This document shows, piece after piece, positions 1 through 43,150 of a DNA stretch of 43,150 bases; position 1 is the first letter of the stretch, and every line of letters begins with the position of its first letter. Source of the DNA: an uncultured Bacteroidota bacterium. Lineage in GTDB: Bacteria > Bacteroidota > Bacteroidia > Flavobacteriales_F > PHOS-HE28. Below the pieces are notes generated by a model. The model saw nothing but the letters and a program-made list of their open reading frames with translations. It ran no database searches and was not told where the DNA came from. The DNA lies in contig CADECG010000011.1 in the NCBI GenBank assembly GCA_902825795.1, forward strand, positions 1-43,150. The letters are read 5' to 3'. The translations under genes were made by a program, and so were the position numbers.

Positions 1-345
1 GTAGGTCTCATCGGCTTCACTGTCTTCCAGATCGAGGCGCAGGTCTTCATCCTTGTTCTCGAAGCTCCATGTGCCGCTGGTCGTGAACGAAAAGTCCGTA
101 CCGAACAGGGTGTAGGTAGCAGTGAGCGAAGCGTCGTGGTCTTTGGTCAACCGCAATTCGTACTGGCTGAAAGCCGAGGTCACGTCATCGCTACCGCTCA
201 TAGCGCGATCGATGCGCCACGTATTGGCGATGCGCTCCTCACGGCTGCGCAAGCTGAAGGTGGGGCCGTCGTCGTACTTCTTGCAACCCATTAGTCCGGT
301 GACAGCGACAAGCGCGATCATGGTCCGGGTCATTGGAGTGGTCAT
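1..345 (-). CDS. Putative lipoprotein, 3' end beyond the window
   Basis: The reading frame is open from the start codon to the left edge, so the C-terminus is missing. The first 21 residues form a short hydrophobic segment ending in the lipobox-like L-M-G-C with Cys21, followed by KKYDDGP, as in small Bacteroidota outer-membrane lipoproteins. The rest (about 95 residues) is polar and beta-rich, with phrases such as NTWRID and GTWSFENKDEDL that resemble lipocalin-like lipoproteins of Bacteroidota; that family link is an inference. The ATG at 345 was chosen; a second in-frame ATG at 333 (MTRTMIAL) would also leave a signal peptide. It is transcribed in the same direction as the parC/hepT/mntA block but about 310 bases downstream. 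Confidence 0.6.
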   Translation of the reverse strand, partial: MTTPMTRTMIALVAVTGLMGCKKYDDGPTFSLRSREERIANTWRIDRAMSGSDDVTSAFSQYELRLTKDHDASLTATYTLFGTDFSFTTSGTWSFENKDEDLRLDLEDSEADETY

Positions 346-578
346 GGATATTCACGGTTTGGTTCACCGCATCCACTGCCACAAGTCGCGCCAAGCCGAG
401 TGCAGGCGCCAACACGTAGTGAATTGTCCAACGGAAGGGGTTCGCCGTGCACGATCTGTGGAGCGGCTTGCTCGTGTGAGCGCCACCGCAACCACCACAA
501 GCCGAACGGCCGAAACCTGAGAACACGAAGCGGACAGCCGACGGCTATTCCCGACAGGCGTTCATCCAGGTCAGGGGC
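346..578. other. Intergenic stretch without a supported gene
   Basis: This stretch lies between the lipoprotein start and the left copy of the parC tail. Short open frames exist on both strands (about 60-130 codons), but they lack recognisable domains, signal peptides or plausible starts and look like chance frames in GC-rich DNA. No clear terminator or promoter was seen. Confidence 0.4.
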
Positions 579-634
579 CGACTACTCCAACCCCAACTTG
601 ATCCGCTTGCCCGGCTTCTTGCCGATCAGCGGAT
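579..634 (-). repeat. Displaced copy of the parC 3' end (left direct repeat)
   Basis: These 56 bases match 1362-1417 at 54 positions (differences at 585 and 604, offset 783). Read on the minus strand they encode PLIGKKPGKRIKLGLE plus a TAG stop, against PLIGKKPGKQIKLGLD plus TAG in intact parC. Similarity continues a few codons upstream in diverged form (EPRPDH versus EPELQPND). The copy starts about 20 bases after the mntA stop codon and has no gene body, so it is a parC tail remnant. Confidence 0.85.
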
Positions 635-654
635 GATCAGGGCGCGGCTCGGTT

Positions 655-945
655 CTACAAGGCTGTACCTGAACTGAGTATCCGCTCCTTGAACGACGGT
701 GAGACGCTGTTCATGTCCACCACATCAACTTTCATTGGCAAGTCACTGTCGGACAAGTCCTGATCGATGAGCGCCAACGTTTTGAAGGGTACAGGTGCGG
801 CGGCTTCCAATGCGAGGTCGAGATCGCTGAACCGTTGGGCGTTGCCCTTCACCCGGCTTCCGAAGGCGATCACCCTGCCTTCCGGCAGGTGCTTGCGGAT
901 CACGTGAAGCACCATATCCAAGTGCCGCGGTTCCAGATCAAGCAT
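655..945 (-). CDS. mntA: MntA-type nucleotidyltransferase antitoxin
   Basis: A 96-residue minimal nucleotidyltransferase. The signature GSx10DxD is complete: G29-S30, then ten residues, then D41-x-D43, in the stretch beginning FGSRVKGN. In HepT/MntA modules this enzyme AMPylates the HEPN toxin and so neutralises it. The start at 945 was chosen because the ATG overlaps the TGA of hepT by 8 bases, giving translational coupling and a protein of normal family length; a longer frame upstream merely runs through hepT. The gene ends about 20 bases before a displaced copy of the parC tail. No sign of inactivation was seen. Confidence 0.85.
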   Translation of the reverse strand: MLDLEPRHLDMVLHVIRKHLPEGRVIAFGSRVKGNAQRFSDLDLALEAAAPVPFKTLALIDQDLSDSDLPMKVDVVDMNSVSPSFKERILSSGTAL

Positions 946-1333
946 GCAGATCGAGGAGCTTGGCCAACAAAGCACGGGCAACAGGCAGGAAAGCCCGAGC
1001 TGCATCGTATGAAGCGGCAGCCTTGTGTTCGTCGTAGTTGTGGCTGGTGATGTTGCGCGCTTTCTGGAAAGCGAACCACGCCTCCGGGTCTGCGATCAGG
1101 TCGCGGCGCGCGGCTTCGCGGAACAATTCCTTTCTACCAAGCAGATCGGCATCCTGGGCGCTCACGAGCACGAGGTGCCTGCGCATCATTTTCCACGCCA
1201 GTTCGTAAGTGTACTCGAACCGCTGGATGCAGCCATCGCGCTCCAGATCGTTCGCGGGTTCCTTCGCCAGCGCTTCCGACAAACGGGAAACGGCACTGGC
1301 AAAACCGCTCAGGTCAAGATCCTCGCTTCCCAT
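938..1333 (-). CDS. hepT: HepT-type HEPN ribonuclease toxin
   Basis: A 131-residue helical HEPN protein of the HI0074 / nucleotidyltransferase-substrate-binding family. The RX4HXY motif is present as R93-NITS-H98-N-Y100; Arg and His form the RNase site in HEPN toxins, and the Tyr is the residue AMPylated by MntA in characterised pairs. The N-terminal half carries the typical FEYTYELAWKMM segment (residues 39-50). It is followed by mntA with an 8-base overlap. A promoter-like TACATTCG lies only 4 bases upstream of the ATG, so the message may be leaderless. The pair sits directly after parC, inside a parC-tail duplication. Confidence 0.88.
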   Translation of the reverse strand: MGSEDLDLSGFASAVSRLSEALAKEPANDLERDGCIQRFEYTYELAWKMMRRHLVLVSAQDADLLGRKELFREAARRDLIADPEAWFAFQKARNITSHNYDEHKAAASYDAARAFLPVARALLAKLLDLHA

Positions 1334-1337
1334 GTGC

Positions 1338-1345
1338 CGAATGTA
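1338..1345 (-). promoter_or_regulatory. Possible -7 element of hepT-mntA
   Basis: On the minus strand this reads TACATTCG, one base from the Bacteroidota -7 consensus TAnnTTTG. It ends 4 bases before the hepT ATG, which would place the transcription start at or near the start codon. It lies in the 31 bases between the parC stop and hepT, so the toxin pair could be transcribed independently of the topoisomerase operon. Confidence 0.4.
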
Positions 1346-1361
1346 GCTCCTCGGTAAGCGA

Positions 1362-1417
1362 CGACTAGTCCAACCCCAACTTGATCTGCTTGCCCGGCTT
1401 CTTGCCGATCAGCGGAT
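1362..1417 (-). repeat. parC 3' end, right direct repeat partner
   Basis: This is the genuine 3' end of parC, including its TAG stop at 1365-1367. It is repeated at 579-634 with two substitutions. The two copies are in the same orientation and enclose 727 bases that hold essentially only hepT and mntA. Confidence 0.85.
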
Positions 1418-4127
1418 CATTCGGTTGCAACTCGGGTTCGGGGGCAAGAGCCGCCTGCTCGCGTTTGAGTCGTGCCATGGGACTTTCCTCGAGGTCTTCT
1501 TCCTCGGGTAGCTCCAAGTTGCCGACCTCATCCTCCGAGATGAGCATCTGCTGGCGCTCCTCCAATTCGGCGGTCATTGGAATAAAGACCGGGTCGAGCA
1601 GTTCCAATTCCTTCACCTTGAAGGAGCTCAGGCGGTTGCCGATGGCTTTCACACCCTTCACACCGATGAATTTGGCGAGGTCCACTTGCTCGTCGCTCTT
1701 CTGCGCGCTGCGCTGATCATAACGCACATGCATGCGCGGGGTGTCCACCAAACTGTGCAGTTCCAACTTGCTCTCGGGGTGTTCGGTGATGAAGAGCACC
1801 GGGTCGCGTGCTGGTTCCACTTCGAAGCGCTTCACATGGTGCAGCTTCTTATCACCGTCGAAGTACACCGCGCTGATGATCTGGCCTTCGCGGTACTTCA
1901 CCACGGTAAGAGCATCATCGGGGAAGTGCGTGCTGAGCGCATACGGCAGTAGCAAGTAGTGGCCACTCTTCGTAACGCACAACAGCTTGTCGTCACCGGA
2001 AAAACGCCCGAGGTAGCGGCCATGTCCGGTGTCGTTCATGCGGCGCACGGTCTCGTCGTACCAAATGGGAATGGCACCGAGGGTACTGCCCCCTACCTGC
2101 AGTTGCGTCACCTTTTGCACCATGTGGCGCGTGAGCAGATTGCCTTGGCTGCTGCGGCCTTTCACGGCTAGCTGCGCGAAGTCCACATCGAACTTGTTCT
2201 TGCGCAGGTTGGAACGTGCGCGTAGGAGGATCTGCACTGTTTCCGCGCGGCCATCGGGGTGCGCTGTGAAGTAGATGATCTTGCTTCCGGTGGTTCCCTT
2301 GGTCAGGTCGTAGTCCTTATCCCGCGTGATACCGGTAACGGCGAAGCGCTTCATGAAGCAAGCGCCTTGTGTGCCGTCCTGGTAGATCATATGGTAGATG
2401 GTGCGCTCGTCGCCCTTCTTCCACACACCGATGTGCAGCAGGTCCTTGCCCATGAATTTCTTGTCGGCCACCTTGGTCACCATCATGGTACCGTTGGCGC
2501 GGAACACGATGATGTCATCGATCTCGCTGCACTCGTCCACGAACTCGAAGTTGCGCAGGCTCCAGCCGGCGAATCCTTCGGCCCGGTCCACGTAGAGCTT
2601 GCGGTTGGCCACCGCGACTTTCGTGGCTACGATGGTATCGAAGGTGCGCAGTTCGGTCTTGCGTTCGCGGCCAGCGCCGTATTTCTTCTTCAGGTCCTTG
2701 AACCAATCGACGGCGTGCTCCACGATGTTGTTGAGCTTGTCCTTCACCACCGCGATCGCATCCTCCAGACCCTTGATGTGCTCATCGGCCTTGAAGCTGT
2801 CGAACTTGCTGATCCGCTTGATCTTGATCTCGGTGAGGCGCACCACATCCTCGTCCGTCACTTCGCGCCGCAGGTCTTTCACGTGCGGCTTCAAGCCCTT
2901 GTGGATGGTGGCCATCACCTCCTCCCAGCTCTCGGCTTCCTCAATGCGGCGGTAGACTTTCTTCTCGATGAAGATGCGCTCCAGCGAGGCGAAGTGCCAC
3001 TGCTCATCGAGTTCGTCCAGCCTGATCTCCAACTCGGTCTTCAGCAACCGCAACGTGTTCTCCGTGCTGGTGCGCAGCAGTTCGGACACGGTGAGGAAGC
3101 GGGGCTTCTCGTTCTCGATGACGCACGCATTGGGCGCGATGCTCATCTCGCAATCCGTGAAGGCGTAAAGCGCGTCGATGGTGTTATCAGGCGAAACACC
3201 GGTGGCGAGGTGCACGATGATCTCCACGTTCTCGGCCGTGTTGTCCTCGATGTGGCGCACCTTGATCTTGCCCTTGTCGTTCGCCTTGATGATGCTTTCG
3301 ATGAGGCTGGCGGTCGTGGTCCCGAAAGGGATCTCGCTGATCACAAGTGTCTTTGCGTCCTCCTTGCGGATACGGGCACGCACGCGTACGCGACCGCCGC
3401 GTTCGCCGTCGTTGTAGTTTTCGCAATCGGCCAAGCCTCCCGTGGGGAAGTCCGGCATCAAGCGAGGCCGTTTGCCCTTCAGCACGGCCACGCTGGCATC
3501 GCACAGTTCAAGGAAGTTGTGCGGCAGCATCTTGCAGCTCAAACCCACCGCGATGCCTTCGGCACCCTGTGCCAATAGCAGCGGGAACTTCACCGGCAGG
3601 TGGATCGGCTCCTTGTTGCGGCCATCGTAGCTGGCCTGCCATTCGGTGGTCTTGGGATTGAAGACCACCTCCAGCGCGAACTTGGAAAGTCGCGCCTCGA
3701 TGTAACGCGGGGCAGCGGCGGAGTCGCCCGTGAGCACGTTGCCCCAGTTCCCTTGCGGGTCGATGACAACGTCCTTCTGGCCGAGCTGAACCAACGCATC
3801 GCCGATGCTGGCATCGCCGTGCGGGTGGTACTGCATGGTGTGGCCGATGATGTTCGCCACCTTATTGTACCGCCCATCGTCCAACACCTTCATGGAATGC
3901 AGGATGCGGCGTTGCACCGGCTTCAAGCCGTCGTTCAACGCCGGTACGGCGCGCTCCAGGATCACGTAGCTTGCGTAATCCAGGAACCACTCGCGGTACA
4001 TACCGCTCACGCTGAAGGCGCTGCCGCCTTCGCCCGGAACTCCTTTGTGGTCCGGCGCTGCATGACCATTGGCTTCAGTACCGTTCTCTTCCGGGGCATT
4101 CAAACTTTCGTCTTTCTCGTCGCTCAT
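1365..4127 (-). CDS. parC: DNA topoisomerase IV subunit A (ParC/GyrA family)
   Basis: A 920-residue type IIA topoisomerase A subunit that cleaves and rejoins DNA during chromosome decatenation. An acidic low-complexity head of about 35 residues precedes the core. The core has LNDGLKPVQRR (64-74), the quinolone-region stretch HPHGDASIGD (101-110) and AAAPRYIEARL with the likely catalytic Tyr142. A C-terminal beta-pinwheel-like region follows from about residue 490. The end GKKPGKQIKLGLD is basic. Assignment to ParC rather than GyrA rests on the operon with a ParE-like subunit and on resemblance to Bacteroidota ParC; GyrA is the alternative. It is the last gene of the parE operon, 30 bases after a lipoprotein gene. 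Confidence 0.93.
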   Translation of the reverse strand: MSDEKDESLNAPEENGTEANGHAAPDHKGVPGEGGSAFSVSGMYREWFLDYASYVILERAVPALNDGLKPVQRRILHSMKVLDDGRYNKVANIIGHTMQYHPHGDASIGDALVQLGQKDVVIDPQGNWGNVLTGDSAAAPRYIEARLSKFALEVVFNPKTTEWQASYDGRNKEPIHLPVKFPLLLAQGAEGIAVGLSCKMLPHNFLELCDASVAVLKGKRPRLMPDFPTGGLADCENYNDGERGGRVRVRARIRKEDAKTLVISEIPFGTTTASLIESIIKANDKGKIKVRHIEDNTAENVEIIVHLATGVSPDNTIDALYAFTDCEMSIAPNACVIENEKPRFLTVSELLRTSTENTLRLLKTELEIRLDELDEQWHFASLERIFIEKKVYRRIEEAESWEEVMATIHKGLKPHVKDLRREVTDEDVVRLTEIKIKRISKFDSFKADEHIKGLEDAIAVVKDKLNNIVEHAVDWFKDLKKKYGAGRERKTELRTFDTIVATKVAVANRKLYVDRAEGFAGWSLRNFEFVDECSEIDDIIVFRANGTMMVTKVADKKFMGKDLLHIGVWKKGDERTIYHMIYQDGTQGACFMKRFAVTGITRDKDYDLTKGTTGSKIIYFTAHPDGRAETVQILLRARSNLRKNKFDVDFAQLAVKGRSSQGNLLTRHMVQKVTQLQVGGSTLGAIPIWYDETVRRMNDTGHGRYLGRFSGDDKLLCVTKSGHYLLLPYALSTHFPDDALTVVKYREGQIISAVYFDGDKKLHHVKRFEVEPARDPVLFITEHPESKLELHSLVDTPRMHVRYDQRSAQKSDEQVDLAKFIGVKGVKAIGNRLSSFKVKELELLDPVFIPMTAELEERQQMLISEDEVGNLELPEEEDLEESPMARLKREQAALAPEPELQPNDPLIGKKPGKQIKLGLD

Positions 4128-4157
4128 CTTGCTTCTGTCGTCCTGAAAATTGAACTC

Positions 4158-4586
4158 CTATTGCACCGCCGTCCCGCAGAACCGATAGCTCCGCGAATTG
4201 CTACCGACCGCGACGACGCTTATGTCCATGCAGTATTCGTTGCCGTATAACACATGCCGGTGTTCCACCGAGGCTTCGGTCGTGGCAGGCACCAACTGTT
4301 CGGTAATGTCGCTGGTGCCATCGTTCGTCTGCACACCCTCCAACTGATAAGAGATCGGCGACGGGAAGAGATCCGTGCGCACACGCATGTTGAACACCAC
4401 TACCGTGTCGATCACCACGAAACCGTTGTAGCGCAGCTCCGTGTCGGTGGAGAGGAGTTCAAGGATCGGTGGGCCGTCGTAATCAGGGTCCAGCGCGTTG
4501 GTAGTGAGGTCCGCTTCAGCTACTTCGTCCTTGTAGCAGCCCGCCAACAACGCGGCTGCGAACAGAACCGGGATGATCGCCTTCAT
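4158..4586 (-). CDS. Small lipoprotein inside the topoisomerase IV operon
   Basis: A 142-residue predicted lipoprotein. The signal is [16 protein letters not shown] followed by Cys17 (lipobox L-A-G-C). The mature part contains a beta-strand-rich region and two cysteines near the end (EYCMDI and RFCGT) that could form a disulfide. The ATG at 4586 overlaps the TGA of the upstream gene in an ATGA junction, which fixes the start; a longer TTG frame reads through that gene and was rejected. I do not recognise a family. Its position between parE and parC implies co-transcription with an essential operon but not a role in DNA topology. Confidence 0.8.
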   Translation of the reverse strand: MKAIIPVLFAAALLAGCYKDEVAEADLTTNALDPDYDGPPILELLSTDTELRYNGFVVIDTVVVFNMRVRTDLFPSPISYQLEGVQTNDGTSDITEQLVPATTEASVEHRHVLYGNEYCMDISVVAVGSNSRSYRFCGTAVQ

Positions 4587-5365
4587 CGCTTCACCAGGTT
4601 GAAGGTGAATCCACCGGCCCATGTGCCGCCACGCTCGCCCGGCACCCAAGCGAGGCCCTCGAACTTCAACCGCTCCTTGTCCTCGAAGAGCGGCACTTTC
4701 ATGCGGGCGCTCTTCACGTACAAGTAGGTTGTCAGCACTGCAAGTCCGCTGGTAATGCTGGTGGAGATGATGAAGTTCCGCTCCGCCTTTTCGAAGTCGG
4801 CCTGGTGCGCGGGCATGGTCTCGTTCTTCAGTCGCGATATGGCACCGGGGGAGGTCAGGGAATTGTATTGATCCACATCATCCGCCAATTGGTCGTGGGC
4901 ATTCTTGTACCTCACGAACATGGAAACACTGACGATGGCTGATACACCGGTAGCGGCCATGGGCAACAGGCGGTTCAGTTTGCGGTTGTTGCGGTACCGG
5001 AGCAATTGCTCCTGATAGACCTTGTACTCGTCGCTGTACGGCAGGCGCAACGTGAAGTCTCGGGTGATGTCCGGTAGCACCGTCAGTGTTGTATCGACAA
5101 TGCGGCGTGTAGGCGCCCAGAACTGGAAGCGGTGTTGGCCTGCGGGCAACGTCACCTCCCGCTGTTGCATCCGGTATTTGTCATCGAGCACGAAACTGAA
5201 CTCATGTCCGGGATCAATGAAGAGACGCAGCGTGCCGGGGATCTGCGCCGACGCTGATGAAATGAGGAGATGCGTGAAAACGAAGATGAACGCAAAGGAC
5301 TGCAAGCCGCAGGCCACAGGCTGCAGTCGCTTTCGAGCAGGATAAGTGGGGGCTGAATACTTCAT
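4583..5365 (-). CDS. Hypothetical secreted or membrane protein between parE and parC
   Basis: A 260-residue protein. A hydrophobic segment (about residues 21-40, ending SSASAQ) looks like a signal peptide with an unusually long polar head, which hints that the true start could be later. The following region ([18 protein letters not shown], then [13 protein letters not shown]) resembles a PEGA-type surface beta-domain, an inference from pattern only. Two further hydrophobic stretches near residues 133-150 and 198-218 suggest membrane segments flanking a charged region. The ATG overlaps the parE TGA by 4 bases, and its own TGA overlaps the next ATG in the same way, so translation is coupled along the operon. 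Confidence 0.7.
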
Positions 5366-7287
5366 GCCTCCACCTCTTCAATGGTTGACTGCGCGGCGCG
5401 CATGCGGCCTACTGCTGCTGCCAGAGGTGTCTTGGGTTCCTCTTCCTTCACCACATCCTTCTCCACTTTCAGGTTGTTGATGATGAACTCCTGGCGCTGT
5501 GGCGTGTTCTTGCCCATGAAGAAGTCGAGCAGTTCCTGCACCCCGGCGTCCTTGGTGATCATCACCGGCTCCAAGCGGATATCAGGACCGATGAAATGCT
5601 TGAACTCGTCCGGACTGATCTCACCCAACCCTTTGAAGCGGGTGATCTCAGGGTTCTTGCCCAGCTTGTGTATGGCGTTCTGCCGTTCCTCGTCGGTGTA
5701 ACAGTAGATCGTTTCCTTCTTGTTGCGCACCCTGAACAACGGGGTTTGCAGGATGTACAAGTGGTCGTTCTTCACCAGGTCGGGGAAGAACTGGAGGAAG
5801 AACGTGAGCAGCAGAAGGCGGATGTGCATGCCGTCCACGTCAGCATCCGTGGCAACGACGATCCGGTTGTAGCGCAGGCCATCCATACCATCCTCGATAT
5901 CGAGCGCTGCTTGGATCAAGTTGAACTCTTCGTTCTCGTACACCACCTTCTTGGTCAGCCCGTGGCAATTGAGCGGCTTGCCCTTGAGGCTGAAGACCGC
6001 TTGCGTGTTCACATCGCGGCTCTTGGTGATGCTTCCGCTCGCGCTGTCGCCCTCGGTGATAAAGAGCGTGCTCTCCTGTTTGCGCGGATCCGTCTTGCTG
6101 TCCGTGAGGTGCACACGGCAATCGCGCAGCTTTTTGTTGTGCAGGCTGCTCTTCTTGGCCCGTTCGCGCGCCAACTTCCGTATACCGCTCAACTCCTTGC
6201 GCTCGCGTTCGCTCTGAAGGATGCGTTCCTGCAACACCTGCGACACGTCGGGGTGTTTGTGCAGGTAGTTGTCCAGTTCGCGCGCGATGAAGTCGCCGAT
6301 GAACGAGCGCATGCTCTGCCCCCCGGGTTCGATCTCCTGACTGCCGAGTTTGGTCTTCGTCTGGCTTTCGAAAACCGGCTCGATGATCTTCACGCTCACC
6401 GCCGCAACGATCCCCGTGCGGATGTCACCGGCCTCCCAGTCCTTCTTGTAGTAGTCGCGAATGGTCTTGGCCACGGCCTCGCGGAAGGCCCCTTGATGCG
6501 TTCCGCCTTGCGTGGTGTGCTGGCCGTTGACGAAGCTGTAGTACTCCTCGCCATAATGGTTGGCGTGCGTCAAAGCCACTTCGATGTCGTCGCCCTTCAA
6601 GTGGATGATGGGGTACAGCGGCTCGCCGTCCATCTTGGTCACGAGCAGATCGAGCAACCCGTTCTTGCTCTGGAAACGCTGGCCGTTGTAGTGGATGCTG
6701 AGGCCCGTGTTCAGGTAGCAGTAGTTCCAGAGCAAGCGCTCAACGTGCACATCGCGGTACTGGAAGTGCTTGAACATGGATTCGTCCGGCACGAATTCCA
6801 CGAACGTGCCGTTGGGCTGATCGGTCTTCTGTTCCTTCTCATCCTTCACCAAGTGACCCATGTCGAAGAACGCCCGCTTGATGCGACCATCGCGCACACT
6901 TTCCACGCGGAAGGTCTTGCTGAGCGCATTCACGGCTTTGGTACCCACGCCGTTCAACCCCACGCTCTTCTTGAAGGCTTTGCTGTCGTACTTGGCCCCG
7001 GTGTTGATCTTGCTCACCACGTCCACCACCTTGCCCAGCGGAATGCCACGACCATAGTCGCGAACGCTTACGGTGTCGCCTTCGATCTTCACCTCCACCT
7101 TCTTTCCGTGACCCATCACGTACTCGTCGATGCAGTTGTCGAGCACCTCCTTCAGCAGGATGTATATGCCGTCATCGAAACTGCTGCCGTCACCCAGTTT
7201 GCCGATGTACATGCCCGGCCGTAGGCGGATGTGTTCCTTCCAATCAAGGGTTCGGATATGCTCCTCGTCGTACTTTACTTCGCTCAT
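5362..7287 (-). CDS. parE: DNA topoisomerase IV subunit B (ParE/GyrB family)
   Basis: A 641-residue ATPase subunit of a type IIA topoisomerase. The GHKL ATP site shows E47/N51 in [10 protein letters not shown]77 in RDYGRGIP, and the glycine-rich [16 protein letters not shown] near 108-123. The TOPRIM domain shows EGDSASGS (412-419) and DADVDG (481-486), the metal-binding residues of the family. The length is typical for ParE; the long GyrB insert of some lineages is absent. It is the first gene of a four-gene operon ending in parC. A promoter-like TATCTTCG lies about 50 bases upstream. Confidence 0.94.
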
Positions 7288-7335
7288 CGTTCAAAGCCGG
7301 AACTTCAATGCCCATAAGGGTTCCCGGCGACCGGC

Positions 7336-7343
7336 CGAAGATA
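7336..7343 (-). promoter_or_regulatory. Possible -7 element of the parE operon
   Basis: The minus strand reads TATCTTCG, one base from TAnnTTTG. A start about 7 bases further on would give a leader of roughly 40 bases before the parE ATG at 7287. The 250-base divergent region 7288-7537 has no other clear feature. Confidence 0.4.
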
Positions 7344-7506
7344 GGATCGTGGTGTTGGGCAAGGCGGTTGAAGTGCTCCCGAACCCCGCCGCTTTTTCAA
7401 CGATCCCAAGTGCGTTATCAACATCCGGTGGAAGTCTCGGACGCCTAGGTTCCATTGCTCCGGCACGATACTGGCAAAGCGCCGCCGCCCGCAACGGGCA
7501 ACAACC

Positions 7507-7514
7507 TACATTTC
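7507..7514 (+). promoter_or_regulatory. Possible -7 element of the downstream secreted-protein gene
   Basis: TACATTTC, a weaker match to TAnnTTTG, lies 23 bases before the ATG at 7538 in the divergent region shared with parE. Confidence 0.25.
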
Positions 7515-7537
7515 CCACCCCAAAAACCCTATTTGAC

Positions 7538-8149
7538 ATGCAAGTGATGAAAACGCTGACGGCAATGACACTCGTGGTGCTGACCACCGGTGCAATGGCG
7601 CAATCGATCAAGGTGACCAAAGGTGATTTCTCGGCCCTGAAGGGAGAGAAGACCGTGGACGTTGATTTCGTGTACACCGACATGATCGTTGGCAAGGACC
7701 AGACGAATGACGAATACATGGCGGAAAAGACCAAGGAGCACAATGAAAAGGAGGCCGGCAAAGGCGACAAGTGGGCCGAAAGTTGGATCGGCAACCGCGA
7801 GCGCGCCTACCACCCGAAGTTCTTCGAACTCTACAACAAGGTGATGGATGGGGCTCAAACAGCAGCGCAAGAAGCTGGTGATGCGAAGTACCGTTTGATC
7901 GTGCACACCACGCGCACCGAGCCCGGCTTCAACGTTGGCGTGATGCGCCGCCCTGCCGGTATCGATGTGAAAGTTCAACTCGTTGCCGTTGCCGACCCGG
8001 GCACCGTGTTGGGCGAGATGACGGTACTGAACTGCCCTGGCGCGGACGCTATGGGGTATGACTTCGACGCTTCGGGTCGAATCGGCGAGGCGTACGCTAA
8101 GCTCGCCAAAGAAGTGGCGAATTACCTGAAGAAGAAAGCCTTCAAGTAG
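7538..8149 (+). CDS. Secreted protein of unknown function
   Basis: A 203-residue protein with a clear signal peptide, MQVMKTLTAMTLVVLTTGAMA, cleaved before QSIKV. The mature part is rich in Lys/Glu early (DEYMAEKTKEHNEKEAGKGDKWAESW) and then alternates beta-like strands, including YRLIVHTTRTEPGFNVGVM, before a helical Lys-rich end YLKKKAFK. I do not recognise a named domain, although similar small secreted proteins occur in Bacteroidota. A second ATG (residue 4) is an equally possible start. The gene is divergent from parE and is followed by a strong terminator. Confidence 0.75.
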   Translation: MQVMKTLTAMTLVVLTTGAMAQSIKVTKGDFSALKGEKTVDVDFVYTDMIVGKDQTNDEYMAEKTKEHNEKEAGKGDKWAESWIGNRERAYHPKFFELYNKVMDGAQTAAQEAGDAKYRLIVHTTRTEPGFNVGVMRRPAGIDVKVQLVAVADPGTVLGEMTVLNCPGADAMGYDFDASGRIGEAYAKLAKEVANYLKKKAFK

Positions 8150-8180
8150 TTCCGTCGTTCGGCCAGGACCGAAGATCAAC

Positions 8181-8225
8181 AAGCCCGGCAGCGCGTTACC
8201 AAAAGGTAGCGCGTTCGCCGGGCTT
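8181..8225. terminator. Bidirectional intrinsic terminator
   Basis: The left arm AAGCCCGGC-A-GCGCG-TTACC and the right arm GGTA-GCGCG-TTC-GCCGGGCTT enclose a loop of four A residues, giving a long GC-rich stem with a small internal mismatch. It lies between two convergent genes (ending at 8149 on plus and 8249 on minus) and can serve both. Confidence 0.85.
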
Positions 8226-8248
8226 CTTCGTTCAAGGTGAACAGTCTG

Positions 8249-8749
8249 CTAGACCTTTCCCTGCGCCACGGCTCGCGCAATGAACTCGATCATTCGCTTG
8301 CGCATGGTTTCGTCATGCACTTCGTGCAAGCGCGCCTCGATGAACGACTTGTCGGTTTTCCGTTCTTCCCCATAACCCAGAATGCTGGGGACGTTCACTT
8401 GAATAGCGAAGCGCAGAAAGCGCAGTTCCACACTGTTGGGTGCCGTAACAATGGCGGCCTCAAGAATGTCCCTGCCGTCGTTGAAAGTGCCCAGCCGTGA
8501 GAACGGATTGATCTTGTGGGTGCCTTTGGCCATGGTGAGCACACCCAGATAGCCCTGTTGCAGGGGTTCGTTTCCAAGCTTCTCCGTGGTGATCCTGGTG
8601 TAGAGCCGATCGCATACGGCTTCGTCGGTGAACATCGGGCGGATGTTGCCACGGAGTTCGGCGAGCAGATCCACTTGCGCATACACATGCGGCGCGTGCA
8701 ACAAAGCTCCCGCACTCAATAACAGGACAATGGTTTGGGACAGGTTCAT
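8249..8749 (-). CDS. Secreted or periplasmic hypothetical protein
   Basis: A 166-residue protein with the signal peptide MNLSQTIVLLLSAGALLHAPHVYA, then QVDLLAELRG. The mature part is largely helical; LRFLRFAIQVNVPSILGYGEE (residues 109-129) is the most distinctive stretch and resembles a recurring motif of small uncharacterised Bacteroidota secreted proteins, an impression from memory. The C-terminus RMIEFIARAVAQGKV is amphipathic. The start ATG gives a complete signal peptide. It shares a terminator with the convergent gene at 7538-8149. Confidence 0.72.
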   Translation of the reverse strand: MNLSQTIVLLLSAGALLHAPHVYAQVDLLAELRGNIRPMFTDEAVCDRLYTRITTEKLGNEPLQQGYLGVLTMAKGTHKINPFSRLGTFNDGRDILEAAIVTAPNSVELRFLRFAIQVNVPSILGYGEERKTDKSFIEARLHEVHDETMRKRMIEFIARAVAQGKV

Positions 8750-8829
8750 GCGTGATGCAAAGCAAGCAATTGTTCAAGCGGACCTGACCCCTGCTGCCCT
8801 ACAAGGGGAAAGGGGTGCTCGCAAATACC

Positions 8830-11313
8830 TCAGAACCGCAGGTAGAACGACGGCTTGATGATGAACGGCAGCACTAGCTCGTTCCCCAAATGATCGAGCC
8901 GCCAGATGAAGTCCACACGAGCGATCTTCAGGATGTTCTCGATGCCGAATCCAACTTCGGTGTAGGGCCGATCGAGCGCGCTCTGCCAAGAACCGAGCAG
9001 GTATGGGCCGCTGGCGTTCTCGCTGCGGAGACCGCCATAGAACACTTTGCCCAACACGAACTCGCGCAGTTTCAACCGACGCACAAGCGGGATCTTGTTG
9101 AAGAACAAGCCCTCGAAATGGTGCTCCAGTTGCAGCGAGGCATGCTCGTCACTGGCGAACTCCATGTAGTTCATCAGGTTGAACGCATGGTCGTCGTTAA
9201 GTAGCAGTGGGTTGGCTTCGGGCGTGTGTAGCAAAGGATACGGCACCTGTCCGCTGACCATTCCCGCTTCGGCGATGATGTTCAAGTAACCCCATTTGTT
9301 CGCGCGCAGTTGGTGTTCGACTTTCAGCTTGTAGCTCTGGTGATCGTAGCCGCCATCGAGGAACCCTTGCATGCCGTTCAGCAATTCGAACGTCACCATC
9401 GGGTACTTGAGGAAGAAGAGCCTACGGTCGGTGTCGCCATAGTCGGCGGGCAACTTCCCGGCTCCCCATGCAAAGCGCAGGACAAGCTTCACACCGGCGC
9501 TCGCAATGCTGTTCATGGTGATCGTATCACCCTCGCTCGTGGTCCGGTGGAAGTCATAACCAACTGGCGCCATACGATCGCGGTACACCCCTGCCCGGCT
9601 GCTGAACCCGGTGAACCACTGCCGCTCCAGCCAGCCTTCGCTGCCCTCAGCCATCATGCGGTGATCGCGGCCTGCAATGCGGAACGGCGAGGTGAGCACA
9701 TGATCCAGCGGGATCATGAAAGGGCTGCGGCCCTGCTGCACTTGATCGTTGCGGTACCGCCCACCGAGCGACCAGCGTTTCCCATGCTCATTGGCCAAGT
9801 GCCATTGTGCGCTGGCTCCGCCTTTCCATCTACGATCACCGAAACCATAGGCGAGGTACCCTGCAAGTTCCACTCGCTTGCTGAAACGGTCGTTAGTACG
9901 CAACCCGAATTTGGCCCTGCTCCCCTCCGCTTCGTTGTAGCTATAGAACGTGAAGGCATGGCCGATATCGATCGGACCCGCTGGCAACCAGCCTTCCGCG
10001 ATGAGCTTCGATGCGTTGACGATGCGTTTCCACTTCGGGTCGTTGTTCATGCGGCCCACCATCTCTTCAAGGTCCCGCTCTTCCTGTGTCAGCGCATCGC
10101 GCCGTGCAACCTTCCACCACGCGCTATCGCGCTCCAACGCCAGAGGATCCATCACCACCGGATCCACGCCGGAATAAAAGTCATCGTCGCGCGGCCGGTC
10201 CATCACGATGTTCCTGACCTCCGTTGATTTCCTGCCGAAGAACCCGGTCATCTCCTTGCTGTTCTCCACCACGGTGAAGTCGGCCAGCACTTGGCTCCTG
10301 TGCATGAACCACTGGGTGCTATCGAGCCACTGGTAGTTGTATCGCAGCCAATAGTTGCGCACGAAATTCACGTTGGCTTCGATGCTGAACGCGAGATCGA
10401 CCTGCACAACCGCATAGGTGCTGTCGTGTATGAACATGGAACCGGTGAAGGCCACATCGCTGCGTCCCTTCGGTTCGAAGTCGATGCGGTGGCAGGGATG
10501 ACCACCAACGACGTAGATGCTATCGAACAGTTTGTGATCGTAGTTGCGATTATAATGGTCGTTGATGGGACTTGGGAACGCGTGATCGAGGATCACCACG
10601 TAGTTCTCGTAGATGTCCGGGTCGATGTACATATCCTCGACGAACTCCGTGATGCGAGGTGCCTTGAAGAACTTCACGGTGCGCCTGCCATGCACCACTT
10701 GTTTGTATTCCGGTGGTTGCTTGCGGTAGAAGTGTTCTTCACTGCTTTCGGTGAGCAGGATCGGCAAGTAGTTGACCCCGTCGGCCGTGGTATCGGCATA
10801 GTCCCAGATGTAATCGAACGGCCGCAGGAGCAGATTGCGCTTGGCCTTCTCGGTGAATTGGTTCAGGTCGAAGCGCACGCGGTGGTAGAGTTCATACTCG
10901 TAGGCCTTCAGGCGCGATGGACGGTTAACGGGTTTGTGGGCGATCACTTCGCGCAGGATGGCAAAGGCCGGGTTCTCGTGCGGTCGGCTGATGGTGAAGG
11001 CGCCGAGTTCCATGGCGTCCGGCACCAGTTCCACATCGATCTCTTCCGTGACACCAACGCTCACGGCCACCACTTGCGATCGGTAACCGAGCATGCTCAC
11101 CACAAGCGAATCGAAACCGCGACCGGTCTCCAGATAGAACCGGCCGCTGCTATCCGCATCGGCACCCACGTTGCTGCCTTTGAACACCGCCACGGCGAAG
11201 GGGACCGGTTCCAACGTAGCGGCATCCAGCACTCGCCCGAAGATCCTCGTGCGTTGGGCATTGGCCATTGCAACAAGGCATAGCGCGAAAGCCAACAACA
11301 CGGATCGCCGCAT
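8830..11313 (-). CDS. DUF5686-type outer-membrane beta-barrel with carboxypeptidase-like N-domain
   Basis: An 827-residue protein: signal peptide MRRSVLLAFALCLVAMANA, then a CarboxypepD_reg-like domain (about residues 20-105: IFGRVLDAATLEPVPFAV, DADSSGRFYLETG, SMLGYRSQVV), then a long beta-strand-rich region ending FIIKPSFYLRF with the terminal Phe typical of Bam-inserted barrels. This architecture matches the Bacteroidota DUF5686 family, whose function is not firmly known. The ATG at 11313 was chosen because it begins the signal peptide; a frame extending 87 codons upstream overlaps the divergent sulfotransferase region and has no merit. Alternative: another TonB-independent barrel family. 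Confidence 0.85.
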   Translation of the reverse strand: MRRSVLLAFALCLVAMANAQRTRIFGRVLDAATLEPVPFAVAVFKGSNVGADADSSGRFYLETGRGFDSLVVSMLGYRSQVVAVSVGVTEEIDVELVPDAMELGAFTISRPHENPAFAILREVIAHKPVNRPSRLKAYEYELYHRVRFDLNQFTEKAKRNLLLRPFDYIWDYADTTADGVNYLPILLTESSEEHFYRKQPPEYKQVVHGRRTVKFFKAPRITEFVEDMYIDPDIYENYVVILDHAFPSPINDHYNRNYDHKLFDSIYVVGGHPCHRIDFEPKGRSDVAFTGSMFIHDSTYAVVQVDLAFSIEANVNFVRNYWLRYNYQWLDSTQWFMHRSQVLADFTVVENSKEMTGFFGRKSTEVRNIVMDRPRDDDFYSGVDPVVMDPLALERDSAWWKVARRDALTQEERDLEEMVGRMNNDPKWKRIVNASKLIAEGWLPAGPIDIGHAFTFYSYNEAEGSRAKFGLRTNDRFSKRVELAGYLAYGFGDRRWKGGASAQWHLANEHGKRWSLGGRYRNDQVQQGRSPFMIPLDHVLTSPFRIAGRDHRMMAEGSEGWLERQWFTGFSSRAGVYRDRMAPVGYDFHRTTSEGDTITMNSIASAGVKLVLRFAWGAGKLPADYGDTDRRLFFLKYPMVTFELLNGMQGFLDGGYDHQSYKLKVEHQLRANKWGYLNIIAEAGMVSGQVPYPLLHTPEANPLLLNDDHAFNLMNYMEFASDEHASLQLEHHFEGLFFNKIPLVRRLKLREFVLGKVFYGGLRSENASGPYLLGSWQSALDRPYTEVGFGIENILKIARVDFIWRLDHLGNELVLPFIIKPSFYLRF

Positions 11314-11428
11314 CACCGGGCCTGCACGCCAAGACGCCGGACGGCCAACGCCCCCAGAAGAACTCCATACCAGTGCAGCGCGCATTGCGGATATTGCGGC
11401 CAAGCTATCGCACGGTAGCGCACCGAAC

Positions 11429-12514
11429 ATGTCCACCATCAACGGCACCCGCTCACCCTTCAGTGCGCACGCGGCATACGGATCGAGCCTGCGTGCGTGG
11501 TGCCGCGTGCTGTTGAAGCATGGAGGAACGATCGGTGTAACGTACGTCCCGAGGGTTTTGGCCATCACCGCCATGATCGCGCTGAACGCGCCGTTGCGCT
11601 GGCTCGAACACCTGCGCTATGATCGCCGCATCCGGAAGGCCATTGTCAAGGACCCCGTCTTCATCTTGGGACATCCGCGCAGCGGCACCACTTACCTGCA
11701 CTATGTGATGAGCCGCGATCCGCAGTTCGCTTTCGCATCTGTGTACGAGAGCCTGATGCCGTGGACGTTCCTCGGCATGGGCCGCTTCCTGCGAAACGTG
11801 CTCGGCAAAGCCCTACCAGCCACACGGCCCATGGACAATGTGAAAATGACCGCCGATGCACCGAAGGAGGAGGAGTTCGCGCTGGCGTGCATGGGTCCGG
11901 AGTCTTTGGTCATAGGCTACTTTTTTCCGCGCCAGCTGGGCGAAGTGTTCAATGCGACCGTGTTGTTGAAGGATGAAGCCAGCAGACGTCACTGGCAACG
12001 GCACCTGCTCTACTTCATGCGAAAACTCACGGTGAAGTACGGACCGAAGCCTCTGCTCATGAAGAGCCCGGCCAATACCGCAAGGGTGAAGGAGATCCTG
12101 GAACTATTTCCGAATGCACGCTTCATTTTCATCCATCGCGAACCGTTCACAGTGTACGCAAGCACTATCCGGCTTTACAGCAAGATCCTGCCGCAACAGG
12201 CACTTCAAAGCGTGAGCGCGGAAGCTGTTCGCGACTTCGTCCTTTCGAGTTACGCACCAATGCGCATGAAGTATGAAGACGATCAGGCGCTCATACCTGC
12301 GGGGCACTTGGTGAAACTGCGGTACGAGGACTTCATCGGCCGCGAGCTGGAACTGCTCGAAGCCGCTTATCGCCAACTCGGGCTCGAAGGTTTCGCGCTG
12401 GCGCGGCCGTTCATGGAAGCCGAGATCAATGCTACAAGCGGCTATGAGACGAACACATACACGTTGAGCAAGGAGGACGTGGCTGCAGTGAAGAAGTCCT
12501 GGGGACTTTGGTGA
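11429..12514 (+). CDS. Sulfotransferase family protein
   Basis: A 361-residue PAPS-dependent sulfotransferase of the Sulfotransfer_3 type. The 5'-phosphosulfate loop is GHPRSGTTYL (81-90). The 3'-phosphate motif is in RFIFIHREPFTVYAS (231-245, with R237 and S245). A conserved KSP stands at 212-214. A helical or hydrophobic N-terminal region (40-60) precedes the catalytic domain and may contact the membrane. The ATG at 11429 was preferred to an earlier frame that overlaps the divergent DUF5686 gene. Its stop lies 9 bases from the stop of the convergent acid ligase, so it flanks the biosynthetic cassette; whether it acts in that pathway is inference. The acceptor substrate cannot be read from the sequence. 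Confidence 0.85.
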   Translation: MSTINGTRSPFSAHAAYGSSLRAWCRVLLKHGGTIGVTYVPRVLAITAMIALNAPLRWLEHLRYDRRIRKAIVKDPVFILGHPRSGTTYLHYVMSRDPQFAFASVYESLMPWTFLGMGRFLRNVLGKALPATRPMDNVKMTADAPKEEEFALACMGPESLVIGYFFPRQLGEVFNATVLLKDEASRRHWQRHLLYFMRKLTVKYGPKPLLMKSPANTARVKEILELFPNARFIFIHREPFTVYASTIRLYSKILPQQALQSVSAEAVRDFVLSSYAPMRMKYEDDQALIPAGHLVKLRYEDFIGRELELLEAAYRQLGLEGFALARPFMEAEINATSGYETNTYTLSKEDVAAVKKSWGLW

Positions 12515-12523
12515 GTGTCGTCG

Positions 12524-13930
12524 TCAACCGCGCCTCACCTTCCCCGTTACAGTCATGGGCAATTGAGCGACGAACCGGATGCGTTGCGGCAGTTTGTGCA
12601 CCGTCAAGTGCTTGCGGCAGTGCGCGATCAGGTCCTCCACATCAAGAACCACATCCGCCTTCAGCACCACATCAGCCTCCACGATCTCGCTCAAGAGTGC
12701 GTGCGCCCCACCACGCACGCGTGACCCAACAACGAATGGATGCGCGTTGATCACCGCCTCCACTTCCTCCGGAAAGACTTTATTGCCGGCCACATTGATC
12801 ATGGACTTACTACGGCCACGAACGGTGATGAGACCATCTGCGCCTCGCGTTGCCAGATCGCCCGTAAGGAACCAACCATCGCGCAGAATGTCGCCTCGAA
12901 GCACCGGTGGCGCCAAGTAGCCATCGAACATGCCCGGGCCTCTCAAGGCCAGCTGGCCGACCGTACCATCAGGGATCGGATGCAGCGCGTCATCCAATAT
13001 GGCGACTTCAAAATCGGGCAGTGCGTGGCCGACAGCCTCCGGGTGTTCAGTCGCGCTGCGCATGTTGATGATCGGCAGCCCCACTTCAATGATCCCGAAG
13101 GCTTGCGACACCGGTAGTCCGAACTTCTTGAAGAAGCTCGCGCACAGCTCTGGCGACGACCCCGCACTGGTGGAGATCACCCGCTGCAACGGCCCAAGCG
13201 AAGTACAGGTCGGATCGGAGACGAGCAAGCGAACGTGCATCGGCGATGCATAGAGCAACACCGCATTCGAGGCTTCCGCCGCACGGACGATCTGCTCCGC
13301 CGTGAAATCCTCGCTGAGCACAATGGTCGCTCCGTGGTATAGGTAGAGCATCACCGACACCACGAAGTGATAGGCCATGGGCAGCACCCACACCACAGCA
13401 TCGCCCGGCGCGAGCTGCAATCCCTTGTTCGCCGCCTCCACCCGCTCGATCACGCTGCGATGGGCGATGATCACACCTTTCGATGTGCCGGTGGTTCCGC
13501 TCGTGAAGCGGATGAACGCGGCATCGGGCACGTGGGGGGCGATGCGATGCTCTTCCCGCACGAACAACTCGAGTGTGTAGCGCCGGACACCGATAACTAC
13601 AGCACCGGCCGCCGACTCGCGCAGCACCGCATGTAACCCTGCCTCGTGTATCAGTTGTCCCTGCTCCGATGCCGTGAGGTTGCTGGCGATCGGCAAAACG
13701 ACCGCATTGCACTTCAACCCGGCCAACATGGCGATGATGAACTCCGGGCTGTTGCGATCGACGACGCCGAGGCCGTTGCCGGGGACCAAGCCGAGCTGCC
13801 GAAATACATCCGCCAGTCTTTCCACTTGTTGCAACAGCGACCCATAGCTGATCGCTCCTTCGCTCGTGCGCACTGCGGCATTCGGTGCATACAGTGCGTT
13901 CCGGTCGTGTATGGCGTCAAAGAAGTTCAT
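12524..13930 (-). CDS. AMP-forming acid ligase (standalone adenylation enzyme)
   Basis: A compact 468-residue member of the ANL superfamily, which activates a carboxylic acid as its adenylate and transfers it to CoA or a carrier thiol. Core motifs seen: A3 FTSGTTGTSKG (142-152), A5 as AFGIIEVG (278-284, Glu kept but the usual YG/TE replaced), A7 TGDLA (356-360), A8 GRSKSMINVAGNKVFPEEVE (372-391) and A10 TGKVRR with the catalytic Lys near 464. The protein stops almost immediately after A10, shorter than acyl-CoA synthetases (usually over 500). It is the last gene of the carrier-protein cassette, 3 bases after the oxidoreductase. The neighbouring carrier protein suggests acid:carrier-protein ligation, but a CoA ligase cannot be excluded. 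Confidence 0.88.
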   Translation of the reverse strand: MNFFDAIHDRNALYAPNAAVRTSEGAISYGSLLQQVERLADVFRQLGLVPGNGLGVVDRNSPEFIIAMLAGLKCNAVVLPIASNLTASEQGQLIHEAGLHAVLRESAAGAVVIGVRRYTLELFVREEHRIAPHVPDAAFIRFTSGTTGTSKGVIIAHRSVIERVEAANKGLQLAPGDAVVWVLPMAYHFVVSVMLYLYHGATIVLSEDFTAEQIVRAAEASNAVLLYASPMHVRLLVSDPTCTSLGPLQRVISTSAGSSPELCASFFKKFGLPVSQAFGIIEVGLPIINMRSATEHPEAVGHALPDFEVAILDDALHPIPDGTVGQLALRGPGMFDGYLAPPVLRGDILRDGWFLTGDLATRGADGLITVRGRSKSMINVAGNKVFPEEVEAVINAHPFVVGSRVRGGAHALLSEIVEADVVLKADVVLDVEDLIAHCRKHLTVHKLPQRIRFVAQLPMTVTGKVRRG

Positions 13931-13933
13931 GGC

Positions 13934-15181
13934 TCAGTGCGGAAGCTGTTCAGCCCGAAGACGTGCAATGGCCTCATCCCTCGACTTTCCGAGCGCATGA
14001 TACGCCGCAAGCATCCCGGCCGCATAGCCCGTGCTGAGGCACGTGCCGATAACACGTGCGCTGGCGATCGCCATTTCCGATGCGCTGATACCACGACCCG
14101 CGAAGTACAATCCTTCAATTGCAGCGGATTCGAGAGCTCCAGCGGGAATCAAGTAATGCTCTCCCTCGGGCAGCCATTGCATATCCGCCCCGGGTCCGTC
14201 CCCCCAATGCTCAATCGGCCACGCGCCTACAGCAACACCATCTGTGGGCTTCTGCGCTCCGAGCACTTCAGTCTGTGTGAGAATGTGCTTACCCACCGGT
14301 CGTTGCTCCGTGCGCACACCGATCTCCGGTGCAATGGACTTGATGGTGCACTCGCTGCACGCTTCAACTTGTTGACGGAGGAACTCAATGATCTCCAACG
14401 CGGTGCGATGCCCGAGCGCATTCAATTCGTTCAGGTCCTCGCCTTGTTCGGGTCGGTGGCGCAGGGTCACCTTCACCCCTACCGACCCATCGCGCAACGA
14501 ACCGTGCAGTATTCCAATATGTTTCACCGCTGCTACACGTTCATCGCCGCTCTCGGTCGCCCGCATCAACGCGCGCATCATCGCCGGCGCCAACGTCCGC
14601 GCATCGTCCGTCCGGATACCGCCCAAGAAGAACACCTGGCTGGGCGCTTGATACTGCTGCTCCGTGATAACGGCCGCCTCGCACAGCTTGGACACTACTG
14701 CACCACCCGCACAATCGATCACGGCGCCCGGTGAAATGGCATAAGGCCCCGTCGGGCTCTCAACATGCACACGGCTGATCCCGCGGTCATCCACCTCGCA
14801 TGATACAACGGTTGTGCGAAGCCTTGTGAGTTCGTTGAACCCGATCAATGGCATCATGGCAACTTCGTTGAACGCATCAATGCGGTACGGGATGTACCAC
14901 AGACCGTTCGCCCCGCGCTCGGGCACGGTTCGTCCACAGGCCATCACATCCACACAGAAATCACGCACTTGGCCGATAAGCGCCCATCGCGGCTGTTCAT
15001 CGTGTGAACGCAGGAAGGCACCACAGATGGTTCCGACCATGGCATTGGTCGCCTTGCCGCCGAACCGATCCGCTCGGTCCAGGATCATGTAGCTCGCCCC
15101 CGAGGCATGCAACGCCAATGCGGCGCCATAGCCCGCAGCGCCGCCACCGACAATGAGCACATCACACCGTTCCTGTTCCAT
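13934..15181 (-). CDS. FAD-dependent oxidoreductase of the biosynthetic cassette
   Basis: A 415-residue flavoprotein resembling the FAD_oxidored family. The dinucleotide motif is DVLIVGGGAAGYGAALAL at the N-terminus, followed by an acidic strand end (YMILDRADRFGGKATNAMVG) and a C-terminal FAD contact GLYFAGRGISASEMA. Start ATG 15181 (MEQERCDV) was chosen because it places the Rossmann strand at the usual distance; ATG 15196 is possible and a further upstream frame is not credible. It overlaps the acyltransferase gene by 20 bases and ends 3 bases before the ligase ATG, so all are co-translated. The substrate is unknown; a carrier-bound acyl chain is a guess from context. Confidence 0.82.
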   Translation of the reverse strand: MEQERCDVLIVGGGAAGYGAALALHASGASYMILDRADRFGGKATNAMVGTICGAFLRSHDEQPRWALIGQVRDFCVDVMACGRTVPERGANGLWYIPYRIDAFNEVAMMPLIGFNELTRLRTTVVSCEVDDRGISRVHVESPTGPYAISPGAVIDCAGGAVVSKLCEAAVITEQQYQAPSQVFFLGGIRTDDARTLAPAMMRALMRATESGDERVAAVKHIGILHGSLRDGSVGVKVTLRHRPEQGEDLNELNALGHRTALEIIEFLRQQVEACSECTIKSIAPEIGVRTEQRPVGKHILTQTEVLGAQKPTDGVAVGAWPIEHWGDGPGADMQWLPEGEHYLIPAGALESAAIEGLYFAGRGISASEMAIASARVIGTCLSTGYAAGMLAAYHALGKSRDEAIARLRAEQLPH

Positions 15182-16469
15182 CCGTTGGTGCGTCATTGCC
15201 CGTGAGATGCTGCACAAGATCGCGCTGGAAGCGGTCGAACTCGCTTGGCGAAAGGGCTTCGTACACAGCACCGAGAACGACTTGCATCCCTTCCGCATTG
15301 CGCTTGAAGGTCACCGTGAGTCCCGGTGGCGATGGAACTGAGGCGTAGTCCACGATCCCGAGAACAGGTACACCTCCAAAATTGGCGATGCCTTCGCCTT
15401 CGTTGCCCAGATCCGAAAAGGACAAGCTGGCGTAGTCGCCGCGCATCGGTAGGTTCACCAGAGTGCTGTACAGCCAAAGCGGCACACGGCGGAAGAAGTT
15501 CAACAGCGACGAATAGCGATGAGGAATGCCGTCGCCAAGCTGCTTCTTCACTTGAGTATGGACAGTCGCGATCGCTCGCTTCGGGTCGCTCACTTCATCC
15601 GCCTTCAACCGCGCGAAGACGAACGACAAGCTGTTCGAGAAGAGATGCCCTACGCTTCCCTTTTTGCGCGTGCTCACGGGCATGCTCAGCCAGAAGTACG
15701 GAGGCTGCTCGCGTCGCTGATCGAACACCTGTTGCAAAGCCTTGAGCGTGATCGCGAGGTGGAAGTTGCTGTTGCCGAAACGAGCGCCGTGTGCCCAAGC
15801 ATTGCGGTCCACGACCTCGCGCTGTGCGCGGGACAATTGGACCACCTTGAATACAGGGTTGGAAACATGGCCAGGTGTTCCACGCAGCAGCCGGGCCATG
15901 AACCAGAACGGCGAGCCGAGCATGTAGAACATGATGTATACCGTATTGCGGAACTCGGGCCACCAGTGCTCTTGGCTCCGCTTCGGGAAGAGTTGCTCCT
16001 GCGGCCACGGAGGCGCACCGGGTTGTATGGCATTCGCCAGATTCACCATACCACGCTGATCAAAGAGCGCATGATGCGCCGAGATCACGAGCCGCTTGCT
16101 GCCATTGGCGAAATGCAGAAGATCCGCGCGCACAGTACTTCCCGTTAACGGCAGATCGCGGTGCAGGACCATGACGTTGAAATAGTCACTTGTGCAGCGC
16201 TCGTGCACGTCAACGTTTTCCACAGCATCCACGCCACTCCTGCTCTCCCAGCGCGGCATAACAAGGGTTGCGCGCTTCATGCGCAGGGAAACAGCGAGTT
16301 GGAAATTCCGGTTGACGGCGATACCCGCTGCCAACGCTTGTAGATCGGCGGATGGGTCGAGTTCGAGGGAAAGCCGAACCACATTACCCACCCGGCTGCG
16401 CTTGCGCATGTGACGGTCCAATAGGACCTGGAAATTGTCGGCACCGGAAAGTGGGTAACGCAGTTCCAT
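15162..16469 (-). CDS. HxxxD acyltransferase (condensation / wax-ester-synthase-like)
   Basis: A 435-residue member of the chloramphenicol-acetyltransferase-like fold superfamily. The active-site motif is HHALFDQRG at 132-140 (His133, Asp137). A second family-like stretch, SMPVSTR (262-268) followed by FSNSLSFVFARL, resembles the PVSxR/GN region of WS/DGAT and condensation domains. Such enzymes transfer an acyl group from a thioester to an alcohol or amine. The start ATG at 16469 overlaps the carrier-protein stop as TGATG, giving strict coupling; a frame extending upstream into the carrier gene was rejected. A hydrophobic patch near 176-195 may bind a lipid or membrane. The acceptor is unknown. 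Confidence 0.82.
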   Translation of the reverse strand: MELRYPLSGADNFQVLLDRHMRKRSRVGNVVRLSLELDPSADLQALAAGIAVNRNFQLAVSLRMKRATLVMPRWESRSGVDAVENVDVHERCTSDYFNVMVLHRDLPLTGSTVRADLLHFANGSKRLVISAHHALFDQRGMVNLANAIQPGAPPWPQEQLFPKRSQEHWWPEFRNTVYIMFYMLGSPFWFMARLLRGTPGHVSNPVFKVVQLSRAQREVVDRNAWAHGARFGNSNFHLAITLKALQQVFDQRREQPPYFWLSMPVSTRKKGSVGHLFSNSLSFVFARLKADEVSDPKRAIATVHTQVKKQLGDGIPHRYSSLLNFFRRVPLWLYSTLVNLPMRGDYASLSFSDLGNEGEGIANFGGVPVLGIVDYASVPSPPGLTVTFKRNAEGMQVVLGAVYEALSPSEFDRFQRDLVQHLTGNDAPTDGTGTV

Positions 16470-16738
16470 CAACGACCGGTTGCTGAGGCCGTGGCGATGG
16501 CAACGGCGCAACGCGCAAGGGCATCGGCACTGCGCAGGTTTTCAGGGCGCAACGCGTCGTCCGGCAGAACGATACCGTGTTTGCGCTCCAAATACATCAC
16601 CAATTCGATGATGGACATGCTGTCTACGCCCAGCTCTTGGAACGGAGTGCTAGGCGTGCACACCACGTTCCTGTCGAGCACCCGTTCGCGCAGGTAGTCG
16701 CAGAGTTCATTGGCCAACTGGGTCGGGTCGTTCGTCAC
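16469..16738 (-). CDS. Standalone acyl/peptidyl carrier protein
   Basis: An 89-residue carrier protein. The phosphopantetheine attachment site is GVDSMSIIELVMYLE, with Ser40 in the D-S-M context, followed by the expected helix. The most plausible start is a GTG at 16738 (VTNDPTQL), giving the usual carrier length; an upstream ATG frame at 16849 would overrun the divergent gene and adds a non-carrier-like basic leader. It is the first gene of the cassette and overlaps the acyltransferase start by one base (TGATG). A promoter-like TACGTTCG stands 18 bases upstream of the GTG. The tail ATASATGR is slightly long and flexible. Confidence 0.85.
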   Translation of the reverse strand: MTNDPTQLANELCDYLRERVLDRNVVCTPSTPFQELGVDSMSIIELVMYLERKHGIVLPDDALRPENLRSADALARCAVAIATASATGR

Positions 16739-16756
16739 GCGCTGAACAAGTCGCGG

Positions 16757-16764
16757 CGAACGTA
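16757..16764 (-). promoter_or_regulatory. Possible -7 element of the carrier-protein cassette
   Basis: The minus strand reads TACGTTCG (one base from TAnnTTTG), 18 bases before the GTG start. It lies about 20 bases from a similar element facing the other way, so the cassette and the desaturase may share an 80-base bidirectional promoter region. Confidence 0.4.
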
Positions 16765-16782
16765 CGCACGGGCGGCATGCGC

Positions 16783-16790
16783 TATTTTGC
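16783..16790 (+). promoter_or_regulatory. Possible -7 element of the CrtI-like gene
   Basis: TATTTTGC, close to TAnnTTTG with one base missing in the spacer, lies 28 bases before the ATG at 16819. This also argues against a start at 16777, which would precede it. Confidence 0.35.
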
Positions 16791-16818
16791 CCTCCGATCC
16801 GAAGGCGTACCGAATAGC

Positions 16819-18381
16819 ATGGAACAGGTGGAACTGGCTGCATCCCCATCAGCCGAAGTCCGAATGAAAGGCCCAGGCGCGTCGCGTGGGCGCACCAGCG
16901 CGAAGGGCACCTGCGCGGTGATCGGATCGGGGATCGCCGGATTGGCGTCAGCGATACGCTTGGCGCATGCCGGGCACAGCGTAACGGTGTTCGAGGCTAA
17001 CGCCTATGCCGGTGGGAAGATCAGCGAGCTGCGCATGGGCGGCTATCGTTTCGACATGGGCCCCACGGTGCTCACCATGCCACGATACATCGATGAACTG
17101 TTCGCATTGTGCGGCGAAGACCCGCGTGCGCACATCAGCTATCAGCGCATCGACCCCGGCTTCCAGTACTTTTTCCAGGACGGCAGTGTGATCCGCACGT
17201 GGGCGGATGCCGACCGTTTTGCTGACGACGTTGCGGCCAATACCACGGCCACTCGCGAAAGCGTGCTCACTTTCCTGGACCGCTGCCGGGTGAAGCGGGA
17301 ACTCACGGAAGAAGTGTTCCTGGAGCGTTCGCTGCACCAGTTGAAGAACTACTTCAACAAAGCCACACTGCGCGGGCTGCTCAACTTCCACAAGGTGGGG
17401 GCCTTCACCACCATGGCGAAAGCGAACGCTGCGTTGTTCAAGGACGAAAAGGCGGCTGCGGTGCTGAACCAGTTCGCAGGCTACACGGGCAGCAATCCAT
17501 ATGCGGCGCCAGCCACGCTGAACCTCATCGCCTACTACGAACTGGCACTGGGCTCGTTTGCGGCGCATGGCGGCATGCACGCCATTACGCAAGCACTGGT
17601 GGAATTGGCAAAACGCCAAGGTGTGCGGTTCGAACTCAACGCACCGGTTGAACGCATCCATGTGGAAGGCAAGACCTGCAAGGGCATTTCGGTGAACGGG
17701 CGCGAGCTGCCGTTCGATCGCGTGGTGACCAACACAGATATCCAAGCCACGTATGATCGCCTATTACCGGACCAACGGAAGCCCGAGCGTGTGCTGCGTC
17801 AACCACGCAGCAGCAGTGTGATCCTGTTCCACTGGGGTGTGGACCGGACGTTCCCCGCACTGCATTTGCACAACATGTTCATGAGCAGCGATGGTCGGGC
17901 CGAGTACGATCACATCTTCAACAAAGGCACCTTGCACCCCGACCCGAGCGTTTACCTGCACATCAGCAGCAAGGTGAACGCTGCCGATGCACCGGCGGGC
18001 TGCGAGAACTGGTACGCCATGGTGAGCGTGCCGCACAACACCGGACAGGACTGGGACACGTTGGTGCGGCAGACCCGCGCTACGGTGATCGGGAAACTAT
18101 CGCGCATGTTGAAAGTGGACGTGGAAGCGCATATCGCATGCGAACACACCATCGACCCGCGCACATTGGAACAAATGACCTCCTGTGCGTTCGGTGCCAT
18201 CTTCGGTATGAGCAGCAACGGCATGTTCGCGAGCATGCTGCGGCATCCGAACTTCAGCAGGCGCATCAAGGACCTCTACTTCTGCGGTGGAAGCGTGCAC
18301 CCCGGCCCCGGCATTCCACTGTGCCTGCTCAGTGCAAAGATCACTGCCGGGCTGGTGGAAGAAGATGTCGTTAGACGTTGA
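16819..18381 (+). CDS. CrtI/CrtD-like carotenoid-type desaturase or oxidase
   Basis: A 520-residue FAD enzyme of the phytoene desaturase family. The N-terminal motif is CAVIGSGIAGLASAIRLAHA, then VFEANAYAGGKISEL and the family stretch FDMGPTVLTMPRYIDELF. The C-terminal FAD motif is LYFCGGSVHPGPGIPLCLLSAK, characteristic of CrtI/CrtN/CrtD proteins. Start 16819 was chosen relative to the promoter-like box; 16864 (MKGPGASRG) is an alternative. No phytoene synthase or cyclase lies nearby, so it either completes carotenoid synthesis encoded elsewhere or acts on another polyene or lipid. It is divergent from the carrier-protein cassette. Its 3' end overlaps the ychF 3' end by 11 bases. Confidence 0.85.
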   Translation: MEQVELAASPSAEVRMKGPGASRGRTSAKGTCAVIGSGIAGLASAIRLAHAGHSVTVFEANAYAGGKISELRMGGYRFDMGPTVLTMPRYIDELFALCGEDPRAHISYQRIDPGFQYFFQDGSVIRTWADADRFADDVAANTTATRESVLTFLDRCRVKRELTEEVFLERSLHQLKNYFNKATLRGLLNFHKVGAFTTMAKANAALFKDEKAAAVLNQFAGYTGSNPYAAPATLNLIAYYELALGSFAAHGGMHAITQALVELAKRQGVRFELNAPVERIHVEGKTCKGISVNGRELPFDRVVTNTDIQATYDRLLPDQRKPERVLRQPRSSSVILFHWGVDRTFPALHLHNMFMSSDGRAEYDHIFNKGTLHPDPSVYLHISSKVNAADAPAGCENWYAMVSVPHNTGQDWDTLVRQTRATVIGKLSRMLKVDVEAHIACEHTIDPRTLEQMTSCAFGAIFGMSSNGMFASMLRHPNFSRRIKDLYFCGGSVHPGPGIPLCLLSAKITAGLVEEDVVRR

Positions 18382-19468
18382 AGAGGAAGTGCATCACGTC
18401 GCCGTCCCTCACCAAGTACTCCTTCCCTTCAACGCGTAGTTTGCCCGCAGCGCGGCACGCGGCTTCGCTGCCAAGCGTTGTGAAGTCATCGTAGCCCATT
18501 ACCTCGGCGCGGATGTAGCCCTTCTCGAAGTCGGTGTGGATGACACCCGCGGCTTTGGGGCCGGTGTCGCCTTGATGGATCGTCCAAGCGCGCACCTCCT
18601 GCACACCCGCGGTGAAGTACGTCTGCAATGCGAGCAAGCGATAGGCCGCGCGTATCAATGCGTTCACGCCGGGTTCGCTTAGGCCCATGTCCTGTAGGAA
18701 CATGCTGCGTTCCTCGGCGCTTTCGAGCAGCGCGATCTCGGCTTCAATGGCGGCGGCGATCACGATCACCTCGGCTTTCTCAGCCGCCACGGCCTTCTTC
18801 ACGGCTTCAACGTGGGCGTTGCCGGAAAGCACGCTTTTCTCATCCACATTACACACGTACATGATGGGCTTGGTGGTGAGCAGTTGCAATTCCTTCACCA
18901 TCTCCGGATCGTCGTTGGCCTCAACTGCTGCGCGTGCGCTTTGGCCCTTGAGCAGTGTGGCCTTGATGCGTTCCAATAAGTCCATCCGCTTGCGCGCGTC
19001 TTTGTCGCCCGTGCTGGCCTGCTTGGCGATCTTGCTGATGCGCGCCTCCACGGTTTCGAGGTCCTTTAGTTGAAGCTCCGTGTCGATCACTTCCTTGTCT
19101 CGCACCGGGTTCACATTGCCATCGACATGGATCACGTTCGGGTCGTCGAAGCAGCGGAGCACATGCAGGATGGCATCGCATGCTCGGATGTTGCCGAGGA
19201 ACTGGTTGCCCAAGCCTTCGCCCTTACTGGCGCCCTTCACAAGGCCAGCGATATCGACGATCTCGACCGTGGTCGGGACGATGCGTTGCGGCTTGACGAG
19301 TTCGGCCAGTTTGTTCAGTCGGGCATCGGGCACGGTGATCACCCCCACGTTCGGCTCGATGGTGCAGAACGGGAAATTGGCCGCTTGGGCCTTCGCGTTG
19401 CTCAAGCAGTTGAAGAGGGTGCTCTTGCCCACATTGGGCAGGCCGACGATACCGCACTGAAGTGCCAT
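18371..19468 (-). CDS. ychF: Redox-regulated GTPase/ATPase YchF
   Basis: A 365-residue Obg-family P-loop protein that binds ribosomes and hydrolyses ATP as well as GTP in characterised members. G1 is GLPNVGKS (9-16). The switch stretch NFPFCTIEPN occupies 31-40 and DIAGLVKGASKGEGLGNQFL follows. NVDE near residue 207 stands where canonical GTPases have NKxD, the YchF hallmark. The C-terminal TGS-like domain contains LLALQTYFTAGVQEVRAWT. The length equals that of E. coli YchF. It is convergent with the CrtI-like gene, sharing 11 bases. A TACATTCG box lies 19 bases upstream of the ATG. Confidence 0.96.
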   Translation of the reverse strand: MALQCGIVGLPNVGKSTLFNCLSNAKAQAANFPFCTIEPNVGVITVPDARLNKLAELVKPQRIVPTTVEIVDIAGLVKGASKGEGLGNQFLGNIRACDAILHVLRCFDDPNVIHVDGNVNPVRDKEVIDTELQLKDLETVEARISKIAKQASTGDKDARKRMDLLERIKATLLKGQSARAAVEANDDPEMVKELQLLTTKPIMYVCNVDEKSVLSGNAHVEAVKKAVAAEKAEVIVIAAAIEAEIALLESAEERSMFLQDMGLSEPGVNALIRAAYRLLALQTYFTAGVQEVRAWTIHQGDTGPKAAGVIHTDFEKGYIRAEVMGYDDFTTLGSEAACRAAGKLRVEGKEYLVRDGDVMHFLFNV

Positions 19469-19487
19469 GGTTCCAGGAATTGGGGCG

Positions 19488-19495
19488 CGAATGTA
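19488..19495 (-). promoter_or_regulatory. Possible -7 element of ychF
   Basis: The minus strand reads TACATTCG, one base from TAnnTTTG, ending 19 bases before the ychF ATG. The divergent region to the next gene is only 52 bases. Confidence 0.42.
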
Positions 19496-19520
19496 GAAGG
19501 CCCGGATACCTTGGCCGCCG

Positions 19521-19757
19521 ATGGATCAACTACCACAACTGATCGGTGCCGGTTTGCTGCTTCTCGGCTACGGTCTTTCGCAGACGGGCCGCATCAAAGC
19601 GACGAGCTTGGGCTACAACCTGTTCAACCTTTTGGGCGCGCTGCTGCTGCTGATAGATGCCATTCGCGCCATGCAATGGGGCTTCATCATCCTGGAAGGA
19701 GCATGGGTCATCCTCACGGTGCCTGCGCTGTACCGCGCTTTGACCAAAAAGAACTGA
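19521..19757 (+). CDS. Small membrane protein, CBU_0592-like
   Basis: A 78-residue protein with three hydrophobic segments (about 6-20, 31-47 and 52-68) and the phrases LGYNLFNLLGALLLL and GFIILEGAWVIL. This matches the CBU_0592 family of small integral membrane proteins, of unknown function. It begins 52 bases from the divergent ychF start and ends 6 bases from the convergent flavoprotein. A TACCTTGG box lies 6 bases before the ATG (19507-19514), so the message could be leaderless, but that match is weak. Confidence 0.82.
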   Translation: MDQLPQLIGAGLLLLGYGLSQTGRIKATSLGYNLFNLLGALLLLIDAIRAMQWGFIILEGAWVILTVPALYRALTKKN

Positions 19758-19763
19758 ACCGGC

Positions 19764-20981
19764 TCACTTCGCTCCAGCGGCGTTCTTACCCGCGATCCAG
19801 CCTGTTGTCCATGCGGCTTGGAAGTTGAAGCCACCCGTAACGCCGTCGATATCGAGCACCTCGCCAGCGAAGAACAGGCCGGGCAACGCCTTGCATTGCA
19901 AGGTGGTCGGGTCAATGGCTTCCAACGCCACGCCACCGGCGGTAACGAACTCCTCCTTGAAGGTGGTTTTGCCCTGCACGGGATGTTGATCGTTCACCAA
20001 CAGGTCCAGCAGGCGGTTGCGGTCGTGCTTGCCGATATCGCCGCAAGGCTTCACCTGCGGAATGCCTGACTTGTCGAGCAGCCAAGCCCATAGGCGCTCG
20101 GGCAAATCGAACGGCGAGCCGTTGATGGCTTGCTTCTTCGGGTGGTTGTTCCAAGCCTCGTTCATTACGGCACGTGCCTCGTCCTCCTTCAAACCGATCC
20201 AGTTCACCTGTGCCGTGTAGCGGTACTGCACGGCCAGAAGATCGCGGGCGCCCCACGCGCTCAAGCGCAGCACCGGTGGACCGCTCAGGCCCCAATGCGT
20301 GATGAGAACAGGGCCCTGCGCATCGAGCTTCAGCGCCGCGATACGTACGATCGCATTCGGCGCCACGACACCCATGAGGCTCGACATGCGCTTGTCGATG
20401 AGATTGAAGGTGAAGAGCGAGGGTACGGGCGGTACGATAGGCACGCCCAGTGCAGCCAGCCAAGCATAGCCATCGAGCCGAGGGTGACCACCGGTTGTAA
20501 CGATAACACGGTCGGCGTTGATGGATGTGTTGTTCTCCAATTGCAGCGTGTAGCCCGCATCAGTGCGCTCGAACGCCCTCACACCGCAGTTCAACTTCAT
20601 TTCGACACCGGACCGCAGCGCCTCCTTTACCAAGGCATCAATAACCGTCTGCGAAGAATCGGTGATAGGGAACATGCGGCCATCGTCCTCGGTCTTCAGT
20701 TGCACACCGTGTGCTTCGAACCATGCGATGGTGTCCTTGACGCTCCATTGCTCGAAAGCCTTCTTGAGGAACTTGCCACCACGCGGGTAATGCTGGGCGA
20801 GCTTGCGGGGCTCCAACTGGTGGTGCGTTACGTTGCACCGCCCACCACCGCTCACGCGCACCTTCGCCAAGAGCTTGTTGCTCTTTTCCAGCAGCAGCAC
20901 TCGGGCACCCGGGCAATGGGCCTTAGCGCTCAACGCCGCGAAGAAGCCCGCCGCTCCGCCTCCAACAACCACAATGTCCAT
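19764..20981 (-). CDS. HI0933/YhiN-family FAD-dependent oxidoreductase
   Basis: A 405-residue flavoprotein. The N-terminal dinucleotide motif is VVVGGGAAGFFAALSA, followed by the family-specific LLLEKSNKLLAKVRVSGGGRCNVTHH. Near the C-terminus LPGLFFAGEVLDIDGVTGGFNFQAAWTTGW is another signature of the HI0933-like proteins, annotated as aminoacetone oxidase-type flavoproteins though their biological substrate is unclear. The length is normal. The start ATG is followed directly by the Rossmann strand. It is divergent from a T9SS cargo gene, with 85 bases between. Confidence 0.93.
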   Translation of the reverse strand: MDIVVVGGGAAGFFAALSAKAHCPGARVLLLEKSNKLLAKVRVSGGGRCNVTHHQLEPRKLAQHYPRGGKFLKKAFEQWSVKDTIAWFEAHGVQLKTEDDGRMFPITDSSQTVIDALVKEALRSGVEMKLNCGVRAFERTDAGYTLQLENNTSINADRVIVTTGGHPRLDGYAWLAALGVPIVPPVPSLFTFNLIDKRMSSLMGVVAPNAIVRIAALKLDAQGPVLITHWGLSGPPVLRLSAWGARDLLAVQYRYTAQVNWIGLKEDEARAVMNEAWNNHPKKQAINGSPFDLPERLWAWLLDKSGIPQVKPCGDIGKHDRNRLLDLLVNDQHPVQGKTTFKEEFVTAGGVALEAIDPTTLQCKALPGLFFAGEVLDIDGVTGGFNFQAAWTTGWIAGKNAAGAK

Positions 20982-21032
20982 AGGTTGCCAAAGATGGCAG
21001 GCTCAATGGCCCGTGCCGATCGGCAAGTCCAC

Positions 21033-21040
21033 TACTTTCA
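21033..21040 (+). promoter_or_regulatory. Possible -7 element of the propeller-protein gene
   Basis: TACTTTCA, a variant of TAnnTTTG, lies 26 bases before the ATG at 21067. The same octamer precedes the next gene at 22626, 26 bases before its ATG. Confidence 0.35.
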
Positions 21041-21066
21041 TCGGCCGAACGCCTTACCCACCCCGC

Positions 21067-22596
21067 ATGGCACGCAGCACCGCCCTTATTGCTTCTTCCC
21101 TGCTCTGCATTTCGTTGATGGCGCAATCGTTCGATCGGGTGGTGGAACCGGCGGGCAGCGGCCTCAACCATATGCTCGCTTGCCACTTGATCGACGGTGG
21201 TTACCTGATGTGCGGCACCGACCTCAACAACGGCAACTTCAAGCTGGTGCGTTTGACCGCCGACGGTACACCGCTCTGGGGGAAACAAATGCCCACATCA
21301 GTGCCCGGTCAGGGCATCTACAGCATCAGCACCATGGGCCAGTTCGCGAATGGCGATCTGTACTTCATGGCCAACGTGTACGATATGGGCGTGTGGGCCG
21401 ACCGCGTGCTGGCGCGGTTGGATGCCGACGGAAACATCCTTTGGTTGCGCAAACTCACTTTCGGCATTGCCGTGGGCGACGACTACTGGTTGCGCTCGGC
21501 GCGGGTGGTTGAAATGGCCACGGGTGAACTGATCGTGAATATGCCCGCCACGGGTAGCCCAGTGATCGCCAAGTTAACCGCCGCAGGCGATGCCATCTGG
21601 TCGAAGAGCCTCACCAGCACCGAGGATACGGCCTACAACAAGCACCCCACTTTCGATATGGTGCCCACTGATGATGGTGGCGTGATCGTGTGCGGCAAGG
21701 ACCGCGATTGGCCCTATGTGATGCGCTTGGATGGCAACGGCAACGTTGTATCTAGCCGTACCTATTATGCCGTAACCGACTACACCCACCTGCGCGCCAT
21801 GGACTTATTGTCCAACGGAGACATGCTGTTGGCGGGCATGAACGATGGCGCGGGGATGATGATGCGCCTTGCGAGCGATGGTAGCATACAGTGGCAGAAA
21901 CAATTCAACACGACAGGATTCACCGAGATGGAGGCGCTGGGGAACGACAGCTTCATGCTCAGCACCGAGTATGGCGACATCGTGCGCGTGGATGCTGACG
22001 GCAACGTAGCCAACGCCTTCAACGGCTACACGGACAACACTCAAGCGTGGCTCTATTGCTTCAGCGGTGCCGGTGGCTACGTACACATGGCAGGTAGTGT
22101 GTACGACAACATCACTTGGGACCAGAAAAATTACATCACGCGCTTTTTGCCCGACGCACCGCCCGAGTGCGTTTTCGTGGCCTTAGTGGTCACTACCACC
22201 GATGAACCAGCGGTTGTCGGAAATACCGGAGTGACCACCATGGTCGCCGCCGACGAACCGATGACCATTGCTCCGCTGAACTGGCAGTTCGACCCCACGT
22301 TCTGGAACAGTGAAGTGCTCTGCGGTTTCCCGGAATCGGTGGAGGCCATTGATGGGAACGTGATCGTGGTTTCCCCAACGCTCCTATTGTCGGGCGAACC
22401 GTTGCAGGTGCAGTGCAATGAACCCGCTGTGCTGATGGCCGACTGGTATGCCGCCAACGGTGCTTGGGTGCGTGGCATCAACATCGGCGGCCCCAGCGCG
22501 ACACTCTCCACGGCAGGCTTCGCCCCGGGTCTCTACACGCTGCGACTTTCCGAAGGCGGCACTGTGTTGCATTCGTCTCGGGTAGCTGTGCAGTAA
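21067..22596 (+). CDS. T9SS-exported repeat protein, propeller-like
   Basis: A 509-residue secreted protein. The signal peptide MARSTALIASSLLCISLMAQ is followed by repeated units of the type RLTADGTPLWGKQ, RLDADGNILWLRK, KLTAAGDAIWSKS, RLDGNGNVVSSRT, RLASDGSIQWQKQ and RVDADGNV, i.e. at least six blades of about 45-60 residues, as in PQQ- or delta-60-like propellers. The last about 70 residues (LSGEPLQVQC to LRLSEGGTVLHSSRVAVQ) fit a T9SS type A sorting domain. The start is fixed by the signal peptide; an upstream extension overlaps the divergent flavoprotein gene. Probable location: cell surface or medium. Ligand unknown. Confidence 0.85.
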   Translation: MARSTALIASSLLCISLMAQSFDRVVEPAGSGLNHMLACHLIDGGYLMCGTDLNNGNFKLVRLTADGTPLWGKQMPTSVPGQGIYSISTMGQFANGDLYFMANVYDMGVWADRVLARLDADGNILWLRKLTFGIAVGDDYWLRSARVVEMATGELIVNMPATGSPVIAKLTAAGDAIWSKSLTSTEDTAYNKHPTFDMVPTDDGGVIVCGKDRDWPYVMRLDGNGNVVSSRTYYAVTDYTHLRAMDLLSNGDMLLAGMNDGAGMMMRLASDGSIQWQKQFNTTGFTEMEALGNDSFMLSTEYGDIVRVDADGNVANAFNGYTDNTQAWLYCFSGAGGYVHMAGSVYDNITWDQKNYITRFLPDAPPECVFVALVVTTTDEPAVVGNTGVTTMVAADEPMTIAPLNWQFDPTFWNSEVLCGFPESVEAIDGNVIVVSPTLLLSGEPLQVQCNEPAVLMADWYAANGAWVRGINIGGPSATLSTAGFAPGLYTLRLSEGGTVLHSSRVAVQ

Positions 22597-22625
22597 CCCG
22601 GACAGGAGCACCTCACCCACGCCAC

Positions 22626-22633
22626 TACTTTCA
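22626..22633 (+). promoter_or_regulatory. Possible -7 element of the endonuclease gene
   Basis: TACTTTCA lies 26 bases before the ATG at 22660, the same octamer and spacing as upstream of the preceding gene. Confidence 0.35.
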
Positions 22634-22659
22634 CCGCCCCGTAACCCGGGCCGTTCCAC

Positions 22660-23682
22660 ATGCGCATCGCCACCTTGTTCTGCTTGCTGCCGCTGGTCAG
22701 CATTGCCCAGCCGCCGCCCGGTTACTACGACACCGCTGGTGGATTGAGCGGTGAGCCCTTGCGCGAGGCGCTGCGTGACATCATAGACAACCACAGTGTG
22801 CAGACCTATAACTCGCTATGGACCCACATGCAAACCACCGACGACCGGGCTGATGGAAAGGTGTGGGACATCTATAGCGATGTGCCGGGGCCTAACGAGC
22901 CCTACCTGTACACCTTCGGTACGGACCAGTGCGGCACATACACCGGCGAGGGCGATTGCTACAACCGCGAGCACAGCTTCCCATTGAGCTGGTTCAACGA
23001 TGCACCGCCGATGAACAGCGACCTCTTCCACATTTACCCGACCGACGGCTGGGTGAACCAGAAACGGGGCAGCTTCGTGTACGGCGAGGTGGACAACCCC
23101 ACCTGGACCAGCCAGAACGGAGGTAAGGTGGGCCCCTGCGCCACACTGAGCTGCGGTGGTGTTGACGCCTTCGAGCCGATCGACCTGTACAAAGGCGACC
23201 TGGCCCGTTCGTATTTCTATACGCTCACACGCTATATGAACCAAACGGGTGGTTGGCCCTGCCCGATGCTCAGCGGCGGGGAGTTCAGTCCGTGGGTGGA
23301 AACCCTGCTACTGAACTGGCACGCGCAGGACCCTGTGGACACCAAAGAGATCGAACGGAACAACGCCATCTTCGGCATACAGGACAACCGCAATCCATAT
23401 ATCGACAACCCACAATGGGTATATGCCATCTGGGGTCCAGCGGCGGGTGTCAGCGATCTGGGCGCCAACGCTTTGCAGGTGCGTGTTTCAGAAGGTCAGC
23501 TCATACTCTCCGGACAGTTGGACGGCTCGGCGGCGTGTACGTTCTATGATGCGCTGGGGCGGGCAGAAGTGAGCATGCCTATAAGCAACGGTGCAACCCG
23601 GTTGCCCACCTTATCTGCGGGCCTGCACTTGGCTGTCGTGAGCAGCAAGCGAGGTACAGTGGCTGTGCGGTTCACTGTCTGA
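22660..23682 (+). CDS. Secreted endonuclease I with T9SS tail
   Basis: A 340-residue extracellular nuclease of the EndA/Vvn type (endonuclease I family), which degrades DNA non-specifically. A signal peptide (residues 1-16, ending SIAQ) precedes the catalytic domain. NREHSFPLSW (102-111) carries the Glu104-His105 pair and DLFHIYPTDGWVNQKRG (121-137) carries Asn133, which correspond by position to Vvn-type active-site residues. Several cysteines (91, 100, 157, 163 region) are disulfide candidates. The last about 70 residues (GANALQVRVSEGQL to GTVAVRFTV) look like a T9SS sorting domain. Adjacent T9SS cargo suggests surface export. The role may be nutrient acquisition from DNA. Confidence 0.9.
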   Translation: MRIATLFCLLPLVSIAQPPPGYYDTAGGLSGEPLREALRDIIDNHSVQTYNSLWTHMQTTDDRADGKVWDIYSDVPGPNEPYLYTFGTDQCGTYTGEGDCYNREHSFPLSWFNDAPPMNSDLFHIYPTDGWVNQKRGSFVYGEVDNPTWTSQNGGKVGPCATLSCGGVDAFEPIDLYKGDLARSYFYTLTRYMNQTGGWPCPMLSGGEFSPWVETLLLNWHAQDPVDTKEIERNNAIFGIQDNRNPYIDNPQWVYAIWGPAAGVSDLGANALQVRVSEGQLILSGQLDGSAACTFYDALGRAEVSMPISNGATRLPTLSAGLHLAVVSSKRGTVAVRFTV

Positions 23683-23683
23683 G

Positions 23684-23700
23684 GCCGCGTTTTGCGGCTT
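23684..23700 (+). terminator. Weak intrinsic terminator after endonuclease I
   Basis: GCCGC and GCGGC form a 5-bp stem around a GTTTT loop, starting just after the stop codon and followed by a short T run. The stem is short, so the efficiency is doubtful. Confidence 0.45.
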
Positions 23701-23903
23701 TCCGTATTGTTTGCCCCGCGACTCAGCGCTTCCGCGGGAGATCGGACGGCACCCCGGGCTGCGTGCAAGGCTTCCCGTTTTTCAAGCAGCTTGGCCCGGA
23801 ACACGGCTCATTTAGCCCTCATATCTCGATTTTTCCACGTTCGCCCCTTGCGGATATGCCTCCCACTGCGCAGTTTCACGGCCGTAACTAATCAAGCTGG
23901 CCC

Positions 23904-25661
23904 ATGTCCATTACCGACGCGAAGATCTCCGCTGCCCATAAAGAGTTGAAATCAGCACACGGTGGCGCACCCCACGACTACTTCGGGATGCTCTATTTGG
24001 AAGAGATCATGGGCGTGCCGCGCGAGGATGCGGTGCAGCAGGTGGCCTTCGGTGGCAGCCGGACGGGCATCGATGGGTTCCATGTGGATGTGAAGAAGAA
24101 AACCCTTCACCTGTTCATCTTCCGCAACACCAAGAACGCCGACACGTTCCGCACCGGTTTCGAAATGCTCTTGGGCGGGGGCTTGGAGCACATCTTCGGA
24201 ACCACTTCCGCCGATGATGCCTTGACCAAGCGCTTGCGCCGTTGCCTGAAGGATGACCGTGACAACATTGAGCGCGTGCAATTCCAGTTCGTGTTCTTGG
24301 GCGATCCGGCCGAAGCCGAGCGCGGGATAGTGCTGGACAAACTGCGCGAGGATCTGGAGAACAAGCAATTCGTCATCAACGACTTCTTCAAAGGCAAGCG
24401 TGTGACCATGGTTGTGGTGTTCAAGAGCGTTACGGGCAAAGCCGGCACGAGCAAGGAACACCGCACACACCGGTTCGAACTGGAACTGGGCAATGTGCTC
24501 GACGCGGAAGGACCCGATGGTGAAGCGATGCACGTGGGCTTCATGCGCCTGTGGGACCTTCACCAGATGCACAAGCAGATGGGCGATCGTTTCTTCGAGC
24601 GGAACATCCGCTACGGCATGCCCGATACCAGTCCGGCCAACCGGGCCATGGAAAAGGCCTTCAAGGACATGCTCATCGACGGCAGCCAGGACGAGAGCCG
24701 CTTCCTCTTCGACCACAACGGGGTAACGTTCAGTTGCGAGCGCTTCACCCACAACAGCGGCACCATGAGCGAGATCCTGGAGCCACGCTTGCTCAACGGC
24801 GCGCAGACGGTTACCACCATCGGCCGCTTCCTGGAAAAGCACGAGGATCACAAAGACATCCAACGCATCAAGAACCGCCTGAAGCACATCCATGTGATGG
24901 CCAAGGTGGTGAGCGAAGCGCCCGATGAATTCGTGGTGAGCGTTACGATCAACAACAACCGCCAAACTCCGATCCAGCCCTGGAACCTGCGCGCCAACGA
25001 CATGATCCAGTTGCAATTGCAGGACGCCTTCCGCAAGCTGGGCATCTACTACGAGCGGCAGGAACGCAGTTTCGAAGGGCACACGGCCGAGGAACTGGAG
25101 GAACTGGGCATCGTGGAAAGTCGCGCCATCGGCCTGTTGAAGTTGGCGCAGACCTTCCTGGCCAGTGAAGGGGAGATCGACAAGATGCGCAGCATGCGCA
25201 CCGCCTTCGAAGACGACAAGATCTACGAGATGATGTTCGCCGCCGGGCGCCTCAATGCCGATGTCCGGAAGATCGTCCTGTGCTACAAGATCCAAGAGCG
25301 CTTGGGCCGTATCACCAAAGAGATCCTCGATAAGGGAAGCATCAAATATGCCTTCTTGCCCAAAGCCCGCCTGCTCCTGAATGCGCTGATGTGCCAGGCC
25401 GTGCTGAACGACTCCAGCTGCGAGAAGTGGGCCGAGGAGCACGGCACCGATATGGTGGTGAGCGTGGACTACGTGAAGCTGCTTTACAATCTGGCGAGCA
25501 CCAAGTGCCGCCCCATCCTGAGCGAACTGATCGGCCTGCCGCAATACGCCGACAAGGTGGCCGAGGAGCGCTATGACTTCCTGCGCACGCACGCTGCCTT
25601 CAAGCACGCTATGCGGATCGCGGAAGAGCGCCACGGCTGGAAAGTGCAGAGGCTGCGCTGA
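23904..25661 (+). CDS. AIPR-family protein (abortive-infection phage-resistance family)
   Basis: A 585-residue soluble protein. The N-terminal region contains DYFGMLYLEEIMGV and GIDGFHVD (55-62), then LHLFIFRN, which resemble the restriction-endonuclease-like N-domain of AIPR proteins. The usual Q-S-K position after LHLF appears to be I-F-R-N here, so the nuclease site may be altered. The central AIPR core shows LFDHNGVTFSCERF and ILEPRLLNGAQTVTTIGRF (about 290-315), the NG-QT signature of the family. The C-terminal half is helical and charged. It stands alone, with a 221-base upstream gap and a perfect hairpin downstream. A phage-defence role is inferred from the family; a repair role is possible. 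Confidence 0.78.
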   Translation: MSITDAKISAAHKELKSAHGGAPHDYFGMLYLEEIMGVPREDAVQQVAFGGSRTGIDGFHVDVKKKTLHLFIFRNTKNADTFRTGFEMLLGGGLEHIFGTTSADDALTKRLRRCLKDDRDNIERVQFQFVFLGDPAEAERGIVLDKLREDLENKQFVINDFFKGKRVTMVVVFKSVTGKAGTSKEHRTHRFELELGNVLDAEGPDGEAMHVGFMRLWDLHQMHKQMGDRFFERNIRYGMPDTSPANRAMEKAFKDMLIDGSQDESRFLFDHNGVTFSCERFTHNSGTMSEILEPRLLNGAQTVTTIGRFLEKHEDHKDIQRIKNRLKHIHVMAKVVSEAPDEFVVSVTINNNRQTPIQPWNLRANDMIQLQLQDAFRKLGIYYERQERSFEGHTAEELEELGIVESRAIGLLKLAQTFLASEGEIDKMRSMRTAFEDDKIYEMMFAAGRLNADVRKIVLCYKIQERLGRITKEILDKGSIKYAFLPKARLLLNALMCQAVLNDSSCEKWAEEHGTDMVVSVDYVKLLYNLASTKCRPILSELIGLPQYADKVAEERYDFLRTHAAFKHAMRIAEERHGWKVQRLR

Positions 25662-25672
25662 ACATACCGATC

Positions 25673-25717
25673 ACCAATGCAAGAAGCCCCGGTAGTTCCG
25701 GGGCTTCTTGCATTGGT
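25673..25717. terminator. Strong 20-bp perfect hairpin terminator
   Basis: The arm ACCAATGCAAGAAGCCCCGG at 25673-25692 is exactly complementary to 25698-25717, with a 5-base loop TAGTT. It follows the AIPR gene by 11 bases. The outer arms are A/T-rich, but there is no long T run after it; the CTTCTTGC segment within the right arm may act as the pause tract. It also separates AIPR from the padR promoter. Confidence 0.85.
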
Positions 25718-25782
25718 AAGGGTTGGAAGCTGGCGTTGCACGCTATCCGCACCTCCGATCATTCAACCGTTCGTACAAAACA

Positions 25783-25807
25783 TGGTACTTTGTGTTGCAT
25801 AGTACCA
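25783..25807. promoter_or_regulatory. Likely PadR operator overlapping the -33 box
   Basis: A 7-bp inverted repeat, TGGTACT and AGTACCA, with an 11-base spacer. It covers the TTG at 25795-25797, which lies 21 bases before the -7 box of padR. PadR regulators bind short dyads and commonly repress their own operons, so this is the natural autorepression site. Confidence 0.6.
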
Positions 25808-25826
25808 AGCCTAACCCATATGTTTG
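25795..25826 (+). promoter_or_regulatory. padR-pspC promoter (TTG-N21-TATGTTTG)
   Basis: TTG at 25795-25797, a 21-base spacer, then TATGTTTG at 25819-25826, an exact match to the Bacteroidota TTG-N17-23-TAnnTTTG promoter. A start about 7 bases downstream would leave a leader of roughly 50 bases before the padR ATG. Confidence 0.7.
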
Positions 25827-25883
25827 CGTCGTCAAGTACCGGCCGAAGCACAGAACGCTGATCCCGATACGAGGCGCCGCAAC

Positions 25884-26216
25884 ATGAACGTAGAGAACAC
25901 CAAAGCGCAGATGCGGAAAGGCGTGCTGGAGTATTGCATCCTCAGCACCCTGAGCCGGGGCGAGGCATACCCCACCGACATCATCGATAGCTTGAAGGAC
26001 GCGAAGCTGATCGTGGTGGAAGGCACGCTCTACCCACTGCTCACCCGATTGAAGAACTCAGGCTACCTCACCTACCGCTGGGAGGAAAGTCGCAGCGGCC
26101 CGCCGCGCAAGTACTACAAGCTCACCACCGTGGGCCAGAAATTCCTGAAGGAGCTCGACGATACCTGGGATGAGCTCGCACTCGCCGTTAAAAAGACCAC
26201 CAGCAAGAACCCTTGA
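25884..26216 (+). CDS. PadR-family transcriptional regulator
   Basis: A 110-residue winged-helix regulator. QMRKGVLEYCILSTLSRGEAYPTDIIDSL forms the N-terminal helices, and LIVVEGTLYPLLTRLKNSGYLTYRW is the typical recognition helix and wing entry of PadR. GPPRKYYKLTTVGQKFLKEL is the conserved wing/helix that follows. The short C-terminus (type 2 PadR) probably dimerises. The start ATG 25884 gives the standard length; an upstream frame overlaps the operator region and was rejected. It is followed after 10 bases by a PspC-domain gene, a pairing common in Bacteroidota, so it probably regulates that membrane protein and itself. Confidence 0.92.
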   Translation: MNVENTKAQMRKGVLEYCILSTLSRGEAYPTDIIDSLKDAKLIVVEGTLYPLLTRLKNSGYLTYRWEESRSGPPRKYYKLTTVGQKFLKELDDTWDELALAVKKTTSKNP

Positions 26217-26226
26217 GCCAAGCGCT

Positions 26227-28071
26227 ATGAAAAAGACAGTCACAGCAAACATCAGTGGCACCGTGTTCCACATCGAGGAGGACGCCTTCCTCCGCTTGGG
26301 ACGCTATCTCGATAGCATTCGGGCCAAGTTCAACGGCACCGATGGCCGTGAGGAGATCATGGCCGACATCGAGGCGCGCATCGCCGAGTTGTTCCAACAG
26401 CGGCTGGAAGGCCGCAACGTGGTGAGCATCGCCGACGTGGAGCATGTGATCGGCATCATGGGACAGCCCGAGGACTACGCCGGGGACGAAGGAGCAGGCG
26501 CGGGAGCAGGCCCTACCGGAGGCGACCCCACACGAGCGAGCAAACGCTTGTTCCGCGATCCCGATGACCGGTGGGTGGGTGGTGTGCTCTCGGGCTTGGG
26601 GGCCTACATCAAGATGGACGCACTATGGCTACGTGTGATCTTCATCGTGCTACTCTTCCCCATGAGTTTCGGCACGCTTGCTTTCGTGTACATCCTCATG
26701 TGGATACTGGTGCCGCGAGCCGATAGCGCCGCCGACCGCTTGCAAATGCGGGGCGAAGCGGTGAATGTGGACAACATCAAACGTGTGTTCGAGGAGGGCG
26801 GCGAACGCTTCAAGAAAGGTGCTGAGCAGATGGCCAAAGAAGCACAGGATCTTGGGAAGGAATGGGAACCGAAAGCCAAAGCATGGGGACACGAGGCCGC
26901 GCAGACAGCGCGCCGGACAGGTCGCAGTGTTGGCTCGGTGTTGGGCAAGGTGATCGGCATCTTCTTCATCATGATCGGTATCGCCATGCTCATGGGCCTG
27001 CTCAGCGGCGCGGTCGGTTTGTCCGCCGCATCATGGACGGGTAGTTGGGCTGGTGGCAATACCGACTCCTTGGATCTTGGTGGATTGCTCTTTACCACCA
27101 GCGCACATGCCATCTGGATGGTGGTGTCTGGATTTCTCTTGCTGGCCATTCCGGTGATCGGCCTCTTGATCGCCGGCTTCCATTTGCTCATGAACACGCG
27201 CACACCGCGCTGGCTCGGCTGGTCGCTTTGCCTGATCTGGTTGGCCGCACTGATCACTGCGATCACGCTCGGTGTTGGCTTGGGAACCGACTTCCGGCAG
27301 CGCGCGCGCAACCGCACAGAGGCACCGATCGTGCAACCGACGGGGAACGTGGTGCACCTGGCCATGCACCAGCAGCCGGAGGAGTCATGGAGTTACGGTT
27401 GGACCTTCGATCACAATGGTTTCGATTGGCGCGATGAAGGACTGCAGATCATGGATGGACAGGTGAACGGCTGGTGGGCCGAGTGCGACGTGGAGCGCAG
27501 CCCCGACACCCTCTATCACTTGGTGGTGCAGCGCGAAGCCCGCGGCATGGGCAACACGGTGGCCGCTGCACGCGCCGAGCACATCACCTACACATACGCA
27601 CAACAAGGCGACACACTGCTCCTCTCCCCCATCCTCAACTTCCCGCAGGCGGACAAGTTCCGTGGGCAGTGGGTCCGGTTCATTCTGCAAGTACCCGCCG
27701 GTGGCGCGGTCCATTTGAACGAGGGCACCCAGCACATCATCGACGACATCGACAACGTGACCGATACGTGGGACAATGAGATGGTGGGCCGCACGTGGAC
27801 AATGACCGGCAAGGGCTTGGAGGACCTCGATACCACCCACACCGAAATCCGGGACCGTGAGATGCGGCGACGCAACCAGGAGGAACAGATCCACAGAGAG
27901 CACCAACGTCTGGATTCACTCCACAACAAACGCGTAGCCGCTATCGTCTTCCGCGGTCCCGCACCCAAAAGAGCCTCCGCACCGAAGGCAACGACACCCA
28001 TCGCCATCGGCGAGGAGCCCTTCGCCTTCCGGATGCCCAACCTGTTGAACATAGTGCCGTACTTGAGGTGA
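26227..28071 (+). CDS. PspC-domain membrane protein
   Basis: A 614-residue protein. An N-terminal soluble region (about 1-85, TANISGTVFHIEEDA, then DIEARIAELFQQRL and IMGQPEDYAG) precedes a PspC domain around residues 103-160: RLFRDPDDRWVGGVLSGLGAYI, then a hydrophobic span ending WILVPRA. A charged helical linker leads to three further hydrophobic segments (near 238-262, 288-325 and 335-360). A C-terminal beta-rich and then coiled-coil-like tail ends RMPNLLNIVPYLR. PspC domains sense envelope stress in the phage-shock system; this larger architecture is the Bacteroidota type. It is the second gene of the padR operon and ends before a terminator. Confidence 0.88.
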   Translation: MKKTVTANISGTVFHIEEDAFLRLGRYLDSIRAKFNGTDGREEIMADIEARIAELFQQRLEGRNVVSIADVEHVIGIMGQPEDYAGDEGAGAGAGPTGGDPTRASKRLFRDPDDRWVGGVLSGLGAYIKMDALWLRVIFIVLLFPMSFGTLAFVYILMWILVPRADSAADRLQMRGEAVNVDNIKRVFEEGGERFKKGAEQMAKEAQDLGKEWEPKAKAWGHEAAQTARRTGRSVGSVLGKVIGIFFIMIGIAMLMGLLSGAVGLSAASWTGSWAGGNTDSLDLGGLLFTTSAHAIWMVVSGFLLLAIPVIGLLIAGFHLLMNTRTPRWLGWSLCLIWLAALITAITLGVGLGTDFRQRARNRTEAPIVQPTGNVVHLAMHQQPEESWSYGWTFDHNGFDWRDEGLQIMDGQVNGWWAECDVERSPDTLYHLVVQREARGMGNTVAAARAEHITYTYAQQGDTLLLSPILNFPQADKFRGQWVRFILQVPAGGAVHLNEGTQHIIDDIDNVTDTWDNEMVGRTWTMTGKGLEDLDTTHTEIRDREMRRRNQEEQIHREHQRLDSLHNKRVAAIVFRGPAPKRASAPKATTPIAIGEEPFAFRMPNLLNIVPYLR

Positions 28072-28117
28072 AGTGCAAGTGACCCGTCAGCGCAACAAGG
28101 GGTAAAGACGGGTTGCG

Positions 28118-28147
28118 GCGCCCCGACATGTCGGGGCGCTTTTGTTT
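28118..28147 (+). terminator. Intrinsic terminator after pspC
   Basis: A perfect palindrome at 28118-28139, with the 11-base arm GCGCCCCGACA and its exact complement, is followed directly by the T-rich run TTTTGTTTT. It lies 46 bases after the pspC stop codon. Confidence 0.88.
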
Positions 28148-28170
28148 TGGTGATGTGATCGCTAAGCCAT

Positions 28171-30498
28171 GTGATCGCACTGCGAGGTGCGGCTAACTTG
28201 CCCGCGCAATACAGAACCAGCTTTCCCTTGGGCATACTCCGCAATTGGTTCTACTACATACTCGTCGTGGTTGCTGGTGCAGCGGGCGTGTATGTCCTTG
28301 TAACGTTTGGCCGATCGTTGGAAGTTGGCCCCGCATTGGAATTCCCGGCCGGTTCGGAACTGGGGCATTGGCAGCACTTCAAGGCAACGTATCAGGACAA
28401 CATCACGCACCCGTTGGCGAAACTGCTGTTGCAGATCCTCACCATCATCATCACGGCGCGTGTGTTCGGTTTCTTTTGTAAGAAGATCGGGCTGCCGACC
28501 GTAGTGGGTGAGATCGCTGCTGGCATTTTCCTAGGTCCGTCCTTCTTGGCAAGCTATTTCCCTGGCTTCAGCGGATTCCTTTTTCCGCCGGAATCGTTGG
28601 GCAACCTCCAGTTCCTGTCGCAGATCGGGCTGATCTTGTTCATGTTCGTTGTTGGCATGGAACTCGACCTGAAGATCGTGCGGCAGGGTGCCCAGCAGGC
28701 GGTACTCGTGAGCCACGGAAGCATTGTCCTGTCCTTCACCATGGGTGTTGGTCTCAGCTACTTCCTCTATGGCAGGTTCGTAACGCATGCTATACCGTAC
28801 CTGCCGTTCGCCTTGTTCATGGGGGTGGCCATGAGCATCGCCGCCTTTCCGGTCCTCGCGCGTATTGTGCAGGAACGCGGCCTGAACGGCACTCCGCTCG
28901 GGCGCTTCACGATCACTTGCGCTGCCATAGACGATTTCACCGCTTGGTGCCTCTTGGCAGCCGTGATCGCTATTGCTAAAGCGGGTTCCGTTGTCAGTTC
29001 ACTGTGGACGATCGCGCTGGCCGCTGCCTACGTGGCGTTCATGATCATGCTCGTGCGCCCCTTCCTGAAAAAATTAGGGGACGTCTATGCTGACCGTGAA
29101 AGCCTCAGCAAACCGGTGGTCGCGCTGTTCTTCGTGATCCTCTTGTTGAGCGCCTATGCCAGTGAGGTCATTGGTATCCACGCATTGTTCGGCGCGTTCT
29201 TGGCCGGGGTGATCATGCCCACCAACGTCGGGTTCCGCAACATTTTCATTGAAAAGATCGAAGACGTTGCGCTCGTGCTACTGCTTCCGCTCTTCTTCGT
29301 GTACACCGGATTGCGCACTCAGATCGGCCTGCTGGACGATCCGGGTCTGTGGAAGTGGACCGGCGTGATCATTGCCGTTGCCGTTTCGGGCAAATTCGTT
29401 GGAAGCGCATTGCCTGCACGTTTGCTGGGCAACAGTTGGCGCGACAGCTTGATGCTGGGCGCGTTGATGAACACGCGCGGATTGATGGAACTCGTTGTGT
29501 TGAACATCGGCTTCGATCTGGGCGTGCTCAGCTCGGAGATCTTCGCCATGATGGTGATCATGGCGCTGGTGACCACCGCGATGACCGGTCCGAGCCTCTC
29601 CCTTATTGATCGACTGTTACCGCTGCGACGGAAGTCACCGGAGCTGCAGGAGGCCGAGGAACGCAAGTTCAAGGTGCTTGTGCCCTTCGGGGATCCACAG
29701 CGCGGGCGAAGCATGGTGCGTATCGCGCATGCCTTCGTTCGGCGCAATGAAAAAGCGCACATCACCGCCATGCACCTCAGCCCGAGCACGCAGCTCAACC
29801 AGTTCAACTTGGCCGAGCGCGAGCGCGAGAGTTTCGCACCGGTGCGGGCCGAGCAGAAGAAGATGTCCATCACCTTGGAAACGGTGTTCAAGGCCACACA
29901 GGACATCGACAAGGAACTGGTGGAAGTGGCCAACAACGGACAGTATGATCTGGCGATCGTGGGCGTGGGCCGCAGCATCTACCAAGGCACCTTGATCGGT
30001 CGTTTGGTGGGCATCGGCCGCCGCATCATAGACCCGGAACGATTGATCGATACGCTTACCGGCAAGGAGAAGCTCTTCGAGGAAGCCGTGTTCGACGACC
30101 GCGTGCGCATGTTGCTGCGCGAACTGCGGTTGCCCATCGGCATCTATGTGGACAAGGGTCTGCAGGAGATCAACAGCGTTTTCGTACCGCTCTTCAGTAG
30201 CGGCGACAGTTTCCTGTTGCCCTATGCCCAGAAACTCATCTACAACAGTGGCGTCCACGTATCGTTGGTCGATGTTGCAGGCATCTTCGAGCAAAGTCCC
30301 GAATTGCTGGCCACCGTACGCGCTATGCAGGCCGCCTCTGAAGGGCGGTTGTCCTTGGAACGCCGCAACACGTTCGACAAGGATTTCCTAGGGAAGCATG
30401 ACCTGATGCTCGTGGGCTTCGATAGCTGGAAGAAGACCGTGGAAACCCAGAGCGTTTGGCTGGAACACATCCCGAGCACGCTGGTGATGAGGCCGTGA
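28171..30498 (+). CDS. CPA2-family cation/proton antiporter with Usp-like C-terminus
   Basis: A 775-residue transporter. About twelve hydrophobic segments follow an N-terminal segment, with family stretches GEIAAGIFLGPS, LFMFVVGMELDL, MSIAAFPVLARI, ITCAAIDDFTAWCLLA (the acidic pair in the ion path) and NTRGLMELVVLNIG. From about residue 500 a cytosolic region (FKVLVPFGDPQRGRSMVRIA to IPSTLVMRP) resembles two universal-stress-type domains, as in KefB/CPA2 relatives of Bacteroidota. The frame opens with a GTG at 28171; no upstream ATG is available, and starts at later TTG or GTG codons are possible, so the first about 20 residues are uncertain. Probable role: K+ or Na+/H+ exchange and pH homeostasis. 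Confidence 0.88.
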   Translation: MIALRGAANLPAQYRTSFPLGILRNWFYYILVVVAGAAGVYVLVTFGRSLEVGPALEFPAGSELGHWQHFKATYQDNITHPLAKLLLQILTIIITARVFGFFCKKIGLPTVVGEIAAGIFLGPSFLASYFPGFSGFLFPPESLGNLQFLSQIGLILFMFVVGMELDLKIVRQGAQQAVLVSHGSIVLSFTMGVGLSYFLYGRFVTHAIPYLPFALFMGVAMSIAAFPVLARIVQERGLNGTPLGRFTITCAAIDDFTAWCLLAAVIAIAKAGSVVSSLWTIALAAAYVAFMIMLVRPFLKKLGDVYADRESLSKPVVALFFVILLLSAYASEVIGIHALFGAFLAGVIMPTNVGFRNIFIEKIEDVALVLLLPLFFVYTGLRTQIGLLDDPGLWKWTGVIIAVAVSGKFVGSALPARLLGNSWRDSLMLGALMNTRGLMELVVLNIGFDLGVLSSEIFAMMVIMALVTTAMTGPSLSLIDRLLPLRRKSPELQEAEERKFKVLVPFGDPQRGRSMVRIAHAFVRRNEKAHITAMHLSPSTQLNQFNLAERERESFAPVRAEQKKMSITLETVFKATQDIDKELVEVANNGQYDLAIVGVGRSIYQGTLIGRLVGIGRRIIDPERLIDTLTGKEKLFEEAVFDDRVRMLLRELRLPIGIYVDKGLQEINSVFVPLFSSGDSFLLPYAQKLIYNSGVHVSLVDVAGIFEQSPELLATVRAMQAASEGRLSLERRNTFDKDFLGKHDLMLVGFDSWKKTVETQSVWLEHIPSTLVMRP

Positions 30499-30519
30499 GC
30501 GCTCGGACGATCTTCGTGA

Positions 30520-30741
30520 ATGGCGGTGACCATGATCAGTCTATTTCTTGATCCGCAAGGCCCACCGGATGGCAGGCATCTGCTCCGAGCGTTGATCTTG
30601 GTCGGAATGATGATCATCGGTTGGCTCGTAAGCAGCAGATTCCGAAAGTCAGAACCGTGGAAAACCGGCAAGTGGCTCCTGCTGGTGGTGGTGATCGTTG
30701 TCATCGCCGTGTTCATTTTCCTAGCCGCATCTTCGCATTGA
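30520..30741 (+). CDS. Small membrane protein of unknown function
   Basis: A 73-residue protein with two hydrophobic segments (about 22-37, LILVGMMIIGWLV, and 52-69, WLLLVVVIVVIAVFIFLA) separated by a basic loop (SRFRKSEPWKTGKW). It lies 21 bases after the antiporter stop, on the same strand, and may be co-transcribed. An internal ATG at 30532 (MISLF) is an alternative start. No family was recognised. Confidence 0.6.
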   Translation: MAVTMISLFLDPQGPPDGRHLLRALILVGMMIIGWLVSSRFRKSEPWKTGKWLLLVVVIVVIAVFIFLAASSH

Positions 30742-30742
30742 T

Positions 30743-30774
30743 CTTCTGATTTTCTGATCCTCTGATCTACTGAT
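30743..30774 (+). repeat. Four tandem 8-bp units (nnnCTGAT)
   Basis: Four consecutive 8-base units, each ending CTGAT (endings at 30750, 30758, 30766 and 30774), with variable first bases. The array sits 7 bases upstream of the agmatinase-family ATG, in the leader or ribosome-binding region, where a change in copy number would alter spacing. Confidence 0.75.
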
Positions 30775-30781
30775 CCCTTCC

Positions 30782-31831
30782 ATGAGCAAAGCTTCCAAGA
30801 TCAAATCGTTCGACCCGAACAGTCCGGCCAATGCGAACGCACAGCTCTATGGCCTGCCTTTTACCGTAGGCGAAGCCGACGTTGTGATCATCCCCGTGCC
30901 GTGGGAGGTGACCACGAGCTACGGTGGCGGCACGAGCCGTGGGCCGGAAGCCATTTTCGATGCGAGCTTCCAAGTTGACCTGTTCCACCCGGAGTTCCCA
31001 GAGCTGTGGAAACGCGGCATCGCTCTGGATGAGATGCCAAAGCCGTTGCTGGCGCAAAGCATTGCGCTGAAGAAGGAGGCCGGCAAGATCATCGACCTAT
31101 TGAGCACGGGTGGCACCAAGAAACAGAAGGACAAAGCCGCCAAGGCGCTCAAACACATCAACCGCGAATGCGAGGTGATGAACGAATGGGTGGAGGAACG
31201 CACCGCCGAATTGCTCGATACCGGAAAGATCGTTGGACTGCTAGGCGGCGATCACAGCACACCGCTCGGGTTCTACCGCGCTTTGGCGGAACGGTTCAAG
31301 TCCTTCGGCATCCTGCACATCGACGCGCACATGGACCTGCGCCAAGCGTACGAGGGATTCACTTACAGCCACGCGAGCATCATGTACAACGCGCTCGCGT
31401 TGAAGCCCATCCAGAAGATCGTGCAGGTCGGCATCCGCGACTACTGTGCGCAGGAGAACGATGTGGTGAAGAAGGAGAAGGGACGTGTGAGCGTATACCG
31501 CAGCGCTGAATTGCGCAGGCAACAGTTCGAAGGCAGCACGTGGAAGAAGCAGTGCGACCGGATCATCGCGGAGCTGCCGCACAACGTGCACATCAGTTTC
31601 GACATAGACGGGCTCGACCCGACGCTGTGCCCGCACACCGGCACGCCTGTGCCCGGCGGCTTGGCCTTCGAGGAAGCCACCTACCTGCTTTCAAGACTGG
31701 CGCACAGTGGCAAACGCATCATCGGTTTCGACCTGGTGGAGGTATCGCCCGGGCCGAAGGATGAATGGGACGCGAACGTGGGCGCACGCCTGCTATGGCA
31801 TTTGTGCGGGGTGCTCGCGGGTGCTCGGTAA
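30782..31831 (+). CDS. Agmatinase/arginase-family ureohydrolase
   Basis: A 349-residue manganese ureohydrolase. Metal-binding motifs are in order: GGDHS (155-159), DAHMD (181-185) and SFDIDGLDP (272-280); EVSPGPKDEWDANVGAR near the C-terminus supplies the last conserved acidic region. The insert at about 95-150, rich in Lys, is larger than in E. coli SpeB and typical of Bacteroidota agmatinase-family proteins. The likely substrate is agmatine (to putrescine and urea), but arginine or a guanidino acid cannot be excluded from the sequence. The ATG directly follows a tandem 8-bp repeat. A glycosyltransferase follows after 27 bases. Confidence 0.88.
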   Translation: MSKASKIKSFDPNSPANANAQLYGLPFTVGEADVVIIPVPWEVTTSYGGGTSRGPEAIFDASFQVDLFHPEFPELWKRGIALDEMPKPLLAQSIALKKEAGKIIDLLSTGGTKKQKDKAAKALKHINRECEVMNEWVEERTAELLDTGKIVGLLGGDHSTPLGFYRALAERFKSFGILHIDAHMDLRQAYEGFTYSHASIMYNALALKPIQKIVQVGIRDYCAQENDVVKKEKGRVSVYRSAELRRQQFEGSTWKKQCDRIIAELPHNVHISFDIDGLDPTLCPHTGTPVPGGLAFEEATYLLSRLAHSGKRIIGFDLVEVSPGPKDEWDANVGARLLWHLCGVLAGAR

Positions 31832-31858
31832 TGGACAAAGGGGAGTCGTGAAGAAGGG

Positions 31859-33004
31859 ATGATGGGAATGTCAAAGCGGGAGTTCATCGTATTCGCCATC
31901 GGCGATCCGTTCAAGGCCGCCACGTGGAGCAACGTGCCGTACTTTCTTGCCAATACGCTGGAGGACGGCGGGCACATGGTCCACCGGGCCGACCTGTCCC
32001 CCATCCGTCCGCTGCAAGTAGGTTACGATATGTTCATCGGCGTGCTGCGCAAACTGCGGATCACGCAAACGCGGCACTACTTTTTCCGCAGCAGCTTCAA
32101 CGCGTGGCTTACGCAGCGGAAGATCGAGCGCACGTTGCGCGAGCACCACAACGCGCTACCCATCTTCACCACGTTCTCGTTCGGTCGCAACCGGCAGCGG
32201 CGCCCCTACGTCCAGTTCTGCGACATGACCTTCGAACGGCACTTGCGCTACTTCGAAGGGCGCGGCCCGAATACCATGGAGAGCCGCACGATCGCTCGTG
32301 AAAAGAAACATCTGGCCGGTGCGCATCTGGTGGTTTCGCTCTTTCCGGAACAGGCCGAGGAACTACGACTGGAACTGGGTGATCGGGTGCGCTACTACGG
32401 CAATGTGGTGAACACCGAAGCCGTGCGACCGGACCAAGCGAAGTTGCTGGCGCGTGACCTTGAACATCCGGCCATCCTCTTCATCGGCGGAAGCAAGTAC
32501 AAGCCGGGTTTGATGCTCCTGCTGGAAGCATTGGAACGCATGAACGCCGGACGCCCGCACCCTATTGAGCTGCACGTGGTGGGCATGGCGCGCCACGAGG
32601 TGCTGCGCCCCTTGGCCAATTGGACGACAGTGCACGGCTACCTCGACAAGTCAGATCCGGACGACCAACGGAAATACCGTGCGCTCTTGGACCGCTGTGC
32701 ACTGTTCGCGAACCCCATGCCCCGTTGGGGATCGTTCTCCGCAAGCTGTGAAGCCATGCACCACTACATGCCGGTGATCGTGGATGCCTATCCCGAGTTC
32801 ATTCGCACGTTCGGTGAGTCGCCCTCCATAGGCCACCTGCTGCGCACCGCTGAGCAGGATGAACTGGTAACAGCCATAGACCGGTTGCTGGAAGACCAAG
32901 AGCTTTGGCGCACGTGCGCTGTCAATGCGCACACAGCCGTTCAGCCGTTCACTTGGGCGAGCTACGTGCAACGGCTGCTAGCCGACATCGGTGACTCCCG
33001 CTGA
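31859..33004 (+). CDS. Glycosyltransferase, family 4-like
   Basis: A 381-residue GT-B-type protein. The N-terminal half contains FAIGDPFKAATWSNVPYFLANTLEDGGH, a nucleotide-sugar-transferase-like opening, and the C-terminal half contains ILFIGGSKYKPGLMLLLEALERM and HVVGMARHEVLRPLANWTTVHGYLD, typical of the donor-binding domain. The usual E-x7-E motif appears loosely in SASCEAMHHYMPVIVDAYPEF. There is no signal peptide or membrane span, so it is probably cytosolic or peripheral. Starts at 31859 and 31868 (MSKREF) are both possible. Its target is unknown and no polysaccharide cluster surrounds it. Confidence 0.78.
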   Translation: MMGMSKREFIVFAIGDPFKAATWSNVPYFLANTLEDGGHMVHRADLSPIRPLQVGYDMFIGVLRKLRITQTRHYFFRSSFNAWLTQRKIERTLREHHNALPIFTTFSFGRNRQRRPYVQFCDMTFERHLRYFEGRGPNTMESRTIAREKKHLAGAHLVVSLFPEQAEELRLELGDRVRYYGNVVNTEAVRPDQAKLLARDLEHPAILFIGGSKYKPGLMLLLEALERMNAGRPHPIELHVVGMARHEVLRPLANWTTVHGYLDKSDPDDQRKYRALLDRCALFANPMPRWGSFSASCEAMHHYMPVIVDAYPEFIRTFGESPSIGHLLRTAEQDELVTAIDRLLEDQELWRTCAVNAHTAVQPFTWASYVQRLLADIGDSR

Positions 33005-33095
33005 CACAATGCACCCCGCCACTGGTTGTGCGCTCACGTCCACGCATCGGTCTTGACTTCTCCCGCGATCACATCAGACCGGGCCGAACTGGACG

Positions 33096-34328
33096 CTACT
33101 CCATCACCACGACCCGCTCCGCAAAGCGTTCGCTTCCGTTCGACAGGTTCAGCACGTAGGTGCCACCTGCCAGTGCCGACACATCCACGGACCATGGCGC
33201 ACCAGTGTTCGCTTGCTCGCTGATGACCAGCGCTCCGAGCGCGTCATGCATCGTCAGCGTCCATGTACCGTTGGCCAGGCCGGAGATGACGAGTTCATCG
33301 ACCACCGGATTTGGATACGCTGCGATGTTGGATGCCGCGAGGGGCTCCGCGACTCCCGTGAACGGGTTGTAGACGGTAACGCCGCCCGGCACCGTGTTAT
33401 GTCCGCTACCCGGACCCGTGTTACCCGGCGGAACAAGGCCGTAGTACGTGGGGCCGAGCACATAGGGAAAGGCCGGCTCCAGGTCCGCATCGAGCGTTAC
33501 GAAGTAGGCGTAGGTGCCTGACGGATACTCCGGCGTAACGCAGAAGCGGCCATTGTGCACATCGAGCGTGCCAATGCCGCTCACGAACTCATAGTCCTCG
33601 ATGAACGAGCCCCTAGGATACTGCGCATTGAACGGCGGACCATACTGCCCCGCATTGAGCACCGTGCCATCCGGCAATGTCGTACGATCGGTGATGGCTC
33701 GGAGGCGATAGTTCGACAGCATGCGGGTGATGGGCCCAGTGCCGCCGGTGTTCTGGTAGCCATATGCACCATAGATGGGGAAGCCATCGAACGCGAAACC
33801 GATGATGGGCGAATGCTGTGTGCTATCGGTATCGTCGTACAGGCACGTCGGGTTGATGTGCGTGTGGTACTCCATCTGCTGGTTCGGATGGCCGAGGCAC
33901 GCGTCGAAACTGCCACCTTCGAAGTAGTACGCGTTCTGGTTCCAGATACCCTGCATGTTGTAGCTCATGCCATCGCGCGGATTGAAGATCGTGACGCCGT
34001 TGGTCCAAACGCCAATGTGGCCAAGGGGCGTATTCACAGGTACCCAGCTGTTCTGGAAGGGGAACAACGTGATCTTGAATTCCCAATCCTGGTCGCCCGC
34101 ATCGTTGGGGTTGCCATTCCATGGACCTATGGAATAGCCCGGTATGCCAGCGCAACCCACGTACACATCAAGATTGTCGTACACCACTTCGCGCACGTTG
34201 CTGAGGATGCCGTTGTAACCGGTCTCGCTTCCAGGGTTGATGACCCAAGAAGTGATGGCGGGGCTGAGCTGCGCGCTGGCTGGAACAGCAATTGCGGCAA
34301 ACGCGATGACGATGGAACGGAGACGCAT
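33096..34328 (-). CDS. YHYH-domain secreted protein with T9SS tail
   Basis: A 410-residue protein. A signal peptide, MRLRSIVIAFAAIAVPASAQ, precedes a YHYH-domain region whose signature is MEYHTHINPTC (152-162) followed by IIGFAFDGFPIYGAYG (175-190), with acidic and His residues that probably bind metal. The last about 75 residues (AAYPNPVVDELVISG to RFAERVVVME) form a textbook T9SS type A domain, including the YPNP opening. The start is set by the signal peptide; a long upstream frame has no signal and overlaps the next gene. YHYH proteins have no established function. It converges on the glycosyltransferase gene, with about 90 empty bases between. Confidence 0.88.
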   Translation of the reverse strand: MRLRSIVIAFAAIAVPASAQLSPAITSWVINPGSETGYNGILSNVREVVYDNLDVYVGCAGIPGYSIGPWNGNPNDAGDQDWEFKITLFPFQNSWVPVNTPLGHIGVWTNGVTIFNPRDGMSYNMQGIWNQNAYYFEGGSFDACLGHPNQQMEYHTHINPTCLYDDTDSTQHSPIIGFAFDGFPIYGAYGYQNTGGTGPITRMLSNYRLRAITDRTTLPDGTVLNAGQYGPPFNAQYPRGSFIEDYEFVSGIGTLDVHNGRFCVTPEYPSGTYAYFVTLDADLEPAFPYVLGPTYYGLVPPGNTGPGSGHNTVPGGVTVYNPFTGVAEPLAASNIAAYPNPVVDELVISGLANGTWTLTMHDALGALVISEQANTGAPWSVDVSALAGGTYVLNLSNGSERFAERVVVME

Positions 34329-34375
34329 GGGGGGAGAAATTGGCCGGAAGACCCGAACCGATGGTGAAGGTTTGA

Positions 34376-35323
34376 TCACGACTTCAGTGAGTTGCGGTAC
34401 CGCGCCAAGTTGATGAGCAGCACGCCGCCAAGGATGATGACCAGTCCGGCGAACTCCCGCCAGCCCAGCACCTCGCTTCCAACGAAAACACCGAGCAGCA
34501 CTGCCACAACGGGGTTCACGTACGCATACGTGCTCACCTGCGTGGCGGGCCGCACTTGCAACAACCACACATACGCGCTGAAGCCGATGATGGAGCCGAA
34601 GACGATAAGGTAGGCCAGCGACAGCCAAGCGGTCGTTGGCACGGCGCTCCATGCCATGTTCGTCCACTCCCCTCTTCCGGCGCTGACGAGCAGGAAGAAG
34701 AACGCACCCACCAGCATCTGCCAACCACTGTTCACCATGTTGGGCATGGATGCCGGATGGTACTTCGCGTAGATGGATCCCGCCGGCCAGCCGATGATGC
34801 CGAGCAGCAGGATGAACATGGCCGAGAACTCAGCTGTGACTTCCGTGGCCTGCAACTGCAAGGCGATCTTCTCACTGAACAAGAGCAGCACGCCCGCGAA
34901 GCCCGCCACCACGCCGAGCAGCGTGCTCCAACTGCGGAAGTTCACCTTCCACTGCGGCCGGTCCATGACGATGAACGACAGCGGTGCCACCGCGATGACG
35001 ATGGCCACCACGCTGCTGGCGATGCTCTGCTCCACCCACACCACGGCGCCATTGCCCACGAAGCAAAGGAGGAAGCCGGTGATCGCGGCGTTCTTGAAGT
35101 CGACACCCGGCTTGATGCTGACGCCCGTTGCCACGCACCAACCGAACATGAGCAGCGCGGCAACAAGGAAGCGGATGCCGCCCAACATGAACGGAGGAAA
35201 GCCATCCAGCGCTTCGCGGATGAAGAAGTAGGTACTGCCCCAGATGATGTAGATGGCAGCGAAGGCCAAGTAGACTTTCGTCCGCGATGGTTCCCCCGCC
35301 ACAGTTCCGTTCGTTCCGCTCAT
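34376..35323 (-). CDS. EamA-family (DMT) transporter
   Basis: A 315-residue inner-membrane protein with about ten hydrophobic spans forming two EamA halves. The first half contains FAAIYIIWGSTYFFIREALDGFPPFML and the second GWQMLVGAFFFLLVSAG and PVVAVLLGVFVGSEVLGWREFAGLVIILGG. The family exports metabolites or amino acids. The ATG at 35323 overlaps the TGA of the acetyltransferase gene (ATGA), which fixes the start; the earlier frame runs through that gene. It is the last gene of a three-gene overlapping operon with an aminotransferase and a GNAT enzyme. Confidence 0.9.
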   Translation of the reverse strand: MSGTNGTVAGEPSRTKVYLAFAAIYIIWGSTYFFIREALDGFPPFMLGGIRFLVAALLMFGWCVATGVSIKPGVDFKNAAITGFLLCFVGNGAVVWVEQSIASSVVAIVIAVAPLSFIVMDRPQWKVNFRSWSTLLGVVAGFAGVLLLFSEKIALQLQATEVTAEFSAMFILLLGIIGWPAGSIYAKYHPASMPNMVNSGWQMLVGAFFFLLVSAGRGEWTNMAWSAVPTTAWLSLAYLIVFGSIIGFSAYVWLLQVRPATQVSTYAYVNPVVAVLLGVFVGSEVLGWREFAGLVIILGGVLLINLARYRNSLKS

Positions 35324-35847
35324 CGTTCCACCGGCGCCGAAGGTCCGGGAAGTATCAATTGCATGAACACCAGGTCGAGCCAACGACCGAATTTGTAGGC
35401 GACATCCTTGATGCGCGCACACTCCACGAATCCAAAGCTGGCGTGGAAGGCGATGCTGGCGGCGTTGGCCGAGTCGATGCCGCCGATCAACGTGCGCAAC
35501 TCCATGTGCTTGGCCTCTTCAATGAGCGCCGACAACAGGACGCGGCCGATGCCTTTGCCGCGGTGTTCCGCATGCACATGCACAGTATGCTCACCCGTGT
35601 ATTTGTAGCCGGGCTTGCTGCGGAACACGCCGATGCAGCCGAAGCCAACGATCGTTCCTTCGCTCTCCACCACGATCACGGGCCAGCCTCCGGCCTTCAA
35701 TTCGGCGAACCACTGCTGCCGCATCTCCAGCGTATGCGGCTCGAACACATAGGCAGCGGTGGTGTTGGCGATCACCTCGTTGTAGATGGCGAGGATCGCC
35801 GGAAGGTCGGCTTCGGTGGCGGGACGAACGCGTGTTTCCATGCTCAC
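35320..35847 (-). CDS. GNAT acetyltransferase, phosphinothricin-acetyltransferase-like
   Basis: A 175-residue GNAT enzyme. VRPATEADLPAILAIYNEVIANTTA is the N-terminal family opening. HAEHRGKGIGRVLLSALIEEA carries the R-G-x-G-x-G/A acetyl-CoA loop. IGGIDSANAASIAFHASFGFVE is the C-terminal signature of the Pat/YncA branch, which acetylates amino groups of small amino-acid-like compounds. The GTG at 35847 overlaps the upstream TGA by 4 bases (GTGA); an ATG two codons later is also possible. It lies between a class V aminotransferase and an EamA exporter, all overlapping, so the three may act on one small amine. Substrate unproven. Confidence 0.88.
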   Translation of the reverse strand: MSMETRVRPATEADLPAILAIYNEVIANTTAAYVFEPHTLEMRQQWFAELKAGGWPVIVVESEGTIVGFGCIGVFRSKPGYKYTGEHTVHVHAEHRGKGIGRVLLSALIEEAKHMELRTLIGGIDSANAASIAFHASFGFVECARIKDVAYKFGRWLDLVFMQLILPGPSAPVER

Positions 35848-37025
35848 GCGCGGGCGATCGCCTCAACGAAACGCTCCACTTCTTCCTCGGTGTTGTAGTA
35901 GTGCAACGATGCGCGCATGATGCGCTCGATGCCGCGTGCTTGCAGATCGAGCCAAGCCCAATCGAAGTTGGTGACGCTGGTGTTGATGCCCTGCGTGCGC
36001 AACGTCAACAGCAGCGCATTAAGATCCTTTCCTTCAATGGTGAAGGTGTTAATACCGCTCGGACGGGTGCCTTGATCGCGCACTTGCACACCGGGCAGTT
36101 CGTTCAACCGCTTGCGCAACAATTTGGAAAGACCGAGGATCCGTTCCTCGATCGCGTCCAGTCCCCAACCCAGCGCATGGTCCACTGCGGCACCCATGCC
36201 CAAGCGGTCGGCGATATTGAACTCCATTTGCTCGAAGCGGCGCGCATCCGGGCGCCACTTGAACGTATCGCGGCCGGTCCATTGCGCGGCGTGGATGTCG
36301 ATGACGGCCGGTTCGATGCGGTCGAGCACCGAGCGGCGCACGTACATGAAACCGGTGCCACGCGGCCCGCGCAGGAATTTGCGCCCAGCACCCGAAAGCA
36401 GATCGCAGCCGATGCGTTCCACATCCACCGGCATCTGCCCGACGGCCTGGCAAGCGTCCAGCAGGTAGATCGCATTCGTGCCGCGCAAGGCAGCCCCGAC
36501 TTCCACCACGGGGTTCACCATGCCGTTGCTGTTGGTGATCTGTGTAATGGCCACCAACTTCACGCGGTCATCGAGCATGTTCTTCAGCGCCTGAACATCG
36601 AGCAGGCCGTCCGCATCGCTCGGCACCACTTCCAGCGAGGCACCCACTTTGTCGCAGGTGCGGCGCAGCGAAAGCCAGTTGCTGTTGTACTCGTTGTTGG
36701 CCGTGAGCACGCGGTCGCCCTTCGCCAGCGGCACCGAGTGGAAGGCGCGGTGCCAGGCCTGCGTGGCGCCATCGGTCAAGGCGATCTCATCCGCGTTACA
36801 GTTCAGCAGCTTGGCGAAGGAGGTGTACACGGCATCGAGCGCATCGGCCTTCAGCGCAGCGGCTTCGTAGCTGCCCATGCGCGCTTCGAGCTGGGTGTGC
36901 GCGATAACAGTATCGAGCACGGGTTGGCTCATCAAGCCACAGCCCGCATTGTTAAAGTGGATGACGCGCTCGCAGCCGGGCGTGAGGGCGCGGGCTTTGG
37001 AGACGTCGAGATCGGTGGTGGTCAT
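35844..37025 (-). CDS. Class V aminotransferase-fold PLP enzyme
   Basis: A 393-residue PLP enzyme of the cysteine-desulfurase/epimerase-like group. Seen in order: FNNAGCGLMS (24-33), TDGATQAWHRAFHSVP (84-99), LLDACQAVGQMP with Asp190, and SGAGRKFLRGPRGTGFMYV with the likely PLP Lys216. The loop cysteine expected in true cysteine desulfurases is not evident, so the family could be isopenicillin-epimerase-like or a lyase. It is the first gene of the overlapping three-gene operon. A TAGGTTCG box (37031-37038) lies only 5 bases upstream of the ATG, compatible with a leaderless message. Confidence 0.88.
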   Translation of the reverse strand: MTTTDLDVSKARALTPGCERVIHFNNAGCGLMSQPVLDTVIAHTQLEARMGSYEAAALKADALDAVYTSFAKLLNCNADEIALTDGATQAWHRAFHSVPLAKGDRVLTANNEYNSNWLSLRRTCDKVGASLEVVPSDADGLLDVQALKNMLDDRVKLVAITQITNSNGMVNPVVEVGAALRGTNAIYLLDACQAVGQMPVDVERIGCDLLSGAGRKFLRGPRGTGFMYVRRSVLDRIEPAVIDIHAAQWTGRDTFKWRPDARRFEQMEFNIADRLGMGAAVDHALGWGLDAIEERILGLSKLLRKRLNELPGVQVRDQGTRPSGINTFTIEGKDLNALLLTLRTQGINTSVTNFDWAWLDLQARGIERIMRASLHYYNTEEEVERFVEAIARA

Positions 37026-37030
37026 AGTGG

Positions 37031-37038
37031 CGAACCTA
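37031..37038 (-). promoter_or_regulatory. Possible -7 element of the aminotransferase operon
   Basis: The minus strand reads TAGGTTCG, one base from TAnnTTTG, ending 5 bases before the ATG at 37025. The gap to the upstream gene is only 28 bases, so little other promoter space exists. Confidence 0.42.
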
Positions 37039-37053
37039 ATCAGGGCGCAATGA

Positions 37054-37974
37054 TCAATGGCATTGGAAGATGCAGACCACGTTCTCGAAACGGTGATGTT
37101 GTAGATCGTCTTTGCGGATCATGAAATAGAGGTAGCCCGCATCCCCCCACATCATGCCAGCCTCTTCTTCACTATCAAGCTGGAAGAGCAGGCACCAGCC
37201 TTCAATTGCCTTGGCCTCCTCCTCCGACCTCAGGCTGACTCGACCCGTGGTACGGAACCGAAAAGCAAGCTCTGCTTCATACTCAGGAGGGCCTTGGATC
37301 ATATTGACATAGCCCAAGAGGTGCGTACCCATATTCATATCGGACCAGAAATCCGAGAGCATGTCCTCGTCCACTTCCATGCGCGCTGTTACCTCTTCAT
37401 GCCTCTGCTCTGGGTACGTTCGTACAAGGCCTCCCCCGAGCGAGCATGATCCGAACCGATCATCTTCTGCGAGCGCTGAGGGAAACTTCTTCCGCTTCAA
37501 GTCGTCTGTTGGTGGAGTAAAAAGCACAGCACTCTCCAAGGCACCATCCGCGGGAAGCTCGTCCTCGAGAAGTGCGAAGAACGAGAGGCTGCCGGAAGAG
37601 GGAAGTGGTGAGTTCGGCATGACCTCATTCATTTTGCCAAGGTCGAATTGGGCGAGGAACGACATCGGCTTGCCAGATCTCGTCAGTGGCCAGCTTCGCT
37701 GGGATGGCAGGTCCGGCTGGCCTCCAATGCGCGTGCGGCCAAGGGCCATTTCCTCTTCGCGCACTGGCTGCGGTTCGAACCGTATGGCAGGGGCAGCAAG
37801 GTCCTTGAGAAGGGCTTCCAGCGGCCCATAGTCCCATTCTCCCTCTTCATTGGTCGCATCCTCATTCGCCGAGGCGTGCATACGGGTCTTCTTGGCCTTG
37901 AGTGAACGCCTCCAACGGTCCAGCATCCAAGTGACACTGGCCGTAGCGACCGCCGTGAGCATGAAAGTCAGCAT
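37054..37974 (-). CDS. DUF1963/YwqG-family protein with N-terminal membrane segment
   Basis: A 306-residue protein. An N-terminal hydrophobic stretch (about 1-20, MLTFMLTAVATASVTWML) followed by basic residues looks like a membrane anchor rather than a cleaved signal. The body matches YwqG/DUF1963: ALGRTRIGGQPDLPSQRSWPL, then PMSFLAQFDLGKMN, SGSLSFFALLED, and a C-terminal WCLLFQLDSEEEAGMMWGDAGYLYFMI. The family is widespread and its function is not established. An exact TAGGTTTG promoter box (38033-38040) lies about 60 bases upstream. It stands alone between the aminotransferase operon and the delta-60 protein. Confidence 0.85.
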   Translation of the reverse strand: MLTFMLTAVATASVTWMLDRWRRSLKAKKTRMHASANEDATNEEGEWDYGPLEALLKDLAAPAIRFEPQPVREEEMALGRTRIGGQPDLPSQRSWPLTRSGKPMSFLAQFDLGKMNEVMPNSPLPSSGSLSFFALLEDELPADGALESAVLFTPPTDDLKRKKFPSALAEDDRFGSCSLGGGLVRTYPEQRHEEVTARMEVDEDMLSDFWSDMNMGTHLLGYVNMIQGPPEYEAELAFRFRTTGRVSLRSEEEAKAIEGWCLLFQLDSEEEAGMMWGDAGYLYFMIRKDDLQHHRFENVVCIFQCH

Positions 37975-38032
37975 GGTTGCGGTGAATTGCCCGATAGAGA
38001 ATTCGTTCGGTCCGTGGGTTTGCGCGAGCGTG

Positions 38033-38040
38033 CAAACCTA
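38033..38040 (-). promoter_or_regulatory. -7 element of the DUF1963 gene
   Basis: The minus strand reads TAGGTTTG, an exact match to TAnnTTTG, about 60 bases before the ATG at 37974. No TTG is present at the usual -33 spacing. Confidence 0.45.
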
Positions 38041-38066
38041 TTCGGCTGCACCAAGAGTACCGGTGC

Positions 38067-40028
38067 TCAGGGCAACTGCTCGTACCGCACTGCCAGCACG
38101 TTACTTCCACCGATGGACTGGAGAATGATATCCCGATCGTTGTCGAGGCCTGTGTACTTCACGACACCATCCATGCTCGTGTCCTCGCGGTGGTACCCAC
38201 CAATAGTGCCCAATACGTTGCTCCCGCCGATGGCAAGCAAGATCGGATCGCGGTCGTTGCCCAAGCCGGCGTACTTCACAGCGCCGTTACCCGTGGCGTC
38301 GCCGGGCCAAAGCATGCGCACGCCGTTCACCTCTTTCTGCGCATCGGTTCCGAAAGTGTTCGTTGCAGGAGAAGTGAAGTCCACGGAAGTCGGGCTGTCG
38401 CTCAGTTGCAACGGATCGCTGCACGTGGCAGACAAATGGTTGCGGTGGCGGATGCGGAGGAAGTACGAACCCGCGCCACAGTTCATGTCCACGGGCGAAC
38501 GGCCGTCGCGTTCCACCACGCAACCGTTGCGCAGTAGGAGCGCCGCGCGAGAGCCGAGCACCGTTGCGCTATCCGCTGCCGACAACAACTCCAACCAGAC
38601 CCAATCCACAACAGCGGAATCACCCGTGATGTCCATGGTGCCGGGCCATGCGAACAAAGCATCCGGGTTCGACACTGCACTATCGCCCAAGGCGGCGTAC
38701 GGCTGTTGTTGCGGAAGCAGACCATTCGTGCGCAAGCCATCGTTCATGCGCTGGTCCAGCGCGTTGTACGGACCGCCCAGAAAGACCTTGGCCGAAAGAC
38801 GCGCGCGGGGGTCGGGGATGTTGTGGTAGCGGGCGAGTGCGAGGTGCTGAGTTCCGTTGATATCGGCAATTCCAGCTACAATGACCTTACCATCGCTTTG
38901 GGACCTTATCACGTACGCGGTGGCATGCTCACCGATCTCAAAGACCGTGTTCACGTGCCCGGAACCTGCAAACGTTGAATCCCACGCACCATCCGCATCG
39001 AACTTCCATATGTCCCATCCGCTCGCAAACGACGGGTAATAGGCTCCTGCGAACAAGAAGGCATCATCGGTGTCAGTCTCGACAGCGTGGTAACCGCCAG
39101 TGACCGGACTCTGACCGGGGCCAGAGTAGAACATCTGGTGCGCAACAACTGATGGGAATGGAGGCCATGTGTCAGGAGCCGTGACGTGGATGAAGTACCA
39201 TGTTGCTATGTTCCAGAACCCTTGCACCTGAAACATCATGAATGCACCGGAACTGTTCATCGCCATTGGCAAGTAAACTGAGTTACCACCGTAGAACTGA
39301 TAGGGCGGGAGTTGGCCATTCTGATCTAATCTGAGGCAGGCTGTAGTACCTACACCGACGGCGATCGCCCCATCGCCGCGGACGTCAATATCACGCACAG
39401 TGCGTGAAGAATTCGGAAGCGAGTCGCTCGGAAACAATACGAATCCACCAACCCCAAAAGTCATGTCGATGTCGCCAGATGGCATCAACCGGGTTAGCCA
39501 ACCATCGGAGTACGACAATGGATAAGGATGCGCTACATGTCCACCGACCAACAGACTTCCATCCGGAAGCATGTAGGACGCATGAATGGTGTTGTTGCCT
39601 CCGGGGATGCTGGGCAGGAACGCACCACCATCACCGAAGGTGGTATCTAGAGATGAATCTTCATGGAGCCTGCTGACTGTGGTCGCGCCCACTATCAATA
39701 GACGTGAGTCGGGCTGGCACCAGACCGCACTTGCTTGACTAGGAGCACCAGAAAAGGTCCTGACACCATTCATAGCATAGGAACTGTCCAACAAGCCGGA
39801 CCCACTCAATCTCACAACAGCTAGTTGATCACCCATAGAATCCGTAACCGAGGTAAGAACCATGATCTTTCCGTCGGGTTGCATCGCCAGCGACCGTGCC
39901 TGACCAAACCCCGCTATCGTCAGCTTCCCATCCCCACTGAACGTCGTATCCAGATCGCCCGGTTGCTGGGCAACGGAGGTCAGGCAACAGAACAATGCGG
40001 CATGCATTCCTATCAATGACCTCTTCAT
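38067..40028 (-). CDS. Secreted delta-60-repeat protein with duplicated dockerin-like C-terminus
   Basis: A 653-residue exported protein. A signal peptide, MKRSLIGMHAALFCCLTSVAQ, is followed by delta-60-type repeats: GDLDTTFSGDGKL..QPDGKIMV, SSLDTTFGDGGAF..LPDGSLLV, DIDMTFGVGGFV and GAWDSTFAGSGHV..SDGKVIVAG. From about residue 425 comes a region seen in many Bacteroidota surface proteins (KVFLGGPYN, VDWVWLELL, LLLRNGCVVERDG, YFLRIRHRNHL). The last 78 residues (576-653) hold two copies of a D-x-N/S-x-DG-x-VKY-x-G-x-x-NDRD-x-IL unit with IGGSNVL, ending EQLP. No classic T9SS type A domain is present. The start is set by the signal peptide. Confidence 0.85.
   Translation of the reverse strand: MKRSLIGMHAALFCCLTSVAQQPGDLDTTFSGDGKLTIAGFGQARSLAMQPDGKIMVLTSVTDSMGDQLAVVRLSGSGLLDSSYAMNGVRTFSGAPSQASAVWCQPDSRLLIVGATTVSRLHEDSSLDTTFGDGGAFLPSIPGGNNTIHASYMLPDGSLLVGGHVAHPYPLSYSDGWLTRLMPSGDIDMTFGVGGFVLFPSDSLPNSSRTVRDIDVRGDGAIAVGVGTTACLRLDQNGQLPPYQFYGGNSVYLPMAMNSSGAFMMFQVQGFWNIATWYFIHVTAPDTWPPFPSVVAHQMFYSGPGQSPVTGGYHAVETDTDDAFLFAGAYYPSFASGWDIWKFDADGAWDSTFAGSGHVNTVFEIGEHATAYVIRSQSDGKVIVAGIADINGTQHLALARYHNIPDPRARLSAKVFLGGPYNALDQRMNDGLRTNGLLPQQQPYAALGDSAVSNPDALFAWPGTMDITGDSAVVDWVWLELLSAADSATVLGSRAALLLRNGCVVERDGRSPVDMNCGAGSYFLRIRHRNHLSATCSDPLQLSDSPTSVDFTSPATNTFGTDAQKEVNGVRMLWPGDATGNGAVKYAGLGNDRDPILLAIGGSNVLGTIGGYHREDTSMDGVVKYTGLDNDRDIILQSIGGSNVLAVRYEQLP
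38070..38303 (-). repeat. Internal duplication coding two dockerin-like units
   Basis: The region encodes residues 576-653 of the preceding protein: GNGAVKYAGLGNDRDPILLA followed by IGGSNVL, and about 33 residues later MDGVVKYTGLDNDRDIILQS followed by IGGSNVL. The acidic and Asn positions resemble a dockerin/EF-hand calcium loop. Confidence 0.8.
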
Positions 40029-40048
40029 AGGATTGGCGTTTGGAGAAA

Positions 40049-40056
40049 CCAATCTA
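40049..40056 (-). promoter_or_regulatory. Possible -7 element of the delta-60 gene
   Basis: The minus strand reads TAGATTGG, one base from TAnnTTTG, ending 20 bases before the ATG at 40028. Confidence 0.3.
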
Positions 40057-40124
40057 CGGTAGTCCAGGGGCGGCGGCCAAGCAGCGTCCACGAAGCATCA
40101 ACACCGGGTGGTGAGCCACAGCGC

Positions 40125-40158
40125 GCAGGAACCTACTTTCGCCACGTACCATTCCTGC
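40125..40158. promoter_or_regulatory. Dyad GCAGGAA/TTCCTGC around the E1 promoter box
   Basis: GCAGGAA at 40125-40131 and TTCCTGC at 40152-40158 are inverted repeats separated by 20 bases, two bases before the E1 ATG. The promoter-like TACTTTCG (40134-40141) lies in the spacer. This could be an operator or a weak leader hairpin. Confidence 0.35.
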
Positions 40159-40160
40159 CC

Positions 40161-42623
40161 ATGGCCACCGACATTCTTCATAGTCCCGATCCATCGGGGT
40201 CGGGGCGTTCCGCCCGCACCAAGACAGCCACCGCTGAAGTCCAGATGACGCTGGATGAATTGAAAGAGGAGATCCTGCGCGATTACGAGTTGTGCGTTAC
40301 CAGCCGCGAGGCCAGTTTGATCGGCCGGAAGGAAGTGCTGGGTGGCAAAGCCAAGTTCGGGATCTTCGGCGATGGCAAGGAGCTGGCGCAGGTGTGCATG
40401 GCCAAGCAGTTCCGCAACGGCGATTGGCGCAGCGGTTACTACCGCGACATGACGTTCATGTTCGCGATCGGCGAGTTGACGGTGCAACAATGGTTCGCAC
40501 AACTCTACGCGCACGCCGACGTGAACGCCGACCCCAGCAGCGCTGGCCGTAGCATGAACGGGCACTTCGCTACGCGCAGCTTGGACGAGAACGGTGAGTG
40601 GAAGGACCTGATGGCGCAACCGAACTCCAGCGCCGATATCTCCCCGACCGCAGGGCAGATGCCGCGCTTGCTCGGTCTTGCACAGGCCAGCAAGATGTTC
40701 CGCAAGAACCCCGCGTTACATGGATACACGCAGTTCAGCGACAAGGGCAACGAGGTGGCCTTCGGTACCATCGGCGATGCGAGCACCAGCGAAGGACCGT
40801 TCTGGGAAACGATGAACGCGGCCGGTGTGCTGCAAGTGCCCATGGCCATGAGCGTGTGGGACGATGGCTGGGGCATCAGCGTGAGCAAGGCCTACCAGAC
40901 CACGAAAGGCAGCATCAGCCAAGCGCTCGCTGGCTTTCAGAAGGAGGAAGGCACGAACGGCATCCGCATCTACAAGACCAAGGGCTGGAACTACGCCGAC
41001 CTGAACAAGACCTACGAAGAAGCCATTGCGCTGTGCCGCGATGAGCATGTGCCCTGCCTCATCCACGTGGAAGAAGTGACACAGCCGCAAGGCCACAGCA
41101 CCAGCGGAAGTCACGAGCGCTACAAGGGCAAGGACCTGCTGGAATGGTACAAGGAGTACGACTGCAACGTGAAGTTCCGCGAGTGGATACTCGGCTTCAA
41201 ACCCGGTGGTGCGCCGATCGCTTCTGTGGAGGAACTCGATGCCCTCGACGCGAAAGCGAAGACCGAAGCACGCGCCGCACAGAAGGCCGCATGGAACGCC
41301 TTCCAAAGCGAGATCAAGGCGGAGCTCGGCGATGTTGCCTTTATGATCGAAGCCTTGGCCGGTGCACGCTTCGAGGACTCGTCCGTTGCGGCAACGATCA
41401 CTGCGTTGGCCAACGAGCTGCGCACCGAAATGGCTCCCGGCCGGAAGGAAGTATTGAGCGCCGCGCGCAAGGCGCTGCTGCTCGGGCGCAACGCCGACCC
41501 CATTGCCCGCCAGCCGCTCACCGACTGGTTGGCCAGCGCCATGGCGCTGAACCACGACCGCTATGGCAGCCACCTCTACAGCCAAAGCGCGAAGAGCTGC
41601 TTGAACGTACGCGAGGTTCCCGCCCAATACGCCACGGATGAATTGGTGGACGGCCGCATCATCATCCGCGACAACTTCCAGAAACTCTTCGAGCAGGAGC
41701 CACTGCTATTGACCTTCGGCGAGGACACCGGAAAGATCGGCGACGTGAACCAAGGCATGGAAGGCATGCAGGCGCAGTTCGGTGAGTTACGCGTGAGCGA
41801 CACCGGCATACGCGAAGCGACGATACTCGGCCAAGGCATCGGCATGGCGCTGCGCGGCTTGCGACCTGTCGCGGAGATCCAATACCTCGATTATCTACTG
41901 TACTGCCTGCAGATCATGAGCGACGATCTCGCCATGACGCAGTGGCGCACCAAGGGCGGACAGAAAGCTCCCCTCATCGTGCGCACGCGCGGCCACCGCT
42001 TGGAAGGCGTTTGGCACAGCGGCAGCCCCATGGGCATGATCCTCGGCGCGCTGCGCGGTATAGTGGTATGTGTGCCGCGCAACATGCAGCAGGCCGCAGG
42101 CATGTACAACACGCTGCTGCAAAGCGATGACCCCGCGTTGGTCATAGAATGCCTCAACGGCTACCGCAGCAAGGAACGGTTGCCGAGCAACCTCGGCGCG
42201 TTCACCGTGCCCATCGGCATACCGGAAGTGGTGCGCGAAGGCAACGACGTTACGCTCGTGAGCTATGGCAGCACCTTCAACTTGTGCATGCAAGCGGCAG
42301 AGCGCTTGAGCGACCTCGGCATCGAAGTGGAGATGCTGGATGCCCGCACCCTCCTACCCTTCGACCGCGAGCACGTGATCGTAGAGAGCCTGAAGAAGAC
42401 CAACCGCCTGCTGGTGGTGGACGAGGATGTGCCCGGCGGCGCCAGCGCGTACATCCTGCAACAGATCCTGGAAGTGCAAGGCGGCTACCGCTACCTCGAT
42501 AGCGCACCGCGCACCCTGAGCGCCAAAGCGCATCGCCCGGCATATGGAAGTGACGGCGACTACTTCAGCAAACCCAGCATAGAGGATGTGGTAGAGACGG
42601 TGGTGGGGATGGTGAGGGAGTAA
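40161..42623 (+). CDS. 2-oxoacid dehydrogenase E1, fused alpha and beta subunits
   Basis: An 820-residue thiamine-diphosphate enzyme. The N-terminal half is the E1-alpha part: SGYYRDMTFMFAIG, then GTIGDASTSEGPFWETMNAAGV and DDGWGISVSKAYQTT, the ThDP/Mg region. The C-terminal half, from about residue 500, is E1-beta: LLTFGEDTGKIGDVNQGMEGM, AEIQYLDYLLYCLQIM and LVVDEDVPGGASAYILQQI. Such fusions are common in Bacteroidota and are usually called 2-oxoisovalerate or pyruvate E1; the substrate (branched-chain 2-oxoacid versus pyruvate) cannot be settled here. The first about 28 residues are low-complexity and an internal ATG (residue 29, MTLDELKEE) may be the real start. E2/E3 genes are not nearby. 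Confidence 0.9.
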   Translation: MATDILHSPDPSGSGRSARTKTATAEVQMTLDELKEEILRDYELCVTSREASLIGRKEVLGGKAKFGIFGDGKELAQVCMAKQFRNGDWRSGYYRDMTFMFAIGELTVQQWFAQLYAHADVNADPSSAGRSMNGHFATRSLDENGEWKDLMAQPNSSADISPTAGQMPRLLGLAQASKMFRKNPALHGYTQFSDKGNEVAFGTIGDASTSEGPFWETMNAAGVLQVPMAMSVWDDGWGISVSKAYQTTKGSISQALAGFQKEEGTNGIRIYKTKGWNYADLNKTYEEAIALCRDEHVPCLIHVEEVTQPQGHSTSGSHERYKGKDLLEWYKEYDCNVKFREWILGFKPGGAPIASVEELDALDAKAKTEARAAQKAAWNAFQSEIKAELGDVAFMIEALAGARFEDSSVAATITALANELRTEMAPGRKEVLSAARKALLLGRNADPIARQPLTDWLASAMALNHDRYGSHLYSQSAKSCLNVREVPAQYATDELVDGRIIIRDNFQKLFEQEPLLLTFGEDTGKIGDVNQGMEGMQAQFGELRVSDTGIREATILGQGIGMALRGLRPVAEIQYLDYLLYCLQIMSDDLAMTQWRTKGGQKAPLIVRTRGHRLEGVWHSGSPMGMILGALRGIVVCVPRNMQQAAGMYNTLLQSDDPALVIECLNGYRSKERLPSNLGAFTVPIGIPEVVREGNDVTLVSYGSTFNLCMQAAERLSDLGIEVEMLDARTLLPFDREHVIVESLKKTNRLLVVDEDVPGGASAYILQQILEVQGGYRYLDSAPRTLSAKAHRPAYGSDGDYFSKPSIEDVVETVVGMVRE

Positions 42624-42633
42624 CCGACAGTCA

Positions 42634-43050
42634 ATGCGCTACATACCCTTGATCGTCGCAACCTCACTTGCGGCATGCGGACCGAGTGCAACAGAACTGG
42701 AGGATGCGCGACGCGCTGAAGAGGCAGTTCGGCATGAACGGCAAGTGGAACAGCGCATAGGGTTGATCGCCGACAGCGCGTACAGCGCGGAAGAGGATTG
42801 CCTCCGAGAGGAAGAATTTCTGGCGATGAGCAAGTATGATCTTCAGTTGGCTGTGGACAGCATGGAACTCGTGTTACAGATCCAACTAGGTCGCTCACCG
42901 CAGGAACGAGAAGAGGAAAAACGCGCCGCCGCGAAGAAGGTTGAACAGGCCCGACTACAGGTCCAGCATTCTGAAGATAGGATCGTCACGGCAAAGCAGC
43001 GTGCCGCCGAGTGGCGTAAGAAGCTGGAAGAGGCTATGGACGCCGAATGA
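42634..43050 (+). CDS. Coiled-coil lipoprotein
   Basis: A 138-residue predicted lipoprotein. The short signal MRYIPLIVATSLAA is followed by Cys15 (lipobox L-A-A-C) and GPSATELED. Nearly all of the mature protein is charged and helical, with heptad-like Glu/Lys/Arg/Gln patterns (EEEKRAAAKKVEQARLQVQHSEDRI, AEWRKKLEEAMDAE), so a coiled coil is expected. It begins 10 bases after the E1 stop and may be co-transcribed. No family was recognised; a periplasm-facing spacer or scaffold is a guess. Confidence 0.75.
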   Translation: MRYIPLIVATSLAACGPSATELEDARRAEEAVRHERQVEQRIGLIADSAYSAEEDCLREEEFLAMSKYDLQLAVDSMELVLQIQLGRSPQEREEEKRAAAKKVEQARLQVQHSEDRIVTAKQRAAEWRKKLEEAMDAE

Positions 43051-43063
43051 GGTCTGCACTTCC

Positions 43064-43091
43064 CCCCGCACAGGCTCGGCTGTGCGCGGGC
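43064..43091 (+). terminator. Hairpin after the lipoprotein gene, uncertain terminator
   Basis: CCCGCACAG and CTGTGCG-C-GGG form a GC-rich stem with one bulged base and a GCTCGG loop, starting about 14 bases after the stop codon. No T run follows, so intrinsic termination is doubtful. The remaining bases to 43150 show no gene. Confidence 0.45.
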
Positions 43092-43150
43092 AGGCCCCAG
43101 CACACCTCTAGACTTGCGGCGATAGATCACTGAAGAGGACTGAGCGTGGC

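Follow-up and report, generated by a model that had tools for sequence, protein, structure and literature searches.

The window, a stretch of 43,150 nucleotides from an uncultured Bacteroidota bacterium, harbors a tight operon at 12524-16738 on the (-) strand, in which a carrier protein, an HxxxD acyltransferase, an FAD enzyme and an acid ligase are encoded one after the other. An initial annotation, made from the letters of the sequence, had regarded these genes as an orphan pathway in which a carrier-bound acid is oxidized and passed on to some alcohol or amine. This raises the question which acceptor the cassette serves. On the acceptor side the orphan view did not hold, as the recurrent linkage to crt genes described below makes a carotenoid very probable. 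The four genes themselves, their order, strand, motifs and overlaps were all borne out by the sequence and by Pfam, the acyltransferase being the one product without a Pfam family. The operon comprises:

16469..16738, (-) strand: carrier protein (ACP; PF00550, 2e-9)
15162..16469, (-) strand: stand-alone HxxxD acyltransferase with a predicted condensation/PapA/WS-DGAT fold (AlphaFold2, Foldseek)
13934..15181, (-) strand: FAD-dependent oxidoreductase, in the predicted model a GR2-type flavoprotein fold (PF12831, 2.7e-58)
12524..13930, (-) strand: carboxylic-acid:AMP ligase (PF00501, E=5e-57; PF13193 above cut-offs; alignment)

The four enzymes

The carrier gene begins with a GTG codon at 16738. 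Its product contains the phosphopantetheine site Ser40 within the motif GVDS, and an alignment of 23 homologues revealed that Ser40 and the preceding Asp39 are invariant. At the junction to the acyltransferase gene (TGATG), the ATG of the latter overlaps the carrier stop codon TGA (16471-16469). The FAD gene, starting at 15181, overlaps the acyltransferase gene by 20 bases, and 3 bases separate its stop codon from the ligase start.

The acyltransferase carries the motif HHALFDQRG, whose HxxxD residues His133 and Asp137 are invariant in 28 homologues. No Pfam or NCBIfam family was found above its cut-off (Condensation, WS_DGAT, PapA and Transferase all stayed below); the weak matches among 28 members, with a best E of about 2e-4, were to Condensation, WS_DGAT_C and PapA_C. 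An AlphaFold2 model (pLDDT 90.4) gave Foldseek matches to 8s6l (TM 0.75), to condensation domains and to WS/DGAT. Judged by the invariant H133/D137 and the predicted fold, the protein is a member of the HxxxD superfamily. It shares motif and fold with PapA5, WS-DGAT and NRPS condensation enzymes, and likewise their logic, by which an alcohol or amine receives an acyl group that was bound as a thioester to a carrier or CoA. It differs from them in scoring below every Pfam cut-off and represents a separate subfamily of stand-alone enzymes that have a carrier of their own.

The model of the FAD enzyme (pLDDT 89.5) resembled many flavoproteins in Foldseek with a TM of about 0.5, and no single reaction was singled out; the enzyme could be a hydroxylase, a dehydrogenase or a reductase, and the oxidation on the carrier proposed in the initial annotation is one option among several. 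The ligase retains the catalytic C-terminal Lys. In adenylation domains, the Asp of the FDxS motif is the position of amino-acid binding. The alignment showed FVVS at this position of the ligase and thus a non-amino acid is the likely substrate, i.e., a carboxylic acid probably devoid of an alpha-amino group. The closest solved chains were those of feruloyl-CoA synthetase and malonyl-CoA synthetase, and no close relative predicted the substrates of the ligase and the flavoenzyme. The features of a prolyl-carrier pyrrole pathway were not found, because FVVS lacks the amino-acid-binding Asp and the flavoenzyme belongs to PF12831 and is not of the acyl-CoA-dehydrogenase type.

Neighboring genes and conservation of the cassette

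The operon lies in the vicinity of the following features:

16864..18381, (+) strand: CrtD-family carotenoid desaturase, a cassette-type paralogue, divergent from the operon (NF042421; trees)
16739..16863, no strand: intergenic region between operon and CrtD gene (coordinates, sequence)
11429..12514, (+) strand: PAPS-type sulfotransferase, start codon approximate (PF13469, 1.2e-28; co-occurrence)
8830..11313, (-) strand: outer-membrane DUF5686/CarboxypepD_reg protein, start codon approximate (PF18939, 2.5e-43)
8249..8749, (-) strand: small, apparently secreted protein, whose homologues adjoin crtB in other Bacteroidia carotenoid operons

The sulfotransferase, the DUF5686 protein and CrtD had gone unmentioned in the initial annotation. 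The gap of 125 bp between the operon and the divergent CrtD gene presumably is a shared promoter region. With the equivalog NF042421, the CrtD of the window reached 527 bits at a cut-off of 500, a value straddled by the other cassette-type CrtDs. The PAPS motifs of the sulfotransferase, GHPRSGTTYLHY and IHREPFTVYAS, are kept in 12 homologues. The PF13469 match and both motifs mark the enzyme as a sulfotransferase, with a carotenoid as its predicted acceptor. The DUF5686 gene adjoins the sulfotransferase gene in most loci, even where both stand apart from the cassette. The small protein had no match in Pfam or NCBIfam; its homologues reside in crt operons (L103, L104, L108, L110-L112). Genes for aryl polyenes or flexirubin (ketosynthase, ApeP-type dehydratase, ketoreductase, MMPL exporter) had no match in the six frames of the window, and the sampled Bacteroidia cassette loci contained no homologue of ketosynthase, ApeP or MMPL. 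Sulfonolipid genes (PLP-dependent condensing enzyme, cysteate pathway) were absent from the annotated neighbors of the cassette. The carrier-based acyl-transfer set lacking a ketosynthase, as originally described, is real and conserved.

Conservation was studied by six-frame HMM scans, on which the main tables are based; genes at individual loci were called by a simple caller. The acyltransferase was detected in 27 of 395 sampled Bacteroidia genomes belonging to nine genera. The specific sulfotransferase (>400 bits) was present in 26 of these 27 genomes, in several on another contig, and in none of the 368 genomes without the acyltransferase (best score there, 341 bits); the species counted are related, and the statistics overstate their independence. 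G276, the sole acyltransferase genome without the sulfotransferase, is of the CruF type: it has CruF, and its CrtD falls into the clade of CruF loci.

According to a uniform scan of the loci, carrier and acyltransferase genes are adjacent nearly everywhere. CrtD is situated next to or near this pair in families f1, f4, f9, f20, f23 and f61, in differing gene orders, and loci of families f20 and f61 contain CrtZ. Genes for CrtZ-type hydroxylases lie inside the cassette loci L019, L063 and L070. The parts do not invariably stay together, being scattered in f4 and G075. The ligase and the FAD enzyme are missing in f9 and in five same-genus genomes. Since f9 and several same-genus genomes carry the carrier and the acyltransferase without the other two enzymes, the core of the cassette is this pair. 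In this respect the initial annotation was too simple. Ligase and FAD enzyme co-occurred exactly: both were present in 14 and neither in 13 of 27 genomes tested, a set not identical with the 27 acyltransferase genomes and including the cassette-free same-genus controls G010 and G016. As this held even when the two genes were unlinked, they form a functional pair. A Trp-halogenase-like flavoprotein was considered as a replacement for ligase and FAD enzyme and was rejected, since the same-genus genomes devoid of these two enzymes do not have it either.

A scan of genome contigs for close relatives, using the single acyltransferase, gave no matches. Using the ligase alignment, named genomes yielded 80 loci, 52 of Bacteroidota and 28 of other bacteria. 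All four genes were collinear in 34 of the former and 21 of the latter, many of the remaining loci being cut by contig ends. This collinearity (55/80) is far beyond chance. Acyltransferase, FAD enzyme and ligase gave distances that correlated with one another at 0.88-0.91, values inflated by relatedness, as expected of a jointly inherited unit.

Carotenoid genes and the lineages of CrtD

Within 10 kb of the cassette, a crt gene was identified in 26 of the 34 collinear Bacteroidota loci, crtB or crtI in 11; none was found in the other eight nor in any collinear locus outside this phylum. Several Bacteroidota cassettes lie beside crtI-crtB-crtZ-crtYcd operons. Locus L134 (same record as L071) unites CrtD, the cassette, the sulfotransferase, DUF5686, crtI, crtB, crtZ and crtYcd on one stretch. 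CruF was detected in nine Bacteroidota loci, and in none of these is a sulfotransferase nearby. In Terrimonas ferruginea DSM 30193 (L168) and a Ferruginibacter MAG (L152), the cassette occurs together with an ABC transporter, CrtD, CruF, crtZ, crtYcd, crtB and crtI, while that of Reichenbachiella agariperforans DSM 26134 (L192) is accompanied by the sulfotransferase and DUF5686. As the CruF-bearing loci are devoid of the sulfotransferase, this gene marks one form and is not universal to the cassette. There are two cleanly separate forms, the sulfotransferase form with a distinct CrtD, to which the window belongs, and the CruF form with a canonical CrtD (Terrimonas, Ferruginibacter).

The genome from which the window originates encodes CrtI (C29), CrtB and CrtYcd (C133), as well as a CrtZ-like gene beside CrtYcd (L107), whose family was assigned by histidine motifs only and has no counterpart in Pfam or NCBIfam. 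Phytoene synthase was present in 25 and CrtYcd in 26 of a set of 27 genomes that included two same-genus controls without the cassette. In the cassette genome G086 (98% complete), neither CrtB nor CrtYcd was found, perhaps on account of an assembly gap.

In Bacteroidota, CrtD receives its 1-hydroxy substrate from the 1,2-hydratase CruF (PMC10784355). CruF (PF04240), the one hydratase type covered by the search, as against CrtC, was not found in the source genome, which is 93.5% complete. PF04240 is also missing from most genomes having only the cassette-type CrtD, several of which are 98-99% complete. Where CruF is present, it mostly adjoins a canonical CrtD, and several genomes have two CrtD genes. 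Because CruF was not detected in the genome of the window, its CrtD-type enzyme is unlikely to use the usual 1-hydroxy substrate. In a tree of 57 desaturases, the CrtDs of sulfotransferase loci stood apart from those of CruF loci with one change, and none of 500 shuffles was as clean. The sulfotransferase-type CrtDs made up two supported groups; no single clade comprised all cassette CrtDs. In view of the tree separation and the absence of CruF, an ordinary CrtD was rejected for the cassette. An annotation as CrtD is by itself no proof of a 1-hydroxy carotenoid.

Putative pathway and alternative readings

We consider it somewhat probable that the locus tailors carotenoids and that the four genes supply its acyl-transfer part, operating in the whole pathway that we infer as follows. 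The ligase would adenylate a carboxylic acid and load it onto the phosphopantetheine arm of the dedicated carrier, whose acyl group would then be altered by the FAD enzyme, either by hydroxylation or by (de)hydrogenation. The HxxxD acyltransferase would take this group off the carrier and esterify with it a carotenoid (xanthophyll) hydroxyl, the carotenoid being made by CrtB, CrtI, CrtYcd and CrtZ, whose genes lie at other places in the genome. The divergent CrtD-type desaturase may lengthen the conjugation of the carotenoid, acting on a substrate that does not need CruF. The neighboring sulfotransferase would place a sulfate on the pigment, and the DUF5686 outer-membrane protein might handle or position the amphipathic product. 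In short, the cassette probably attaches an acid, plus a sulfate by way of the neighboring enzyme, to a carotenoid. Its link to carotenoids is strong; what is said of the acid, of the precise acceptor and of the reaction of the flavoenzyme is prediction.

The eight collinear Bacteroidota loci without a crt gene within 10 kb and the scattered parts in f4 and G075 would also suit a cassette that produces an independent acylated lipid or small metabolite, which the sulfotransferase would sulfate in place of a carotenoid, the nearness of crt genes being due to co-regulation or to a shared outer-membrane destination. Moreover, HxxxD and WS/DGAT enzymes are lipid makers in many cases. We regard this explanation as unlikely, because in many families, and in varied arrangements, the cassette is found together with CrtD, joined in several loci by CrtZ, crtI, crtB and crtYcd, and because the CrtD lineage follows the sulfotransferase form.

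The tailoring of a carotenoid can be compared with known systems. The Bacteroidota gene set for pigments of the myxol, saproxanthin or flexixanthin type consists of crtI, crtB, crtZ, crtYcd, cruF and crtD, e.g., in Algoriphagus oki45 (PMC10784355). The cassette is often their neighbor, and a CrtD-family gene is present in the window, but the window genome, unlike these sets, is without a detected CruF. The published Algoriphagus oki45 set does not include the four cassette proteins, and the text contains neither 'acyltransferase' nor 'sulfo' (PMC10784355). Sulfates of caloxanthin, nostoxanthin and zeaxanthin are produced by Erythrobacter, and in 2019 the genes for sulfate incorporation into carotenoids were called unexplored (PMC6627997). 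These pigments represent the product class predicted here (xanthophyll plus sulfate), although Erythrobacter belongs to another phylum. The window thus offers a candidate gene for carotenoid sulfation. The searched literature (few subscription journals covered) contained no description of the gene set. Four orphan genes hereby turn into a testable pigment-tailoring pathway common to dozens of species of Bacteroidota, some of which can be cultured.

The clusters for aryl polyenes and xanthomonadin share with the cassette the logic of ligase, carrier protein and acyltransferase, and aryl-polyene-like clusters of Methylovulum and Nitrosomonas include homologues of the whole four-gene set. Around the cassette of Methylovulum psychrotolerans (L170) are genes for an ApeP dehydratase, ketosynthases, a ketoreductase and an MMPL exporter; its neighbors in Nitrosomonas sp. 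JL21 (L140) include an FkbO/Hyg5-type chorismatase as well as a PlsC-type acyltransferase. Hence, the contrast drawn in the initial annotation to aryl-polyene clusters is true of the window, which has carotenoid genes instead of ketosynthase, ApeP dehydratase and MMPL exporter, but fails for homologous cassettes that form part of aryl-polyene-like clusters in other phyla. These homologous cassettes, along with the similarity of the ligase to feruloyl- and malonyl-CoA synthetases, would fit a reduced aryl-polyene/flexirubin cluster, in which an aryl acid starter is loaded and handed to polyene-forming enzymes encoded elsewhere. For the window this is quite improbable: ketosynthase, ApeP and MMPL are lacking both here and in the sampled Bacteroidia loci, every gene is intact, with conservation in many families, and the Bacteroidota form has recurring carotenoid partners of its own. 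Slightly less probable still is a carotenoid or polyene acid, made with CrtD-type help, as ligase substrate and acyl group, e.g., for a sugar or lipid head later sulfated; the cassette CrtD without CruF, a conceivable oxidation of a torulene-like 3,4-didehydro end to an acid and the missing amino-acid-binding Asp of the ligase would agree with it, but the loci revealed no obvious oxidase that would make a carotenoid acid, the closest solved ligases use small acids, and outside Bacteroidota the cassette occurs without any CrtD.

Returning to carotenoid tailoring, xanthophylls and aryl polyenes alike are long membrane polyenes ending in a hydroxyl, and therefore it would make sense for one cassette to serve both. 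One acyl-transfer operon may thus serve two different polyene pigment systems. More tentatively, and with less than even probability, the cassette might be a portable pigment-capping module able to esterify the hydroxyl end of chemically unrelated polyenes of the membrane. In Bacteroidota these would be carotenoids, in Proteobacteria and perhaps Verrucomicrobia they would be aryl polyenes, and the sulfotransferase form of the module in Bacteroidota would make sulfated acyl-carotenoids by means of a bacterial carotenoid sulfotransferase gene. In many Verrucomicrobia and delta-type loci, a B12 radical-SAM enzyme is encoded between the acyltransferase and the FAD enzyme.

Genes accompanying carotenoid operons

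The carotenoid operon L103, which belongs to a genome of f9, a Bacteroidia family possessing carrier protein and acyltransferase without ligase and FAD enzyme, includes a glycosyltransferase with a homologue in the operon-containing locus L104. Glycosylation of the carotenoid is a probable additional modification. In many Bacteroidia carotenoid operons, crtB is adjoined by a member of an apparently secreted protein family, which gave no match to any Pfam or NCBIfam model.

L103:4294-5541; homologue L104:6899-8146: GT28/EryCIII-like glycosyltransferase
Window 8249-8749; L103, L104, L108, L110-L112: ~160-aa protein family

The genome containing the window may harbor a second polyene or pigment locus (L076, G000:C79:1-10000), where a distant crtI-family oxidase lies two genes away from a flavoprotein.

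L076 1540-2907 and 3998-5518: Trp-halogenase-like flavoprotein (PF04820)/distant crtI-family oxidase pair

Genomes containing two CrtD-family genes

Four genomes (G008, G053, G163, G290) each contain two CrtD-family genes, located in separate clades or separate places. Despite this difference, both copies would be annotated as 1-hydroxycarotenoid 3,4-desaturase.

Cassettes outside Bacteroidota

In many of these cassettes an additional enzyme separates acyltransferase and FAD enzyme, a position suggesting a further modification of the acyl group.

L172, L180, L194 and other Verrucomicrobia/Desulfobacterales loci: B12-binding radical SAM enzyme inside the cassette
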